From: Prevotella sp. E15-22
Lineage (GTDB): Bacteria; Bacteroidota; Bacteroidia; Bacteroidales; Bacteroidaceae
Reading direction: 5' to 3'
DNA: 64,000 nucleotides
Assembly (NCBI RefSeq): GCF_023204875.1
Contig: NZ_CP096247.1
Coordinates: 1,488,001 to 1,552,000, forward strand
Made by a program: the position numbers and the translations under genes. Under the pieces are notes generated by a model. It saw only the letters and a list, made by a program, of their open reading frames with translations, was not told the origin of the DNA and made no database searches. Shown here piece by piece: positions 1 through 64,000 of this stretch; within the stretch, counting starts at the first letter, position 1; each line of letters begins with the position of its first letter.

Positions 1-2
1 TA

Positions 3-761
3 TATGAACGTATGGCTGATGGTGCTTCAGTTCGTCCATTGGATCTGAGTTTAACGCGTAATGTGGTACAGATTTGGATTGTGGTAGCTGTGCTTTTGGT
101 GATATTCCTTAGTTGTGCACGATGGTACAAGAGGCATGATAAGACAGACAATGCGCCAACTGGATTTGTTGGAGCCATCGAGTTGCTGGTGATGATGATT
201 AATGATGATGTCATTAAGTCATCAATTGGTGAGAAGCACTATAAGCCCTACGCCCCTTATCTGCTCACGGTATTTTTCTTTATTCTGGTCACCAATCTAT
301 TGGGGTTGATACCTATCTTCCCTGGCGGTTCGAATGTGACTGGCAACATTAATATCACCTTTTTCCTTGCATTGTGTACTTTTCTCGCAATTAACCTATT
401 TGGCAACAGAGAGTATTGGAAAGAAATCTTCTGGCCCGATGTACCTCTCTTTTTGAAGGCAATCCCCATTATGCCAGCTATTGAGTTGTTTGGTGTCTTC
501 ACAAAGCCCTTCGCGCTTATGATTCGACTCTTTGCAAACATGATGGCAGGCCACGCGATGATTCTTGCTTTTACGTGTGTCATATTCTTGGGATGGACAT
601 TAGGTCCTACACTGGGAACTTCGTTAAACATTTTTAGTGCTATCATGCTGCTGTTCATGAATGCCCTTGAACTGTTGGTAGCCTTTGTACAGGCATACGT
701 ATTCACCATGCTGTCGGCAGTGTTTATTGGATTGGCCCATCCTGAGCATCATAAGGAATAG
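3..761 (+). CDS. atpB: ATP synthase Fo subunit a (5'-truncated by window edge)
   Basis: This is subunit a of the membrane sector of F1Fo ATP synthase, which forms the two half-channels that lead protons to and from the c-ring. The reading frame stays open to the left edge (codons Tyr-Glu-Arg precede the Met codon at 12), and the family in Bacteroidetes carries a longer N-terminal extension, so the gene is cut by the window. Several hydrophobic helices are visible. The essential arginine lies in MIRLFANMMAGH, at residue 172 counted from the Met at 12. It is followed by atpE, atpF, atpH, atpA and atpG on the same strand, so it belongs to one operon; atpD and atpC are expected upstream, outside the window. 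Confidence 0.95.
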   Translation, partial: YERMADGASVRPLDLSLTRNVVQIWIVVAVLLVIFLSCARWYKRHDKTDNAPTGFVGAIELLVMMINDDVIKSSIGEKHYKPYAPYLLTVFFFILVTNLLGLIPIFPGGSNVTGNINITFFLALCTFLAINLFGNREYWKEIFWPDVPLFLKAIPIMPAIELFGVFTKPFALMIRLFANMMAGHAMILAFTCVIFLGWTLGPTLGTSLNIFSAIMLLFMNALELLVAFVQAYVFTMLSAVFIGLAHPEHHKE

Positions 762-809
762 GAGGGCAGTCACAACATACAAACGAAAAACAAGAAATTA
801 AAATATTAA

Positions 810-1076
<267 letters not shown>

Positions 1077-1090
1077 AATAAATTTAGCTA

Positions 1091-1606
1091 ATGGATTTCA
1101 CTCAATTACCAGCAATCCTTACGCCCGATCTGGGACTTCTGTTCTGGATGATGCTAGCGTTCTTGGTGGTCTTTGGCGTGCTTGCTAAGTATGGTTTCCC
1201 AGCCATTATTAATATGGTGGACGAGCGAAACAAATACATAGACGACAGTCTTCGCAAGGCCCACGAGGCTCAGGAGCGTTTGGCCAATATCGAGCAGGAA
1301 GGTGAATCCATCTTGCAGGAGGCTCGTGAAAAGCAGGCACAGATACTGAAGGAAGCTGCCGAGACGCGTGAAGTCATCGTTGAACAAGCTCAGGCGAAGG
1401 CCCGTCAAGAAGGTGCCCGCCTGCTTGAGGAAGCCCGTGTGGCCATCGAGCAGGAGAAAAAGGCTGCCATTGCAGACATTCGCCAGCAAGTTGCTACGCT
1501 CAGCGTCGAGATTGCCGAAAAGGTGCTCCGTGCCAGCCTTAAGGATGATGCCTCACAGATGGCACTTATAGACCGCATGCTGGATGATGTGTCTTCTAAG
1601 GATTAA
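1091..1606 (+). CDS. atpF: ATP synthase Fo subunit b
   Basis: Subunit b is the peripheral stalk that holds the F1 head against rotation. The 171-residue protein has one N-terminal membrane helix (about residues 12-32, LGLLFWMMLAFLVVFGVLAKYG) followed by a long charged coiled coil rich in Glu, Gln, Ala and Lys, the usual architecture and length. It sits between atpE and atpH with only short gaps, as part of the same operon. Confidence 0.96.
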   Translation: MDFTQLPAILTPDLGLLFWMMLAFLVVFGVLAKYGFPAIINMVDERNKYIDDSLRKAHEAQERLANIEQEGESILQEAREKQAQILKEAAETREVIVEQAQAKARQEGARLLEEARVAIEQEKKAAIADIRQQVATLSVEIAEKVLRASLKDDASQMALIDRMLDDVSSKD

Positions 1607-1617
1607 AGCGATTGCGT

Positions 1618-2157
1618 ATGGACATAGGAGTAATATCGGTTCGTTACGCCCGTGCGCTCTTGAAGAGTGCCACTGAGGCTAAGGTCGAAGTCCAGGTATA
1701 TGCTGATATGCAACTCTTGGCTAAGAGTTATGTTGATGTGCCTTCCCTTCGCCACACGATAGACAACCCGATGCTTGCCAAGGAAAAAAAGCAGATGCTG
1801 CTGGAGACTGCAGCCGGTGGTGATCAGTCGGCAGCACTTTCGAGGTCCTTTATCACACTTGTGTTGAAGGAAGGTCGCGAAAGCATGATTCAGTTCATGG
1901 TTAATTCGTACGTTACGCTCTATCGTCAACAAAAGAACATCATCCTGGGTAAACTGACCACAGCCACGCGTGTGTCTGCTGCAATGGAACAGAAAATGCG
2001 CAAGGTTGTGGAAGCAAAGACTCAAGGTACTGTGGAGTTTGAGACACAGGTCGACCCTGAAATCATCGGTGGTTTCGTATTGGAGTACGATACTTATCGC
2101 ATGGATGCTAGTGTTAAGTCACGTCTCAACGACATTCTACAAACACTAAAGAAATAG
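1618..2157 (+). CDS. atpH: ATP synthase F1 subunit delta
   Basis: Subunit delta links the F1 head to the peripheral stalk. The product is about 179 residues with the family's N-terminal helical domain (ISVRYARALLKSA) and the conserved C-terminal beta portion (PEIIGGFVLEYDTYRMDASV). The ATG at 1618 is preferred over an in-frame TTG at 1612, which begins only six bases after the atpF stop; both are possible. It is followed 47 bp later by atpA. Confidence 0.95.
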   Translation: MDIGVISVRYARALLKSATEAKVEVQVYADMQLLAKSYVDVPSLRHTIDNPMLAKEKKQMLLETAAGGDQSAALSRSFITLVLKEGRESMIQFMVNSYVTLYRQQKNIILGKLTTATRVSAAMEQKMRKVVEAKTQGTVEFETQVDPEIIGGFVLEYDTYRMDASVKSRLNDILQTLKK

Positions 2158-2204
2158 CGTCATAACGACAGATGTTATAACGTGATAACGAAAAATAAGA
2201 AACA

Positions 2205-3788
2205 ATGTCAGATAAAATTAAACCAAGCGAAGTCTCTCAGGTGCTGCTTGAACAGTTGAACGGCATCTCAGACAATGCCCAGTTTGACGAGGTTGGTACC
2301 GTTCTTCAGGTCTCTGACGGTGTGGCTCGTATCTATGGCCTGCGTAATGCTGAGGCCAACGAGTTGTTGGAGTTTGAAAACGGCACGATGGCCATCGTGA
2401 TGAACCTCGAGGAAGACAACGTGGGTTGTGTGCTGCTGGGCACCACGTCAGGCATCAAAGAAGGTATGGTCGTGAAGCGTACTAAGCGCATTGCCTCTAT
2501 CCGCGTGAACGACAATATGCTGGGCCGCGTCATCAACCCACTGGGTCAGGCCATCGACGGCAAGGGCGAAATCGACCTGAAAGACTCGTTCGAGATGCCC
2601 CTGGACCGTAAGGCACCAGGCGTTATCTATCGTCAGCCCGTGAAGGAGCCCCTGCAGACCGGTTTGAAGGCTGTAGACTCAATGATTCCTATCGGTCGTG
2701 GCCAGCGTGAGTTGATTATTGGTGACCGTCAGACGGGTAAGACCGCCATTGCCGTGGACACCATCATCAACCAGAAGAGTTTCTACGAGGCAGGCAAACC
2801 TGTTTATTGTATCTATGTGGCCATCGGTCAGAAAGCTTCTACCGTCGCGGCTCTTGTGCAAACCCTGAAGGAGCATGGCGCAATGCCATATACCATCATC
2901 GTGGCCGCTACTGCTGCCGATCCCGCTGCTATGCAGTACTACGCACCTTTCGCCGGTGCCGCTATCGGTGAGTATTTCCGCGACCGTGGTCTGCCCGCAC
3001 TGGTGGTCTACGACGACCTGTCAAAGCAGGCTGTGGCCTATCGTGAGGTGTCGCTGATTCTGCGCCGCCCCTCTGGTCGTGAGGCTTATCCTGGCGACGT
3101 GTTCTACCTGCACAGCCGTTTGTTAGAACGTGCTGCTAAGATGAACGAACAGCAAGAAGTGGCCGAACAGATGAACGATCTGCCCGAATGTATGAAAGGT
3201 CACGTTAGAGGTGGTGGTTCACTTACTGCTCTGCCAATCATCGAGACCCAAGCAGGTGACGTTTCAGCTTATATTCCCACAAATGTAATCTCAATCACCG
3301 ATGGTCAGATTTTCCTTGAGAGTGATCTTTTCAACCAGGGTTTCCGTCCAGCTATCAACGTTGGCATCTCTGTGTCTCGTGTAGGTGGATCAGCACAGAT
3401 TAAGTCGATGAAGAAGGTTGCTGGTACGTTGAAGATTGATCAGGCTCAGTATCGCGAGCTCGAGGCCTTCTCTAAGTTCTCTAGCGATATGGATGCCGTG
3501 ACGGCGATGACCCTCGACCGTGGTCGTAAGAACAACCAGTTGCTCATTCAGCCTCAGTATAGTCCTATGCCCGTAGGTGAGCAGGTTGCCATCCTTTATT
3601 GTGGTGTGCACGGCCTGATGCGTCAGGTGCCCATCGACAAGGTGCGCCAGTGTCAGGACCAATTCCTCGATAAGTTGCGCTCAGCTCATCCCGAGATTAT
3701 TGAGACGTTGGCAAGCGGCAAGATTGACGATATCACCACCGATGTGATTGAACAAGTTATGGCCGATATTGCCGGAACCTATAAATAA
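2205..3788 (+). CDS. atpA: ATP synthase F1 subunit alpha
   Basis: Subunit alpha is the non-catalytic nucleotide-binding subunit of the F1 hexamer. At 527 residues it has normal length. It shows an N-terminal beta-barrel, the Walker A loop GDRQTGKT at residues 173-180, and the conserved segment around [19 protein letters not shown] in the C-terminal half. Codon choice is more GC-rich than in the atpH and atpG neighbours, which fits high expression rather than transfer. It is the fifth gene of the operon visible here. Confidence 0.98.
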
Positions 3789-3815
3789 GGTGAAAGAGAA
3801 TAATTTGCTACCGCT

Positions 3816-4784
3816 ATGCCAAGTTTGAAAGAAATTAAAGGTCGTATTGCCTCTGTCAACTCCACGCGTAAGATCACGAGTGCTATGAAAATGGTTGCTT
3901 CGAGTAAGCTACATCATGCACAGGTGGCCATCCAGAATATGCTGCCCTATGAGACCTTATTGGAACACATCCTTAAGTCGTTTCTTGCAGCCGAAGCTGG
4001 TGCTCAGACTATCTATGACCAAGAGCGCCCGGTGAAGCGTGTGGCCCTTGTGGTATTCTCTAGCAACTCGTCACTTTGCGGGGGGTTCAATGCCAATGTC
4101 ATACGTATAATGCTGCATGCTGTCCAAGAACTATCTGACGCCATTGGTCCTGAAAATGTGGATATATATCCCGTAGGTCGTAAAGTGGCAGAGAAGGCTC
4201 AGAAGATGGGGTTCAACGTTAAGGGCGACTATTGCGAATTAGTGGACAAACCCAACGTGAAGCAATGTATTGACTTGGCAATGGAACTTGGGCGCAGGTT
4301 TGCTGATGGTGAGGTGGATAGGGTAGAGTTAATCTATCACCACTTCAAAAGTGCCGGTTCGCAGATTCTGACCCACAAGACATTTTTGCCTATCGATGTT
4401 GAGAGCGAGTTGGAGCGTGACCATGAACGTGATTTGTCGTCGACTGTTATCACCAAGAAGGCTCAAGATTATCTGAAGCGCAACCGTAGGAAGAGGGATG
4501 TAAGAGAAGACGAAGTGAAGCCACTGAATGACAACTTCATTGTGGAGCCTGATATGACTACTGTGCTTACCAAGTTGTTGCCTAAGTTGGCCCACCTCAT
4601 GATTTATACAGCCTTGCTCGACAGCGTTGCCTCGGAGCATGCCGCCCGTATGGTGGCTATGCAGACAGCCACAGACAATGCCGACGAGTTGTTGCGTCAG
4701 TTGAACCTGCAGTACAACAAGAGTCGCCAGCAGGCCATTACCAGTGAATTGCTCGATATCGTTGGTGGTTCTGTAAATAACTAA
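3816..4784 (+). CDS. atpG: ATP synthase F1 subunit gamma
   Basis: Subunit gamma is the central shaft that turns inside the F1 hexamer. The N-terminus (LKEIKGRIASVNSTRKITSAM) and the C-terminal helix with ERAAR-like SEHAARMVAMQTATDNADEL are typical. The protein is 322 residues, about 30 longer than common bacterial gamma subunits; the extra length comes from a charged insert near residues 205-245 (KRNRRKRDVREDEV). It is the last gene of the operon and is followed by a hairpin. Confidence 0.96.
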   Translation: MPSLKEIKGRIASVNSTRKITSAMKMVASSKLHHAQVAIQNMLPYETLLEHILKSFLAAEAGAQTIYDQERPVKRVALVVFSSNSSLCGGFNANVIRIMLHAVQELSDAIGPENVDIYPVGRKVAEKAQKMGFNVKGDYCELVDKPNVKQCIDLAMELGRRFADGEVDRVELIYHHFKSAGSQILTHKTFLPIDVESELERDHERDLSSTVITKKAQDYLKRNRRKRDVREDEVKPLNDNFIVEPDMTTVLTKLLPKLAHLMIYTALLDSVASEHAARMVAMQTATDNADELLRQLNLQYNKSRQQAITSELLDIVGGSVNN

Positions 4785-4808
4785 TTTTTTGGATTAATTA
4801 TATAATAG

Positions 4809-4841
4809 GGAGTGTGATTAATAAATCACGCTCTCTATTTT
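4809..4841 (+). terminator. Hairpin terminator of the atp operon
   Basis: GGGAGTGTGATT pairs with AATCACGCTCTC across an AATA loop, with G-U pairs, followed by a T-rich run (TATTTTG). It falls 24 bp after the atpG stop and before the next start, and is best read as a Rho-independent terminator. Confidence 0.7.
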
Positions 4842-4849
4842 GCAAAAAT

Positions 4850-5734
4850 ATGAAGAAAGTCTATATCTTAATAATCTTTTCTCTTCTTGTAAACATCTCT
4901 AGCGCAAAGGGGAAAAAGACAAAGGAGAGGCAGGACACCTTAAGGGTGTTGGCTATTGGAAATTCTTTTTCGGAGGATGCTGTTGAACAATATCTTTGGG
5001 AATTGGGCCAAGAAGCAGGAATTAACTTTATTATTGGAAACGCTTATCGTGGAGGATGGAGTTTGAGTGCTCATTGGAAGGATGCTCGCTCTATGAATTC
5101 CAGTACAGAGTTTCGCAAAGTAACTAATGGAAAGCGTGTCAACTTGGGATTTCATACTCTGCGAGATATTATTATTGATGAGCCATGGGACGTAGTCACA
5201 TTCCAACAAGTAAGTCAGGATGCTGGACGGCAAGATACTTATGAACCAGGATTGAGCTTGATGATTGGTTATGTGAAGGCTCTTACTGTTGATTCCGTCC
5301 GATTAGGGTTCCATCAAACATGGGCATATTCCCAGGATTCCGAGCACAAAGGTTTTAATAATTATAACCGCAATCAGTTTCTAATGTACTCATGCATCAC
5401 AGCGGCTGTTGACAAAGCCATGCACTTTCATCAAGGCGATTTGTCCTTTTATATACCTTCTGGTACGGCCATACAAAATGCGCGAACAACGATGCTAGCA
5501 AAGAGTCGGCCTAAAGAGAAAAATGTTAATCGTGACTTGACTCGTGATGGTTATCATCTGAACTATGTTGTTGGACGTTACATTGTTGCCTGCACATGGT
5601 TTGAGGTTCTAACGGGTAAAAGTTGTATCGGAATGAAGTCCAGACCAAAGGGGCTTATTCCTGAATTGGCAACAATTGCTCAACAGGCAGCCCATGCCGC
5701 AGTACTCTCTCCGATGTCAGTTTCACCATTATAA
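4850..5734 (+). CDS. Exported DUF4886 SGNH-hydrolase-like protein
   Basis: The product is a predicted periplasmic or secreted protein of the DUF4886 family, which has the SGNH hydrolase fold. The ATG at 4850 gives a clean signal peptide (MKKVYILIIFSLLVNISSA); an upstream in-frame GTG at 4814 lies inside the terminator hairpin and is rejected. The putative nucleophile serine is in AIGNSFSED near the mature N-terminus, and a C-terminal Asp-x-x-His pair appears in RDGYHLNYVVGRY, matching SGNH blocks I and V. Members are often found with polysaccharide-degrading genes in Bacteroidetes, but no such genes flank this one and no substrate can be named. It is transcribed alone, convergent with the glycosyltransferase genes. 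Confidence 0.85.
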   Translation: MKKVYILIIFSLLVNISSAKGKKTKERQDTLRVLAIGNSFSEDAVEQYLWELGQEAGINFIIGNAYRGGWSLSAHWKDARSMNSSTEFRKVTNGKRVNLGFHTLRDIIIDEPWDVVTFQQVSQDAGRQDTYEPGLSLMIGYVKALTVDSVRLGFHQTWAYSQDSEHKGFNNYNRNQFLMYSCITAAVDKAMHFHQGDLSFYIPSGTAIQNARTTMLAKSRPKEKNVNRDLTRDGYHLNYVVGRYIVACTWFEVLTGKSCIGMKSRPKGLIPELATIAQQAAHAAVLSPMSVSPL

Positions 5735-5785
5735 TGCTATTTCAGAACTGAAAATATAGTGTTTATATTTTGAAAGTATAATGTT

Positions 5786-5818
5786 TGTAATGCGTAAGTA
5801 TGTTACTTACGCATTACA
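5786..5818. terminator. Perfect 15-bp inverted repeat between convergent genes
   Basis: TGTAATGCGTAAGTA and its exact reverse complement are separated by three bases (TGT). The repeat lies between the DUF4886 gene and the convergent glycosyltransferase gene, so it probably ends transcription from both sides, though no long T tract follows on either strand. Confidence 0.6.
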
Positions 5819-5824
5819 TGTTTG

Positions 5825-6919
5825 TTAACTTCGTTTATAGATGGCTTCGTATTGTTGTGCAACCTTAATGTGGTCGTGATGTCGACGTACATATTCAATA
5901 CTTTGTTGCTTAAGCAAAGGAATACGTTCTGGATGAAGAACCAGTTGCTCGAGTTCGTGATACACACTTTCGTAGGTTGGTTGTACATTAATGATTGGGC
6001 GGAGTTCATGTTCATGAATAATCTCGTAGTTTTCGGGTTCGCCGCCGCCGATACAAATAATGCCTTTTGACATTGCTAATAGGGGATTCATGGAAGGAGT
6101 GTAGCTATATAGTTGATCTAAAATGGCGTCACTTCCTTCCATCAACTTTTGGTATTCTGCAAATGGTACCCCCTCAACTTTGACTAGTTCCATCAAAGAA
6201 GGGTATTTCTTTTGAATGTCTTGGGCTGCGCGAAGCATAATGTCTGTTCCTTTGTAGGTGCTACGCCCTTTGCTGATGCCTATGAACACTTTCACGCGTG
6301 TTGGTGTGTTGAAATCCGACGTAATAGAGGTGGGCATCTGAATGGGCAAAGGAATGAAATGGAGTTTCTGTGGGAAATATGGCTTGTAACAGACGTAGTC
6401 GTCGTAGAGGCCTGCGATGATTTCATCGCAATCGTTTGCGATGTATTGATTTAGCCGTTCTTTGGTCGTTCCTAGCCAGTCATGTTGTTCTTGTAAAGCG
6501 GTTTCATCTGTGCGTATTCTTTCGCCGATATTAAAATCGCTATAGCGCATGGGCTTATTGTAGGTGCATTCATGCACCCAATACCAATCCATGCCCAAGG
6601 CTTCTAGAATCATCTTTCCATTGTTTCGTCGCAAGTAGTTGTATATTGGAAAAATGTGTTCTGCTTTTAGTTCAACAAACAAGGGGTTGATGAGTTGTAC
6701 CACATCATAGTTTCGCCATCTGGCAAGGTTTGCATAAACCTTTGCCATGAGTGCAAGTCCACCAAGTTTTCCTGGACGTCTTTTTAAATCAATGTCGCGA
6801 GGATAATTCTTCCAGAAATCTCCATTTGATGCAACGGTGACATGATGACCTAGTAGACGTAGTCCGTCTGCCAGCGTCGCATGAACATTACTATACTCGC
6901 CCAGTAATAAGATTCTCAT
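5825..6919 (-). CDS. Glycosyltransferase, GT4-like (GT-B fold)
   Basis: This looks like a retaining GT-B glycosyltransferase. The N-terminus MRILLLGEYSNVHATLADGL has the donor-independent Rossmann pattern with a Gly-rich loop, and the C-terminal half carries KVFIGISKGRSTYKGTD and GGGEPENYEIIHE, resembling the GT4 nucleotide-sugar binding region. The 364-residue length suits the family. Its start overlaps the stop of the upstream transferase gene by four bases (ATGA), so the two are translationally coupled. With its neighbours it should build a cell-surface polysaccharide or oligosaccharide; the sugar is unknown. Confidence 0.75.
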   Translation of the reverse strand: MRILLLGEYSNVHATLADGLRLLGHHVTVASNGDFWKNYPRDIDLKRRPGKLGGLALMAKVYANLARWRNYDVVQLINPLFVELKAEHIFPIYNYLRRNNGKMILEALGMDWYWVHECTYNKPMRYSDFNIGERIRTDETALQEQHDWLGTTKERLNQYIANDCDEIIAGLYDDYVCYKPYFPQKLHFIPLPIQMPTSITSDFNTPTRVKVFIGISKGRSTYKGTDIMLRAAQDIQKKYPSLMELVKVEGVPFAEYQKLMEGSDAILDQLYSYTPSMNPLLAMSKGIICIGGGEPENYEIIHEHELRPIINVQPTYESVYHELEQLVLHPERIPLLKQQSIEYVRRHHDHIKVAQQYEAIYKRS

Positions 6920-7878
6920 CGTTCTTTTTTAATTAATGGTAATGTGCGCATAAGGAGTGCTAAGCCACTTCTTGTATTGGCTAGTCGACGAAATAGTTTG
7001 TATTTTATCGTATAATCTCGATTGGGTAGAGGATATAGTCCATTCTTTTGAAGGTCATTCAGTTGCCTATTTAAGTAATGCTCATTTTTTGTCTCTACAA
7101 TTACTTTATAAATGAAATCCATTGTAAGTTGGTGGACGCGGCGTAATAATGCCAATCGGTCAATTCCTGGAATAACTGCTGTTGTTTGATACAGTCGGAT
7201 TATTATTCCTTTGAAGTCATTAATGCGTTTTATCGTATCTCTTGTTTTTTTGCTCGTCGTAATTGAGTCTGGGCGCTTTCTGTAGTAGTAGGCTTCTGCA
7301 TCAGTTTGAATTATTTTTTCAGCCCTGAGGATCAGAAGCGGAGTAAACTCTTCGTCTTCATGGAATATTCCTGTGGTGAATTTTAGGTTCCCCAGAATAG
7401 TTTTCTTAAAGACGTATCCCCATGCTGTAGCTTTAATGTTGTTATGATGCATTAATTCTCGCCCGCTAATAGCAGTCTTGTCGTTATATACTTTCTGGCT
7501 ATTCCTTTTTCTGCAAAAGTCAAACAGAACCATATCTGGCAAAGAAAAACGGAGAATGTCTAGGCAATGTTCATACTGGTTGCATATAAGGGTATCATCT
7601 GCGTCGATAAATTGAATATATTGACCTGTGGCATTTAACAGTCCTCTATTGCGTGCGGAGCCCAATCCTCCGTTACTTTGACGTATGTAAATAATGTCAT
7701 CAAGGTATTTGTCGAGCATTTTGATTTGGGAAATGTCTGAGCCGTCATCAATGATGATTATCTCGCGCTCAAATCTTCTAAGCGAAAGATTAATTATACT
7801 ATTAAGACAGTCGTACAACATATTCGTTGGGATATTGTAGACCGGTATAATGAAACTAATCAAAACTTGTTTTTCCAT
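6916..7878 (-). CDS. Glycosyltransferase family 2
   Basis: An inverting GT-A transferase acting at the cytoplasmic face of the membrane. Residues 5-100 show the family 2 core: SFIIPVYNIP at the nucleotide site, IIIIDDGSD, GGLGSARNRGL, and the metal-binding IDADD. The 320-residue protein has a C-terminal helical extension and no clear membrane helix. It overlaps the preceding gene by 19 bases and the following gene by four, so the three minus-strand transferases form one operon. Confidence 0.9.
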   Translation of the reverse strand: MEKQVLISFIIPVYNIPTNMLYDCLNSIINLSLRRFEREIIIIDDGSDISQIKMLDKYLDDIIYIRQSNGGLGSARNRGLLNATGQYIQFIDADDTLICNQYEHCLDILRFSLPDMVLFDFCRKRNSQKVYNDKTAISGRELMHHNNIKATAWGYVFKKTILGNLKFTTGIFHEDEEFTPLLILRAEKIIQTDAEAYYYRKRPDSITTSKKTRDTIKRINDFKGIIIRLYQTTAVIPGIDRLALLRRVHQLTMDFIYKVIVETKNEHYLNRQLNDLQKNGLYPLPNRDYTIKYKLFRRLANTRSGLALLMRTLPLIKKER

Positions 7879-8762
7879 TGATGAATGATTTTATTTAATA
7901 TGCACATTCTTCTTACGCCGACGATGTTATGCAAAATTGCTTTGAACCTTTGGACGATTGAGAGATTCTTAACAAAAGGGTTTATGCATCGAAAGGGTAA
8001 TTGTTGAGCCAATCCTGTCATCTCATAGACGTCCATCTGTATGTTAAGTATATGCATGTAGTATGTGTCATCGCACCATATCCTCATGGTTTTCAGATGT
8101 GAGTTTAATAAATCTGTCAGTTCCTTACCTTGTGCAGATATTGTGATACCGCTATCGTTATGACAGTAGAAGTACAACCCATAACTGGACGTGCCTATTC
8201 GATTGGCTTTTTGAAGGAGCAATGGGAAAGTATATGCATCTTCGAATACATGTCCTTTGGGGAATCGTATGTTCTCAAAAAGCGTGGTCTTATATATTTT
8301 ATTGCAGGCATATGTATGCCTGTATGCTTCTTGTTTTAGCCAATAGAACGCTATGTCGGAATAGATGTTGTCTTGGAAAGATAGTAGTGATTGTTTCTCT
8401 GAGCCATAGAAACGATATATTGGAAATTCCACGATGTCACAAGCGTTGGTTAGGGGGAGTATCGATTCATATGTATCTGTTTGAAGATAGTCGTCAGAAT
8501 CTACAAATGTAATATAATCGCCTGTCGCAACATCCAGACCGGCATTGCGCGCATCACTAAGTCCACCGTTTGTCTTGTGAATGGTACGAATTCGGCAATC
8601 CTTCGTAGCCCATATTTCACACATTTGCGGACAACGATCGGGCGAACCGTCATCTACCAGGATTATTTCCAGATCGGTGAATGTCTGCCTCACAATGCTG
8701 TCCACACAGCGATCTAGCGTGGCTTCAACTTTATAGACAGGAACAATTACACTTAGTTTCAT
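7860..8762 (-). CDS. Glycosyltransferase family 2
   Basis: First gene of the three-gene minus-strand transferase operon. The ATG at 8762 is chosen because MKLSVIVPVYKVEATLDRC is the standard family 2 N-terminus; a longer frame reaching 8819 would run through the promoter. Key motifs are ILVDDGSPD, NGGLSDARNAGL and VDSDDY, the last being the DxD metal site. The product is 300 residues. It is probably transcribed from a promoter that ends almost at its start codon. Confidence 0.9.
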   Translation of the reverse strand: MKLSVIVPVYKVEATLDRCVDSIVRQTFTDLEIILVDDGSPDRCPQMCEIWATKDCRIRTIHKTNGGLSDARNAGLDVATGDYITFVDSDDYLQTDTYESILPLTNACDIVEFPIYRFYGSEKQSLLSFQDNIYSDIAFYWLKQEAYRHTYACNKIYKTTLFENIRFPKGHVFEDAYTFPLLLQKANRIGTSSYGLYFYCHNDSGITISAQGKELTDLLNSHLKTMRIWCDDTYYMHILNIQMDVYEMTGLAQQLPFRCINPFVKNLSIVQRFKAILHNIVGVRRMCILNKIIHQWKNKF

Positions 8763-8767
8763 ATGCA

Positions 8768-8798
8768 CAAAATTACAAGAAAATAACGGAAAATCAAA
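8768..8798 (-). promoter_or_regulatory. Promoter for the minus-strand glycosyltransferase operon
   Basis: Read on the minus strand, TTTG (8795-8798) is followed after 19 bp by TAATTTTG (8768-8775), a full match to the Bacteroidetes -33/-7 consensus. The start codon at 8762 is only five bases beyond the -7 box, which implies an almost leaderless transcript. Confidence 0.65.
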
Positions 8799-8808
8799 AT
8801 TTTTGTTG

Positions 8809-8816
8809 TACTTTTG
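8809..8816 (+). promoter_or_regulatory. Promoter -7 box for the flippase gene
   Basis: TACTTTTG matches the -7 consensus TAnnTTTG and is followed by C, 17 bp before the flippase ATG. No good TTTG is seen at the expected -33 distance. It is divergent from the transferase promoter. Confidence 0.6.
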
Positions 8817-8833
8817 CATATCGAATTAATAAA

Positions 8834-10327
8834 ATGACATCAAAAAACGAAAATAGTTACGGTCACGTACTGAAATATGTGGGCATCTTTGGTGGTGTAC
8901 AGGGGCTTAGTATTCTTGTGAGCTTAGTACGCAACAAGGTTGTCGCATTTTTCTTGGGCCCCGATGGAATGGGACTAGTTTCGTTGTTTAACTCTACGAT
9001 AAACTTTATCTCGCAGAGTACGAACATGGGTATCTCTTTTAGTGCAGTGAAACACGTGTCAGAGTTGTATGACTCTGGAGATGAAGTTCGTATGCAGAAG
9101 TTTATTAAGGTGGTTCGTGCGTGGAGTTTTTTAACGGCTTTGATTGGTATGCTTGTATGTGTGATTGCGGGTCCGTTAATGAACAACACGTTTTCATGGG
9201 GTGATCACACCTTGCATTTCATTTTGTTGGCTCCTGCGGTAGGCTTAATGGCTATTACAGGTGGCGAAACTGCTATTTTGAAAGGATGTAGAAGGTTGAA
9301 AGCGCTTGCGATAATACAGGTAATCAATGTCTTTGTCGCTCTAGTACTAGCTGTTGTGATATTTAGTACGCTAGGGCAGTCGGGAATTGTGCCTGTCATT
9401 ATTTTGATGGCCACCGTTATGATGATAACCACTATTTGGTATTCCTACAAACTTTTTCCTTTTAGCTTGTACGGAAGTTCTGGCGTTTTAGGCGAAGGAA
9501 TGGGAATGGTGCGTTTGGGAGGAACATTTGTGTTGGCTGGTATATTGGGTAGTGGAGCAGAAATCCTAATCCGTTCTTTTTTAAATAAGGTAGGCGATCT
9601 GGATACTGTGGGATTCTATAATGCAGGACTGATGATTGCTGTTACCTATTCCGGTATGGTCTTTTCTGCGATGGAAACGGATTATTTTCCTCGATTGTCG
9701 GCGGTAGGTAATGATCGAAAGCAGATGTGTGACATGGTAAATCGACAGATAGAGGTGTCATTGCTTATCGCTTCTCCTCTGTTGGCCCTACTGATTGTCT
9801 TTATGCCTGTAGCTATTCCTTTACTATTCAGACAAGATTTCCTGCCTGTTATTTCTATGGCCCAAATTGCAGTACTTTCAATGTATTTTAAGGCTATATC
9901 TTTGCCTATTGCATATCTACAACTGGCTAAGGCAAACTCTATAGGCTATCTTTTGCTAGAGGGCGTTTTTGATGTCGTAATGGTACTCTTCGTCGTGCTT
10001 TTCTATCAATTCTGGGGACTTATTGGAACTGGATTGGCACTAAGTGTATCGTATTTTATGAATGTTGTGATGGTATATGCCTATGCTCATGTAAAATATG
10101 GTTATAGAATATCTATCTCTGCAGTTCAACTTGTGGCTATCCAGGTACCATTAGGCATTGCAGTCTATTTTACCACTTGTCTTGATAATGTCTTGATGGC
10201 ATGGAGTTTAGGACTTATTCTGGCATTTGTCAGTATGGCTATATCAATTTATATTGTACATCAGAAGACTCGACTTTGGAATGCTTTAAGAGCTAAAATA
10301 ACGTCAAAACTTCGTGGGCATGACTAA
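8834..10327 (+). CDS. Polysaccharide flippase, Wzx/PST family
   Basis: A 497-residue polytopic membrane protein of the MOP flippase superfamily, which moves lipid-linked oligosaccharides across the inner membrane. About a dozen hydrophobic segments run through the whole length, and the N-terminal KYVGIFGGVQGLSILVSLVRNK and FFLGPDGMGLVSLFNS resemble O-antigen translocases. The ATG at 8834 follows the -7 box by 17 bp; a longer open frame from 8681 would overlap the promoter. It overlaps the next transferase gene by eight bases and is divergent from three other transferase genes, which supports a glycan-export role. Confidence 0.87.
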   Translation: MTSKNENSYGHVLKYVGIFGGVQGLSILVSLVRNKVVAFFLGPDGMGLVSLFNSTINFISQSTNMGISFSAVKHVSELYDSGDEVRMQKFIKVVRAWSFLTALIGMLVCVIAGPLMNNTFSWGDHTLHFILLAPAVGLMAITGGETAILKGCRRLKALAIIQVINVFVALVLAVVIFSTLGQSGIVPVIILMATVMMITTIWYSYKLFPFSLYGSSGVLGEGMGMVRLGGTFVLAGILGSGAEILIRSFLNKVGDLDTVGFYNAGLMIAVTYSGMVFSAMETDYFPRLSAVGNDRKQMCDMVNRQIEVSLLIASPLLALLIVFMPVAIPLLFRQDFLPVISMAQIAVLSMYFKAISLPIAYLQLAKANSIGYLLLEGVFDVVMVLFVVLFYQFWGLIGTGLALSVSYFMNVVMVYAYAHVKYGYRISISAVQLVAIQVPLGIAVYFTTCLDNVLMAWSLGLILAFVSMAISIYIVHQKTRLWNALRAKITSKLRGHD

Positions 10328-11297
10328 CGTTTCCGTTCTTGTGGCAGTTTATAATGCTTCGACTTATTTAGGAGAGTGTCTTGATTCGCTACTAAGGCAA
10401 ACGTATCGAGATATTCAAGTTTTGTGTATTGATGATTGTTCTACAGATAATTCATTGAATATTCTTCAAGAATACGCTCGGCGAGATGCACGTGTGGAGA
10501 TTATTCATTTGAAGGAGAATAAAGGACAGGCTTATGCACGCAACGAAGGTTTGAAGTATGTTAAGGGACGGTATGTTTGTTTTCTAGATGCGGATGATTG
10601 GTTTGCAGAGGATGCACTAGAACTTGCTGTATCAGCGTTTGAGAATAATAACGTAGATTCAGTTCTTTTTGATGTGTCAATGGATTATCAGGATCATACA
10701 GAGAGATATCCTATGCCGTCATTTGAGTATTTGACAGGTAAGGAAGCTTTCCGAATGAGTCTTACGTGGCAGATTCATGGAGTCTACATGGTTCGTACAG
10801 CTATTCACCAACGTTTTCCTTATGACACGACATGCAGACTTTATAGTGATGATAATACAACGAGGATGCATTTTCTTTATTCACAGCGTGTTATGAGTTG
10901 TAAAGGTGTATATCATTATCGCCAACACGAAGGTTCTATGACACATCAGATTAGTGTCAGGCGCTTTGATTATCTAAAGGCAAATGAGTCGATGAAATCG
11001 ATGCTTTTTAAAGAGAAGGCTCCTCGTGATGTCCTGGCATTATACGAAAATCACCGTTGGCTAAACTTAGTTGGTGTCTATATGTTCTACTTTGTTCATG
11101 GTCATGAGTTAAGTAAGGCTGATTGTCGCTGGGGACTACAGGAACTTCGTAGGGTGTGGAAAACGATAGATAGATCTTTACTTGACGGACGTACTACAAG
11201 AAAGTTTGGTTATATGGTTATGCCTGCCTGGATACTCTTTCGTTGTGAAGAGTGGTTGTATTTTACAATAAGAGGTTTTTTAGGAAAGAATTATTAA
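10320..11297 (+). CDS. Glycosyltransferase family 2
   Basis: An inverting GT-A glycosyltransferase of 325 residues. The start of the protein reads NVSVLVAVYNASTYLGECL, followed by LCIDDCSTDNS, GQAYARNEGLKYV and the metal-binding LDADDW. The ATG at 10320 is preferred to an in-frame GTG at 10314; either way the gene overlaps the flippase end, so the two are coupled. It likely contributes one sugar to the glycan that the flippase exports. Confidence 0.9.
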   Translation: MTNVSVLVAVYNASTYLGECLDSLLRQTYRDIQVLCIDDCSTDNSLNILQEYARRDARVEIIHLKENKGQAYARNEGLKYVKGRYVCFLDADDWFAEDALELAVSAFENNNVDSVLFDVSMDYQDHTERYPMPSFEYLTGKEAFRMSLTWQIHGVYMVRTAIHQRFPYDTTCRLYSDDNTTRMHFLYSQRVMSCKGVYHYRQHEGSMTHQISVRRFDYLKANESMKSMLFKEKAPRDVLALYENHRWLNLVGVYMFYFVHGHELSKADCRWGLQELRRVWKTIDRSLLDGRTTRKFGYMVMPAWILFRCEEWLYFTIRGFLGKNY

Positions 11298-11298
11298 T

Positions 11299-13683
11299 AT
11301 GATAGATTTGCTGTCACAACTGAATGAAAGTCAGCGCAGCGCTGTGGAATATTGTGATGGAGCCTCATTGGTGATTGCTGGTGCGGGCTCTGGAAAAACG
11401 CGTGTGCTAACATATAAAATTGCTTATCTACTGCAAGTAAAAGGGTTGAAGCCTTGGAATATTCTAGCTCTTACGTTTACAAATAAGGCTGCGCGTGAGA
11501 TGAAGGAACGTATTGCGAAGCTTGTTGGTCACGAACAAGCGCGTTATCTAAATATGGGTACATTTCATAGTGTGTTCTCGCGAATTCTGAGAGCTGAGGC
11601 CGAAAAAATGGGCTTTTCATCGAACTTCACTATCTATGATCAGACTGATGCGCGTTCGTTGGTTAAAAGTATTATCAAGGAGATGGGGCTCGATGATAAA
11701 GACTATAAACCTTCTGCGGTGAGCGATCAAATTTCAATGGCCAAAAACCATTTGATTTTGCCTAATGCTTTTGTGAACTGTTCGCTCTACGACAACAAGA
11801 AGCCCAAGGTGGTCGATATTTATGTGAGATATTCAGAGCGTTGTCGGCAGGCAAATGCTATGGACTTTGATGATTTACTGGTAAATACATGGTTACTGTT
11901 TAATAACCATGAAGAAGTGCGACGGAAATATGTTGAGCGTTTTGCCTTTGTGTTGGTTGACGAGTATCAGGATACGAATTTCGCTCAGCAGAAAATCGTG
12001 CTACAACTAACTCTGGAGCCCCAACGTGTGTGCGTAGTAGGTGATGATGCCCAAAGTATTTATAGTTTCCGTGGTGCAAATATTGATAATATCCTGAATT
12101 TTAAGGATTCATATGATAATGCTAAACTGTTTAAACTAGAACAGAATTACCGTTCCACCCAGTTAATTGTTCAGGCTGCTAATAGTCTGATTCGTAAGAA
12201 TGAGCGTCAGATTCCTAAAGATGTGTTCAGTAAGAATGAACATGGCGAGAAATTGACACTTAAACCTGCATATAGTGATAAAGAAGAGGCAATTATCGTT
12301 TGTAAGGATATTCAACGTATCCGTCGTCAAGAACATGCAGAATATAGCGACTTTGCTATTCTATATCGTACAAATGCACAAAGTCGTTCGTTTGAGGAAC
12401 AGATGCGAAAGGATGGAATTCCTTATCGAATATACGGTGGATTGAGCTTTTATCAACGAAAAGAGATAAAGGATGTGATTGCATACTTCCGTTTGGTTTC
12501 AAATCCAAATGATGAAGAGGCTTTGAAGCGTATTATAAATTATCCTGCGCGTGGTATTGGTGATACAACTTTGAATAAGATTGTTGCAACAGCCACGACC
12601 TATGGCGTTTCGCTGTGGACAGTTATTCAACAACCTGTGCTCTTTCATCTAGAAATAAGTGCAGGAACAGCCAAAAAAGTAGAAGCATTCCGACAACTTG
12701 TTGAAGGGTGGGGTAATCGGAAGGATGTTGAGGATGCTTATCAGTTGGGTCATGCTATTATTCAGGAGAGTGGTGTGTCTAAAGATATTTATTCCAGTAG
12801 GAATCCTGAAGACCTTTCTAGACAGGAGAATCTTGAGGAATTCCTCGGTGGAATGCAAGATTTTGTTGAGAGTCGCCGTGAGGAAGGCATGGAAGATCAG
12901 GTGGCCTTAAGTGATTTCCTGCAAGAGGTTGCTCTGTTGACCGATTTGGATAGTGATACTGACGAGAATCAGTCAAAAGTGTCACTTATGACCATTCACT
13001 CGGCAAAGGGATTGGAGTTCCCTACGGTATTTGTTGTTGGCCTTGAGGAAAACATCTTACCTTCTCCCATGTGCATTAATTCGATGCGTGAATTAGAAGA
13101 AGAAAGACGATTGCTCTATGTGGCCATTACCCGTGCAGAGAAACATTGTATTCTGACGTGTGCTCAGAATCGTTTTCGCTTTGGACATATAGAGTTTAAT
13201 TCTCCCTCACGTTTTATTCGTGATTTTGATTCTGCGTTACTTCGAGTAGAGGGAAATCTGGAAGGAGGGTTTCGTAGCCATGACGATGCTAGAAAGCCTT
13301 GGCAGAGACCTTCGGAGGGGCCAGAATGGATGCAAAATCCAAGACCTGTGGCCACGCAGTTCAAGGCTGATCCGAAGCCGCGTCAAATACCTATACGTAA
13401 GCCTGAACCAGCGGTCAATCCTTTTAGCGCTTCATTCGAACGTCAGTTGAACAAGGCAAGTAATGGGCGATTTAAGCCTGTGTTAAGGATAGCTCCAACG
13501 GCGTCTACTTCTAGTCAGGCTGTTTCTTTGACTGAAGGCGTAACTATCGAACATCAGCGTTTTGGTATCGGAAAGGTGATTAAGATCGAAGGGGCTGGTG
13601 ACAATGAAAAGGCTACGGTGGAGTTCCGTAATGCGGGAACCAAGCAGTTGCTTTTGAAATTTGCAAAATTTCGTGTCGTTTAA
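11299..13683 (+). CDS. pcrA: ATP-dependent DNA helicase PcrA/UvrD
   Basis: A superfamily 1A 3'-5' DNA helicase used in repair and in clearing replication obstacles. The 794-residue protein has every helicase motif: Walker A GAGSGKT at 28-34, ALTFTNKAAREM, motif II VLVDEYQDTN, motif III VGDDAQSIYSFRGA, YRSTQ, and the late motifs TIHSAKGLEF and LYVAITRAE. The last 45 residues (GVTIEHQRFGIGKVIKIEG and following) form the Tudor-like domain that in PcrA contacts RNA polymerase. It begins one base after the preceding transferase stop, perhaps co-transcribed, but has no functional tie to glycan genes. Confidence 0.95.
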   Translation: MIDLLSQLNESQRSAVEYCDGASLVIAGAGSGKTRVLTYKIAYLLQVKGLKPWNILALTFTNKAAREMKERIAKLVGHEQARYLNMGTFHSVFSRILRAEAEKMGFSSNFTIYDQTDARSLVKSIIKEMGLDDKDYKPSAVSDQISMAKNHLILPNAFVNCSLYDNKKPKVVDIYVRYSERCRQANAMDFDDLLVNTWLLFNNHEEVRRKYVERFAFVLVDEYQDTNFAQQKIVLQLTLEPQRVCVVGDDAQSIYSFRGANIDNILNFKDSYDNAKLFKLEQNYRSTQLIVQAANSLIRKNERQIPKDVFSKNEHGEKLTLKPAYSDKEEAIIVCKDIQRIRRQEHAEYSDFAILYRTNAQSRSFEEQMRKDGIPYRIYGGLSFYQRKEIKDVIAYFRLVSNPNDEEALKRIINYPARGIGDTTLNKIVATATTYGVSLWTVIQQPVLFHLEISAGTAKKVEAFRQLVEGWGNRKDVEDAYQLGHAIIQESGVSKDIYSSRNPEDLSRQENLEEFLGGMQDFVESRREEGMEDQVALSDFLQEVALLTDLDSDTDENQSKVSLMTIHSAKGLEFPTVFVVGLEENILPSPMCINSMRELEEERRLLYVAITRAEKHCILTCAQNRFRFGHIEFNSPSRFIRDFDSALLRVEGNLEGGFRSHDDARKPWQRPSEGPEWMQNPRPVATQFKADPKPRQIPIRKPEPAVNPFSASFERQLNKASNGRFKPVLRIAPTASTSSQAVSLTEGVTIEHQRFGIGKVIKIEGAGDNEKATVEFRNAGTKQLLLKFAKFRVV

Positions 13684-13722
13684 TCTTTAAAATTGTTATA
13701 TTTACTCGTACAAACTACATGA

Positions 13723-13747
13723 AGGGTACACTTTTTAAGTGTATCCT
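13723..13747 (+). terminator. Hairpin after pcrA
   Basis: AGGGTACACTT pairs with AAGTGTATCCT (one G-U pair) across a TTT loop, 40 bp after the pcrA stop. There is no T tract behind it, so termination is plausible but not certain. Confidence 0.45.
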
Positions 13748-13788
13748 GCAAACTAATGTGAAAAGGCGGTAAAGAATATCAATAACTA

Positions 13789-13819
13789 TTGCAAGAATCA
13801 AGGAATTTTTGTACTTTTG
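13789..13819 (+). promoter_or_regulatory. Promoter for the ftsY-rimO-bat gene train
   Basis: TTG at 13789-13791 and TACTTTTG at 13812-13819 are 20 bp apart, fitting the Bacteroidetes -33/-7 consensus. The ftsY ATG lies 24 bp after the -7 box. Confidence 0.65.
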
Positions 13820-13842
13820 CACGTTGAAATACGTATTCGAAT

Positions 13843-14799
13843 ATGGGATTATTTGATTTTTTTAGTAAGAAGAAAAAAGAAGAAACATTAGACAAAGGTC
13901 TGGAAAAGACTAAAACGTCTGTGTTTGACAAGCTTGCTCGTGCCGTTGCTGGAAAGTCTAAAGTTGATGATGATGTGCTAGACAACCTTGAGGAAGTGTT
14001 GATTACGAGTGATGTGGGTGTGGATACCACATTGAAGATTATTGAGCGAATAGAAGAGCGTGTCGCTCGCGATAAATACGTATCAACGAGCGAGTTGAAT
14101 GCTATTCTTCGCGATGAAATCGCTGCGTTGTTGGCAGAGAATAATTCTGATGATAACGATAATTGGGACTTGCCCAAGGATCATAAGCCATATGTCATCT
14201 TAGTGGTTGGTGTGAATGGCGTAGGTAAAACCACCACAATAGGAAAGTTAGCTTGGCAGTTTAAGCAGGCAGGCAAGAAAGTTTATCTTGGTGCTGCCGA
14301 TACATTCCGTGCTGCAGCTGTAGAGCAGTTGTGCATTTGGGGCGAGCGAGTAGGCGTGCCTGTCATAAAACAGCAGATGGGGTCTGATCCAGCATCCGTG
14401 GCTTTTGATACTTTACAGAGTGCTAAGGCTAATGATGCAGACGTGGTGATAATCGATACTGCAGGTCGCTTGCATAATAAAGTTGGCTTGATGAACGAAT
14501 TGAAGAAGATTAAGGATGTGATGAAAAAGGTGCTGCCCGAGGCTCCTGATGAGGTGATGTTGGTCCTGGATGGTTCCACTGGACAGAACGCTTTTGAACA
14601 GGCTAAACAGTTTGCTGCCGTGACGCAGATTACTTCACTGGCAATCACCAAACTAGATGGTACGGCCAAGGGTGGTGTTGTCATTGGTATCAGCGATCAG
14701 TTGAAGGTGCCTGTTAAGTACATCGGACTGGGCGAGGGTATGGAAGATTTGCAGCTTTTTAATAAGAAAGATTTTGTGGATTCTTTGTTTAAAGGCTGA
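13843..14799 (+). CDS. ftsY: Signal recognition particle receptor FtsY
   Basis: FtsY is the GTPase receptor that brings SRP-ribosome complexes to the Sec translocon. The 318-residue protein begins with a short basic, amphipathic stretch (MGLFDFFSKKKKEE) in place of the long acidic A domain of enterobacteria, the common compact form. The N domain is followed by the G domain with GVNGVGKT at residues 123-130, DTAGRLHNK and TKLDGTAKGG, then the closing IGLGEGMEDLQLF. It has its own upstream promoter and leads a compact gene train. Confidence 0.97.
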   Translation: MGLFDFFSKKKKEETLDKGLEKTKTSVFDKLARAVAGKSKVDDDVLDNLEEVLITSDVGVDTTLKIIERIEERVARDKYVSTSELNAILRDEIAALLAENNSDDNDNWDLPKDHKPYVILVVGVNGVGKTTTIGKLAWQFKQAGKKVYLGAADTFRAAAVEQLCIWGERVGVPVIKQQMGSDPASVAFDTLQSAKANDADVVIIDTAGRLHNKVGLMNELKKIKDVMKKVLPEAPDEVMLVLDGSTGQNAFEQAKQFAAVTQITSLAITKLDGTAKGGVVIGISDQLKVPVKYIGLGEGMEDLQLFNKKDFVDSLFKG

Positions 14800-14803
14800 G
14801 AAT

Positions 14804-14884
14804 ATGAAGAAAACTTTTTTTGAAGGCTTGATTATAGGATTGGCATGTGGCGCATTTGCTGCTTGTCTCTTCTTCATATTATAA
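14804..14884 (+). CDS. 26-residue predicted membrane peptide
   Basis: An ATG four bases after the ftsY stop opens a 26-codon frame ending in TAA at 14882-14884, overlapping an ATG and lying four bases before the rimO start. The peptide starts MKKTFFEGL and continues as one hydrophobic helix with small residues and two cysteines, ending at Leu26. Tight packing between ftsY and rimO, a lysine-flanked N-terminus and a single-span composition speak for a real small membrane protein. It is too short to recognise by family and no function is assigned. Confidence 0.5.
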   Translation: MKKTFFEGLIIGLACGAFAACLFFIL

Positions 14885-14887
14885 TGA

Positions 14888-16213
14888 ATGATGAAGACTA
14901 TTGACTTTATTTCACTCGGATGCTCTAAGAATCTGGTGGACAGCGAGAACCTGATGGGTATGTTTGAAGCGAAGAACTTCCACGTGACCCACGATAGCGA
15001 TAATCCTAAAGGAGAAGTTGTCGTTGTTAATACTTGTGGTTTTATCGCCGATGCCAAGGAGGAAAGCATTAATACAATTTTAGAACAAGTTGCTCGCAAA
15101 AACGAGGGTAAGGTGCAGAAGATATTCGTTATGGGGTGTCTCTCGGAGCGTTATCTTGCGGATCTTGAAGCTGAGATACCTGAGGTGGACGGATGGTATG
15201 GCAAGTTTAACTATCGTCAGTTGTTGGAGGATTTGTTAAAGTCTGAAGATTGTCCTGCAGATGATTCCGAGATGGGAAAATGTAACGTGATACATCGGAA
15301 ACTCACCACGCCCTCTCACTATGCCTATATCAAAATAAGCGAAGGTTGTGACAGACATTGCGCTTACTGTGCCATCCCGCTGATTACGGGCAGGCACCAA
15401 AGTAGACCTATGGAGGATATCTTGGACGAGGTGCGCTGGCTGGTGAGTCAAGGCACAAAAGAGTTCCAGGTTATTGCGCAGGAGTTGACGTACTATGGAG
15501 TGGATATCTATGGTGAGCAGCGCATTGCCGAACTTATTGAGCGTATGGCTGATATCGATGGCGTAGAGTGGATCAGACTTCATTATGCCTATCCCAATCA
15601 TTTTCCATGGGGCTTACTGCGTGTGATGCGTGAAAAAAAGAATGTTTGTCGCTATATGGATATTGCTTTACAGCATATTAGCGACCACATGCTAACAAGG
15701 ATGCGCCGTAATACATCGAAGAAAGAAACGATGGAACTTATTGAACGTATGCGTCGAGAAGTGCCTGGCATCCACTTGAGAACTACGTTAATGGTTGGCT
15801 TCCCTGGTGAAACAGATGAAGATTTCCAAGAATTGGTAGATTTTGTGAAATGGGCTCGATTTGAACGAATGGGTGCTTTCTCCTATTCTGAGGAAGATGG
15901 AACATATTCTGCAGAACATTATGAAGACGATGTTCCCGAGGAAGTTAAGGAACAGCGATTAAGCAGGCTGATGCGTGTGCAGCAGAATATTAGTGCTGAG
16001 ATAGAGGCAGAAAAAGTTGGCCAGACACTTCCCGTAATTATTGATAGAATTGAAGGGGATTATTATATTGGCCGTACAGAGTTTTGTTCACCAGAGGTTG
16101 ACCCAGAAGTACTCATATCCATTCATGATGAGACATTGGAAATTGGTAAATTCTATCAAGTGAGAATTATTGACTCAGAGGAATTTGATCTTTATGGAAT
16201 TGTGGAAAAATAA
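14888..16213 (+). CDS. rimO: Ribosomal protein S12 methylthiotransferase RimO
   Basis: RimO is a radical SAM enzyme that adds a methylthio group to the conserved aspartate of ribosomal protein S12. The 441-residue protein has the N-terminal UPF0004 domain with its cluster cysteines (SLGCSKNLVDSENLMG, NTCGFI, GCLSERY), the radical SAM motif CDRHCAYC, and a C-terminal TRAM domain (RTEFCSPEVDPEV). The neighbouring ATG at 14891 is an equally possible start. Confidence 0.96.
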   Translation: MMKTIDFISLGCSKNLVDSENLMGMFEAKNFHVTHDSDNPKGEVVVVNTCGFIADAKEESINTILEQVARKNEGKVQKIFVMGCLSERYLADLEAEIPEVDGWYGKFNYRQLLEDLLKSEDCPADDSEMGKCNVIHRKLTTPSHYAYIKISEGCDRHCAYCAIPLITGRHQSRPMEDILDEVRWLVSQGTKEFQVIAQELTYYGVDIYGEQRIAELIERMADIDGVEWIRLHYAYPNHFPWGLLRVMREKKNVCRYMDIALQHISDHMLTRMRRNTSKKETMELIERMRREVPGIHLRTTLMVGFPGETDEDFQELVDFVKWARFERMGAFSYSEEDGTYSAEHYEDDVPEEVKEQRLSRLMRVQQNISAEIEAEKVGQTLPVIIDRIEGDYYIGRTEFCSPEVDPEVLISIHDETLEIGKFYQVRIIDSEEFDLYGIVEK

Positions 16214-16224
16214 ACTGGAAACTA

Positions 16225-16512
16225 ATGAATAATAAAGAGTTTGTTACATTATTGGCAGGACGCACAGGAATGAAGGTTTCTGAGGCTCAAAAGACCATGG
16301 AATCAATTATTTCCATCATGGGCGATTGCTTTCAAGAGGGAGATACTGTACAGATGGCTAATTTTGGTACGTTTGAAGTTAAAAAGAAGTTGGAACGAAT
16401 CATGGTTAGTCCAACGACTGGTCAGCGTATGCTTGTTCCTCCCAAGTTGGCTTTGACATTCAAGCCCAATCCCACTTGGAAAGATATGATTAAGAAGGGA
16501 GGAACTGAGTGA
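16225..16512 (+). CDS. HU/IHF family nucleoid protein
   Basis: A 95-residue histone-like DNA-binding protein that bends and compacts DNA as a dimer. The sequence runs through the helical dimer core (NNKEFVTLLAGRTGMKVSEA), NFGTFEVKKK and the beta-arm region with PTTGQRMLVPPKLALTFKPN. It lacks the long basic tail of some paralogues. Its stop overlaps the start of the next gene, which also begins with an HU domain, so the two may be co-produced and could form a mixed dimer (inference). Confidence 0.93.
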   Translation: MNNKEFVTLLAGRTGMKVSEAQKTMESIISIMGDCFQEGDTVQMANFGTFEVKKKLERIMVSPTTGQRMLVPPKLALTFKPNPTWKDMIKKGGTE

Positions 16513-17696
16513 TGGGAAAGATATTTATGAGTGACTTGGCCGACCGTCTTGCGGAGCAGGCTGGAATGAGCAAGCGTGATGCTCAGCAGTTTCTGTCCGC
16601 AGTTGTTGAAACTATTCAAGAAGGCGTTAATAACGATAAAATCGTAAAAATTAAGGGACTTGGTACCTTTAAAGTTATTGATGTTGAGGCACGCGAGAGT
16701 GTTAATGTAAACACCGGAGAACGTGTGACCATTGATTCTCATCAGAAGTTAACGTTTACCCCCGATAGTGCCATGAAGGATTTGGTTAACAAACCTTTCT
16801 CTCAGTTTGAGACTGTAGTATTGAACGATGGGGTAGATTTTGATGATGTGAATACGGAGTCTGTAGAGGAACTGAAAGATACAGAGAAACCTGAAGAAAC
16901 AGAAATCCTTGAGGTATCTGAGATATCATCTGTACCGGAAAAATCTGAAGCACCTGAATCATCTGAGAAATCTGAATCATCCGTAATTCCTGTTGTTTCA
17001 GAAGTATCAGAAGCATCTGTTGTCACCGAGATATCTGACGCGCCAGCATCCCCAGAAGTTTCTGACGAACCTGAAGCATCCGAAGTTCCCGAGGTGTCTT
17101 CCGTATCGGAAACACCAGAGATTTCGGAAGCCCCAGAGCTCACTGAGACCACAGAGTATAAGCAATCATATTGGTGGTTGTGGCTATTAATAGCTATTGT
17201 TGCTTGTGTATGTAGTTTTGCTGGAGGCTACATTTTAGGTCGCCATATGGACCGTAATAGCATCTATGATGATGAAGAATCGAAGTCGGATACCACACTT
17301 GCAGTCGTCGTCAATTGCCAAGACACTCTGACTATCAGTGCCCAAAAGAACGATACGTTGAAGGCTGAAGAGCAGGAGATGTCCAAACAAAAGATTGATA
17401 GCGTGAAATCTGACGTATTGACCAAGAAAACTGACGAAGAGACTCCCGAATGGAAGAAATATGAAGATATGGATTCACGTGTGCGTACGGGTGCTTATCG
17501 TATTGTAGGAACCGACCGTGTTGTTAAGGTGAAGAGTGGCGAGACACTAAAACGTATTGCTAATCGCATCTTGGGCGAAGGTATGGAATGCTATGTTGAA
17601 GTATATAATAACATTTCATCCGGTCAGACACTAAAGGAAGGTCAGGAGATAATGATTCCTAAGTTGGAATTAAAGAAGAAACGTAAAAAAGAATAA
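16512..17696 (+). CDS. HU domain - transmembrane - LysM fusion protein
   Basis: The 394-residue protein joins three parts. Residues 1-95 are an HU/IHF-like DNA-binding domain (SDLADRLAEQAGMSKRDAQQ, IKGLGTFKVIDVEARESVNV). Residues about 130-215 are a low-complexity acidic linker of degenerate Ser-Glu-x-Pro repeats. One membrane helix spans about 220-243 (YWWLWLLIAIVACVCSFAGG). After a second linker, residues about 328-388 hold a LysM fold (VKVKSGETLKRIANRILGEG). Helix orientation puts HU in the cytoplasm and LysM in the periplasm, so the protein could connect DNA to peptidoglycan (inference). The ATG at 16512 overlaps the preceding HU gene by one base. It lies 27 bp before the MoxR gene. Confidence 0.9.
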   Translation: MGKIFMSDLADRLAEQAGMSKRDAQQFLSAVVETIQEGVNNDKIVKIKGLGTFKVIDVEARESVNVNTGERVTIDSHQKLTFTPDSAMKDLVNKPFSQFETVVLNDGVDFDDVNTESVEELKDTEKPEETEILEVSEISSVPEKSEAPESSEKSESSVIPVVSEVSEASVVTEISDAPASPEVSDEPEASEVPEVSSVSETPEISEAPELTETTEYKQSYWWLWLLIAIVACVCSFAGGYILGRHMDRNSIYDDEESKSDTTLAVVVNCQDTLTISAQKNDTLKAEEQEMSKQKIDSVKSDVLTKKTDEETPEWKKYEDMDSRVRTGAYRIVGTDRVVKVKSGETLKRIANRILGEGMECYVEVYNNISSGQTLKEGQEIMIPKLELKKKRKKE

Positions 17697-17723
17697 ATCA
17701 ACAATATTAATCATTGTATAATT

Positions 17724-18719
17724 ATGGCAGAGAATATTGATATCCGCGAGTTGAACATGCGGATTGAACAGCAAAGTGCTTTCGTTACGAACCTCGTAAC
17801 GGGTATGGATAGAGTAATTGTAGGACAGAAACATCTGGTAGACTGCCTACTTATCGGTTTGTTGAGCGATGGTAATATTCTGTTGGAAGGCGTTCCTGGA
17901 CTGGCAAAGACATTAGCCATCAAGACCCTTTCTCAGTTAATCGACGCTAACTATAGTCGTATTCAGTTTACCCCAGACCTTCTGCCTGCCGACGTGACAG
18001 GTACGATGATATATTCACAAAAGGATGAGAAGTTCTTAGTGAAGAAGGGTCCTGTGTTTGCAAACTTCGTGTTGGCCGATGAGATTAACCGTGCTCCGGC
18101 AAAGGTGCAGAGTGCCTTGCTCGAAGCTATGCAGGAGAAACAAGTTACCATAGGAAGCGAGACTTTCAGCCTTCCCAATCCTTTCTTAGTAATGGCCACC
18201 CAGAACCCCATTGAGCAGGAAGGCACCTATCCTCTCCCAGAGGCTCAGGTAGACCGTTTCATGTTGAAGGTTGTTATTGATTATCCTACACTTGAAGAGG
18301 AGAAGAAGATTATCCGCGAAAACATTGCCGGTGGCCTGCCTGAGGTAAGACCCGTGACCACATCAGATGAGATTCTGAAGGCACGTGAGGTTGTTCGCGA
18401 AGTATATATTGACGAAAAGATTGAGCAGTATATTGCAGATATTGTATTTGCCACCCGTTATCCTGATCGCTATGGTTTGAAAGATATGAAGGATATGATT
18501 TCCTTTGGTGGCTCTCCTCGTGCCTCAATTAATCTTGCCAAGGCATCGCGTGCCTATGCATTCATCAAACGTCGTGGCTATGTTGTTCCCGAAGATGTGC
18601 GTGCTGTGGCTCACGACGTGTTGCGTCATCGTATTGGTCTGACCTACGAGGCCGAGGCATCAAACATCACCAGCGAAGAGATTGTTTCAAAGATTATCAA
18701 TAAGGTCGAAGTACCCTGA
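17724..18719 (+). CDS. MoxR family AAA+ ATPase
   Basis: A 331-residue MoxR-type AAA+ ATPase, a chaperone-like partner of von Willebrand A (VWA) proteins. It has Walker A GVPGLAKT at residues 56-63, Walker B with FVLADEINRAPAK, sensor ATQNPIEQEGTYPLPEAQ, and the C-terminal lid. It opens the set MoxR-DUF58-BatD-like-BatA-BatB-BatC-BatD/E, the aerotolerance operon arrangement known from Bacteroides. The set is thought to act in envelope or metal-cofactor homeostasis; the exact substrate in this family is not established. Confidence 0.95.
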   Translation: MAENIDIRELNMRIEQQSAFVTNLVTGMDRVIVGQKHLVDCLLIGLLSDGNILLEGVPGLAKTLAIKTLSQLIDANYSRIQFTPDLLPADVTGTMIYSQKDEKFLVKKGPVFANFVLADEINRAPAKVQSALLEAMQEKQVTIGSETFSLPNPFLVMATQNPIEQEGTYPLPEAQVDRFMLKVVIDYPTLEEEKKIIRENIAGGLPEVRPVTTSDEILKAREVVREVYIDEKIEQYIADIVFATRYPDRYGLKDMKDMISFGGSPRASINLAKASRAYAFIKRRGYVVPEDVRAVAHDVLRHRIGLTYEAEASNITSEEIVSKIINKVEVP

Positions 18720-18782
18720 TTCATAGTAAGACCAAGGATTACCCAAGGCATCCAATGATGTCTTGGAATATCTGGTTAGCAT

Positions 18783-19652
18783 ATGGAAACATCTGAAATT
18801 ATTAAGAAAGTCAGGAAGATTGAGATTAAGACGCGCGGTCTTAGTTCCAATATCTTTGCAGGTCAATATCATTCGGCCTTCAAGGGACGTGGTATGGCCT
18901 TCTCAGAGGTACGTGAATATCAGTATGGAGACGACGTACGTGATATAGACTGGAACGTGACAGCCCGTTTTAACAAACCCTATGTCAAGGTATTCGAAGA
19001 AGAGCGTGAACTCACCGTTATGCTGCTTATTGACGTCAGCGGTTCATTGGACTTTGGCACTCAGAAGCAGTTCAAACGCGATATGGTGACCGAGATAGCT
19101 GCTACACTTGCTTTCTCGGCCATACAGAACAACGATAAAATAGGTGTTATTTTCTTCTCTGACAAGATTGAGAAGTACATCCCACCCAAGAAGGGACGCA
19201 AACATATTCTATATATCATTCGCGAGATGTTGGACTTTCATGCCGACAGCCGTCGTACCGATGTGGCTCAGGCAATAGAGTTTCTAACTGGTGTCAGCAA
19301 GCGTCGTTGCACAGCTTTTTTGTTGAGCGACTTCTTTGTGCGTCAGGATTTCCTCCAGCAACTCACCATAGCCAATCGCAAGCACGATGTTGTTGCCATC
19401 CAGGTGTACGACAAACGTGCATGTGAGTTGCCTGATGTCGGACTGATGAAGGTTGTCGACAGCGAAACCGGCTATGAACAGTATGTAGATACGAGCAGCA
19501 AAAAGTTGCGCGAGTCATATAAACGTTATTGGATGAAGCGTCAGACCGAGCTCAAAGAGACGTTTGCCAAGAGTAATGTAGATAGCGTAAGTATTGCTAC
19601 CGACGAAGATTATGTGAAGTCGTTGATGGGTTTGTTTAAACAACGTGGATAA
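18783..19652 (+). CDS. DUF58 domain protein (VWA-like), Bat operon
   Basis: A 289-residue cytosolic DUF58 protein with a VWA-like fold. It carries the signature FSEVREYQYGDDVRDIDWNVTA, split here across residues about 38-62, and a MIDAS-type metal site DVSGS beginning at Asp84. DUF58 proteins pair with MoxR ATPases encoded just upstream, as here. The gene abuts the next one with no spacing (stop at 19652, ATG at 19653). Confidence 0.93.
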   Translation: METSEIIKKVRKIEIKTRGLSSNIFAGQYHSAFKGRGMAFSEVREYQYGDDVRDIDWNVTARFNKPYVKVFEEERELTVMLLIDVSGSLDFGTQKQFKRDMVTEIAATLAFSAIQNNDKIGVIFFSDKIEKYIPPKKGRKHILYIIREMLDFHADSRRTDVAQAIEFLTGVSKRRCTAFLLSDFFVRQDFLQQLTIANRKHDVVAIQVYDKRACELPDVGLMKVVDSETGYEQYVDTSSKKLRESYKRYWMKRQTELKETFAKSNVDSVSIATDEDYVKSLMGLFKQRG

Positions 19653-20717
19653 ATGAAGAGACTATTCATTACATATCTTCTGGCCTGCGGAGCCTTGATT
19701 AGTTCGGCTCAAGTCAAGGTAGAGTCGAGCATCAGTTCCATAGAGATGCTCGTAGGTCAGCAGGTTCAGCTCACCGTATCGGCCACCGCCGATGAAAACG
19801 CCGTTGTTGAGTTTCCGCAGACGGCCATCTTTCCTCAAGGCATAGAGTTTCTCGGTGCCATCGATATGCCCAACCTCTCGTTGGATGATGGACAAGTAAC
19901 CCGTCAGCGTGGCTATGTTCTTACCTCTTTCGACGACACTCTCTATTATCTTCCTCCGCTAGAGGTAAGAGTAGATGGCAAGACTTATCAGACAAAGAAA
20001 CTTGCCCTGAAGGTGCTCACCGTCGATGTGGATACCACCAACTACGAGCAGTACTATGGTCCCAAGAACGTGCAGGATAATCCTTTCGACTGGGAACTTG
20101 ACGACTGGGCTCGTCCGTTTTGGTTGAGTGTGGTTCTGTTGGTTCTGATGGCGTTGACCTATTACCTTTATATTCGTCTTCGCGACAACAAGCCCGTTAT
20201 TGCCCATATTCGTGTGGTGAAGCGGTTGTTGCCCCATCAGAAAGCCATGAAAGCCATAGAGGAGATTAAGGCTGAGAAAATGGTGACAGCAGAAGATCCT
20301 AAGATGTATTACACCCGCTTGACCGACGCTCTTCGCAAATATATTGAAGAGCGCTATGGCTTCAGCGCAATGGAGATGACCAGTAGCGAGATTATTGATC
20401 GTCTGATGAATACTGACGATCCGCAGACCCTAAGTGAGTTGCGTCAGTTATTCCTCACCGCCGATCTTGTGAAGTTTGCCAAGTATTCTACGCTTATTAA
20501 TGAAAACGATGCCAACTTGGTTAGTGCCATCGACTTTATCAATAAGACCAAAGTCGACACTCCAGTCAGCGAACAGGAACTCATGCCCCAGCTCACGGCC
20601 GAGGAACAGCGCACCAAGAATAGTCGCATAGCTCTGAAGACCGCAATCGCTGTGGCTGCTGTGGTTAGTGTATTGCTGTTTGGTTATATAGCATATTGTG
20701 TGTACGACATAATATAA
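19653..20717 (+). CDS. BatD-related exported membrane protein
   Basis: A 354-residue protein with a signal peptide (MKRLFITYLLACGALISSAQ), a periplasmic beta domain of about 130 residues, a membrane helix near residues 165-188 (ARPFWLSVVLLVLMALTYYL), a cytoplasmic helical region, and a second helix at the C-terminus (TAIAVAAVVSVLLFGYIAYC). This layout recalls a shortened BatD. The C-terminal cytoplasmic part, with YYTRLTDALRKYIEERYG, resembles segments near the BatD tail. It lies between DUF58 and BatA, so it is taken as a membrane component of the same complex; no accepted gene name is used. Confidence 0.75.
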   Translation: MKRLFITYLLACGALISSAQVKVESSISSIEMLVGQQVQLTVSATADENAVVEFPQTAIFPQGIEFLGAIDMPNLSLDDGQVTRQRGYVLTSFDDTLYYLPPLEVRVDGKTYQTKKLALKVLTVDVDTTNYEQYYGPKNVQDNPFDWELDDWARPFWLSVVLLVLMALTYYLYIRLRDNKPVIAHIRVVKRLLPHQKAMKAIEEIKAEKMVTAEDPKMYYTRLTDALRKYIEERYGFSAMEMTSSEIIDRLMNTDDPQTLSELRQLFLTADLVKFAKYSTLINENDANLVSAIDFINKTKVDTPVSEQELMPQLTAEEQRTKNSRIALKTAIAVAAVVSVLLFGYIAYCVYDII

Positions 20718-20727
20718 ATGGATAAAG

Positions 20728-21744
20728 ATGGAATTTGCAAATAGAGAATATCTGTTTTTACTTCTGCTCATCCTACCTTATATAATATGGTATGTGTTGT
20801 TCAGAAAGAAAAAAGAGCCAACCATCAGGATGGCCGACACCTTTGCTTTTCAGTATGCCTCGCGCAGTTGGAAGGTTATTCTGATGCCCATTCAACTTGT
20901 GCTTCGTATCCTGGCATTCACCTTCTTGGTCATAGCCCTGGCACGTCCTCAGACGCATGACAATATGCAGAACGAGAGTATAGAGGGCATAGATATCATG
21001 TTGGCCATGGACGTTTCCACCTCAATGTTGGCTGAAGACTTGCGTGATGACTCCCACCATATTCAGAATCGTATTGAAGCCGCTAAGAACGTAGCTGCCG
21101 AATTCATATCTGGTCGTCCCAACGACAACATTGGTCTTACCATATTTGCTGGTGAGGCCTTTACTCAATGCCCCATGACCATCGACCATGCCTCACTGCT
21201 GTCGTTGCTTCAGAACGTCCGTACCGACATTGCCGCTCGTGGACTAATAGAAGATGGTACCGCCATCGGCATGGGCTTGGCCAATGCCGTCAGTCGTCTG
21301 AAGGATTCGAAAGCCAAGAGTAAAGTGGTCATTCTCCTGACCGACGGAAGTAACAATCGTGGCGACCTTTCGCCGATGACCTCTGCCGAGATTGCCAAGA
21401 GTCTGGGTATTCGAGTTTATACCGTAGGTGTTGGTAGCAACGGCACTGCTCGTTATCCGCTGAATGTAGGTGGGCGAGTGCAGTATATTCAGATGCCTGT
21501 TGAGATTGATACGCAGACTCTGACCGATATTGCCAAGACCACCAATGGTCAGTTCTATCGTGCCAAGAATGCCGAGGAATTACGTCAGATATATCATGAG
21601 ATAGACAAACTTGAGAAGTCGAAGATAGAAGTCCAGAAGTACAGTCGTCGCTATGAGGACTACCAGCGTTACGCCCTTGCCGCCGTTGCGTTCCTCTTAC
21701 TCGAGATACTTCTAAGAATAACGATATTTAGGAGGATACCATAA
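20728..21744 (+). CDS. batA: Aerotolerance protein BatA (VWA domain)
   Basis: A 338-residue inner-membrane VWA protein. Two membrane helices near the N-terminus (about residues 6-25 and 57-75) precede a VWA domain with the metal-ion-dependent adhesion site DVSTS beginning at Asp95, and a third helix closes the C-terminus. The domain should face the periplasm or cytoplasm depending on helix insertion; homologues place it periplasmic. It is followed by the similar BatB gene with a four-base gap. Confidence 0.9.
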   Translation: MEFANREYLFLLLLILPYIIWYVLFRKKKEPTIRMADTFAFQYASRSWKVILMPIQLVLRILAFTFLVIALARPQTHDNMQNESIEGIDIMLAMDVSTSMLAEDLRDDSHHIQNRIEAAKNVAAEFISGRPNDNIGLTIFAGEAFTQCPMTIDHASLLSLLQNVRTDIAARGLIEDGTAIGMGLANAVSRLKDSKAKSKVVILLTDGSNNRGDLSPMTSAEIAKSLGIRVYTVGVGSNGTARYPLNVGGRVQYIQMPVEIDTQTLTDIAKTTNGQFYRAKNAEELRQIYHEIDKLEKSKIEVQKYSRRYEDYQRYALAAVAFLLLEILLRITIFRRIP

Positions 21745-21748
21745 TAAT

Positions 21749-22765
21749 ATGTATAGATTTGAAAATCCAGAATATCTATGGCTGATGGTGGTTGTTGGCG
21801 TGCTGGCCATCATCCGTTTCGTCACCTATTTCAATCAGAAGAAGCGCCTGCGTAAGTTTGGCGACCCCGACCTTCTGCGTCATCTGATGCCCGATGTATC
21901 ACGTTGGCGTCCGTTGGTTAAATTTCTGATGCTTGAATTAGCTCTCACCCTGCTTATTGTAATGGCAGCCCGCCCACAGCAGGCCAATGGCGTGAGTCAG
22001 GAGAAACGCCAAGGCATCGAGGCTATCATAGCTCTCGATGTCAGTAACTCCATGCGTGCGCAGGATGTTACTCCCAATCGTTTAGACCGCGCCAAGATGA
22101 TGGTAGAGAACCTTGTTGAGGACTTCACCGATTCGAAGGTTGGTCTGATTGTTTTTGCTGGCGACGCCTTTGTTCAGTTACCCATCACCAGCGACTACGT
22201 GTCGGCTAAGATGTTTCTCAGTAGCATCGACCCCTCGATGATTGTCAACCAGGGCACCGATATTGCAGCTGCTATCAACATGGCCTCACACAGTTTTACC
22301 CAGCAAGAGGGTGTAGGCAAGGCCATCATAGTCATTACCGATGGTGAGGACCACGAGGGTGGAGCGATGGAAGCCGCCAAGGAAGCACACGAGAAAGGCT
22401 TTAACATCTATATCCTCGGCATAGGCAGTACAAAGGGCGAGCCCATTCCCGACCCACAGACCGGCAACTTTATGACCGATAACCAAGGCAATATGGTGAT
22501 GTCGAAGTTGAACGAGGACATGTGCCGTGAGATTGCACAGGCCGGTGGCGGAGCCTATATCCATGTGGATAACAGTTCTAGCGCCCAGCGCCTGTTGGAC
22601 GAAGAACTCGACAAGCTCGAGAAGGGCGATACCGTTATCTATAGCCACTACGAGGAACTCTTTCAGTATGCTGGTGTCCTGGCCATGCTGCTGTTGATTG
22701 TAGAGATATGTATTATGGATTGCAAGAATCCTTTGTTTAAGAAGATAAAACTGTTTAAGAAATGA
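21749..22765 (+). CDS. batB: Aerotolerance protein BatB (VWA domain)
   Basis: A 338-residue paralogue of BatA with the same topology: N-terminal helices, a VWA domain with DVSNS beginning at Asp97, the second metal-site segment GTDIAAAINMA and ITDGEDHEGG, and a C-terminal membrane anchor (YAGVLAMLLLIVEICIMDC). Identical length to BatA and adjacency point to an old tandem duplication. Its end overlaps the BatC start by four bases. Confidence 0.9.
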   Translation: MYRFENPEYLWLMVVVGVLAIIRFVTYFNQKKRLRKFGDPDLLRHLMPDVSRWRPLVKFLMLELALTLLIVMAARPQQANGVSQEKRQGIEAIIALDVSNSMRAQDVTPNRLDRAKMMVENLVEDFTDSKVGLIVFAGDAFVQLPITSDYVSAKMFLSSIDPSMIVNQGTDIAAAINMASHSFTQQEGVGKAIIVITDGEDHEGGAMEAAKEAHEKGFNIYILGIGSTKGEPIPDPQTGNFMTDNQGNMVMSKLNEDMCREIAQAGGGAYIHVDNSSSAQRLLDEELDKLEKGDTVIYSHYEELFQYAGVLAMLLLIVEICIMDCKNPLFKKIKLFKK

Positions 22766-23478
22766 ATATTTCAAAGTTTATTTTGATTCTTATCCTGGCT
22801 GTTATTGGTACTGGGAGTATCTCTGCCGATAACCGTCAGTCGCGCAAATATATCCGCCACGGCAACAGTCTCTACCGCTCGGGTAAGCATCGCGAGGCTC
22901 TCGTAGACTATTACAAGGCTATGCGTGCCGATAGCACTAATGCCCGTGCTCTTTATAACCTTGGCACCTCGATGTTTCCCGAGCAATGGAAGGTGGTAGG
23001 CGAGCACCAGCGCGACACCATGATTAACTATTTCAAGTCGGCCGCCCAGCACGAGACCACTCCTTATAGAAAGTCGCAAGCCTTCCACAACATAGGCGTT
23101 ATCTGTCAGGGAGCTCACGATTTTCAGAATGCCGTTGAGGCCTATAAGATGGCTTTGCGCTTTAATCCGAACGACGACGAGACACGCTATAACCTTGTGC
23201 TGTGTCAGCGCCAACTGAAAAAGCAAGGCGGAGGCAATAACAATCAGCAAAATAAGCAAGACAACCAGCAAGATAAGCAAGACCAGCAGAAGCAGCAAGA
23301 CAAGCAGCAGCAACAGAAGCAGGACAAGCAACAGGAGCAGCAAGAACCTCCAATGAGCAAGGAGAACGCCGAACAGTTGCTGAATGCCGCCATGCAGCAA
23401 GAGAAGCAGACCCAGCAGCGTATGCAGGATGCCAAGCAGCAGCAGTCAAAGCGTCGTAGGATAGAGAAAAACTGGTAG
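22762..23478 (+). CDS. batC: Aerotolerance protein BatC (TPR, Gln/Lys-rich)
   Basis: A 238-residue exported TPR protein. A signal peptide (FILILILAVIGTGSISA) is followed by about three TPR units (residues 30-150, for example RALYNLGTSMF and AVEAYKMALRFNPNDDETRYN). Then comes a strongly biased stretch of Gln, Lys and Asp at about 152-200, encoded by near-repetitive CAR/AAG codons, and a conserved end SKENAEQLLNAAMQ to a terminal EKNW. TPRs should serve as the periplasmic scaffold of the Bat complex. Confidence 0.88.
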   Translation: MNISKFILILILAVIGTGSISADNRQSRKYIRHGNSLYRSGKHREALVDYYKAMRADSTNARALYNLGTSMFPEQWKVVGEHQRDTMINYFKSAAQHETTPYRKSQAFHNIGVICQGAHDFQNAVEAYKMALRFNPNDDETRYNLVLCQRQLKKQGGGNNNQQNKQDNQQDKQDQQKQQDKQQQQKQDKQQEQQEPPMSKENAEQLLNAAMQQEKQTQQRMQDAKQQQSKRRRIEKNW

Positions 23479-23555
23479 GTATGCTGCCTGTTTGATAATT
23501 CATTCTGTAGAACCGAAAAAAGAATAGAAAAACCATAATAAACGCAACAAGGATT

Positions 23556-26138
23556 ATGAAACGATTATTACTCATCATATCGTTTTTCAATTTTGTTTTG
23601 ACGGCGACCATAGCCCAGCGCCTCACCGCCAATGCCCCTCAGCAAGTGGCTGTGGGTCAACAGTTCAGGCTGACCTATACCGTCAACTCGCAAGATGTTT
23701 CTGGCTTCCGTATGGGACAGGTGCCCAGCGAGGCATTCGAGATACTGATGGGACCCAGCACCAGTACACAGAGCAGTTTCAGTATGATCAATGGCCAGAC
23801 CTCTCAGACCTCGAGCGTCACCTATACTTATATACTTTCTGCCCTGAAGAATGGCACCTTTACTATTCCCGCCGCCACAATTAACGTTGGAGGCAATCAT
23901 GTGAAATCGAACGCCTTGAAGATAGAGGTGGTTGGCACAGCCCAGGGTGGAGGATCCCGTCAGGGAGGCCGCGCACAGCAGCAGAACGAGATGCGAGCAG
24001 CCGGCTCTGCTATTAGCGGTTCCGACCTTTTTATTAAGGTTAGCGCGTCAAAACAGCGTGTTTACGAGCAGGAACCTATACTTCTCACCTATAAAGTATA
24101 TACTTTGGTGAGTCTTACTCAGTTGGAAGGTAAGATGCCCGACCTGAAAGGTTTCCACACCCAAGAGATACCTCTGCCTCAGGAGAAGAGCTTTAAGATT
24201 GAGCAGTTTAATGGTCGTAACTACAAAACTGTCACATGGAGTCAGTACGTGATGTTCCCCCAGATGTCTGGCAAGTTGCAGGTTCCTCCCATCACCTTCA
24301 ATGGCATCGTGGTTCAGCAGAACCGCAACGTGGATCCCTTCGAGGCCTTCTTCAACGGTGGCTCTGGCTATGTGGAGGTGAAGAAACAGATCAAGGCTCC
24401 GGGTGTTACCATCGACGTGATGCCTCTGCCCAAGCGCCCTGCTGGATTCTCTGGCGGCGTGGGCAGTTTCAAGATGAAGACCGAGATAGACAAGACAGAT
24501 TTGAAAACTAACGATCCTCTGACCGTACGCGTCACTATCAGCGGCACCGGCAATATGAAGCTGATGAAAGCACCCGAGGTGAAGTTTCCCAAGGACTTCG
24601 ACACCTACGACGTGAAGACCACTGATAAGACACGCCTCACCGCTGGCGGACTTGAAGGCAGCATGATATACGAATATCTGGCTGTGCCTCGTCATCAGGG
24701 CAAGTTCACTGTGCCTGCCATCGAGTTTACCTATTTCGATACTGCCGAGAAACAATACAAGACCCTTACTTCAGAGTCGTACGACCTCGATATTGCCAAG
24801 GGAGAAGGGGGCGAGAGTGCAGTTCAAAGCTACGGCGGCGACCAGGAAGAGATCCAGATGCTGGCCAACGATATTCGTTTCATCAAGTTGGACGAAGTGT
24901 CCAACGAGGATGACGACAATCGCTACTTCGGCTCAACACAGCATATCATTAGTCTCATCGGTTTACTTTGTTTATTCATTGCCATTATCATTGCTTTCCG
25001 TAAGCGTGCTATTGAAAATGCCGACCTGGTGAAGGTTCGCGGCAAACGCGCAAATAAGATTGCCACCAAGCGTCTGAAGAAGTCAGCTCGTCTGATGAAG
25101 GACAATAAGCCTGGCGAATTCTACGACGAGGCCCTGCGTGCTCTATGGGGCTATGTAGGTGATAAACTGAATATCCCTGTTGAACAACTCTCGCGCGAAA
25201 ATATCAGCGACCGTTTGAGTGCCCGTCAGGTTGACGAGGCAGTTATCCGCCAGTTTATCGAGGCCATCGATGAGTGTGAGTTCGAGCGCTATGCTCCCGG
25301 CGATCCTAAGGGTAATATGAGTAAAGTATATCAGTTGGCCATGAGTGCCATCGAGAAGATTGAAGAAGGAATGAATCGCAAACACAAGAAAACCGTTGCC
25401 ACAGCCGTACTGCTGTTACTCTTCATGCTGCCGTCGTCAGCATTTGCTTTGAGTAAGGCCGATGCCGACAGTAGCTATGTACACGAGAACTATCAGAAAG
25501 CAATCGAGCAGTATGAGGAGTTGATTAAGCATTATGGGTCGCGTGTTGAGCTCCACTATAACCTGGGCAATGCCTACTACCGCATGGACGACATGCCCCA
25601 CGCCGTGCTCAACTATGAGCGTGCCCTGCTGTTGGCTCCAGGCGATGCCGACATCCGTTTTAATCTGCAGTTGGCCCGTAGTAAGACCGTCGATAAGATT
25701 GTGCCCCAGAGCGAGTTCTTTGTCGTCACATGGTATCGTTCGGTGGTCAATTTGATGAGTGCCGATGCATGGGCTCAAACGGGCTGTTTCCTTCTAGTCG
25801 CCATCTTCCTGCTGTTCTTTGTATATCTGTTCTGCACGCGCATCTGGCTACGCAAGATAGGCTTCTTCGGCAGCATCGCCGTGTTCTTTGCCTTCCTGCT
25901 GAGTAACATCTTTGCATGGCAGCAGACATGTATTGTTGACAATCGCGATGGCGCCATCATCATGGATGCCGCTGTGCCCGTGAAAAGTACCCCCTCACAG
26001 GGCGGCACCGATCTCTTTATTTTGCACGAAGGCACGAAGGTGCGTGTGCTCGACAACTCGATTGGCGACTGGTGTGAGGTGAGTGTGCCCGATGGTAAGC
26101 AAGGCTGGGTGGAAACCAAACAGATTGAGGTAATATAA
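23556..26138 (+). CDS. Fused BatD-BatE aerotolerance protein
   Basis: One uninterrupted 860-codon frame contains two proteins that are separate genes in Bacteroides fragilis. Residues 1-605 are BatD: signal peptide, repeated beta domains, a membrane helix at about 465-487 (IISLIGLLCLFIAIIIAF) and a cytoplasmic tail. Residues 606-860 are BatE: a typical signal peptide beginning at Met606 (ATG at 25371) and ending SSAFA, TPRs (VELHYNLGNAYYRMDDMPHA), two membrane helices, and a C-terminal SH3-like domain (DWCEVSVPDGKQGWV). Each part has normal family length. AGAAGGA before the internal ATG could allow internal initiation; signal peptidase could instead split the product. Confidence 0.9.
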   Translation: MKRLLLIISFFNFVLTATIAQRLTANAPQQVAVGQQFRLTYTVNSQDVSGFRMGQVPSEAFEILMGPSTSTQSSFSMINGQTSQTSSVTYTYILSALKNGTFTIPAATINVGGNHVKSNALKIEVVGTAQGGGSRQGGRAQQQNEMRAAGSAISGSDLFIKVSASKQRVYEQEPILLTYKVYTLVSLTQLEGKMPDLKGFHTQEIPLPQEKSFKIEQFNGRNYKTVTWSQYVMFPQMSGKLQVPPITFNGIVVQQNRNVDPFEAFFNGGSGYVEVKKQIKAPGVTIDVMPLPKRPAGFSGGVGSFKMKTEIDKTDLKTNDPLTVRVTISGTGNMKLMKAPEVKFPKDFDTYDVKTTDKTRLTAGGLEGSMIYEYLAVPRHQGKFTVPAIEFTYFDTAEKQYKTLTSESYDLDIAKGEGGESAVQSYGGDQEEIQMLANDIRFIKLDEVSNEDDDNRYFGSTQHIISLIGLLCLFIAIIIAFRKRAIENADLVKVRGKRANKIATKRLKKSARLMKDNKPGEFYDEALRALWGYVGDKLNIPVEQLSRENISDRLSARQVDEAVIRQFIEAIDECEFERYAPGDPKGNMSKVYQLAMSAIEKIEEGMNRKHKKTVATAVLLLLFMLPSSAFALSKADADSSYVHENYQKAIEQYEELIKHYGSRVELHYNLGNAYYRMDDMPHAVLNYERALLLAPGDADIRFNLQLARSKTVDKIVPQSEFFVVTWYRSVVNLMSADAWAQTGCFLLVAIFLLFFVYLFCTRIWLRKIGFFGSIAVFFAFLLSNIFAWQQTCIVDNRDGAIIMDAAVPVKSTPSQGGTDLFILHEGTKVRVLDNSIGDWCEVSVPDGKQGWVETKQIEVI

Positions 26139-26142
26139 AAAG

Positions 26143-26844
26143 ATGGACTGGACAACGATTATAGATATGGACAAGCAGTTGCTGTTGTGGTTCAATGGCA
26201 GCGACTCGCTGTTTCTCGACGGTATGGCCAAGACGCTGACCACCGCTTCGACGTGGATTCCCCTGTATTTCAGTCTGCTGTATCTTGTTCTCAAAAACAA
26301 TAACAGCGTTCAGAAGATACTTCTGATACTGGGTGCTGCGGGCCTTTGCGTGTTTCTGGCCGGTTCGCTCAACGACCTGCTCATCAAACCCTGGGTGTGC
26401 CGTTGGCGTCCTTCACGCGACCCCGAAATAGCGATGCTCGTCGACACGGTGAACGGTTATCGTGGGGGTGACTACGGCTTCTTCTCGTCGCATGCGGCCA
26501 ACACGTTTAGTATCGCTTTGTTCTTCTCGTTGCTCATTCGCAGTCGTGCCCTCACCATAGGACTTGTGCTGTGGTCGCTCACTAATTGCTGGACCCGTAT
26601 GTATCTGGGTGTTCATTATCCCGGCGACATTCTCTGCGGACTTCTATGGGGTGCCACTGTGGGTATCGGCGTGTGGTATCTTCACCAGTACTTGCGCCAT
26701 CGTATAGACGACAGCGAGCAGTTTGTATCTACTCAATATACCAGTACCGGCTATTTGCTCAGCGACGTCAGCGTAGTACTCTCGATACTTGTGCTCACCG
26801 TTTTCTACGCCATTTTGCGCAGCTGCCTCTATATTCACGCATAA
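26143..26844 (+). CDS. PAP2 superfamily phosphatase (membrane)
   Basis: A 233-residue multi-span membrane phosphatase acting on lipid phosphates such as phosphatidylglycerol phosphate or undecaprenyl pyrophosphate. The three PAP2 motifs are present: KPWVCRWRP, FSSHAAN (in place of PSGH) and TRMYLGVHYPGD, with the catalytic histidines in the second and third. It starts four bases after the BatDE stop, so it is likely transcribed with the Bat genes, but it is not a usual Bat component. Confidence 0.9.
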   Translation: MDWTTIIDMDKQLLLWFNGSDSLFLDGMAKTLTTASTWIPLYFSLLYLVLKNNNSVQKILLILGAAGLCVFLAGSLNDLLIKPWVCRWRPSRDPEIAMLVDTVNGYRGGDYGFFSSHAANTFSIALFFSLLIRSRALTIGLVLWSLTNCWTRMYLGVHYPGDILCGLLWGATVGIGVWYLHQYLRHRIDDSEQFVSTQYTSTGYLLSDVSVVLSILVLTVFYAILRSCLYIHA

Positions 26845-26900
26845 CTCGTGCGCATGCTTGCGCATATTATCGAATAAATACACGAAATTTTAAATACACT

Positions 26901-28133
26901 ATGGATACAAAACACATTCGCATCAGCGACTATAACTACCCCTTGCCAGACGAGCGCATAGCTAAGTTCCCTCTGGCCCAGCGCGACCATTCTAAATTGC
27001 TGGTATACAATCACGGTGAGGTGGGCGAGGACACGTTCTGCCATCTGCCCAGTCATCTGCCTCAAGGCGCATTGATGGTTTTCAACAATACGAAGGTCAT
27101 TCAAGCCCGACTGCATTTCCGCAAGGAAACGGGTGCCCTTATCGAGATATTCCTGCTGGAGCCAGCTGAGCCATCAGACTACGAACTGATGTTTCAGATG
27201 CGTGGTCATTGCTCGTGGTACTGTCTTGTGGGCAACCTGAAGAAATGGAAGGAAGGCACGCTGAAGCGCGAGCTCGACATTCATGGCGAGCACCTTACGA
27301 TGAGTGCCACCCGTGGCGATATTCACGGCACCAGCTATCGCATAGACTTTGAGTGGGATAATTATAGCATCTCGTTTGCCGAGATTCTCGAGTCGATGGG
27401 TGAACTGCCCATTCCGCCATATCTGAACCGCGAGACTCAGGAAAGCGACAAGACCACCTATCAGACCGTCTATTCAAAGATTAAGGGTAGTGTGGCTGCT
27501 CCCACTGCCGGACTTCATTTCACGCCCGAGGTGCTTTCGGCCATCGATGCTCACGGCATTGACCGCGAGGAGGTGACGCTGCACGTGGGTGCTGGCACGT
27601 TCAAGCCCGTGAAGAGCGAGGAGATAGAAGGTCATACGATGCATACCGAGTATATCAGTGTGCGCCGCCAGACATTAGAGAAACTCTTGGCGCACAACTG
27701 CGAGGCTATTGCCGTAGGCACCACCAGCGTACGTACCCTCGAGAGCCTGTATTATATGGGTCTCAAGGTGATGCGGAAGCCCGATATGCAGGAGAGTGAA
27801 CTGCACGTGATGCAATGGGAGCCGTATGAGGAGCAAGAAAATAGAGGCAATGAGCAGGCGGTTTCGTCCATAAAGGCTATTGAGGCTCTGCTTGGCTGGC
27901 TCGACCGCAACGGTCTGCAGACCCTGCACAGCAGTACCCAGATAATCATAGCCCCCGGCTATAGTTATAAGATTGTGAAGATGCTGGTGACCAACTTCCA
28001 CCAGCCGCAGTCCACGCTGCTGTTGCTTGTCAGCGCCTTTGTTCATGGCGACTGGCACAAGATTTACGACTATGCCTTGGCTCATGACTTCCGTTTTCTG
28101 AGCTATGGCGACAGTTCGCTACTCATTCCTTAG
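26901..28133 (+). CDS. queA: S-adenosylmethionine:tRNA ribosyltransferase-isomerase
   Basis: QueA transfers the ribosyl part of S-adenosylmethionine to preQ1 in tRNA, giving epoxyqueuosine. Family signatures are visible: ISDYNYPLPDERIAKFPLAQ, FNNTKVIQARLHF, GSVAAPTAGLHFT, VTLHVGAGTFKPV, VGTTSVRTLES and the final TNFHQPQSTLLLLVSAF. The ATG at 26901 is chosen although the frame is open far upstream inside the PAP2 gene. At 410 residues it is longer than the usual 340-350; extra sequence is spread over two surface segments, one of them (EEQENRGNEQ) low in complexity. Such long forms occur in Bacteroidetes, so queuosine synthesis is likely but a variant role is possible. Confidence 0.9.
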   Translation: MDTKHIRISDYNYPLPDERIAKFPLAQRDHSKLLVYNHGEVGEDTFCHLPSHLPQGALMVFNNTKVIQARLHFRKETGALIEIFLLEPAEPSDYELMFQMRGHCSWYCLVGNLKKWKEGTLKRELDIHGEHLTMSATRGDIHGTSYRIDFEWDNYSISFAEILESMGELPIPPYLNRETQESDKTTYQTVYSKIKGSVAAPTAGLHFTPEVLSAIDAHGIDREEVTLHVGAGTFKPVKSEEIEGHTMHTEYISVRRQTLEKLLAHNCEAIAVGTTSVRTLESLYYMGLKVMRKPDMQESELHVMQWEPYEEQENRGNEQAVSSIKAIEALLGWLDRNGLQTLHSSTQIIIAPGYSYKIVKMLVTNFHQPQSTLLLLVSAFVHGDWHKIYDYALAHDFRFLSYGDSSLLIP

Positions 28134-28137
28134 GTAT

Positions 28138-28166
28138 TGTATATTGCGTTGCCAACGCAATATACA
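28138..28166. terminator. Bidirectional hairpin between queA and prmA
   Basis: TGTATATTGCGTT and its exact reverse complement are separated by GCC. The hairpin lies five bases after the queA stop and six bases before the prmA stop on the other strand, so it probably serves both genes. Confidence 0.7.
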
Positions 28167-28172
28167 GAACTT

Positions 28173-29081
28173 TTATCGTTCAAACATTACACACGCCCAG
28201 TCGCCATCGTGCCTCTGGGCTTTTTTTGTGAGTCCTAATGTCGATGCCTTCTGTTCCAACAAATCAATATCCTGCGTATAGAAGCCGCTGAGAAGAAGTG
28301 TAGAGTGGGGGGCCATCTTACCAGCAAACGCCTCCATATCGTTCAGCAGGATGTTTCGGTTGATGTTGGCCAACACTACATCGAACACGCCCTCCACCTC
28401 TTTAAGTATGGAGGCATCGCCCAGAAGCGACGTGAACTGACTGTCCACCCTGTTGATCACCGCATTGTGGCGTGCGTTGTCGGCACTCCATTCATCTATG
28501 TCGTAGCCCACAGCATCACTAGCTCCAAGTTTCAGGGCTGCAATGCCCAGGATGCCTGTGCCCGTGCCGCAATCGAGCACCCGCTTGCCTTCGAGGTCGA
28601 GTTCCATGAGTTGACTCACCATCATGCGTGTCGTCTCGTGTGTGCCCGTGCCGAAAGCCAGGTGAGCGTCAATCTCAATGGAGATGTGATTGTTGAGCGG
28701 ATAGTCTTGTGGCAAGTGCCTGCCATCGTGAATGATAATCGTATTTGCAGGCTTGTTCTCTTGCTCCTTGCTCCTTGTTCCTTGCCCCTCAACAATAATC
28801 GGTTCGAATCCTTCCTGCTCCCATTGCTCGTTCCAGTCCTTGTCCTCGGCCTCCTTCGTTGTAAACGAAATGGTGCACGAAGGTAGCGGACATCCGTCGA
28901 GTAATGCTCTGAGTACTTGTTTGTTGTATTCCGTTTGCTGAACATAGCCTTTAATGCCTTTTTCCGTATCCTCAAACGTCTCGAACCCAGCCTCGCCAGC
29001 CAGCGCGGCCACTATATCGCGTGCGTCCTGCATCATCACCTGGGGCGTCTCAATTGTAAAATCCACTTCAAAATACTTCAT
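28173..29081 (-). CDS. prmA: Ribosomal protein L11 methyltransferase
   Basis: PrmA trimethylates ribosomal protein L11 using S-adenosylmethionine. The 302-residue protein has the N-terminal substrate domain (MKYFEVDFTIETP) and a class I methyltransferase core with AFGTGTHETTR, VLDCGTGTGILGIAALKLGA, GYDIDEWS and VLANINRNIL. The ATG at 29081 is used instead of an upstream TTG. Residues about 92-110, in the linker between domains, contain a short insertion encoded by heptamer repeats (see the repeat entry). It is convergent with queA and divergent from the next gene. Confidence 0.95.
   Translation of the reverse strand: MKYFEVDFTIETPQVMMQDARDIVAALAGEAGFETFEDTEKGIKGYVQQTEYNKQVLRALLDGCPLPSCTISFTTKEAEDKDWNEQWEQEGFEPIIVEGQGTRSKEQENKPANTIIIHDGRHLPQDYPLNNHISIEIDAHLAFGTGTHETTRMMVSQLMELDLEGKRVLDCGTGTGILGIAALKLGASDAVGYDIDEWSADNARHNAVINRVDSQFTSLLGDASILKEVEGVFDVVLANINRNILLNDMEAFAGKMAPHSTLLLSGFYTQDIDLLEQKASTLGLTKKAQRHDGDWACVMFER
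28757..28784. repeat. Four heptamer repeats (CTCCTTG-like) inside prmA
   Basis: Four consecutive seven-base units on the plus strand read TCTCTTG, CTCCTTG, CTCCTTG and TTCCTTG. They lie within the coding frame of prmA, where they encode the polar stretch GTRSKEQEN. The frame is kept, so the repeat acts as a linker insertion. Confidence 0.75.
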
Positions 29082-29125
29082 AGTCAATAACCGTTAACCA
29101 ATTATCAATAAATATTATTTTCCTG

Positions 29126-29133
29126 CAAAATTA
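29126..29133 (-). promoter_or_regulatory. Possible -7 box for prmA
   Basis: On the minus strand TAATTTTG matches the Bacteroidetes -7 consensus, 45 bp before the prmA start. No clear -33 TTTG is seen at the right distance. Confidence 0.45.
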
Positions 29134-29175
29134 CTAAAAATAGGGAAAATCCTACCACGTTTTAGGGTTTTTCCG

Positions 29176-29183
29176 TATCTTTG
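29176..29183 (+). promoter_or_regulatory. Promoter -7 box for the exported protein and porin pair
   Basis: TATCTTTG followed by C is an exact TAnnTTTG -7 box, 57 bp before the ATG at 29241. The -33 element is not obvious. Confidence 0.6.
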
Positions 29184-29240
29184 CACTTAAATTCTGAGTA
29201 TTTTTGCATCGTGAAGAAATAAATAAAACATATAGAGCAT

Positions 29241-30233
29241 ATGAAAAAGTGGATTCTATTATCAATGACGCTGGTCTTGACATCGCTCACGGCGACGGCT
29301 CAGGACGACATGTACTTCGCTTCGAGTAAGAAGATGAAGGCCGAGCGTGAGGCAGCCCAGAAGGCCCGAGAGGCTTACGAGCGCACTTACTATTGTGGTT
29401 CGCAGCGCAGCGTTGATGACTATAACCGCATGGGCAGCAGCTATCAGGTGCTGCCTAAGGATACTGGCGACGTGATTACGTTTGATGCTGTGGAGGGCGT
29501 TTATCCCGACTCTGTGGCCGATTATCAGTTGACCAAGCAGATGACCCGCTTCGACGACTATGTGCCATCGATAGCCTATTGGGAAGGCTATAAGGCCGGT
29601 CAGCGCGACAGTTGGGGTTGGCATTCGCCCTGGTATTACTCATCGCTCTATCCCTGGTACGATCCCTGGTACTACGATCCCTGGTATGCTGGATGGTACG
29701 ATCCCTGGTATTATGACTATGGTTGGCGTCGCTACGGCTGGTATGCAGGCTATGGTGGATGGTATGGTGGCTGGTATGGCTACTACGGCTATGGCTATCC
29801 TTATTATTACTATAGCTACACTTCGCCCACCACTATTCGCCATGGTAGCGTCTATACCTCGCGTACCGGCACACAGAGCCACGGACGCATTGTAGAGAAC
29901 AATCATCGCAGCACCACCTATTCGTCTACGGCCAACGGTCGTGGCGTGGGAGCCGGCAGAAGCACTACGGGCGGTGTACGTTCGGCAGGTATCATTGGAG
30001 GTCGTTCTAACACGGGCAGCCGAACCACGGCACCTGTTCGCACCAATACAACTGTTAACACCAGCATTGGCAACGGCAACACGCGCTCTACCTCGGGCAG
30101 CGTCTACAGCGGCGGTGGCAACCGTAGCGCAGGTAGTTCTGTTGGTGGCGGCGGAGGTTCGTTTGGTGGCGGTGGTCGCTCTGGCGGCGGTTCCGTAGGT
30201 GGCGGTCGCTCAACCAGCGGTGGACGCAGATAA
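29241..30233 (+). CDS. Exported Tyr/Trp-rich and Gly/Ser-rich protein
   Basis: The 330-residue protein is not recognised as a named family. It has a signal peptide (KWILLSMTLVLTSLTATAQ), a charged helical segment at about 28-55, and an ordered-looking region to about 125. A striking aromatic tract then covers about 130-195, built on repeats of the type DPWYYDPWYAGWYDPWYYD. The remainder, about 205-330, is a Gly/Ser/Arg/Thr-rich low-complexity tail with no acidic residues. The composition suggests a surface or extracellular sticky or structural protein. It precedes an outer-membrane barrel gene by 66 bp and probably shares its transcript. Confidence 0.75.
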   Translation: MKKWILLSMTLVLTSLTATAQDDMYFASSKKMKAEREAAQKAREAYERTYYCGSQRSVDDYNRMGSSYQVLPKDTGDVITFDAVEGVYPDSVADYQLTKQMTRFDDYVPSIAYWEGYKAGQRDSWGWHSPWYYSSLYPWYDPWYYDPWYAGWYDPWYYDYGWRRYGWYAGYGGWYGGWYGYYGYGYPYYYYSYTSPTTIRHGSVYTSRTGTQSHGRIVENNHRSTTYSSTANGRGVGAGRSTTGGVRSAGIIGGRSNTGSRTTAPVRTNTTVNTSIGNGNTRSTSGSVYSGGGNRSAGSSVGGGGGSFGGGGRSGGGSVGGGRSTSGGRR

Positions 30234-30299
30234 CCAGTCGGTGCTCAACCCAGGATAGATGGACGCAGATAAAAAAGGACATTCAAAACTTTAAACCAT

Positions 30300-31871
30300 A
30301 TGAAGAAGTATTTGTTTATCGCAGCCTTAGCGATGGGTGCAATGCCCATGGTTGCACAAGAGACATATCAGAACGCAGCGGTGGCCACAGAAGACCTGAA
30401 CGGCACGGCACGCTATGTGGGTATGGGTGGCGCTATGGACGCGCTCGGAGCCGACATATCGACCATCGGCACAAACCCTGCCGGCATTGGTCTGTTCCGC
30501 TCATCGTCTGTGTCGCTGTCGGCCGGAGTGGTGAGTCAGCAGAACGCCAAGCGCTTTGCCGATGGCTATAAGACCAACCTCAGCTTCGACCAGATTGGAT
30601 TGGTTTACGCCACTCAGTGGAACTCAAACAACAATGTGAACTTTGGTTTCAACTACCACAAAAGTCGCAACTTCGACCAGATTCTTAGTGTGGCCGATGG
30701 ACTGAATGGTGCTTCGCAAAACAAAGCCACTGTGATTAAGCGCGACCAAAGACTGCTCTATGTTGAGGAGAATGACAAGCCCGATTTCAATCGCGCTTAC
30801 AGCTCGTGCAGCGTCCTTGATGCCCTCTATGCCAACAACCTGAACTACAATGCTACCGATCGGAGGTGGTATTCGTACGATGGTGAGGAGTATGTCTTCG
30901 ACCGCATGCATGATGGCTATGTGGGCGAGTACGACTTCAACCTGAGTGGCAACGTGAAAGACCGCTTCTTCTGGGGCGTCACCGTGGGCATTCACGATGT
31001 GCACTATCATCACTATGGCGAATATGCCGAGAATCTGGTGGGCGGACTCGGTGGCGTGCCGCAGAGCTTTGGTGTCACCATCAGCGACGACCGTCGCATC
31101 AAAGGTCAGGGCGCCGATGTCAAGGTGGGTGTCATCTTCCGTCCTATCGAGGAATCGCCCTTGCGCTTCGGCTTGAGCGTGAGCACGCCTACATGGTACG
31201 ACCTGAAGACGAGTAGTTTCACCACTTATAAAGACAATACAGGCGTGTACGATGGCATTGCCGACGAGTATAAGTTCCGACTCTACACTCCTTGGCGTTT
31301 CAACCTCTCGGCTGGACATACCGTGGGCGACTGGCTGGCATTGGGCCTGGGCTACGAGTTTGCCGACTACAGCAGCATGGACACACGTCAGTTGACTGGC
31401 GAGTATACCTACGACGGCGGCGAGGAAAGCGAGAGCGACAACGAGATGAACCGCCACACGGCCAAAACCCTCAAGGGCGTGTCTACATTCAAGGCTGGCA
31501 TTGAGCTGCGCCCCGATCCCGCCGTGGCTGTGCGCTTTGGCTACAACTACGTGTCGCCTATGTACGAGAAGAATGGCTATAAGGACACATGGCTGGGATC
31601 TATGGGCTCGTATCACAGCTCAACGAGCGACTTCATCAACTGGGATGCTACGCATCGTATCACCTGCGGACTCGGCATTCAGTCGGGCGCCTGGAACTTT
31701 GGTGCAGCCTATCAGTATTCGGTTCAGAAGGGCAAGTTTGCTCCGTTCGACTCGTACGAGGACCAGTACATCAGCAACCTGGCCAAGTTGGTTGACTTGA
31801 AAAATCAGCGTCATCAATTCTTGTTCACCGTAAACTACACGTTCTCGCTCGACAAGAACATATGGGATTGA
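30300..31871 (+). CDS. Outer-membrane beta-barrel, FadL/OmpP1-like
   Basis: A 523-residue outer-membrane protein. A signal peptide (YLFIAALAMGAMPMVAQ) leads into GTARYVGMGGAMDALGADIS and NPAGIGLFRSSSVSLSAG, the pattern seen at the plug end of FadL/OmpP1-type hydrophobic-compound transporters in Bacteroidetes. Alternating polar and aromatic strands continue to the end, which closes with HQFLFTVNYTFSLD. Substrate is unknown. A strong terminator follows. Confidence 0.78.
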   Translation: MKKYLFIAALAMGAMPMVAQETYQNAAVATEDLNGTARYVGMGGAMDALGADISTIGTNPAGIGLFRSSSVSLSAGVVSQQNAKRFADGYKTNLSFDQIGLVYATQWNSNNNVNFGFNYHKSRNFDQILSVADGLNGASQNKATVIKRDQRLLYVEENDKPDFNRAYSSCSVLDALYANNLNYNATDRRWYSYDGEEYVFDRMHDGYVGEYDFNLSGNVKDRFFWGVTVGIHDVHYHHYGEYAENLVGGLGGVPQSFGVTISDDRRIKGQGADVKVGVIFRPIEESPLRFGLSVSTPTWYDLKTSSFTTYKDNTGVYDGIADEYKFRLYTPWRFNLSAGHTVGDWLALGLGYEFADYSSMDTRQLTGEYTYDGGEESESDNEMNRHTAKTLKGVSTFKAGIELRPDPAVAVRFGYNYVSPMYEKNGYKDTWLGSMGSYHSSTSDFINWDATHRITCGLGIQSGAWNFGAAYQYSVQKGKFAPFDSYEDQYISNLAKLVDLKNQRHQFLFTVNYTFSLDKNIWD

Positions 31872-31949
31872 CGCTAAGAGATACACTTTTTGTTATTTAA
31901 TGGTTATGGTGTTGCCTTTCGTGAGAACCGCATCATTATGTGATTGAAA

Positions 31950-31987
31950 GAGGAGTTGACGTGATGTCAACTCCTCGCTTTTTTTTT
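31950..31987 (+). terminator. Strong Rho-independent terminator
   Basis: An exact 11-bp stem (GAGGAGTTGAC with GTCAACTCCTC) across a GTGAT loop is followed, after GC, by nine or ten T residues. It lies about 80 bp after the barrel-protein gene. Confidence 0.92.
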
Positions 31988-32275
31988 GAATACTCGCAAG
32001 TTCGTTTGTCGCGGAACTGCTGTGGGCAATGGAGGGCCTAGTAGGGAATTGAGAAATGGGTCGTAATAATCTCAAAATCTCAAATCTCAATTAAAAATCA
32101 AGGGACTTCTCACCTCAACAATGCCCTTTATTTATTTTATAACTTATTGATTATTAAATATATATATAATATATAATAAGAATATGGAGAGATAAAGGGT
32201 GTACTAAAAAACAACTGAGATTCTGAGACTGAGACTGTCCTTTATTAAAATTATCATTTAATTCCCTAAAAAGCA
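31988..32275. other. AT-rich intergenic stretch before a gene fragment
   Basis: About 290 bp without a credible gene. It holds short direct motifs of CTCAAAATCTCAAATCTCAA type near 32070-32092, an alternating AT run around 32157-32180, and GAGATTCTGAGACTGAGACTG near 32216-32236. I see no tRNA, no clean promoter and no intact insertion-sequence ends. Confidence 0.5.
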
Positions 32276-32491
32276 ATGACTTACAATATTTTTGACCGCA
32301 CCGCTCCGGCGATGCCAAAGCCCGGAAAAGGCACAGAAGTAGTGAAATTACTACTCTCACAAGTATCAAAAGAGATGCAAGAACCGCTTGTACCGATGCT
32401 TTTCCCCTCACTTGGCGCGCATACCATCGACGCGGAATTTTGGTTGGAAAACCATATCCACGCCCCCTATGATACGAAACGGCATCTTTAG
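32276..32491 (+). pseudogene. Truncated DUF3987-like mobile-element gene
   Basis: A 71-codon frame begins MTYNIFDRTAPAMPKPGKGT and includes EPLVPMLFPSLGAHTIDAEF. This resembles the N-terminus of DUF3987 proteins (primase/helicase-like proteins of Bacteroidetes mobile elements), which are several hundred residues long. The match is from memory of the family and is moderate. The frame ends in a stop codon supplied by the first unit of the 22-bp tandem repeat, which encodes the last residues, so the gene appears cut by the repeat. It lies 160 bp before a tRNA-Thr gene. Confidence 0.5.
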
Positions 32492-32550
32492 ACCCTCGAA
32501 ACGGCATATCTGGAGCCTCGAAATGGCATCTTTAGAGTCTCGAAACGGCA
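32475..32550. repeat. 22-bp tandem repeat, about 3.5 copies
   Basis: Units start at 32475, 32497, 32519 and 32541. Each begins CGAAACGGCAT (CGAAATGGCAT in the third) and ends with a TTTAGACCCT, CTGGAGCCT or TTTAGAGTCT variant; the fourth is partial. The period is not a multiple of three, so it is not coding. It follows the truncated mobile gene directly. Confidence 0.85.
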
Positions 32551-32596
32551 GGTATCGATAATTGCGGGCGCGGAGGCTAAAAAAGTTGAGATAAAA

Positions 32597-32628
32597 TTTG
32601 TTGAAAAGAAAAAAAATAGTTACCTTTG
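32597..32628 (+). promoter_or_regulatory. Promoter for tRNA-Thr
   Basis: TTTG at 32597-32600 and TACCTTTG at 32621-32628 are exactly 20 bp apart, a full consensus match. The tRNA begins 23 bp after the -7 box. Confidence 0.82.
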
Positions 32629-32651
32629 CACCCGCAAAACACACAAGGGTT

Positions 32652-32724
<73 letters not shown>

Positions 32725-32742
32725 CAAGAAAAGAAGGTTGAG

Positions 32743-32766
32743 AGGGGTAGGGTTACCCCTTTTTTG
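32743..32766 (+). terminator. Terminator after tRNA-Thr
   Basis: AGGGGTA pairs with TACCCCT around a GGGT loop, followed by a run of T. It lies 19 bp after the tRNA and separates it from tRNA-Gly. Confidence 0.75.
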
Positions 32767-32796
32767 CTTTTATCCATTCTTTAGAATCAAAAAATC

Positions 32797-32869
32797 GCGG
32801 AATTAGCTCAGTTGGTAGAGCATTGGCTTCCCAAGCCGAGGGTCGCGGGTTCGAGTCCCGTATTCCGCT
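32797..32869 (+). tRNA. tRNA-Gly (anticodon CCC)
   Basis: A complete cloverleaf: acceptor GCGGAAT with ATTCCGC, D arm GCTCAGTTGGTAGAGC, anticodon loop TTCCCAA with CCC in positions 34-36, and T arm GGTTCGAGTCC. CCA is not encoded. It reads GGG codons. The methyltransferase gene begins 15 bases later, so the two may share a transcript. Confidence 0.95.
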
Positions 32870-32883
32870 CCTTTTCTTTTTTT

Positions 32884-33672
32884 ATGATAGAACCACAGTT
32901 CATTTCCAGTTTACAAAATCAGAGAGTGAAGCAGGTGATGCTGCTTCAGCAGAAGTCTTCAGAACGCCGCAAGACGGGTTTGTTTGTGGTGGAGGGCGTA
33001 CGTGAGTTGGGCCATTGCATGAAGGCCGGCTACGTGGTGGACAGTATTTACTATTGTGCATCGCTCTTCTCAGACATGTCGGTGCTGGTTGGCGTGGAGC
33101 ATGTTTACGAGGTGACGCCGCAGGTTTACGAGAAGATGGCGTATCGTGGCAGTACGGAGGGACTGCTGGCTGTAGTCAAGGCTAAGGCGCATGGGCTGGA
33201 CACGCTGAACCTGCCCGAGAACCCGCTGATTATGGTTCTCGAAAGTGTTGAGAAGCCGGGCAACCTGGGTGCTGTGTTGCGCTCGGCCGATGCGGCTGGT
33301 GCCGATGCGGTGATTCTGTGCGACCCGCTGACGGATCTTTACAATCCCAACCTTATTCGTGCTAGCATCGGAGCTTTGTTTACGGTGCCTACGGTGGCTG
33401 TGGGCAACAAGGAGTGTATTGCTTTCCTGAAGGAGCGCGGCATCAAGATTCTGACGGCGCAGTTGCAGGACTCGGAGTTGTACTACGATATGGATATGAC
33501 CTGCGGCACGGCCATTGTGATGGGAACGGAGGCTACGGGACTCACCAACGAGTGGCGTCAGGCAGCCGATGCGCATATTCGCATTCCGATGTGTGGACAG
33601 CTTGACTCGCTCAACGTGTCGGTGTCGGCAGCTATCTTGCTCTACGAGGCTGTGAGACAGCGTAAGGCGTAA
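32884..33672 (+). CDS. TrmH/SpoU family RNA methyltransferase
   Basis: A 262-residue SPOUT-class RNA 2'-O-methyltransferase. The N-terminus (SSLQNQRVKQVMLLQQKSSE, LFVVEGVRELGH) is the substrate-binding L30e-like domain, and the SpoU core shows VLESVEKPGNLGAVLRSADA, IRASIGALFTVP, IVMGTEATGLTNEW and the knot segment IPMCGQLDSLNVSVSAAIL. The ATG at 32884 is used; an in-frame GTG at 32812 lies inside tRNA-Gly. The exact RNA target (23S rRNA or tRNA) cannot be told from sequence alone. Confidence 0.93.
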   Translation: MIEPQFISSLQNQRVKQVMLLQQKSSERRKTGLFVVEGVRELGHCMKAGYVVDSIYYCASLFSDMSVLVGVEHVYEVTPQVYEKMAYRGSTEGLLAVVKAKAHGLDTLNLPENPLIMVLESVEKPGNLGAVLRSADAAGADAVILCDPLTDLYNPNLIRASIGALFTVPTVAVGNKECIAFLKERGIKILTAQLQDSELYYDMDMTCGTAIVMGTEATGLTNEWRQAADAHIRIPMCGQLDSLNVSVSAAILLYEAVRQRKA

Positions 33673-33693
33673 GACTTGAATAGATAAATAAAG

Positions 33694-33730
33694 AATGGGA
33701 AACATCGAAAGATGCTTCCCATTGCTTTTT
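33694..33730. terminator. Bidirectional hairpin after the SpoU gene
   Basis: AATGGGAAACATC pairs with GATGCTTCCCATT (one mismatch) around a GAAA tetraloop, followed by GCTTTTT on the plus strand. The minus-strand small ORF stops at its right border, so it may serve both directions. Confidence 0.85.
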
Positions 33731-33857
33731 ATAGTGCTTCGTCGTCGGGCCGCTGTGGGCGGGGCTTCGTCTGGGGCAAATGGCGCTTTTTCCTGAGCCA
33801 TGCTTCCTTGCGAGCCTCATAGTCGGCCTGATGTTTCTCTAGATATCCGTCTGCCAT
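33729..33857 (-). CDS. 42-residue charged small protein
   Basis: On the minus strand an ATG at 33857 opens a 42-codon frame beginning MADGYLEKHQADYEARKEAW and ending in TAA at 33729-33731. The pattern of an acidic/aromatic start, a charged helix with KEAW and a basic proline-rich tail resembles very small Bacteroidales proteins that are annotated as hypothetical. It follows the DUF4270 gene by 43 bp and ends at a hairpin, so it could be the last gene of that operon. No function is known. Confidence 0.55.
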   Translation of the reverse strand: MADGYLEKHQADYEARKEAWLRKKRHLPQTKPRPQRPDDEAL

Positions 33858-33900
33858 AGTCGTTATTGTATATTGCGGATTATGGAACCGATATGCTTAT

Positions 33901-35373
33901 TTATTTCTCGCGGAACTTGCCGTAGACAACACTCACCTTGATGGGGTCGTTGGGGTTCTCTGTGCCGCCAACAAGGCGCACGCTGGTGAGCGACATGTCG
34001 TGGTCGACACTCGTCGAAGTGTTGCTGTCGTAGCTCACAGGCACCAATACAACCTTGTTCCAGTCGGGATGTTCAGCCTCCCAGTTGGGGTTCTCGCTGA
34101 CGCCTTTCTGGCGCATGTTCCATAGACTGGTGATGAGGTTCGAGATATTGGTGAAGTTGTATGTGTTGTTGTTCTTATAGGTGCTGCCGTTGTAGTTGTA
34201 TTTCACGATATACGACAACTTGTTGTCGGGTAGCAGACTTTCTTCGAAGAAGTTCTTCAAACTGTCTTTCTGAACCATCAGCAGGTTCTGGGGAATGCCG
34301 AACATGCGCTCGTCGGTCGACTGGTTGTTCAGTCGCTGGAACGTAATCTTTGCGGCTATCAGCGAGTCGTTCTCGTGGCCCTCCTTAATTTTCTTAATGG
34401 GCAGGGCAACCTCGGTGAACAGGCCCGCAGGGGTCTTCAGATAGGTGTGTGTCTTCTCGCTGGCCAACTTCTGGATGGCTTCCTTGTCGTTGGTCACGTA
34501 TGTGGTCTGGAGCACCTCTTTGGTGCTAGCCATGATCATGGTCTTGTTCACAATGCTATCGCCGTCTTGTATTCTGTAGAATGTGCGCAGACCGATGTTC
34601 GACAGGTTTGAGTAGAAGCCGTAGCCGTCGGTAATCTGGAAAAAGAAGCCCGGGCAAACGTTGTGACAGAAGGTGTACGAGTTGCGGAAATACTCGGGGT
34701 GCTTGTGATACTGGCGGATGAGGTATGTTCCGTAGTTGTTGTACGTAGTGCCGTCGGGCGCGATATAGGGCGCATTCAATGTGATACGGATGTTGTTGAG
34801 ATAGTTTTTGGCCTCACGCTCATCGTCGGTGTCCAACTGGTTGAGGAAGGTCATCATCTTGGTCTTATCCAGTCCGTTGGCACGCACCATCCCTTGTTTC
34901 AGTGGGTCGAAACTTGAATAGTAGCGGGTGCCTTCCTCCAAGGTGTTCTGCAGCTCGTAGATCTTCATCTTGACGGCCGAGAGACTGTCCTTGGCGTTGT
35001 ATGGGCTCGACACATAGAGAATGATGTCACACGAGTCGGCAGCGGCCAGCCCGTCGTCAGCACGACTCACGAACTTGTCGTCGTCCGATACGAAGAAGTT
35101 GCTCAGAAGATTAAACTGGGTGGTAAACTCGCTCTTTACATCAGCCAGGGTCTCAGGGTCGCGCACGCAACCTAGATAAGAGCTGTTGCCTAATGTAAAT
35201 ACGGAGTCGGCAATAATGGTGCGGGTTGAGTCTACCTCGATGTCGGCTGTCGTAACGTCCAACTGGTCGGTAGGGTTGGTCAGCGACTGACCGATGCCCG
35301 CCGTATCCTCGCTACATGAATAAATGGCCATAGCCGTCAGGACGACACCGGCCAAATAGTAGAATCGTTTCAT
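33901..35373 (-). CDS. DUF4270 lipoprotein
   Basis: A 490-residue exported lipoprotein of the DUF4270 family, which is nearly restricted to Bacteroidetes. The signal peptide ends in the lipobox AIYSC with the modified Cys near residue 20, followed by SEDTAGIGQSL. The mature part is beta-rich and contains STRTIIADSVFTLGNSSYLG, typical of the family's first domain. The gene follows the glycogen-synthase-like gene by 36 bp, an arrangement also seen in Bacteroides, but the biochemical role is unknown. Confidence 0.85.
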   Translation of the reverse strand: MKRFYYLAGVVLTAMAIYSCSEDTAGIGQSLTNPTDQLDVTTADIEVDSTRTIIADSVFTLGNSSYLGCVRDPETLADVKSEFTTQFNLLSNFFVSDDDKFVSRADDGLAAADSCDIILYVSSPYNAKDSLSAVKMKIYELQNTLEEGTRYYSSFDPLKQGMVRANGLDKTKMMTFLNQLDTDDEREAKNYLNNIRITLNAPYIAPDGTTYNNYGTYLIRQYHKHPEYFRNSYTFCHNVCPGFFFQITDGYGFYSNLSNIGLRTFYRIQDGDSIVNKTMIMASTKEVLQTTYVTNDKEAIQKLASEKTHTYLKTPAGLFTEVALPIKKIKEGHENDSLIAAKITFQRLNNQSTDERMFGIPQNLLMVQKDSLKNFFEESLLPDNKLSYIVKYNYNGSTYKNNNTYNFTNISNLITSLWNMRQKGVSENPNWEAEHPDWNKVVLVPVSYDSNTSTSVDHDMSLTSVRLVGGTENPNDPIKVSVVYGKFREK

Positions 35374-35409
35374 TTACAAGTATATGATTTTTTTGTTCTT
35401 TTCTGACTA

Positions 35410-36228
35410 TCACTCAGGATCGTCGGGCTTGATCTGGTCGAAGAAGGCCTCGTAGGCATCGCCAAAGTCGTCGCCAGGCATGTCGAGAACGGGAAGTCCC
35501 TTACTCTTGGCATATTTCACGCTGGTCTTGCTCACGCCCTTTTCCATCACGGCTATACCGTCGCTATAGTCTATGGCCAACTTCTCAAGGTCTTCGTAAT
35601 CGAACAGGTCCTTATAGTCGGTGAGCAACTCTTGCTTGGCTTCGCGGAACTCCAGACATTGCTTGAATTCGGGGCCGAAGTCTTTCTTCAACTTGTTGTT
35701 GTAGAGGGCTGTCACTACCTTTGTGTTGGCAAACGATGGCTCGTCTTGGTAGGCGGTCTTGATATAGAAGGGCACCACACTGCTCATCCATCCCTGACAG
35801 AGAATCATATCGGGCACCCAACGCAGCTTTTTCACGGTCTCCAGCACGCCACGGGCGAAGAAGATAGCGCGCTCGCCATTGTCGGCATAGCCTTCGCCAT
35901 TCTCGTCTACTGCCATTTGGCGCTTGGTGAAGAAGTCGTCATTGTCAATAAAATACACTTGAACACGGGCCGTGGGAATGGAAGCCACCTTAATGATAAG
36001 GGGATGGTCGGTGTCGTTAATAATCAGGTTCATTCCCGAAAGGCGAATCACCTCGTGCAACTGGCCGCGGCGCTCGTTAATATTTCCCCACTTGGGCATG
36101 AACGTACGAATCTCGTGGTTTCTCTCTTGCAGGGCACGAGGGATCTCGCGACCGAATACCGACATGGTGGTGTCTGGCACGTATGGAGAAATCTCCTGAT
36201 TGATAAATAGAATTTTTTTCTTTGCCAT
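35410..36228 (-). CDS. Glycogen synthase-like N-terminal domain protein
   Basis: A 272-residue protein matching only the N-terminal (GT5 acceptor-side) half of bacterial glycogen/starch synthases: ILFINQEISPYVPDTTMSVF, HEIRTFMPKWGNINERRGQL and the later PDMILCQGWMSSVVPFYIK. The C-terminal Rossmann domain that binds ADP-glucose is absent, and the frame ends cleanly in an acidic tail, so this is a natural short form rather than a frameshift. The usual KxGGL-type loop is replaced by PDTTMSVFG, so catalysis is doubtful. It is divergent from panC and followed by DUF4270. Confidence 0.8.
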   Translation of the reverse strand: MAKKKILFINQEISPYVPDTTMSVFGREIPRALQERNHEIRTFMPKWGNINERRGQLHEVIRLSGMNLIINDTDHPLIIKVASIPTARVQVYFIDNDDFFTKRQMAVDENGEGYADNGERAIFFARGVLETVKKLRWVPDMILCQGWMSSVVPFYIKTAYQDEPSFANTKVVTALYNNKLKKDFGPEFKQCLEFREAKQELLTDYKDLFDYEDLEKLAIDYSDGIAVMEKGVSKTSVKYAKSKGLPVLDMPGDDFGDAYEAFFDQIKPDDPE

Positions 36229-36248
36229 ATTCTTTATTTTATCACATG

Positions 36249-36282
36249 CAAAGGTACAAATTATTTTGCATAAAACCGCAAA
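36249..36282 (-). promoter_or_regulatory. Promoter for the GT5-like/DUF4270 operon
   Basis: On the minus strand TACCTTTG (36249-36256) is an exact -7 box, 20 bp before the gene start. The nearest TTTG (36279-36282) is 22 bp upstream, slightly wider than usual. Confidence 0.6.
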
Positions 36283-36399
36283 AAATGTGCGATTTTAGGA
36301 AAAAGTGACATTTTATAGGCTTATTTTTAGAGTTTTTTTTCCATATTTGGGAAAATTGTTGTTATTTTGCACCCTCAAAACGAGAATCATAGAGAAAAA

Positions 36400-37254
36400 A
36401 TGAAAGTTTTTAAAAAGATTGTTGACCTGCAAAACGCTCTTTTTGATGAACGCAAACAGGGGAAAAACGTTGGATTGGTGCCTACTATGGGCGCACTCCA
36501 CGAGGGTCACGCATCGCTCGTTAGACGTAGTGTGAGCGAGAATGAAGTTACCGTTGTATCGGTGTTTGTTAACCCAACTCAGTTTAACGATAAGAATGAT
36601 TTGAAAAACTATCCTCGCGACCTGGAGGCCGACTGCCGATTGCTGGAGGCTTGTGGTGCCGACTATGTGCTGGCTCCCGAGGTTGAGGAGATGTATCCCA
36701 CGCCAGATACGCGTCATTTTGAGTTTCCGCCTGTGTCTACGGTGATGGAGGGCGCGCATCGTCCTGGCCATTTTAATGGTGTGTGTCAGGTGGTGAGTCG
36801 CCTGTTTTATATCGTACGTCCAGACAGAGCTTACTTTGGCGAGAAGGACTGGCAGCAGATTGCCGTTGTGAAGGCTATGGTGCGCCAGTTGGGCTTGGGC
36901 GTTCAAATTGTGGAATGCGAGATTGTGCGCGACGATGACGGATTGGCTCGTAGCAGCCGTAACACGTTGCTGAGTGCCGATGAGCGTGCCATCGCTCCTG
37001 CCATCTATAAGGCATTGAAGGATAGTTTGACATATGCCAAGAAGCACACCCTGAAGGAGACGCACGACAAGGTTGTGGCTGATATTAATAAGGTGGATGG
37101 ACTTGACGTGGAGTATTTCTCTATTGTCGACGGTAACACTTTGCAGGATGTGGCAGAATGGGAGGATTCTGCTTATATCGTGGGATGTATAACGGTGTAT
37201 TGCGGTAAGACGCCTATTCGTCTTATTGACCATATTAAGTATAAGGAAGTATGA
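36400..37254 (+). CDS. panC: Pantothenate synthetase
   Basis: PanC joins pantoate and beta-alanine with ATP to make pantothenate, the precursor of coenzyme A. The 284-residue protein has the HIGH-like [20 protein letters not shown], the pantoate-binding [25 protein letters not shown] and the KMSKS-like GLARSSRN. The ATG at 36400 is preferred to the longer frame that starts at 36367. Its stop overlaps the panD start, so synthesis of the two enzymes is coupled. Confidence 0.96.
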
Positions 37255-37595
37255 TGATAGAGGTATTGAAGTCAAAGCTTCATTGTGTTCAGGTGACAGA
37301 GGCCAATCTGAACTATATGGGTAGTATCACCATTGATGAGGATTTGATGGATGCTGCCAACATGATTGCTGGCGAGAAGGTGCAGATTGTGGATAATAAT
37401 AATGGTGAGCGTTTCGAGACTTATATCATCAAGGGTGAGCGTGGCAGCGGATGTGTTTGCTTGAACGGTGCAGCTGCTCGAAAAGTTCAGGTAGGCGATA
37501 CGGTGATTATTATCTCGTATGCGCTAATGGACTTTGAGGAGGCGAAGAGTTTCAAGCCTACCGTAGTTTTCCCCAGAGACAACCGCCTGGTGTAG
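37251..37595 (+). CDS. panD: Aspartate 1-decarboxylase precursor
   Basis: PanD makes beta-alanine from aspartate, the second substrate of PanC. The proenzyme self-cleaves between Gly24 and Ser25 in NYMGSITID to form a pyruvoyl group. The 114-residue length, [17 protein letters not shown] and the [19 protein letters not shown] segment are all typical. The start codon overlaps the panC stop. A strong hairpin follows. Confidence 0.97.
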
Positions 37596-37618
37596 GTCGC
37601 CGAGCATATAAATAAAGA

Positions 37619-37671
37619 TATATAAAAAAAGTGGGTGTAGCGTCTGAACGTTGCACCCACTTTTTTATATC
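37619..37671. terminator. Bidirectional terminator after panD
   Basis: AAAAAAGTGGGTGTAGCG pairs with CGTTGCACCCACTTTTTT around TCTGAA, with A runs on one side and T runs on the other. It suits termination of both panD and the convergent TlpA-like gene. Confidence 0.9.
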
Positions 37672-37687
37672 TTTTTTTGTTTGATTC

Positions 37688-38779
37688 TTATTTCAACTGC
37701 TCGTTAACAAAGGTTGCCAACTCCTCGCCGCGCAGACCCTTCTTCAGAATCTTGCCTTCCTGGTTCAGAACAACCGTGAAAGGAATGGCACGAACGCCGA
37801 AACTGCGGGCGATGGTGGAACCGCCACCCTTTAGATCGGACATCTGCGGCCAACTGAGTTGCATCTCCTGAATGCTGGCTGTCCAGTCTTCCTGATTGTC
37901 GTCAATTGATATGCCAACAATACCCAGTCCCTTAGCGGCATTGGCCTCAAGCATCTTCTTCATGGCGGGCATCTCCTCGCGACAAGGGGCACACCACGAA
38001 GCCCAGAAGTCGATTATGGTAATCTTGTTTTTCTTTACCTCGCTCATGATGCTGATGTCCGTGCCCTCGGGATTCTTCATACTGAAGTCGGGAATCACGT
38101 CGCCTTCCTCGGTGGTGAACGTTGATTCAATCATCTTCAGAATATCTTTGATGGCCTGACGCTGCTGAAATTCGGAAGGCATCTGAGAAATGTGTTCCTT
38201 CAACTCGTCTTTCTTAAACACATCACCATAGGCCATTCCCGTGATGAGCATATAGCCCAATTCGTTGTCGAGGTTCTTGATGGCTATGCTGACAACATAT
38301 TTGTTCATCTCGTCCAGCAGTTTGTTGTACTGCTCGTAGATGACCTTCTGCTGCTCCTCGTTGGTGTCTTTGTTATTAAGCTTTGATAGCAACGCATCGA
38401 GCTTTCCACGGAATTCAGCTTGCTTCACGTTCATCTCCTGAAGGGCGTCGTTGGCGGTTGTACCAGACACCGTTGCCACTCCCTTGGCGGGCAGGCTGAT
38501 GTGAATGGTGCCACACTCGGCAAAGAACAGAGTTGAAGTGCCAGTCTTGGGGGCTGTCAGGAAGTAGCATACAACAGAGTCTGCTTGTCCGCTCCATTCA
38601 AACGCGCCGTTCTTGACGATGAGCGTGTCAACGGGGGCGGGGGCATTCTTGAAAATCAAGATGGTATCCCCATCTTCCATGCCTTCGGCGGTGCCTTCGA
38701 CTTTGTAGCCGTTTGATTGGCATGCCGACATTACCAAAACTGAGAAAGCCAGTCCGATGAAAAGTCTTAGTTGCTTCAT
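37688..38779 (-). CDS. TlpA-like thioredoxin lipoprotein
   Basis: A 363-residue thiol-disulfide oxidoreductase. The signal peptide ends in the lipobox VMSAC. An N-terminal DUF4369-type beta domain (YKVEGTAEGMEDGDTILIF) and a helical linker precede a thioredoxin domain with the active site WASWCAPCREEMP near residue 262 and a cis-proline at AIPFTV. It should reduce or shuffle disulfides on the periplasmic face. The gene starts three bases after the prs stop and is likely transcribed with it. Confidence 0.92.
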   Translation of the reverse strand: MKQLRLFIGLAFSVLVMSACQSNGYKVEGTAEGMEDGDTILIFKNAPAPVDTLIVKNGAFEWSGQADSVVCYFLTAPKTGTSTLFFAECGTIHISLPAKGVATVSGTTANDALQEMNVKQAEFRGKLDALLSKLNNKDTNEEQQKVIYEQYNKLLDEMNKYVVSIAIKNLDNELGYMLITGMAYGDVFKKDELKEHISQMPSEFQQRQAIKDILKMIESTFTTEEGDVIPDFSMKNPEGTDISIMSEVKKNKITIIDFWASWCAPCREEMPAMKKMLEANAAKGLGIVGISIDDNQEDWTASIQEMQLSWPQMSDLKGGGSTIARSFGVRAIPFTVVLNQEGKILKKGLRGEELATFVNEQLK

Positions 38780-38782
38780 AAT

Positions 38783-39721
38783 TTATACAATGTATTGGTC
38801 GCTTATGCTTTCGTTCTCAATCACCCTTCTGATGGTCTCGGCAAACATCTCGGCTACGCTGATCTGTTTTACCTTGGCACAACGCTGAGTGTAGGGAATT
38901 GAGTCGGTGAAGACAATCTCGCTGAGGGCCGATTCCTGTACACGATCGCTGGCGGGACCACTCATGACGCAATGGGAGGCACATGCACGAACACTCTTAG
39001 CACCTGCTTCCATCATTAGGTCGGCGGCTTTGGTGATGGTGCCTGCGGTATCCACCATATCGTCAATAATCACCACGTTCTTACCTTCTACATCGCCAAT
39101 AATCTGCATGGTGGCCACTACGTTAGCGCGTGCGCGGGTCTTGTTGCACAGAACCAGTGGGCATCCAAGATATTTGGCATAGGTGTTTGCACGCTTAGAA
39201 CCGCCTACATCGGGAGAGGCAATAACCAAATCGTCCAGTTTCAGACTTTGGAGATATGGCAGCAGAACGCCCGAGGCATACAGATGGTCGACGGGTACAT
39301 CAAAGAATCCCTGAATCTGGTCTGCATGCAGGTCCATCGTGATCACGCGATTGACACCAGCGGTACTCAAAAGGTCGGCCACGAGTTTTGCGCCAATGCT
39401 GACACGTGGCTTGTCTTTGCGATCCTGACGAGCCCATCCGAAATAGGGGATAACAGCGTTGATGGTGCGAGCCGAGGCACGTTTGGCGGCGTCAATCATC
39501 AGCAGCAGCTCCATCAGGTTGTCGCTGTTGGGGAATGTGCTTTGTACGAGGAAGATGTCGCGTCCGCGGATTGATTCTTCATAGGATACGGCAAATTCTC
39601 CATCAGAAAACTTAGTGATTTGCAGTTTTCCCAGAGGACAACCTAAGCTCTGGCAGATTTTTTCTGCCAGGTATCTCGTGGCGGTGCCTGAGAAGACCAT
39701 GTAGGAATTTTGTGTAGTCAT
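38783..39721 (-). CDS. prs: Ribose-phosphate pyrophosphokinase
   Basis: Prs makes PRPP from ribose 5-phosphate and ATP for nucleotide, histidine and tryptophan synthesis. The 312-residue protein shows the ATP loop PYFGWARQDRKDKPR, the metal-binding TMDLHADQIQGFFDVPVDH and the PRPP site VVIIDDMVDTAGTITKA. Length and motifs are standard class I. It sits between a TenI-like gene and the TlpA-like gene on the same strand. Confidence 0.97.
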   Translation of the reverse strand: MTTQNSYMVFSGTATRYLAEKICQSLGCPLGKLQITKFSDGEFAVSYEESIRGRDIFLVQSTFPNSDNLMELLLMIDAAKRASARTINAVIPYFGWARQDRKDKPRVSIGAKLVADLLSTAGVNRVITMDLHADQIQGFFDVPVDHLYASGVLLPYLQSLKLDDLVIASPDVGGSKRANTYAKYLGCPLVLCNKTRARANVVATMQIIGDVEGKNVVIIDDMVDTAGTITKAADLMMEAGAKSVRACASHCVMSGPASDRVQESALSEIVFTDSIPYTQRCAKVKQISVAEMFAETIRRVIENESISDQYIV

Positions 39722-39753
39722 TTTATTATTTGGTTCGTAAAAAGTTCTTCGTT

Positions 39754-40362
39754 TTAGTTAACGGCCTTCTGCCATTTCTTGAAATGACCAATCAGGTCTT
39801 TATAGTCTTGCTCCTGGTGAATGTTGAATCGGTTCCACAGGTCGCCGCAAATCACCACGCCTCCAAAGCCAAGGTCGCGCACCATTCGGATGTTTTCCAG
39901 ATTCAGGCCGCCCAAGGCATAGACGTGCTTATCGATGAGCCCTTGTTTGGCAGCAGCGCGCAATTCTTCTTCTGTAAACGACTGGGTGTCGTTGGGGTTG
40001 CTCTGGCTGTCGAAGATGTTCTGCAGGAATACGTAACTGGCTTTTTTCTTGCATTCCTGCAATTGGTCAAGCGAACGACAGGTACAACTGTAGTCGCCAC
40101 GGTAGCCGTAGGGCAACTCGGTATCTAGGGTATCCAAATGGATACTCTTTAAACCGAACTCCTCGCGAAGATAGAAGTGGTCGTGCACGGTAATGCGCTT
40201 GTAATATTCGTCAGAAAGCAGGGTGAGAAGCCTTTCGGAGTAGACTGGCTCCGAGTTTGGCTTATATAGATGAAGATTCTCCAGCCCTTCTTCAAAGAGG
40301 GTAGTGAGAATCTTGTCTTCCTCCACGAAAAACGTGGCCTTTGTCATGATGATGAGTTTCAT
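39754..40362 (-). CDS. TenI/ThiE-like (thiamine phosphate synthase family) protein
   Basis: A 202-residue TIM-barrel protein of the thiamine phosphate synthase/TenI family. Landmarks are LHLYKPNSEP (where ThiE has QLRxK), SIHLDTLDTELPYGY, SCTCRSLDQLQECKK (ThiE has SxHS), VFLQNIFDSQSN and the closing ALGGLNLENI and GVVICGDLW. Several ThiE pyrophosphate and metal ligands are not obvious, so it may be a TenI-type aminopyrimidine aminase relative or have lost activity. No other thiamine gene or TPP riboswitch is nearby. The ATG at 40362 is used over one two codons upstream. Confidence 0.7.
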   Translation of the reverse strand: MKLIIMTKATFFVEEDKILTTLFEEGLENLHLYKPNSEPVYSERLLTLLSDEYYKRITVHDHFYLREEFGLKSIHLDTLDTELPYGYRGDYSCTCRSLDQLQECKKKASYVFLQNIFDSQSNPNDTQSFTEEELRAAAKQGLIDKHVYALGGLNLENIRMVRDLGFGGVVICGDLWNRFNIHQEQDYKDLIGHFKKWQKAVN

Positions 40363-40385
40363 CTTCAAACCTCTTTTTAATGAAA

Positions 40386-40415
40386 AAGCCCCGTCATCCT
40401 TAAGAATTGGGGCTT
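40386..40415 (-). terminator. Terminator of tRNA-Arg
   Basis: On the minus strand AAGCCCC and GGGGCTT pair around a 16-base loop and are followed by TTTTTC. It lies just after tRNA-Arg and just before the TenI-like gene. Confidence 0.7.
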
Positions 40416-40426
40416 ATGTAAAGAAG

Positions 40427-40500
40427 TGATTCCGTTGGGATTCGAACCCAAGGCCCACAGCTTAGAAGGCTGTTGCTCTATCCAACTGAGCTACGGAACC
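40427..40500 (-). tRNA. tRNA-Arg (anticodon TCT)
   Basis: A complete 74-nt cloverleaf on the minus strand: acceptor GGTTCCG with CGGAATC (one G-U), D arm GCTCAGTTGGATAGAGC, anticodon stem-loop AGCCTTCTAAGCT with TCT, T arm GGTTCGAATCC. Discriminator is A and CCA is not encoded. It reads AGA and AGG codons. Confidence 0.95.
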
Positions 40501-40535
40501 ATCCTTGCATTGGGGATGTGCCCGAATTGCGAGTG

Positions 40536-40567
40536 CAAAATTACTATTTTTTTATGAAATAGCCAAA
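40536..40567 (-). promoter_or_regulatory. Promoter for tRNA-Arg
   Basis: On the minus strand TTTG (40564-40567) and TAATTTTG (40536-40543) are 20 bp apart, an exact consensus. The tRNA starts 35 bp downstream of the -7 box. Confidence 0.8.
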
Positions 40568-40588
40568 TTTTATGCAGTAAATCTGATT

Positions 40589-42502
40589 TTACCTTCGTTT
40601 TTTGGACTTGCCGTATGCAGAATTGTTCCGCTTGGCGTGTTGATTGTTTTGAACGGGATAATTTTGTCTTGGCGGCACGGCGTTGGGCATCGGTGAATTG
40701 AAGAGTTGGCGGATGAGGTCTTGTCGGCCGATGCGCTTCAAACTCTGTTCTATACCGCGGCGTTCCTCGGGCTTATACCAGAAAAAGTATTGACGCTGGG
40801 CTTGTTTCTCACGTGGCGACTTGGCCGAGAATACTGGTTCCAGTGTATAGGGATGATAGCCTGTGTACCATGTCTCTGTGGCTACAGTCATCGGCGTTGG
40901 TGTGAAGTCTTGTACTTGCTCCAGTTGGAAGTCTAAATTCTTTGTCAGAACGGCCAACTCGGCCATATCCTCTTCGTGGCAGCCGGGGTGACTACTGATG
41001 AAGTAGGGAATGATTTGTTGACGTAGATTCTCCTCGCGGTTGATACGGTCGAAGATGCGCTTAAACTCGCCAAACTGCGAGAATGGTGGTTTTCGCATGA
41101 GCATCAGCACGCGGTCGCTGGTGTGCTCGGGTGCCACTTTCAAGCGTCCGCTGACGTGATTCCGTATCAGTTCGCGTGTGTATTCTTTAGTTGATTGGTT
41201 GGCGGCCTCATCCTTGCTCTTGTGCAGCAGCAAATCGTAGCGTACGCCACTACCAATGAAACTCTTTTTGATGCCAGGAATAGCATCGACAGAACGATAG
41301 AGGTCTAACAATTGCTGATGACTGGTATTAAGGTTGGGGCATACTTGCGGATGGATGCAACTGGGACGCTTACATTTCTCGCATGCGTTGAGGTTGCGGC
41401 CATGCATGCCATACATATTGGCACTAGGTCCACCGACATCACTTAGATAGCCTTTGAAGTCGGGCATCTGGACAACCTGCTTTACTTCTTTCAAGACACT
41501 CTCCTTTGAACGACAGGCGATGAACTTTCCTTGATGGGCTGAGATGGTGCAGAAGGCGCAGCCGCCAAAGCATCCGCGATGAATATTGACCGAGAACTTA
41601 ATCATATCGTAGGCGGGAATGCGCTTGCCTTTATATTTGGGGTGGGGCTGACGAGTGTAGGGCAGGTCGAACGAGGCATCAAGTTCGTCTGTGGTCATTG
41701 GTGGATATGGTGGATTTACCACCACATACTGACTTCCCACTTGCTGAATAAGACGTTGGGCGTGCATCATGTTCGACTGCTCCTCAATATGGCGGAAATT
41801 CTCGGCTTGTGCTTTTTTGTTCTGGAGGCATTCCTCGTGACTATGAAGCACGATGTCGTTTTCCTTGGGCTGTATGTCTCTTGTCAGATAGACTGTCTGT
41901 GGCAAATCGTACAGATCTTTCACTCGGCAGCCTTCTGACAGCTTGTTGGCAATCTCTACAATGGTCTTCTCGCCCATGCCATAGCTAATGATGTCGCCTC
42001 CGCTATCTAAAAGAATGCTGGGCCGTAATTTGTCTTGCCAATAGTCGTAATGGGTCAATCGGCGCAGAGAGGCCTCAATGCCACCAAGTATCACAGGAAC
42101 GTCGGGATAGAGTTTTTTGAGTATCTGTGTATAGACGATGGTGGGATATTCAGGACGCATGTCGTGGCGACCATCGGGTGAGTAGGCATCTTCGGAACGA
42201 AGGCGTCGGGCTGCCGTGTATTTATTAACCATCGAATCCATGCAGCCAGGCGAGATGCCGAAAAATAATCGTGGGCGTCCCAACTTCTTGAAGTCGCGGA
42301 AGTCTCCGTGCCAGTCGGGCTGAGGTACAATGGCCACACGATAACCTGCCGACTCGAGCACACGCCCGATGACGGCCGCACCAAATGATGGGTGGTCTAC
42401 GTAGGCATCGCCCGAGAAAAGAATAACATCTACATAATCCCAACCTCGCAGCTCAAGCTCTTTTTTTGTAGTAGGTAAGAAATCAGTCAGCCGATACTCC
42501 AT
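40589..42502 (-). CDS. YgiQ family radical SAM protein
   Basis: A 637-residue radical SAM protein of the YgiQ (UPF0313) family, function unknown. The N-terminal part (LPTTKKELELRGWDYVDVIL, GISPGCMDSMVNKYTA) resembles the family's cobalamin-binding-like domain. The radical SAM cysteines are in RGCFGGCAFC near residue 310, and extra cysteines occur in NACEKCKRPSCIHPQVCP. The C-terminus is basic and Asn/Gln-rich. Its start overlaps the preceding small gene by 20 bases; it is the last gene of a five-gene minus-strand operon. Confidence 0.92.
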   Translation of the reverse strand: MEYRLTDFLPTTKKELELRGWDYVDVILFSGDAYVDHPSFGAAVIGRVLESAGYRVAIVPQPDWHGDFRDFKKLGRPRLFFGISPGCMDSMVNKYTAARRLRSEDAYSPDGRHDMRPEYPTIVYTQILKKLYPDVPVILGGIEASLRRLTHYDYWQDKLRPSILLDSGGDIISYGMGEKTIVEIANKLSEGCRVKDLYDLPQTVYLTRDIQPKENDIVLHSHEECLQNKKAQAENFRHIEEQSNMMHAQRLIQQVGSQYVVVNPPYPPMTTDELDASFDLPYTRQPHPKYKGKRIPAYDMIKFSVNIHRGCFGGCAFCTISAHQGKFIACRSKESVLKEVKQVVQMPDFKGYLSDVGGPSANMYGMHGRNLNACEKCKRPSCIHPQVCPNLNTSHQQLLDLYRSVDAIPGIKKSFIGSGVRYDLLLHKSKDEAANQSTKEYTRELIRNHVSGRLKVAPEHTSDRVLMLMRKPPFSQFGEFKRIFDRINREENLRQQIIPYFISSHPGCHEEDMAELAVLTKNLDFQLEQVQDFTPTPMTVATETWYTGYHPYTLEPVFSAKSPREKQAQRQYFFWYKPEERRGIEQSLKRIGRQDLIRQLFNSPMPNAVPPRQNYPVQNNQHAKRNNSAYGKSKKRR

Positions 42503-42800
42503 TCTCCTGTTTTTCCTTCCAATCCTTGTAAGTTGATACTAGATTTTGAAGTCCGATGGCCTTCATGTTGGGATGGTAGACAACGTCCAGACAGAGGTCT
42601 AACAACTGCTTGTCACGTCCTGCTTCCGACTCTAATAGCGAGCGGATGTTGAGCTTTAATTTGTCGAGTACTGACTCGTCAATGTAGCCGTTTGAGTCAA
42701 CTAAATCACGGAACAACTGATATTGGTCAATTGTTGACAAGTGCTGGTCATTGATGTCGATGCTTCTTGTGCCTGAAGCGTTTGCTTGTATTTTTATCAT
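42483..42800 (-). CDS. Hypothetical 105-residue protein
   Basis: Not recognised. The product is soluble and acidic, mostly helical by composition, with no signal peptide or membrane helix. Its start follows the wall-protein gene stop by two bases and its end overlaps the YgiQ gene by 20 bases, so it is firmly embedded in the operon and should be real. Confidence 0.7.
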   Translation of the reverse strand: MIKIQANASGTRSIDINDQHLSTIDQYQLFRDLVDSNGYIDESVLDKLKLNIRSLLESEAGRDKQLLDLCLDVVYHPNMKAIGLQNLVSTYKDWKEKQENGVSAD

Positions 42801-42802
42801 AA

Positions 42803-45391
42803 CTATTTGTTTATTAAGAAATTTAATATTCCTTTCATTATTATAGCTTTAATATCTTCATCCTTGATGCATTCAAATGGAAAACCCATGACAAATGCGT
42901 TGTATTTTCCATTCTGGCTAGCGACAGCTGCGCTAGTTCCGTCGGCATATACCATTGCAGGGAAAGCCAGCATGTTGGCAGGCATCAGTATATCTGTCTT
43001 GTTAGCGGAATAGTGTTGTTCGTTCAGCAATCGATAGAAACTGAATGTTTTTCCCATACCGCTCACGCCTTCGTTTAGATCGGTGTTGACGCCTTCGTAT
43101 CGTGTATTTAGAACGTCGTTCATAAATAATTTCTCGTCTTCTGATGTCATGTCCGAACCAGTATAGGCTCCGCTCACCAGAAGGTTGCCGCCTTGGGCCG
43201 TGTAGTTTCTGAGTTGCTGTTGTAGAGCATACGGGAAACTCTTATATAATACAATACTGTGTCCGTCGTTCTTTTCGAGTCCTAGCAGAAGGTCGACAAC
43301 CTGGTATGGGCGCAGGTCAAGATAGCCCTTTTCTATAGCTTTTCCTGATGCACTCATGATGTTGTAGTTGCCTGCGCGACGAATAGCATTAGCATGTTCA
43401 ACACTATAGTTGAATTCGTTGCCAGCAATGAACATTCCTTGAAAATCAGGGGTTGTATATCCCAGCCCGGTGGAATCCTCTACACCAATTTTTTTTACGT
43501 CGAAAATGCGCTGAAGTCCTAACCAACCGCATGTTCGCCCGTAGCTGATACCCATATCGTCGCTCATGTCGAAACCTTGTCCTGTTTTACTGATGGCTGG
43601 TGACGAGAGACGATTGAAGCCATTGACAATCATGATGTTTTGGCTGGCCTGTGGATTATATAGTGCGGTTAGCGTTTCTGAAGGGAAACTTTGTCCACCG
43701 TCGTTGTTTGCTGTTATTCGAAACTTATAGAGGATGTAAGGCTTTAACTGAATATTGCATGATGTGCCACGAAGATAGGTGCCGTTGTCGAAGTCGCCAT
43801 TTTCCTGACCAATATATAGGGTGTAGCCTGTTGGAGTTGATGTTACTTCTTGGCCGTCTTCCAGACCAATCCAACTTAGTTTTACTTGTCCTTTCTTGTC
43901 TGTGAACTCAATACGGAAGTCTGTGGGGGGTAAAGGCTGTACTACGCATTCTTTTCCGTGTCGTTGTGTGATGTATCGAAGCAATGTTTTATAGATGGAA
44001 CGTGCCAATGTGAATCGGAAGTTGGGATCTTGACCGTATTTCATATCGCCGAAGTTCTGGTGCGATAATGTCTCTAGAATGGCACTTGGCACGATGGGTA
44101 TGCGTGTCTCGGAATAGTTGCGGTTGTAGAGGTTGCGTGCCACCCATTCGCCAAGACGATATCTTAGGTCCTCGGTGGTGTTGTGCAGCAAATCGGAAGC
44201 CAGCTCATATGAAGCTTCACGACTGATTCCAGCAGCCAGAACGCTATCGCCGTGATGGGTGGTGCAGATGCTCAGAGAGCCGTAAACACCCACCCCGGTG
44301 TCTGTATAACCCGCATCGCTGTGAATGGCTAATGATAGTTCAATGGGGACTTTACGCCCGATGGAGTCGGGGGCAAAAGGCGAACCACCACATAAAAGGT
44401 TTGTCATGAGTGAACGGACGTTGATGTCGTCGCCATAGTCGTTCTCTCCATGCTTGGAACTGTATACGTCATAGGGCATTCCCGCCCATTGTGCATAGTA
44501 TCGGGCTCCCTCCAGGCAGCGTGGCAAGCCACTTGTCTCGCCGCCACGTTCAATATTTCCCATGCCTCCGCCAAATCTTACTGCATCGGCTGTTATGTGA
44601 CCTTTGTGGTGACTGTCATTTGATAAAATGACGCAATTCTGCTCAGAACAACCTTTGTCAAAAGCGAATGTTCCTAGATATACCCATGTGGAGCCACCCA
44701 TTTGCTGGTTGACATGAAACTCTGTCTTCTGACCTTTATGCCATACGGTGTAGTGTGCGTCGTCAACGGCATCTTCGATAGTCTGGTAGCTTACATAGAC
44801 AGCATACTGTCCCTCCTCGGGGATGTCTGGCTGGTAACTAACTGTACTTACTGCGTTGCGCGAATGGGTTGTCTCAATCATACGCGCTGTGCCTGCTTCG
44901 AAGGGGTTCTCTAGGTCGTGATATAATCCTGCATGCATGGCAAATCCTGCATGAGGAGCGTCTTTCCACGTATGGTGCGTTCCGTTTTCCTGATAGACTG
45001 ATGTCGACTGCTCGTAGTTGTTGTCAACGATAACCTCGTTGCGCTGCCAGTCGCGCTCGCGAGGTGTGAATACAACGGCACCGGCATTCTCGAGCATGGG
45101 GATGAGATATGGTACCACAATGGTTTGAGTGAATAAGTCCTCGGTGGTGCCAAATAATGCAGGACGCTGCCAACGCCATTGTCCTTCTTTGTTGTCGAAG
45201 TAGCGTCCGTGACTGGCCCAGAGTGCTATATGGCGCCCTTCCAGTCCGTGGCTGATGGAGTAGGGACGAGAAGTGTTCTTAACCCATGGCTCTCCTTTGT
45301 AATCTATATGTTCCCATGTAACTTGTGCTGTCAGGTGTTGACGACCTGATAGCACAAATAGTGTTAGAAATAGAAATGTTAGTCTATACAT
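42803..45391 (-). CDS. Exported amidase-like protein with golvesin/xanthan lyase-type domain
   Basis: An 862-residue exported protein. A signal peptide (MYRLTFLFLTLFVLSGRQHL) leads to a region resembling N-acetylmuramoyl-L-alanine amidase: ELSLAIHSDAGYTDTGVGVY and SAILETLSHQNFGDMKYG supply the expected His and Glu metal and catalytic positions. A beta domain of golvesin/xanthan-lyase type (YAVYVSYQTIEDAVDDAHYT) is inserted at about residues 190-270, and a fibronectin III-like domain follows (PLPPTDFRIEFTDKKGQVKL). The C-terminal third is unassigned. It is often annotated xanthan lyase in this phylum, but peptidoglycan is the more likely target (inference). It overlaps the acyltransferase gene by eight bases. 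Confidence 0.78.
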   Translation of the reverse strand: MYRLTFLFLTLFVLSGRQHLTAQVTWEHIDYKGEPWVKNTSRPYSISHGLEGRHIALWASHGRYFDNKEGQWRWQRPALFGTTEDLFTQTIVVPYLIPMLENAGAVVFTPRERDWQRNEVIVDNNYEQSTSVYQENGTHHTWKDAPHAGFAMHAGLYHDLENPFEAGTARMIETTHSRNAVSTVSYQPDIPEEGQYAVYVSYQTIEDAVDDAHYTVWHKGQKTEFHVNQQMGGSTWVYLGTFAFDKGCSEQNCVILSNDSHHKGHITADAVRFGGGMGNIERGGETSGLPRCLEGARYYAQWAGMPYDVYSSKHGENDYGDDINVRSLMTNLLCGGSPFAPDSIGRKVPIELSLAIHSDAGYTDTGVGVYGSLSICTTHHGDSVLAAGISREASYELASDLLHNTTEDLRYRLGEWVARNLYNRNYSETRIPIVPSAILETLSHQNFGDMKYGQDPNFRFTLARSIYKTLLRYITQRHGKECVVQPLPPTDFRIEFTDKKGQVKLSWIGLEDGQEVTSTPTGYTLYIGQENGDFDNGTYLRGTSCNIQLKPYILYKFRITANNDGGQSFPSETLTALYNPQASQNIMIVNGFNRLSSPAISKTGQGFDMSDDMGISYGRTCGWLGLQRIFDVKKIGVEDSTGLGYTTPDFQGMFIAGNEFNYSVEHANAIRRAGNYNIMSASGKAIEKGYLDLRPYQVVDLLLGLEKNDGHSIVLYKSFPYALQQQLRNYTAQGGNLLVSGAYTGSDMTSEDEKLFMNDVLNTRYEGVNTDLNEGVSGMGKTFSFYRLLNEQHYSANKTDILMPANMLAFPAMVYADGTSAAVASQNGKYNAFVMGFPFECIKDEDIKAIIMKGILNFLINK

Positions 45392-45938
45392 TACCTATCG
45401 TGAACAGTTCGGGCCGCTTGCCTTTAAAGTCTTTGAAGTATAGTTTTATTTCACGCATGTCAGCCTCAAGATCGCCTGTGGGGATGATGGTCTTGGTACA
45501 TTGAATGTGTTTCTTTTCGTAGTCCAAGCCGTAGAGCAGAATGGGAATGTTGGCTTTTAGTGCAATGAAGTAAAAGCCCTTCTTCCATTCCTCAACACGT
45601 GAGCGAGTACCTTCGGGGGTAATACATAGGTGAAAAGAGGTGGCTTGCTTGGCCGTCTCTGCCATTGAGTCGGTCATGCTTGTGTGTTTTTGACGGTATA
45701 CGGGGATGCCGCCTATTCGTTTGAATAATGTGCCAAGTGGCCAGAAAAACCACTCTTTCTTCATTAGAAAATTGCTGTCCAAACCTTTAGCACCATTATA
45801 TAGCTGGCCTATAAGAAAGTCCCAATTGCTGGTGTGTGGAGCAAGACAAATAATGTATTTCTCGGGATGTTTTTCAGTAATATTAGCTGTCCATCCCATT
45901 TTTTTGAATAATAACCAGTTACAAAATTTCTGCCACAT
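45384..45938 (-). CDS. PlsC-like acyltransferase
   Basis: A 184-residue lysophospholipid acyltransferase-like protein. It has the catalytic HxxxxD in APHTSNWDFLIG, the acceptor motif IGGIPVYRQ and the PEGTRS motif, in order. Such short forms often acylate glycerolipids or related lipids at the membrane; the acceptor is unknown. It begins directly where the previous gene stops (no gap) and overlaps the wall-protein gene. Confidence 0.88.
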   Translation of the reverse strand: MWQKFCNWLLFKKMGWTANITEKHPEKYIICLAPHTSNWDFLIGQLYNGAKGLDSNFLMKKEWFFWPLGTLFKRIGGIPVYRQKHTSMTDSMAETAKQATSFHLCITPEGTRSRVEEWKKGFYFIALKANIPILLYGLDYEKKHIQCTKTIIPTGDLEADMREIKLYFKDFKGKRPELFTIGNV

Positions 45939-46208
45939 TTACAGGTTGTTTATTTGGTCCACGATTTCACTCACCTGCGCTGCAAACTTCTCGCGCAAAT
46001 CCTTGTAGTATGCGCTGGCTTCAATGCCAGGTTCTGGATGTGATACGCGACTAATAAAATTGTGCTGGGTTTTGATGACTGCCACAAGCAATGCCTGGGT
46101 GTTATCCTTGTTGGCTTCGTTTCCGTACAATGAAGCAGCTACAGCCTCAGTAAACAGTTCTTCGCAGATCTGATTAATTACCTTCTTAAGTGTTCTCTTG
46201 TTTGCCAT
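45939..46208 (-). CDS. Hypothetical 89-residue protein
   Basis: Not recognised by name. The helical, soluble product begins MANKRTLKKVINQICEELF and has no export signal. The ATG at 46208 is chosen because it follows a consensus promoter by about 27 bp, while the longer frame to 46265 would run through that promoter. It is the first gene of the operon that continues with the acyltransferase. Confidence 0.75.
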   Translation of the reverse strand: MANKRTLKKVINQICEELFTEAVAASLYGNEANKDNTQALLVAVIKTQHNFISRVSHPEPGIEASAYYKDLREKFAAQVSEIVDQINNL

Positions 46209-46234
46209 AGTCTTTAGAGTTGTTGAATCCTTTG

Positions 46235-46266
46235 CAAAGATAAATAAAATAATTGTAACCTCCAAA
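46235..46266 (-). promoter_or_regulatory. Promoter for the five-gene minus operon
   Basis: On the minus strand TTTG (46263-46266) and TATCTTTG (46235-46242) are 20 bp apart, an exact consensus. It is divergent from the pfp promoter 17 bp away. Confidence 0.78.
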
Positions 46267-46282
46267 TCTTCTTGAATAATTT

Positions 46283-46314
46283 TTTGGGGGTTTCATATTT
46301 TTGTAGTACCTTTG
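46283..46314 (+). promoter_or_regulatory. Promoter for pfp
   Basis: TTTG at 46283-46286 and TACCTTTG at 46307-46314 are 20 bp apart, an exact consensus. The pfp ATG lies 50 bp after the -7 box. Confidence 0.82.
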
Positions 46315-46364
46315 CAACCAGAATCCAAAACATTATTTTATTTATATAATTGTTCTAGAACAGT

Positions 46365-48002
46365 ATGGAAAAAAGTGCATTGCAAATTGCAAGAGCAGCT
46401 TATCAGCCCAAGTTGCCCCGTGGTCTTAAGGGTGCAGTAAAGGTTGTTGAAGGTGCTCCCACTCAGAGTGTTGATAACCAGGAAGAAATCAAGGCCCTCT
46501 TCCCCAATACCTATGGAATGCCTCTTGTTGAGTTTGTTCCCGGTGAAGATAAGAGCTACGAGCCCATGAACGTTGGTATTATCCTTAGTGGTGGTCAGGC
46601 TCCTGGCGGTCATAACGTGATTACTGGTCTGTTCGATGCTGTGAAGCGTTTGAACCCAGCCAACCGTCTCTATGGCTTTATTCTTGGTCCTGGCGGTTTG
46701 GTTGATCACAACTACATGGAGCTCACCAAGGAGATTGTTGATGAGTATCGTAATACTGGTGGCTTTGATATGATTGGTTCTGGTCGTACAAAACTTGAGA
46801 AAGAGGAGCAGTTCGAGAAAGGTCTTGAGATTATTCGCGAGCTGGGTATTAAGGCTATCGTGATTATCGGTGGTGACGACTCAAATACCAACGCATGTGT
46901 GTTGGCAGAGTACTATGCTGCTAAGAAGTATGGTGTTCAGGTTATTGGTTGCCCCAAGACTATCGACGGTGACTTGAAGAACGATCAGATTGAAACTTCT
47001 TTCGGTTTCGATACCGCTTGTAAGACATACTCAGAGCTCATTGGTAATATCGAACGCGACTGTAACTCAGCACGTAAGTATTGGCACTTCATTAAGGTGA
47101 TGGGTCGTTCAGCTTCTCACATTGCACTTGAGTGCGCTTTGCAGACACAGCCAAACATCTGCCTCGTTTCTGAGGAGATTGAGCAGAAGGCCATGAGTCT
47201 TGATGATATCGTTGCTTATATTGCTAATGCTGTTGCTCAGCGTGCTGCCGATGGCAACAACTTTGGTACTGTTGTTATTCCTGAGGGCGTTATCGAGTTC
47301 ATCCCTGCCATCAAGAAACTTATTGCTCAGTTGAACGACGTTTTGGCTTTGCCCGAGGCAAAGAACATCAGTCGCGACGAGCAGGTTGACTTCGCTAAGA
47401 GTCACCTCACCGCAGAGAACCTTGCTGTATTTAACAGTCTGCCCGAGGGCGTGGCTCGTCAGCTGGCTCTTGATCGTGACCCTCACGGAAACGTACAGGT
47501 ATCGCTCATTGAGACCGAGAAGCTGCTTTCTGAGATGGTAGCTAAGAAGCTTGATGAAATGAAGAAAGAAGGTAAGTATGTTGGTAAATTCGCTGCTCAG
47601 CACCACTTCTTCGGTTATGAGGGTCGTTGTGCTGCTCCTTCTAACTTTGATGCCGACTATTGCTATGCTCTTGGTACCAGCGCAGCTCAGTTGATTGCTG
47701 CTGGCAAGACTGGTTATATGGCTATTGTGAAGAATACCACTGCTCCTGCCGATGATTGGAAGGCTGGTGGTGTGCCCATCACGATGATGATGAACATGGA
47801 GAAGCGTAATGGTGAGATGAAGCCTGTTATCCGCAAAGCTCTTGTAGAACTCGACGGTAAACCCTTCAAGACCTTCGCTGCTCAGCGTGATCGTTGGGCT
47901 CGCGAGACCGCTTACGTTTATCCCGGTCCTATTCAGTATTGGGGTCCCACAGAAGTTTGTGACCAGCCCACTAAGACGCTGGCACTTGAACAGGCAAAAT
48001 AA
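46365..48002 (+). CDS. pfp: Diphosphate-fructose-6-phosphate 1-phosphotransferase
   Basis: PPi-dependent phosphofructokinase, a reversible glycolytic step that spends pyrophosphate instead of ATP. The 545-residue long form has [20 protein letters not shown] at the phosphate site and GGDDSNTNA at residues 169-177, where the second Asp (ATP enzymes have Gly) marks PPi use, as does the Lys in PKTIDGDL. Codon usage is strongly biased, in keeping with high expression. It is followed within three bases by a GH25 gene. Confidence 0.95.
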
Positions 48003-48005
48003 TTG

Positions 48006-48920
48006 ATGTCTGGAAATAAAACTATCAAGCGAAGTCAGGCGGGTCGCAAACGACCACGCTTGACTTCGCCTGTTCGTAGAAAGAAACCAAGTGTAATTAT
48101 CCGTTTGTTGCGCCATGTTCCAGGTTGGGCGTGGTGGATGGGCGGATTCTCAATTGCGGGTATTTATATTTGGTTCTTCTATTATTTCTTTGTTTCGTCT
48201 TCAGCATTGCGTTGGCAGGCACTTTATGGCGAAATAAACTATCCTGAAGGTTTTGATATTCACGGTATTGACATCAGTCACTATCAAGGTGAAATAGATT
48301 GGGAATTATTGCGAAACCAGGGCTCTATTGATGATTGCCCCATTTGTTTTGTTATGATCAAGGCTACAGAGGGTTGTACCAAGATTGACAAGAATTTCCA
48401 CGATAATTTCTATCAAGCCCGTGAATATGGTTTTACGCGTGGAGCCTATCATTATTTTAGTACCCAGTCTTCGGCAAAGGCACAGGCTTCCCATTTTATT
48501 AATACTGTAAAACTGGAACCTGGTGACCTTCCTCCCGTACTTGATGTGGAACAAAGACCTCGTCGACAGTCTTTAGACGATTTTCAGAATAGTGTGCTGG
48601 AATGGCTTCAAGTTGTTGAGTCGCATTATGGTGTGAAGCCCATTCTCTATACCTATTATAAGTTTAAACTCGATTATTTGAACGACTCAGTTTTTAATCA
48701 GTATCCCTATTGGATTGCGCATTATTATGTGGACAGTCTGAAGTATGAGGGCGATTGGAAGTTTTGGCAACACACTGATGCGGGCAGTCTGCCTGGCATC
48801 AAGGGACCGGTCGATTTCAATATCTATAATGGCTCATTCTACGATTTGCGTCAGATGACAATTGGTAGTCAGGAAACCATCGGTGTTGATGCATACAGAA
48901 CGCCTATTGAAAGCTACTGA
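48006..48920 (+). CDS. Membrane-anchored GH25 lysozyme-like muramidase
   Basis: A 304-residue protein with a basic cytoplasmic N-terminus (KRSQAGRKRPRL), one membrane helix at about 42-62 (AWWMGGFSIAGIYIWFFYYF) and a GH25 muramidase domain. The catalytic domain starts GIDISHYQGEIDW, includes MIKATEG and the acid pair in VLDVEQRP, and ends in PVDFNIYNGSFYDL. GH25 enzymes cleave the glycan strands of peptidoglycan. The start ATG at 48006 lies three bases after the pfp stop, so both are probably on one transcript. Confidence 0.92.
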   Translation: MSGNKTIKRSQAGRKRPRLTSPVRRKKPSVIIRLLRHVPGWAWWMGGFSIAGIYIWFFYYFFVSSSALRWQALYGEINYPEGFDIHGIDISHYQGEIDWELLRNQGSIDDCPICFVMIKATEGCTKIDKNFHDNFYQAREYGFTRGAYHYFSTQSSAKAQASHFINTVKLEPGDLPPVLDVEQRPRRQSLDDFQNSVLEWLQVVESHYGVKPILYTYYKFKLDYLNDSVFNQYPYWIAHYYVDSLKYEGDWKFWQHTDAGSLPGIKGPVDFNIYNGSFYDLRQMTIGSQETIGVDAYRTPIESY

Positions 48921-48929
48921 ATAATGCAC

Positions 48930-48946
48930 GGAAACAGTATGTTTCC
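48930..48946. terminator. Short hairpin between GH25 and hisB genes
   Basis: GGAAACA and TGTTTCC pair around GTA, in the 33-bp gap between the convergent GH25 and hisB genes. The stem is short and the T tract weak, so function is uncertain. Confidence 0.4.
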
Positions 48947-48953
48947 CGCTTCT

Positions 48954-50027
48954 TTATAGCATACCTTTTGTTGAGGGCAATTGATAGTGGTCTATGTCAC
49001 GACGTACGGCTGATTTCAGCGAACGTGCTAAAGCCTTAAAGATTGCTTCTGCTTTATGGTGCTCGTTGTCACCATCTGCCTCAATGTAGAGATTCATCTG
49101 TGCAGCATCACTCAGGCTTTTGAAGAAATGGAAGAACATTTCTGTTGGAACATCGCCAACATGCTCGCGATGAAATTCCGTATTCCAGATTAGCCAGGGA
49201 CGGCCACCAAAGTCTAAAGCTACGTGAGCATGACAGTCGTCCATGGGAAGTGAGAATCCATATCGCTCAATACCTCGTTTCGAACCTAACGCCTTCAGCA
49301 AACATTCACCTAAAGCCAGTCCTGTGTCCTCGATGGTGTGATGCTCGTCCACATGAAGGTCGCCCTTTGTGTGTATTACCAAATCCATCTGACCATGGCG
49401 TGCAATCTGTTCAAGCATATGGTCGAAGAATCCTAAACCGGTTTGTATGTCAGCTTGTCCGGTGCCGTCAAGTGTCACCTTTATATATATATCGGTTTCC
49501 TTGGTGGTTCGTTTCACTTCTGCAGTACGTTCTCCATCGAATATTTGTTCGGCCACCTGTTTCCACGAAAGGGCATCGCTTAATATTAGCGACTTACATC
49601 CTATATTCTTGGCAAACTGCGCATCTGTTTCACGATCACCAATAACATAGCTATTGGCTATGTCATAGGCAGGGTCGTTCATGTATTTCTCAACGAGGCC
49701 TGTCTGTGGCTTACGGGTGGGAGCATTGTCTTCCGGAAAGTGATTGTCCACGAGAATGTCGTCGAACTCAACACCTTCGCCTTTCAGAGCTTCCAAAATG
49801 AAATTATGCGCAGGCCAAAACGTGTCCTCAGGAAACGATGACGTACCTAATCCGTCCTGGTTGCTGACCATTACGAAGCGGAAATCAGTTTTTTCACGAA
49901 GAAAAGAAAGCCAACGAAAAACACCTGGCTTGAAGCGAATCTTTTCTAGGGCATCTACTTGTTCGTCGTGTGGTTCTTCGACGATGGTGCCGTCACGGTC
50001 AATGAATAGGATACGTTGAGGGTTCAT
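48954..50027 (-). CDS. hisB: Bifunctional histidinol-phosphatase/IGP dehydratase
   Basis: HisB carries out two steps of histidine synthesis. The N-terminal HAD domain has the nucleophile pair in FIDRDGTIV, a zinc-type loop is not clear, and [16 protein letters not shown] lies at the Mg site. The C-terminal IGP dehydratase domain shows [49 protein letters not shown] and [13 protein letters not shown]. The 357-residue length fits the fused form. No other his gene is present in the window, and its start overlaps the upstream membrane-protein gene by four bases. Confidence 0.95.
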
Positions 50028-50752
50028 AGGTATTTCTTTTTATTGATTTCTTTTTGCTTGATGGTGTCAATTGTGTAGTATAGTGGGAACACGCTCCAAA
50101 GATGAACGAATGCCTGGATGAAACCTGCTATCGTAAATGCGATGAATGACAGCGTGGGAAGATAGTCGGGCATGCCCAACGGATCTCCTTCTAAAGCTCC
50201 AATATATGCTTTGACGTTTGCTATGGTAATGATAACACCAGGCATGCAGCATAGTAGGGTTGCTGCAGTCATAATGATGAAGACAAGTATGAGTGTGCCA
50301 ATCAGGAATCCCCAATGACGCCAATTGCGAAAGAACCAGCAGATGGCTGGTATAATCAATTTAAAGAACGTCTTCATGGGAAACGTTCCCCACCAATGTC
50401 TCGTACGTATAATCTCGCCAGTGGTGTAATGCTCGTAGCAGGCTTTGAAACCACACGAAGCTAAGATGACTATCATGATGTCGAATAGTATAGAACTGAC
50501 GATGTAAAGCATACTGTTGACAGTCATCGAAACTGGGTCTACATATCCTCCGGAGAAGGCTACAATGTATGTTGGGATTAAACTAATGACATTGTTCAGC
50601 GCCCATGCAAACGCAAGAGCATAGACAATGGCAATGAGCCAAACTGCACGAAAGATTTTCTTGAAGTTGTTGGTATAGAGCAAATAACCATCGCGGACAA
50701 TGGCTCGGATGCTGCGTACACGATGCGCGTTTAATTCGCTATTCTCGTTCAT
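50024..50752 (-). CDS. Hypothetical membrane protein
   Basis: A 242-residue protein with about five membrane helices (for example [20 protein letters not shown] and [20 protein letters not shown]) after a charged N-terminus. I do not recognise the family. It precedes hisB with a four-base overlap and is transcribed from one half of a symmetric divergent promoter. Its role with hisB is unclear and may be only by shared transcript. Confidence 0.7.
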
Positions 50753-50772
50753 GATGTCTCTTAATTTTTCTG

Positions 50773-50802
50773 CAAAGGTACAAAATAATTATTAATAGTC
50801 AA
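50773..50802 (-). promoter_or_regulatory. Promoter for the membrane protein-hisB operon
   Basis: On the minus strand TTG (50800-50802) and TACCTTTG (50773-50780) are 19 bp apart. The start codon at 50752 is 20 bases past the -7 box. It is the mirror image of the promoter for the oxidoreductase operon. Confidence 0.75.
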
Positions 50803-50832
50803 TTGTCAATTCTCATTTATTTTGTACCTTTG
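50803..50832 (+). promoter_or_regulatory. Promoter for the oxidoreductase-DUF4421-DUF1460-tsaC operon
   Basis: TTG at 50803-50805 and TACCTTTG at 50825-50832 are 19 bp apart. The start codon at 50849 is 16 bases past the -7 box. Its TTG abuts the opposite promoter's CAA, giving a central CAATTG. Confidence 0.75.
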
Positions 50833-50848
50833 CAGAAAATTAGCAATT

Positions 50849-51832
50849 ATGAAAAAGTTGAAGTGGGGTTTTATTGGCTGTGGAGAGGTTTGCGAGAAGA
50901 AAAGTGGACCGGCCTTTGCTGAAGTAGAGGACTCTACGGTTGTGGCTGTGATGAGCCGTTCGGAAAGAAAGGCACGGTCATATGCTGAGCGTCATCATGT
51001 GCCTAAGTGGTATACTGATGCACAGGAACTTATTGATGACCCTGATGTGAATGCTATTTATGTGGCTACTCCCCCTTCAAGTCATGCCACTTTTGCTATT
51101 ATGGCCATGAAGGCAGGAAAGCCAGTTTACGTAGAGAAACCTTTGGCAGCTAACTATGAGGACTGTGCTCGAATCAATCGCATTAGTGAGCAAACGGGTG
51201 TGCCGTGCTTTGTGGCTTATTATCGTAGATATTTACCTTATTTCTTGCGAGTTAAGAATATAGTTGAGCAGGGCATTATAGGTAATGTTATTAATGTGCA
51301 GATTAGGTTTGCTTGGCCACCCCGTGAGTTGGACTATGTTCATCCCGAGAATTTGCCATGGCGCCTTCAGCCAGATATTGCTGGTGGTGGTTATTTCTAC
51401 GATTTAGCGCCTCATCAACTTGATTTGCTACAGGAGATGTTTGGCGTCATTGTTGAAGCACGAGGAATATGTGCGAATCGTGGCCGACTGTATTCTGCTG
51501 AGGATTCTGTGAGCGCAGTGTTTCGTTTTGAAAACGGTTTGCCTGGCAGTGGCTCGTGGTGCTTTGTTGGCCATGAGTCGGCTCGCACCGATCGTATACT
51601 GATTATTGGTAATCAAGGTTCACTTAGTTTTTCGGTTTTCAATTACGACCCCATAGAACTGCATACTAGCGAAGGAACGCAACGTATAGAAGTGCCCAAT
51701 CCGCCTTATGTGCAGTATCCGTTGATTAAAAATGTGTGTGAACACTTGCAGGGTCGTGCCGTATGTACGGCCACTAGCGTGTCGGCTACCTCTGTTAACT
51801 GGGTGCTTGACCGTATTTTAGGAAAGTACTAA
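50849..51832 (+). CDS. Gfo/Idh/MocA family oxidoreductase
   Basis: A 327-residue NAD(P)-dependent oxidoreductase. The N-terminal Rossmann fold starts KLKWGFIGCGEVCEKKSGPA, has SRSERKARSYAERH and ATPPSSHATFA, and ends with the catalytic lysine motif KPVYVEKPLAANY. The C-terminal domain includes DIAGGGYFYDLAPHQLDLLQ. The substrate, usually a sugar or cyclitol, cannot be named. ATG 50849 is used because an in-frame start at 50822 overlaps the promoter. It begins a four-gene operon. Confidence 0.93.
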   Translation: MKKLKWGFIGCGEVCEKKSGPAFAEVEDSTVVAVMSRSERKARSYAERHHVPKWYTDAQELIDDPDVNAIYVATPPSSHATFAIMAMKAGKPVYVEKPLAANYEDCARINRISEQTGVPCFVAYYRRYLPYFLRVKNIVEQGIIGNVINVQIRFAWPPRELDYVHPENLPWRLQPDIAGGGYFYDLAPHQLDLLQEMFGVIVEARGICANRGRLYSAEDSVSAVFRFENGLPGSGSWCFVGHESARTDRILIIGNQGSLSFSVFNYDPIELHTSEGTQRIEVPNPPYVQYPLIKNVCEHLQGRAVCTATSVSATSVNWVLDRILGKY

Positions 51833-51840
51833 TGTAGGGA

Positions 51841-52905
51841 ATGAAAAGACTTGTTTTGTTTTTTGTGTTGGTGACTTTGTGGCCCTGTTATGCGGTGTCA
51901 CAAAGTGATTCAATTGGCGTTATCCGTCGTACTATCAGAGAGTTCGACCATTTGGATGAGCGATATATTGAACCGCAACACTATGTCTTTTCGGCTATGC
52001 TTCAAGGGAGTTATAGTATTGACCGTTATTCACTGAGTTCTTCTGGCCTTATTGACCAAAGCATTACATTTATGCCTGATGCAAAGGTAAAGGCCGGTCC
52101 TTATGCCGGTTGGAAATGGGTGTTTTTGGGGTATTGTTTTGAATTGGGTAAATTAAACTTTGATGATGGACGTCGTGAGTTTGATTTTAGCATGTATAGT
52201 TCGCAGGTAGGAGTTGATTTGTTTTATCGTCGTACAGGTTCTGATTATAAGTTGCGTGACGCCAATTTGGGCGAAGGTATAGATGCCTCGGAGCTCAACG
52301 ACCAACCTTTTGATGGATTGAAGGTTGGCATCACAGGCTTTAATGTTTATTACATATTTAACCATGGAAGGTTCTCTTATCCTGCAGCATTCTCGCAGAG
52401 TACTATTCAGAAGATTAGTTGTGGATCATGGCTGGCAGGAGTGGGGTATACACGCCATTCGTTAGACTTTGACTATCAGAGTCTTCAATCGCTAATTAAC
52501 GAGAAAATGGGGGAGCATTCTGTATTATTGGACAGCGGACTAATGTTTAATACAGTACGCTATTACGATGTAAGCCTTTCTGGTGGATATGCCTATAATT
52601 GGGTTCTTGCAAAGAACTGGCTCCTCGCTTCTAGCTTACAAATGGCTTTAGGATATAAACGCTGTTATGGCGAGACTGCAGGCATCGATCAGCGTGGTTT
52701 TTCTATTAATAATTTCAATATCGATGGCATTGCTCGTTTTGCACTTGTATATAATAATATGAAGTGGTATGCGGGAGCCAGTGCCATTTTTCATACATAC
52801 AACTACCGAAAGTCTAGGTTTCAGACTAATAATACGTTTGGCTCGCTTAACGTTTATGTTGGTGTGAACTTTGGATTGAAAAATAAATATCGACAAAAGA
52901 AATAG
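51841..52905 (+). CDS. DUF4421 exported outer-membrane-like protein
   Basis: A 354-residue DUF4421 protein with a signal peptide (LVLFFVLVTLWPCYAVSQ). The mature part is rich in aromatic and alternating hydrophobic strands (SAMLQGSYSIDRYSLSSSGL, PYAGWKWVFLGYCFELGKL) and looks like an outer-membrane barrel, ending FGSLNVYVGVNFGLKNK. Function is unknown. It follows the oxidoreductase by eight bases and precedes the DUF1460 gene by two. Confidence 0.82.
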   Translation: MKRLVLFFVLVTLWPCYAVSQSDSIGVIRRTIREFDHLDERYIEPQHYVFSAMLQGSYSIDRYSLSSSGLIDQSITFMPDAKVKAGPYAGWKWVFLGYCFELGKLNFDDGRREFDFSMYSSQVGVDLFYRRTGSDYKLRDANLGEGIDASELNDQPFDGLKVGITGFNVYYIFNHGRFSYPAAFSQSTIQKISCGSWLAGVGYTRHSLDFDYQSLQSLINEKMGEHSVLLDSGLMFNTVRYYDVSLSGGYAYNWVLAKNWLLASSLQMALGYKRCYGETAGIDQRGFSINNFNIDGIARFALVYNNMKWYAGASAIFHTYNYRKSRFQTNNTFGSLNVYVGVNFGLKNKYRQKK

Positions 52906-52907
52906 AA

Positions 52908-53735
52908 ATGAAACGACTCTTAATCTTATGCTTCATGTCATTCTCGGTCCTTGTGTCACGGGCTCATAATGCGGATAGCCTCTTTGTTGTCAAAACGTTG
53001 CAAGGGACTTCGACCGACGTGCTTTCTTTTGCCCGTCAGTTTATAGGCTTGCCTTATGTAGCGCATACGCTAGAGATTCATGCCAAAGGACAGGAACGCT
53101 TGGTTGTTAATACGCGTGAGTTGGACTGTACAACGTTTGTTGAGAATGTAATAGCATTGACATTGTGTGCAAAGAATAATGAGCGACATTTCAACGCTTT
53201 CCGAAAGTATCTACGCCAGTTGCGCTATCGTCATGGCGTTATCAATGGCTATCCCTCGCGTTTGCACTATTTTACCGACTGGATTGAGGACAATACCAAA
53301 ATGGGCTTTGTTCATGAGATTCAGCAGGAAAAGTCTCCTTTTTCTGCGGTTCAGATTATTAACGTGGGTTATATGAGTAATCATCCACAATCCTATGAAG
53401 CTTTAAAGGTACACCCAGAATTTATTGATAAAATTGCTGCTCAGGAGAAAGATCTCAATGGTCGACGGTATCGTTATATACCTAAGAACATGGTTAAGAA
53501 CACTAAGCTGATGCGAAAGATTGTTCATGATGGTGATGTCATCGCTATCACATGCTCGAAGTCAGGTCTTGATATTGCTCATTTGGGATTTGCAGTATGG
53601 CGTCGTGATGGTCTACATTTGCTTAATGCTTCTCAGTTGTACCATCGTGTGGTTGAAGAACCAATGACCTTGGATCGTTATCTGAAGAAGCATCCAAAGC
53701 ATACTGGAATTCGTATTATTCGATTAAATAATTAA
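52908..53735 (+). CDS. DUF1460 amidase-like protein (peptidoglycan)
   Basis: A 275-residue exported protein of the DUF1460 family, which adopts an NlpC-like cysteine-peptidase fold and is described as N-acetylmuramoyl-L-alanine amidase-like. After a signal peptide (LLILCFMSFSVLVSRAHN) comes the likely nucleophile in ELDCTTFVENV, and a histidine in SGLDIAHLGFAVW. The family's structure work supports action on cell-wall peptides; the substrate here is an inference. It is the third gene of the operon. Confidence 0.85.
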   Translation: MKRLLILCFMSFSVLVSRAHNADSLFVVKTLQGTSTDVLSFARQFIGLPYVAHTLEIHAKGQERLVVNTRELDCTTFVENVIALTLCAKNNERHFNAFRKYLRQLRYRHGVINGYPSRLHYFTDWIEDNTKMGFVHEIQQEKSPFSAVQIINVGYMSNHPQSYEALKVHPEFIDKIAAQEKDLNGRRYRYIPKNMVKNTKLMRKIVHDGDVIAITCSKSGLDIAHLGFAVWRRDGLHLLNASQLYHRVVEEPMTLDRYLKKHPKHTGIRIIRLNN

Positions 53736-53751
53736 ATCTTTATATATAAGT

Positions 53752-54327
53752 ATGACACAGGAACAAGATATTAAAAATGCCATCGAAGTGATGCGCAAAG
53801 GTGGTGTGATTCTTTATCCAACCGACACCGTATGGGGAATTGGCTGTGATGCGACAAATGCTGAGGCTGTGAAGCGTGTATACCAGATAAAACAGCGTGA
53901 CGATTCAAAAGCTCTTATTTGTCTTGTTGATAGTGATGCTCGACTTCAGCGTTATGTACGAAATGTCCCAGATGTAGCATGGCAGCTTATCGATTGTATG
54001 GACCAAGATAAACCCACTACGCTGATTCTTGATGGTGCGGTTAATCTTGCACCTAACCTTATTGCTGAGGATGGTTCCATCGGTATTCGTATTACGCACG
54101 AGAGTTTTTCACACGAACTCTGTTATCGATTCCAGAAAGCTATTGTATCAACCTCGGCCAATATTAGTGGAGAACCAGCTGCTCAAAACTACCGAGATAT
54201 TGACCCTCGCATACTTGAACAAGTGGATTATGTGTGCTGGACACGCCGACAGGAGCATAAGCCTCACAAGCCTTCGAGTATCATCAAACTTGGCCCTACG
54301 GGTGAAGTAACGGTTATCAGAAAATAG
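53752..54327 (+). CDS. L-threonylcarbamoyladenylate synthase (TsaC/YwlC/YciO type)
   Basis: A 191-residue Sua5/YciO/YrdC-domain protein. TsaC-type members make threonylcarbamoyl-AMP for the t6A modification of tRNAs reading ANN codons. It has GGVILYPTDTVWGIGCDATN, IKQRDDSKALICLVDS and IGIRITHESFSHELCYRF with VSTSANISGEPAA near the end. It lacks the C-terminal Sua5 domain. Because YciO paralogues exist, TsaC itself is not certain. It closes the operon, followed by a terminator. Confidence 0.88.
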   Translation: MTQEQDIKNAIEVMRKGGVILYPTDTVWGIGCDATNAEAVKRVYQIKQRDDSKALICLVDSDARLQRYVRNVPDVAWQLIDCMDQDKPTTLILDGAVNLAPNLIAEDGSIGIRITHESFSHELCYRFQKAIVSTSANISGEPAAQNYRDIDPRILEQVDYVCWTRRQEHKPHKPSSIIKLGPTGEVTVIRK

Positions 54328-54395
54328 TTAGTTAATAGAATATCTTCTATCTTTACTATCTGAGATCACCGATTAATATATCAATTTCTAAAAGA

Positions 54396-54428
54396 TAAAG
54401 GGGACTGCCGATTGGGCAGCCCCCTTTT
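54396..54428 (+). terminator. Rho-independent terminator after the tsaC-like gene
   Basis: AAAGGGGACTGCC pairs with GGCAGCCCCCTTT with a single mismatch, around a short GATTG loop, with four T at the end. Confidence 0.88.
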
Positions 54429-54482
54429 CAATGAATATAATTTTGTTACCTTATTGGTAACATCATATGCAATTAATAAAGG

Positions 54483-55754
54483 TTATTCACCCTTAATAGC
54501 TGCTACGCCAGGGAGAACCTTACCCTCGATAGCCTCGAGCAGAGCGCCACCACCAGTTGAGATGTAAGATACCTGATCAGCAAGCCCGAACTTGTTTACA
54601 CAAGCAACAGAGTCGCCACCACCAATCAGTGAGAATGCACCGTTCTTGGTAGCCTCGGCGATAGCGTCGCCAATGGCACGTGAACCAGCGGTGAAGGCAT
54701 CGCACTCGAATACACCAGCAGGACCGTTCCACAGGATGGTCTTTGCACCCTTGATAGCCTCGGCGAATGCCTTCTGGCTCTCAGGACCAGCGTCAACACC
54801 CTCGAAACCAGCAGGTACGTTGTTAGCGGGGCAGGTGATGATCTCAGCACCAGCCTTAACGCTCATAGTACCGAAGTCGAGACCGTTAGTAGCTGTGCAG
54901 TCAGAACCCAGAACGAGCTCTACACCGTTCTTCTTAGCAAGCTCTTCAACACCCAGAGCAACATCCAGCTTGTCGAGCTCAACGATTGATTCGCCAATCT
55001 CACCGTTGTGAGCCTTAGCGAAGGTATATGTCATACCACCGCAGAGGATGAGCTTATCAACCTTACCGAGCAGGTTCTCGATGATACCAATCTTAGAAGA
55101 TACCTTTGAACCACCCATGATGGCAACGAAAGGACGCTTGATGTTAGAGAGAACGGCGTCGACAGCCTGAACCTCCTTCTCCATCAGCAGACCGAGCATC
55201 TTGTTGTCAGCGTCGAAGTAATCAGCGATAACAGCGGTAGAAGCGTGCTTGCGGTGAGCTGTACCGAAGGCATCCATTACGTAGCAGTCAGCGTAAGAAG
55301 CGAGAGTCTTAGCAAACTCCTTCTGGCTGGCCTTCATGGCCTTCTTAGCCTCGTCGTATGCAGGATCAGCCTTGTCGATACCTACGGGCTTACCCTCTTC
55401 CTCAGGATAGAAACGCAGGTTCTCAAGCAGCAGAGCCTCACCCATCTTCAAAGCCTTGGCAGCATCAGCAGCCTTAGCGCAGTCGGGGGCGAAAGCAACG
55501 GGAACACCCAGAGCCTTCTCAACAGCCTCGCGAATCTGACCGAGTGACTTCTTGGCATCTACCTTACCTTTGGGCTTACCCATGTGGCTCATGATGATAG
55601 TAGCACCACCATCATTCAGAATCTTCTTCAGGGTAGGCAGGGCACCGCGGATACGGGTGTCGTCTGTGATCTTACCATTCTCATCGAGGGGTACGTTGAA
55701 GTCTACACGTACGATTGCCTTCTTACCGGCAAAGTTGAATTCGTTGATAGTCAT
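54483..55754 (-). CDS. pgk: Phosphoglycerate kinase
   Basis: Pgk transfers phosphate between 1,3-bisphosphoglycerate and ADP in glycolysis. The 423-residue protein has [19 protein letters not shown] at the substrate arginine, [20 protein letters not shown] and the nucleotide-binding loop [20 protein letters not shown], and ends in [23 protein letters not shown] at 55754 is used. Codon usage is highly biased. It follows the AAA-CYTH gene by 46 bp on the same strand; no separate consensus promoter is clear. Confidence 0.97.
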
Positions 55755-55800
55755 AATTAACAATAAATTTAATGTGTATAAATGATAATTTGTTCTTTCT

Positions 55801-56898
55801 CTATTTCTTGGCGAGGGTATAGTTATAATATTCCTCGTTGCCAGTTATATCCTTTACCACCTTGAGAAAAGGCGGGAATTTTACGGGCTCTCCCTCGGCA
55901 ATGCCCTTTGTCTCAAGAATGATGAGGCCCGCTAGTTGGTCTTGATAGGTGTCTACCTCGAAGTATTGTCCTTTCCATATGAAACTGTTACGAATCTTGT
56001 GGATGGTGTTGCGCTCAGGGTCGGCTAATCCTAGCATCATCTCATAGAGGCTATTGTTTATTTGTCGCTCGGTGACAAGCTCTTCTTTCTCAGAGGTTTG
56101 CTTCTTTGTTGTATGTACAAACACCTGCTTTTGTCCCCAGCAGCGTTTTCGCAGACGAATCTCTGCGTCAGGATCGCCTTTTAGATAGGTTTGAGTTATC
56201 TCGCTCTGAATACTATCATCTGGCAGTTGACCGTTAAGCTCCACAATGTATTTCCGTTCCTCTACGATGGGCTGAGGCAGACATAACACATTTGAAATCT
56301 CCTTGATGACGCGATTCATCTTGCAATCGAAGTCGTCATGATTGTTGATGACACGCAGGTGTGGATGACCAGTCCATGCATGAATAACCTTCTTGTCCAG
56401 TCCACGAGCAATATTCAATCCCTCTTCATTCATTTGCTCATAACGCTGGGCATTGTTGGCCGTGGTGTAATATTGCTCGGCACCATCAGCAGCAGAGACC
56501 AAATGCAACACTGCATCGTATCGCTCACGCAACTCAGGTGTTGATGTGCCAACAGCACGAGTAATGCTGTCCCAAGTCTCTGGGGCCATATATGCAGAGA
56601 TGTCCATTGCACCGCGATCGCATACAATGATACACGGTTGTTTGCACTCCTGGGCCATTCGCAGGAATTTATCCTCAAGTGCTAGTTGTATTTCAAGAGT
56701 AGCTTTCTCGCCTTCATAGAAGAATCCTTGGTTCTTGGTCAGGTAATTCATGCCTGCCTGTGTGAAAAGGGTAGGAACCTCTGGGATTGTAAAGACTTTG
56801 AAACCGAGACTGGAGAAATGCTCGATAATGCGCACCAAGGCAGTTGTCTTGCCAGCGCAAGGTCCACCTGTGAGAACTATGCGTTTGATATCGTCCAT
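55801..56898 (-). CDS. TTD14-like AAA ATPase with CYTH domain
   Basis: A 365-residue protein with an AAA_28-type P-loop domain ([20 protein letters not shown], Walker A GGPCAGKT near residues 9-16, [15 protein letters not shown] as Walker B) and a C-terminal CYTH-like phosphate-binding domain ([18 protein letters not shown], with the family's E-x-R-L-R pattern). The same two-domain order occurs in the animal TTD14 protein, which binds GTP and phospholipids. The bacterial function is unknown. MDD at 56898 is the likely start; MYH at 56910 is an alternative, and the frame's first Met at 56928 lies in the -7 box. Confidence 0.83.
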
Positions 56899-56925
56899 TG
56901 CGTGATACATGTTTCTTTTGCGTTG

Positions 56926-56957
56926 CAAAGGTACGCATTATTCTTCAAATGTGCAAA
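56926..56957 (-). promoter_or_regulatory. Promoter for the AAA-CYTH gene (and perhaps pgk)
   Basis: On the minus strand TTTG (56954-56957) and TACCTTTG (56926-56933) are 20 bp apart, an exact consensus. This position excludes the most upstream Met codon of the gene. Confidence 0.8.
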
Positions 56958-57002
56958 CATTTGTCGACATAAAAATATTTTGTCCTTTGATACTTTTGTT
57001 TC

Positions 57003-58391
57003 TTATCCGAATAATGCTCTTAGGGCCTCTTCCACTTTACGTACTGGATGAATTTCTATGTTGAATTTGTGGTGGTCAATACCTTGAAGATTATAGCGTG
57101 GGATAATGATGTGCTGGAATCCCAGTTTCTCTGCTTCTGCTATACGTTGTTCAATTCGGTTGATGGGGCGAACCTCACCGCTCAGTCCAACTTCACCAGC
57201 CATGCACCAGGTGTTGTCAATTGGTGTATCAACATTTGATGATAGTACGGCTGCGATAACGCTTAGGTCCATTGCCAGGTCGGTAACTCTTAGTCCGCCA
57301 GCAATATTTACGAAGACATCTTTTTGCATCAGTTTGAATCCTACGCGTTTCTCCAATACTGCTAGAAGCATGTTCAAACGTCTTTGGTCAAATCCCGTGG
57401 CAGAACGTTGTGGAGTGCCATATGCTGCAGATGATACTAATGCTTGTGTTTCAACCAAGAATGGTCGGATGCCCTCTATGGCACTGGAGATAGCTATGCC
57501 CGAGAGCCCTTCGTGGTCTTGTGTGAGAAGTAATTCGGATGGGTTTGACACCTGTCTTAGCCCATTTGTCTGCATTTCATAAATACCTAATTCACTGGTA
57601 CTTCCAAATCGATTCTTAATGCTTCTCAGAATGCGATACATATAATGCTGATCACCTTCAAACTGAATGACCGTATCGACGATGTGTTCCAAGATCTTTG
57701 GCCCCGCTAACGTGCCTTCTTTGGTGATGTGGCCAATGAGGATGACGGGTACGCCACTAGATTTTGCAAAACGTAGTAGCGAAGCCGCACATTCGCGCAC
57801 TTGAGCCAGCGATCCAGCCGATGACTCTACATCTTCGGTGGCGATGGTTTGAATCGAGTCGATGACCACAAGTTCGGGCTTCTCTTCCTTGATATGCTCA
57901 AAGATTTTCTCTAGTGAGTTCTCGCACAGAATCAGAAAATTATCGTGTGAGTTGCTAGGAGATATACGTTCTGCTCTCATCTTCAGTTGGTGGGCGCTCT
58001 CCTCACCGCTGACATAGAGAATAAGTTTCTCGTTAAGACTCAGCATGGTTTGCAACAGAAGTGTTGACTTGCCAATGCCTGGTTCGCCGCCCAAGAGTAC
58101 AATGCTGCCTGGAACAAGTCCGCCACCAAGCACACGGTTCAATTCGCCGTCATGCATATCAATTCGCACTTCATCCTTGCTGTTAATGTCGCGCAGGCGC
58201 ATAGCCTTGTTGCTAAGTAGCGAACGAGCCGTGCTGGCTGCTGCCGATGTGGCAGTTTGACGAGCTGAGTCGGCCGAAATTTTGATTTCCTTGAAAGTGT
58301 TCCATTGTCCACAAGCAGGACATTTGCCAATCCATTTTGGCGATTCCTGTCCACAATTCTCGCAGACGTATGCTGTCTTGTCTTTTGCCAT
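57003..58391 (-). CDS. radA: DNA repair protein RadA
   Basis: RadA helps process recombination intermediates by driving branch migration. The 462-residue protein has the N-terminal zinc finger with cysteines at 10, 13, 24 and 27, a RecA-like domain with Walker A GEPGIGKST, the RadA signature KNRFGSTSELGIYEM, and a C-terminal Lon-protease-like domain (GLSGIAISSAIEGIRPFLVE, MAGEVGLSGEVRPI). All features are normal. It has its own consensus promoter. Confidence 0.97.
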   Translation of the reverse strand: MAKDKTAYVCENCGQESPKWIGKCPACGQWNTFKEIKISADSARQTATSAAASTARSLLSNKAMRLRDINSKDEVRIDMHDGELNRVLGGGLVPGSIVLLGGEPGIGKSTLLLQTMLSLNEKLILYVSGEESAHQLKMRAERISPSNSHDNFLILCENSLEKIFEHIKEEKPELVVIDSIQTIATEDVESSAGSLAQVRECAASLLRFAKSSGVPVILIGHITKEGTLAGPKILEHIVDTVIQFEGDQHYMYRILRSIKNRFGSTSELGIYEMQTNGLRQVSNPSELLLTQDHEGLSGIAISSAIEGIRPFLVETQALVSSAAYGTPQRSATGFDQRRLNMLLAVLEKRVGFKLMQKDVFVNIAGGLRVTDLAMDLSVIAAVLSSNVDTPIDNTWCMAGEVGLSGEVRPINRIEQRIAEAEKLGFQHIIIPRYNLQGIDHHKFNIEIHPVRKVEEALRALFG

Positions 58392-58410
58392 AGGTCCTTG
58401 TTTTATGGTA

Positions 58411-58441
58411 CAAAATTACTAATTATTTTCGTGGTTACAAA
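58411..58441 (-). promoter_or_regulatory. Promoter for radA
   Basis: On the minus strand TTTG (58438-58441) and TAATTTTG (58411-58418) are 19 bp apart. The radA start is 19 bases past the -7 box. Confidence 0.75.
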
Positions 58442-58450
58442 ACTTTTTAT

Positions 58451-58458
58451 TACTTTTG
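58451..58458 (+). promoter_or_regulatory. Promoter -7 box for the lipoprotein-TPR pair
   Basis: TACTTTTG followed by CA is a consensus -7 box 38 bp before the lipoprotein ATG at 58497. A TTTG at -33 is not clear, and the region overlaps the divergent radA promoter. Confidence 0.6.
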
Positions 58459-58496
58459 CATTCAAATTGCGACTATAATTGCATATTTATTTAGAA

Positions 58497-59423
58497 ATGA
58501 GAAAAATCTGTTTTTTGTTGCTTGCTACAATATTGCTGTTCTTTAATGCTTGCAAAAAAGAAGATATCAAGGCAGTATCCTTTGCCGACGAGGCCTATGA
58601 AGCCTGGGTCAATGATTCTGCTATGATAAAGATAGCCGTGATGCCCACGCTCGACTGCTTGCCCATCTATGTTGCGTCCGAACGCGGTATTTTCGCTCGA
58701 AATGGTGCTAGTGTTAGTCTTTATTCTTATGCGGCCCAAATGGATTGCGACACAGCTTTGACGGGTGGTTGGGTAGATGCAATGGCAACCGATTTGGTGC
58801 GAGCAGAGAGACTGAAGAAGCAGGGTATGCTACTGTCTTACCTCACTTCAACAGATCTTCATTGGCAACTCGTAGCTTCAAAGATGGCTCGTGTAAAACG
58901 CCTGAATCAGATGGAAAACAAGATGGTGGCGATGAGTCGTTATTCGGCAACCGACATGTTAGTGGATATGTTAGTAGATACGGCACTTATCCGCGAAAAA
59001 GACCATGTTTTCAAGATACAAGTGAATGATTTGGGTGTCAGATACAGTATGCTTGAAAATCAAGTGATGGATTTGTTGCTTCTGCCCGAGCCTTTGGCAT
59101 CTGCAGCTAGCGAACTTGATGTAAATGTGCTTTATGACACACGTCATAATAATATTAATATGGGTGTGGTGGTGATGAACGATACAGCTATTGCTGACGC
59201 TACACTCCGCAAGAGTCAGGTAGAAGCATTCCTTAAGTCGTATGACGAGGCTTGCGACTCAATTAATAAATATGGTTTTGGTGGCTATCGAGACCTCATT
59301 CGTAATCGTTGTCGGGTGAAGTCATCTGTTGTAGACTCCATCCCTTCCGATTACAAGTTCTCTCCCTCTCATCTGCCTATGCAAAATGATGTGGACCGGG
59401 CCGTTAATTGGTTGAATCACTAA
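58497..59423 (+). CDS. Substrate-binding-like lipoprotein
   Basis: A 308-residue lipoprotein with lipobox LFFNAC and a fold recalling SsuA/ThiY/NMT1-type periplasmic binding proteins: IKIAVMPTLDCLPIYVASER opens the first lobe and VEAFLKSYDEACDSINKYGF resembles the end of the second. No ABC permease or ATPase gene is nearby, which is unusual for this class. ATG 58497 is used because it gives a proper lipoprotein signal; an upstream TTG at 58479 does not. It is followed after six bases by a TPR gene. Confidence 0.82.
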   Translation: MRKICFLLLATILLFFNACKKEDIKAVSFADEAYEAWVNDSAMIKIAVMPTLDCLPIYVASERGIFARNGASVSLYSYAAQMDCDTALTGGWVDAMATDLVRAERLKKQGMLLSYLTSTDLHWQLVASKMARVKRLNQMENKMVAMSRYSATDMLVDMLVDTALIREKDHVFKIQVNDLGVRYSMLENQVMDLLLLPEPLASAASELDVNVLYDTRHNNINMGVVVMNDTAIADATLRKSQVEAFLKSYDEACDSINKYGFGGYRDLIRNRCRVKSSVVDSIPSDYKFSPSHLPMQNDVDRAVNWLNH

Positions 59424-59429
59424 AGAAGA

Positions 59430-61643
59430 ATGCATCATATGCACAAAAACGAACAACTCCGTTTGATAGTCAATTACATATCTCGCCAACGCCTTGGTGA
59501 GGCTATTAATGCCATGGAAATATATCTGTCGACTCGCCCCACCCAAATAGATCTGGACAAGTTGACAGAAATACGCAATGACTATCAGCTGATGGCAGAC
59601 TATTGGAGGCGTGGTTTTGATGATCCGCAGCGTCCTATGCTTTATCGTCAGTTGTTGCACCGGTTATATCAACTTGTTGTCAACAGAGACCTGCACGAAC
59701 GTTTTATGGAGAGTCCGTATCTGCAGGGAGTATACAAACGTCCGCGGATAGTGCGCACAGAATGGGCAGTCGCATCTATCAAAAGTGATTTAGAGGCATA
59801 TGTATCAGACTCTGTATTATTGGAGCTGGAACCTCAGCATGTTCAACAAAAGAAACGGATGGAATTAAATACGCGTCATCAGCAGTTGGTGAATGATATT
59901 TTTGATTACATTCTTACATCCCATCTATGGAAAGATTCCTTGTGTGATGCTTTTGTTGATTTACTTTTGGCTCCCACAATTGATGTCAACGACCAATTGA
60001 TGATTATCAGCGCCATATCATTGTCATTACAAAACGCCTTTGATATTAATAAGTTCAAGGTGCTGACTACGCTATATCAGCAGTCCTCTGATAATCATGT
60101 GCGTCAGCGTGCACTGGTTGGCTGGGTGTTGGCAGTCGATTCATCTGAAGCAGAAATATTTCCTGAGGTTGTCGAGATAGTGAATACGATATGTCAAGAC
60201 GATTTGAATTGCAAGGAACTGACGGAACTTCAGATGCAGTTGTATTATTGCATAGACACGGACAACGATCAGAAGACTATTCACGATGAAATTATGCCCG
60301 ATTTGGTGAATGGCAGTCGTATTCAGATGTCGCAGGGTGGGGAGTTTGATATGGACGAGGATAGTCTGGAGGATATTCTTCATCCTGAGGCGTTGGAGCG
60401 TGATATGGAGAAAATGGAGAAAAGTATGAAACGAATGGCCGACATGCAGAAACAAGGTGCCGACATTTATTATTCTGGCTTCCGTCAGATGAAGCGTTTT
60501 CCCTTTTTCCAGGACATCTCGAATTGGTTTGCCCCTTTTATGCCAAACCATCCTGCCATTGCACATTCATGGGAGAAAGCCAAGGGAAGTAAGATGCTGC
60601 ATTATATAGCTGATGTAGGGTCTTTTTGTGATAGCGACAAGTATTCACTTGTGTTAGCTTTTGAACAAGTGAGAAACCAATTGCCCTCAAAGATGATCGA
60701 GATGATGGACAACGGCGCAGCCACACCAATGCCTGTTGGTGGTGAGGTAGATCCTGAGGAAAAGAAGATGCCTGCTTATATTCGTCGCATATATCTTCAG
60801 GACCTTTATCGTTTCTACAATATCTTTGACAAGAGATTTGAGTTTCCCAACCCGTTCGGAAAGGATAGGAGTTTGCTGTTTTTTACCTGCAGTTTATTCA
60901 ACACGACGCCTCTGAAAAAGCATTTTCAGGAAGTGGCATCGTTTCTTATCAAGCGCCAGCATGCTGACGATGCGCTCCGTATTTTGGAAATGATACCCCA
61001 AGAGCAGTATAACTATCAGCTCTATATGATGAAAGGTGGCATATGTAGGCATAAAAAATCCTTGTTGGCTCACGCTGCCGATTGCTTCCGTAAGGCCTTA
61101 GAATTGAATCCTGACGACGAGCGAGCTATGACTGGATTTGCTCGTGCTTCTTTTGATTTAGGTTGTTATGCAGCAGCCATCGAGAATTATGAAAAGTTGT
61201 TGCAGATTCAGCCCGAGAAGAAGAGCTATATGCTTTATCTGGCCTACAGCCTCAGCAATATGTATCGCTATAATGAGGCCGAAAAATATCTGTATAAGCT
61301 TAATTACGAGTATCCAGATGACTTATACGTAAAACGTGGTTTGGCCGAAGTCCTGACAGGACAAGACAAGTATGAACAAGCTCTATCGTTGTACGAACAA
61401 TTGTTGTCGGGTGAGCAAAATCAGGCTGATGATCTCAAGAATTACGCTTTCTGCCTTTGGTTTGCCAAGCAGAATGACGAGGCGTTAAAAGCTTTTAAAA
61501 AGTATGTGGAACTACGCAAAACGGCAGGTGAGACTACTGATTTCAGAGAAATGTTTCTTGTAGAAAAAGCCGAAATGCTACGCCGACATCATATTAGTCA
61601 GATGGATGTTCTGTTGATGCTTGATGCTGTGAACTTTCTATAG
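59430..61643 (+). CDS. Large TPR-repeat protein
   Basis: A 737-residue, soluble protein without export signal. The N-terminal 450 residues are helical and unrecognised, including an acidic/Met-rich stretch (MEKMEKSMKRMADMQKQG). TPR repeats are clear from about residue 520 to 690 (AADCFRKALELNPDDERAMT, AAIENYEKLLQIQPEKKSYM, YNEAEKYLYKLNYEYPDDLY). It should be a protein-interaction scaffold. The Met at 59439 is an alternative start. The gene is adjacent to the binding-lipoprotein gene, so a joint process is possible. Confidence 0.8.
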   Translation: MHHMHKNEQLRLIVNYISRQRLGEAINAMEIYLSTRPTQIDLDKLTEIRNDYQLMADYWRRGFDDPQRPMLYRQLLHRLYQLVVNRDLHERFMESPYLQGVYKRPRIVRTEWAVASIKSDLEAYVSDSVLLELEPQHVQQKKRMELNTRHQQLVNDIFDYILTSHLWKDSLCDAFVDLLLAPTIDVNDQLMIISAISLSLQNAFDINKFKVLTTLYQQSSDNHVRQRALVGWVLAVDSSEAEIFPEVVEIVNTICQDDLNCKELTELQMQLYYCIDTDNDQKTIHDEIMPDLVNGSRIQMSQGGEFDMDEDSLEDILHPEALERDMEKMEKSMKRMADMQKQGADIYYSGFRQMKRFPFFQDISNWFAPFMPNHPAIAHSWEKAKGSKMLHYIADVGSFCDSDKYSLVLAFEQVRNQLPSKMIEMMDNGAATPMPVGGEVDPEEKKMPAYIRRIYLQDLYRFYNIFDKRFEFPNPFGKDRSLLFFTCSLFNTTPLKKHFQEVASFLIKRQHADDALRILEMIPQEQYNYQLYMMKGGICRHKKSLLAHAADCFRKALELNPDDERAMTGFARASFDLGCYAAAIENYEKLLQIQPEKKSYMLYLAYSLSNMYRYNEAEKYLYKLNYEYPDDLYVKRGLAEVLTGQDKYEQALSLYEQLLSGEQNQADDLKNYAFCLWFAKQNDEALKAFKKYVELRKTAGETTDFREMFLVEKAEMLRRHHISQMDVLLMLDAVNFL

Positions 61644-61647
61644 TAAA

Positions 61648-61678
61648 AGGTTATTTGCCTTTTGTTAAAGGCAACCTA
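61648..61678. terminator. Bidirectional hairpin between TPR and cls-like genes
   Basis: AGGTT with AACCT and GCCTTT with AAAGGC form a two-part stem around TGTT. T-rich sequence on both sides fits ends of the convergent TPR and phospholipase D-like genes. Confidence 0.65.
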
Positions 61679-61686
61679 TTTGTCTT

Positions 61687-62982
61687 TTATAGGAATGGTC
61701 TCAGCAAGTGAGCAAACCACCCCCTGAAGCGTTGCCAGGGTGTACGAAACTTCTTCCAGGTCTCGGGTGTCAGATAAATGCTCTCTTTCTTGTCGCGTTC
61801 AAACATGTCGTCCAACTCCTTTGTTGTGCATTTATCTATGATGACGGCATTTTCCTCGTAGTCAAAGCGCATGCTTCGCGCATCCAGATTCGTGCTGCCA
61901 ACGGTACAGAATTTTCCGTCTACCATCATAATCTTAGAGTGATGGAACCCTGGTTGATAGAGCCATACATTAGCTCCCTTCTTCATCAGTTTATGAGCGT
62001 TGTAGAAGGCACAGTCTGGCGTGAGTGGGATATCACTTTTGGCAGAGAGCATGATGTCAACCTTGATACCTCGCTTAATGGCCCGTTTAATGGCTTTGCT
62101 GACAGATGGAATCAGAGTGAAGTAGGGGTTGATGATGTGAATAGAGTCCTTCGCATCGTCTATGGCGTTAACATAGAAATAGCGCATCACATCGTTGGTG
62201 GTTCGAGGCTCTCGGTTGATGATTCCCACCGTTTTCTGTCCCCTCGTAGCCGTTGTGTCTGCTTTCAGTCCTATGGCCTCCACCTGTTCGTAGGCACGAA
62301 AATATTGGGGATGAATTGAAAGGTCCTCGCCTGTGGCTTTCTTCCAGATGCGCGCAAAGATTAATTGCAGGTCATTGACCACACCACCTTCCAGTCGGCA
62401 ATGCATATCACGCCACGCACCCACCTGTTCCGTACCTTTTATATAATAGTCGGCCACATTCATACCGCCCGTATAGGCAATTCTTCCGTCTATAACCACA
62501 ATCTTTCGATGGTCTCTGGGCCAGATGTGATTCACCCATGGAAAGCGGATTGGGTCGAACTCCACGATGTTGATGCTGTCAGCACGTAATACGTTCAGAT
62601 GGCGTTTCTTCAGCGGTTGATTGTTCGAGTCGTTACCAAAACCGTCGAACATTGCTCTGACCTCTACACCTTCGCGTCGCTTTTGCTTCAGGAGATCGAA
62701 TAAAAGCATGGCGATAGAGTCGTTGCGGAAATTGAAATACTCCAAATGAATGCTGTGCTTAGCCTGACGAATGGCTTCAAACATGTCATCAAACTTCTCC
62801 TGTCCCGATAAAAGGAGTGCTACACTGTTGTTCTTTGTAAACGTGATGCCATAGTCCTCCAGTTGCTTTTGTATAAGTGAGTCAGAAGAAAGTGATTCGT
62901 TATTCTGTGCGTTTATGCAGACGCAACACGAAACAAGGGCAATGATGATTGCCCTGATTCGCATGTGTGTGTTATTGCTCAT
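61687..62982 (-). CDS. Cardiolipin synthase-like phospholipase D family protein
   Basis: A 431-residue PLD-superfamily protein. It has an N-terminal signal or anchor (AIIIALVSCCVCINAQ) and two HKD motifs: HRKIVVIDGRIAYTGGMN and HSKIMMVDGKFCTVGSTN, each with the downstream Gly-Gly or Gly-Ser seen in cardiolipin synthases. Cardiolipin synthases usually carry transmembrane helices at the N-terminus; here only a cleavable-looking signal is seen, so an exported or membrane-tethered enzyme is likely. Its start overlaps the regulator gene by four bases (ATGA). Confidence 0.87.
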   Translation of the reverse strand: MSNNTHMRIRAIIIALVSCCVCINAQNNESLSSDSLIQKQLEDYGITFTKNNSVALLLSGQEKFDDMFEAIRQAKHSIHLEYFNFRNDSIAMLLFDLLKQKRREGVEVRAMFDGFGNDSNNQPLKKRHLNVLRADSINIVEFDPIRFPWVNHIWPRDHRKIVVIDGRIAYTGGMNVADYYIKGTEQVGAWRDMHCRLEGGVVNDLQLIFARIWKKATGEDLSIHPQYFRAYEQVEAIGLKADTTATRGQKTVGIINREPRTTNDVMRYFYVNAIDDAKDSIHIINPYFTLIPSVSKAIKRAIKRGIKVDIMLSAKSDIPLTPDCAFYNAHKLMKKGANVWLYQPGFHHSKIMMVDGKFCTVGSTNLDARSMRFDYEENAVIIDKCTTKELDDMFERDKKESIYLTPETWKKFRTPWQRFRGWFAHLLRPFL

Positions 62983-63998
62983 TTCCTGTATTTCAATCTG
63001 TATTCTGATGGCGACATGCCAAATCTTTCCTTAAAGATATTGATAAAGTGCTCGCCCGTGGCAAATCCCACATGATTGGCAAGTTCACTCATGTTGATAT
63101 TCGTGCGTTGCAGTAGTATGCAGGCATGCTTCAGTCGAAGGTCGCGCACCACCTCGGCAGGTGTTCTGCCCGTAATTTCGCGCACCTTTTGGAACAGGGG
63201 TTTCATACTCATGCCCATTGCTGCCGCCATATCTTCGAGATTGATGGTGCCTCGATTCATGTTTTGCTGTACATACTGCTCAATACTGTTCAACAGTTGT
63301 TGGTCCATTGAATCCGACATGCTGTATTTTTCGTGCATTTCGTCGTGATCATTGCCAAAGAGATAGTTGCTTTCTATTGCGTCGTCGCTGTGGTTCTTTA
63401 CAACGCGCAGACTGACGGCCCTCAACATCTCATCCTCATTGATGGTTCCCGAAGCACTGATAGTGGCAAGGTCCATGCTTTCCGTAGCGGTGGTCATACT
63501 CGAGTTCCTGTCTTCCAACTGTCTTGTCTCAGCACCTTCTATCAAGTCGCTGTTTACCTCGAACGGTCCAATTCCCAACAACTTATTGAATCGCATCACG
63601 GCCTCCTGAATATTAAATGGTTTAGCCAGATAGTCGTCGGCAGCCATTGTGATGTTCTGATTAATCATCTCCTGTCCAGACAACTTAGTATCTGTCATCA
63701 ACACGAACTTAATCTTGTTGAGGGTGGGGTGCATCTTGATGCTATTGCACAGTTCGCTACCCGTCATTCCCTCCATGTTCTGTTTACAAATCACCAGGTC
63801 GGGCATCATTGACTCAATCTCGGCAGCAGCTTTATGGATGTTGTCGTAGGGATGGATATCGTATATGTACTTCAGTCTTGAGTAAACGAACTGTGTGAAC
63901 TCCTGGTTACCATCGATAAACACCACGCGGAACTTCGCCGATGGCAGCTCAGACTGATAAGGTCTAATCTCTGATGTCAGCTCGTCGTTGAGCACCTC
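62979..63998 (-). CDS. AraC-type regulator with receiver-like domain (5'-truncated)
   Basis: The frame is open to the right window edge; the first potential start codon is a GTG at 63995 and Glu-coding sequence continues beyond it. A receiver-like domain lies at residues about 22-140 (counted from that GTG), followed by a linker, then an AraC HTH domain (LEDMAAAMGMSMKPLFQKVR, VVRDLRLKHACILLQRTNIN, SELANHVGFATGEHFINIFK). In the receiver the phosphoacceptor Asp is replaced by Lys71 (DLVICKQNMEGM) and the acid pair is reduced to IDGN, while the Thr and Lys of the switch (VLMTDT, AKPFN) remain. It may be the C-terminal end of a hybrid sensor-regulator. Confidence 0.88.
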   Translation of the reverse strand, partial: EVLNDELTSEIRPYQSELPSAKFRVVFIDGNQEFTQFVYSRLKYIYDIHPYDNIHKAAAEIESMMPDLVICKQNMEGMTGSELCNSIKMHPTLNKIKFVLMTDTKLSGQEMINQNITMAADDYLAKPFNIQEAVMRFNKLLGIGPFEVNSDLIEGAETRQLEDRNSSMTTATESMDLATISASGTINEDEMLRAVSLRVVKNHSDDAIESNYLFGNDHDEMHEKYSMSDSMDQQLLNSIEQYVQQNMNRGTINLEDMAAAMGMSMKPLFQKVREITGRTPAEVVRDLRLKHACILLQRTNINMSELANHVGFATGEHFINIFKERFGMSPSEYRLKYRK

Positions 63999-64000
63999 AG

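Follow-up and report, generated by a model that had tools for sequence, protein, structure and literature searches.

Paired HU and HU-TM-LysM genes of Prevotella as a candidate membrane-anchored link between nucleoid and cell wall

Can two HU-family proteins, one of them joined through a membrane helix to a LysM domain, tie the bacterial nucleoid to the cell wall? The question is raised by two adjacent genes in a 64,000-nucleotide stretch of the Prevotella sp. E15-22 chromosome (the window), where a plain HU-family protein (HU1) is followed by a fusion of an HU domain (HU2), a transmembrane helix (TM) and a LysM domain. To our knowledge, chromosome positioning and segregation and the attachment of the nucleoid to the envelope are poorly understood in Bacteroidota. 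A two-gene module that combines a cytoplasmic HU dimer with a periplasmic LysM would be a direct and deletable candidate for a nucleoid tether. The pair is also common, with matches at E <= 1e-8 in most genomes of the window's family (132 of 151). Its features are collected in Table 1.

Table 1. Features of the HU1 and HU2-TM-LysM genes, in window positions.
Feature	Position	Strand	Basis
HU1, plain HU-family partner, 95 aa	16225..16512	+	PF00216 E=4.7e-21; PDB HU matches, 1hue E=3e-12
Arm-tip Pro63 codon of HU1	16411-16413	+	sequence reading
TGATG, shared by the HU1 stop and the HU2 start	16510..16514	+	GGAGG a few bases upstream
HU2-TM-LysM fusion, 394 aa	16512..17696	+	
HU domain of the fusion, residues 7-93	16530..16790	+	PF00216 match
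Val66 codon of HU2, arm-tip position (Pro in HU1 and canonical HU)	16707..16709	+	alignments
Acidic linker, predicted disordered, residues 97-220	16800..17171	+	pLDDT mostly <50; 28% D/E
Membrane helix, residues 221-252, hydropathy core 225-243	17172..17267	+	hydropathy, predicted model
Stalk, predicted periplasmic, mostly disordered, residues 253-328	17268..17495	+	model; probable membrane side
LysM fold, residues 329-387, Pfam core 339-383	17496..17672	+	profile search, predicted model

Both proteins were matched by the HU profile PF00216 well above its cut-off of 22.4 bits, HU1 with 75.3 bits and HU2 with 81.5 bits (E=5.4e-23), and structure prediction places an HU fold at the N-terminus of the fusion. 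The best-scoring NCBIfam model was IHF alpha in both cases, at scores below its cut-off (60 and 52.9 versus 111 bits). The PF01476 match to the LysM was marginal (21.3 bits against a cut-off of 20.9), and 14 of 61 relatives gave a LysM match to this profile at E<=0.01. A 40-row profile of the family matched LysM chains in the PDB, down to E=2.3e-15, and the predicted model has the beta-alpha-alpha-beta LysM fold at the C-terminus of the fusion. A spurious reading frame or a chance LysM was ruled out as profile, model and conservation concur. The order of HU domain, acidic linker, single membrane helix and LysM given by the earlier note is thus borne out by profiles and predicted model; the profile search and structure prediction that it had proposed both found HU at the N-terminus and LysM at the C-terminus. 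In the periplasm, this LysM would be expected to bind peptidoglycan.

The membrane orientation was examined by counting lysine and arginine in the 15 residues that flank the helix at either end. The N-terminal side was richer in 48 of 61 proteins and the C-terminal side in six, with seven ties. The window protein, with one such residue before the helix and three after it, is among the six pointing the opposite way. The placement of HU in the cytoplasm and LysM in the periplasm, as first suggested for this protein, therefore agrees with the flanking charges of the family but not with those of the window copy itself. No signal peptide was apparent by eye ahead of the HU domain, and from the sequence a cytoplasmic N-terminus is the better guess. 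Balneolaceae fusions (L139-L155) were observed to carry an extra stretch after the LysM which, judged by eye, is probably helical.

The family was counted over the fetched loci as HU-matching ORFs longer than 220 aa, deduplicated by their last 150 residues, which gave 201 distinct fusions (L047 and L173 were without a usable ORF). A hydrophobic stretch was found in 198 of these, a match after it to a LysM profile built from family members in 199, and both in 196. HU1 lies upstream of or is fused to HU2 in all 201, one HU1 being truncated, among loci that were collected by HU2 similarity, so that genomes lacking HU2 fall outside this count. The claim that a plain HU is co-encoded with the fusion is borne out. 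A separate HU1 was found directly upstream in 193 fusions; measured from the first possible start codon, 182 of these pairs are spaced within 35 nt and 129 overlap, and in the window the TGATG overlap may couple translation of the two genes. Four further fusions were scored as lone, three of which by eye have an intact HU1 with an overlap beyond the limit of the count. At L196 (about 3830-4000), HU1 reads as shortened, with most of its helical part gone, beside an intact fusion, which could be an assembly error or decay.

In the remaining four fusions, HU1-HU2-TM-LysM is a single ORF. Such natural single chains were seen in one genus (L158, L161, L163 and L177), and the L158-type chain is without the HU2 arm. 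The fused form recurs among metagenome proteins, namely P0242 (103 members), P0251 (362), P0248 (29) and P0247 (14). P0244 is a lone sequence, and its fusion may be an indel artefact because its 97%-identical counterpart P0283, with 1043 members, is unfused.

In HU proteins, the proline at the tip of the DNA-binding arm intercalates DNA. Our pair alignment shows this proline in 163 of 168 HU1 sequences of the window's order but in only one of 168 HU2 sequences, where the position is taken by Val (136), Ile (11), Gly, Ala, Thr and Ser (two each) or Glu (one), or is deleted (11). Net charge, averaged in this order across the HU columns, was +4.5 for HU1 and -0.3 for HU2; the canonical HU of the window genome has a net charge of +7. 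Over all pairs, the arm was lost in 12 of 193 HU2 sequences and in no HU1. HU1 thus retains the sequence features of a DNA grip, the proline tip and the basic charge, in most pairs. The fused HU, which had been taken as the DNA grip by itself, is a poor candidate for that role given Val66, the near-zero charge of HU2 and the arm losses. The five HU1 sequences of the order without the proline (L165, L166, L171, L182 and L186) are each paired with an HU2 whose arm is shortened, and a part of the pairs may therefore be unable to kink DNA; the arms of both partners seem to decay jointly at these loci. In Balneolaceae, the proline is kept in 25 of 25 HU1 and 25 of 25 HU2 sequences, and the mean charges are +0.7 for HU1 and -1.0 for HU2 (with L156 placed in this group). 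Since both Balneolaceae partners keep the proline and HU1 is only weakly basic there, the division of labour appears to be a feature of the window's order.

We consider a membrane-anchored HU1:HU2 heterodimer that reaches the peptidoglycan and ties the nucleoid to the cell wall to be the best reading, with a chance slightly above even. HU1 would pair with the fused HU domain as an HU/IHF-type heterodimer at the inner membrane, where HU1, with its intact basic proline-tipped arm, would provide most of the DNA grip. HU2 would complete the DNA-binding body as its other half and act as an adaptor to the acidic spacer, the helix and the LysM. The LysM would grip peptidoglycan in the periplasm and the complex would in this way tether the nucleoid to the wall. 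The asymmetry between DNA gripper and anchor offers a testable mechanism. The dimer in the cell, its topology, its binding to DNA and peptidoglycan and the tethering itself are put forward here as proposed steps. HU1 and HU2 separated long ago, and in a tandem HU1-HU2 chain the two HU domains were modelled as a dimer; AlphaFold2 might return a dimer for any pair of HU sequences, which limits the modelled dimer as support, and the possible indel artefact in the single sequence P0244 also counts against the reading. In a tree of HU1 and HU2 (90 columns, short search), the group made up of HU1 of the window's order by itself has a support of 22, and no branch sets the Balneolaceae HU2 apart from the rest. 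A constant HU1-HU2 pairing also follows from shared inheritance in one operon, even without physical contact, which counts against the heterodimer.

The simplest form of the earlier note's idea is that the fused HU forms a homodimer that binds DNA unaided, HU1 being an unrelated neighbour. The strong PF00216 match and HU fold of HU2 and the arm-tip proline of every Balneolaceae HU2 agree with this, but we regard it as very unlikely because HU1 is present at all 201 distinct loci, the proline is absent from 167 of 168 HU2 sequences of the window's order and HU1-HU2 fusions occur naturally. The same arm data bear on a protein scaffold, in which HU1:HU2 would bind protein instead of DNA and join a cytoplasmic machine to the wall, much as a protein-binding role has been proposed for eukaryotic CCDC81. 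Retention of the HU1 proline in 188 of 193 pairs, and an HU1 that is still basic in the window's order, make such a scaffold improbable.

HU/IHF proteins also serve as architectural regulators, and the pair could be a membrane-embedded regulator, comparable to membrane-bound one-component regulators, in which the LysM or the stalk senses the state of the wall while HU1:HU2 acts at particular promoters rather than as a bulk tether. This would suit IHF alpha as top NCBIfam model for both proteins, though below cut-off. However, the neighbouring genes vary across the family and offer no fixed adjacent target, and the HU2 arm is missing from some pairs; we think a regulator rather unlikely.

The neighbourhood was compared over 60 regions around relatives, most of about 13 kb. 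In the window, the gene order is an FtsY-like GTPase and a RimO-like radical-SAM enzyme, followed by HU1, HU2-TM-LysM and an AAA protein of presumed MoxR type, all assigned from observed domain matches; the genes after it are presumably of DUF58/Bat type. Within these regions, the ftsY-rimO and moxR-bat flanks accompany the pair in most members of the window's family and in part of the order, and were not found in the 17 far-family regions or in several of the order. The MoxR/Bat genes noted next to the pair are therefore its neighbours in the window and most family regions but not in the 17 far-family ones, and their function was rejected as the key to the pair since the neighbourhood is not conserved. 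The HU1-HU2 pair persists where the flanking genes change. HU1 was missed by BLAST in five far-family regions, where an ORF scan and alignment reveal an HU1-like ORF. At one locus of an order member (L122, 7135-8574), the genes after the pair resemble, by eye, MscL- and MscS-type mechanosensitive channels. The Bacteroidetes-type promoter pattern is TTTG-N17-23-TAnnTTTG, which was found ten times in the whole window against 1.96 expected. None of these lies between 10580 and 32596, and so none is near the pair; for this reason the operon start was left unplaced.

In the window's order, 54 of 295 genomes gave a match; the matching open frame exceeds 300 aa in 41 of them and measures 92-156 aa in the other 13. 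Across the phylum sample, matches at E<=1e-5 came from 238 of 395 genomes, many of the listed matches being plain HU. Among far families, the full architecture is frequent in Balneolaceae, with Rhodohalobacter (three proteins) among the named relatives, which also include Bacteroides. Named hosts are Prevotella communis, P. koreensis, Xylanibacter brevis, Segatella copri, Hoylesella enoeca and Palleniella intestinalis, with Phocaeicola coprophilus and P. barnesiae as further hosts; part of these names comes from 80 loci that were the best 80 of a longer match list.

Among known systems, HU and IHF (DNABII) share the fold, dimer type and PF00216 match with the pair, and IHF and E. coli HU are likewise built from paralogous partners (heterodimer entry 2o97). 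The pair differs in its predicted membrane anchor and in an HU2 that, in the window's order, is without the proline tip and basic charge. HubP of Vibrio and Shewanella, which places oriC at the pole, offers a working analogy for such a tether (PMC12918733). As described there, HubP/FimV has a periplasmic peptidoglycan-binding LysM, one membrane helix and a long acidic cytoplasmic region like the fusion, but its LysM is N-terminal, a FimV/TPR part is C-terminal, it works via client proteins and HU is not described (PMC12918733). The fusion has the reverse layout, with HU N-terminal and LysM C-terminal.

The pair also resembles HU-CCDC81 proteins. The window genome itself encodes, at another locus (L037 / L269, contig about 1970100-1971250), a protein of HU-CCDC81_bac_1, HU-CCDC81_bac_2, TM and SPOR (PF18174 E=1.1e-28; PF18175 8.1e-28; PF05036 3.1e-9), and all six genomes of the window's own order in the 395-genome sample have the fusion together with an above-cut-off PF18175 match elsewhere. 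In both systems, HU lies within the N-terminal half, a single helix crosses the membrane and a domain of peptidoglycan-binding type forms the C-terminus; the pair has a LysM, two genes and full-length HU domains, whereas the known system has SPOR and one tandem chain. Filing the pair as HU-CCDC81-SPOR was rejected, as the fusion scored 26.7 bits against PF18175 (cut-off 35), no PF05036 match was listed at E<=1 and the two HU domains lie in separate genes in the window. The architecture class is thus already known and the pair is a distinct two-gene LysM variant of it. A full-text literature search, which covered few subscription papers and so leaves absence unproven, returned no paper on HU-CCDC81 or on an HU plus LysM architecture. 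With the HU-CCDC81 tandem of the window genome as query, phmmer gave one weak match among PDB sequences (2l3b, E=0.11) and did not confirm microtubule PDB chains as CCDC81.

Profile-profile comparison of HU1 with bac_1 scored 34.7 for the window's order and 42.4 for Balneolaceae against 25.7 for canonical HU, and HU2 with bac_2 scored 41.1, 27.5 and 29.1, respectively; cross-pairings ranged from 20.5 to 27.3. By eye, HU1 and bac_1 also have in common a Pro-Pro and later Phe motif past the arm. These scores and the motif hint that the tandem system has a split relative in the HU1 and HU2-TM-LysM genes. Balneolaceae HU2 is no nearer to bac_2 than canonical HU is, and the split-relative reading is unsupported there. 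We therefore hold it possible, if doubtful, that HU1 and HU2-TM-LysM are a split-gene sister or ancestral form of HU-CCDC81-TM-SPOR, with HU1 as the counterpart of bac_1 and HU2 as that of bac_2. Burroughs et al. (2017, Cell Cycle) reportedly named the HU-CCDC81 clades of Bacteroidetes, tied them to chromosome partitioning and are said to have proposed that eukaryotic CCDC81 derived from Bacteroidetes. If both this proposal and the correspondence hold, the tandem HU of the centrosomal or ciliary CCDC81 would have come from a bacterial envelope-anchored HU heterodimer in which decay of the second arm had already begun.
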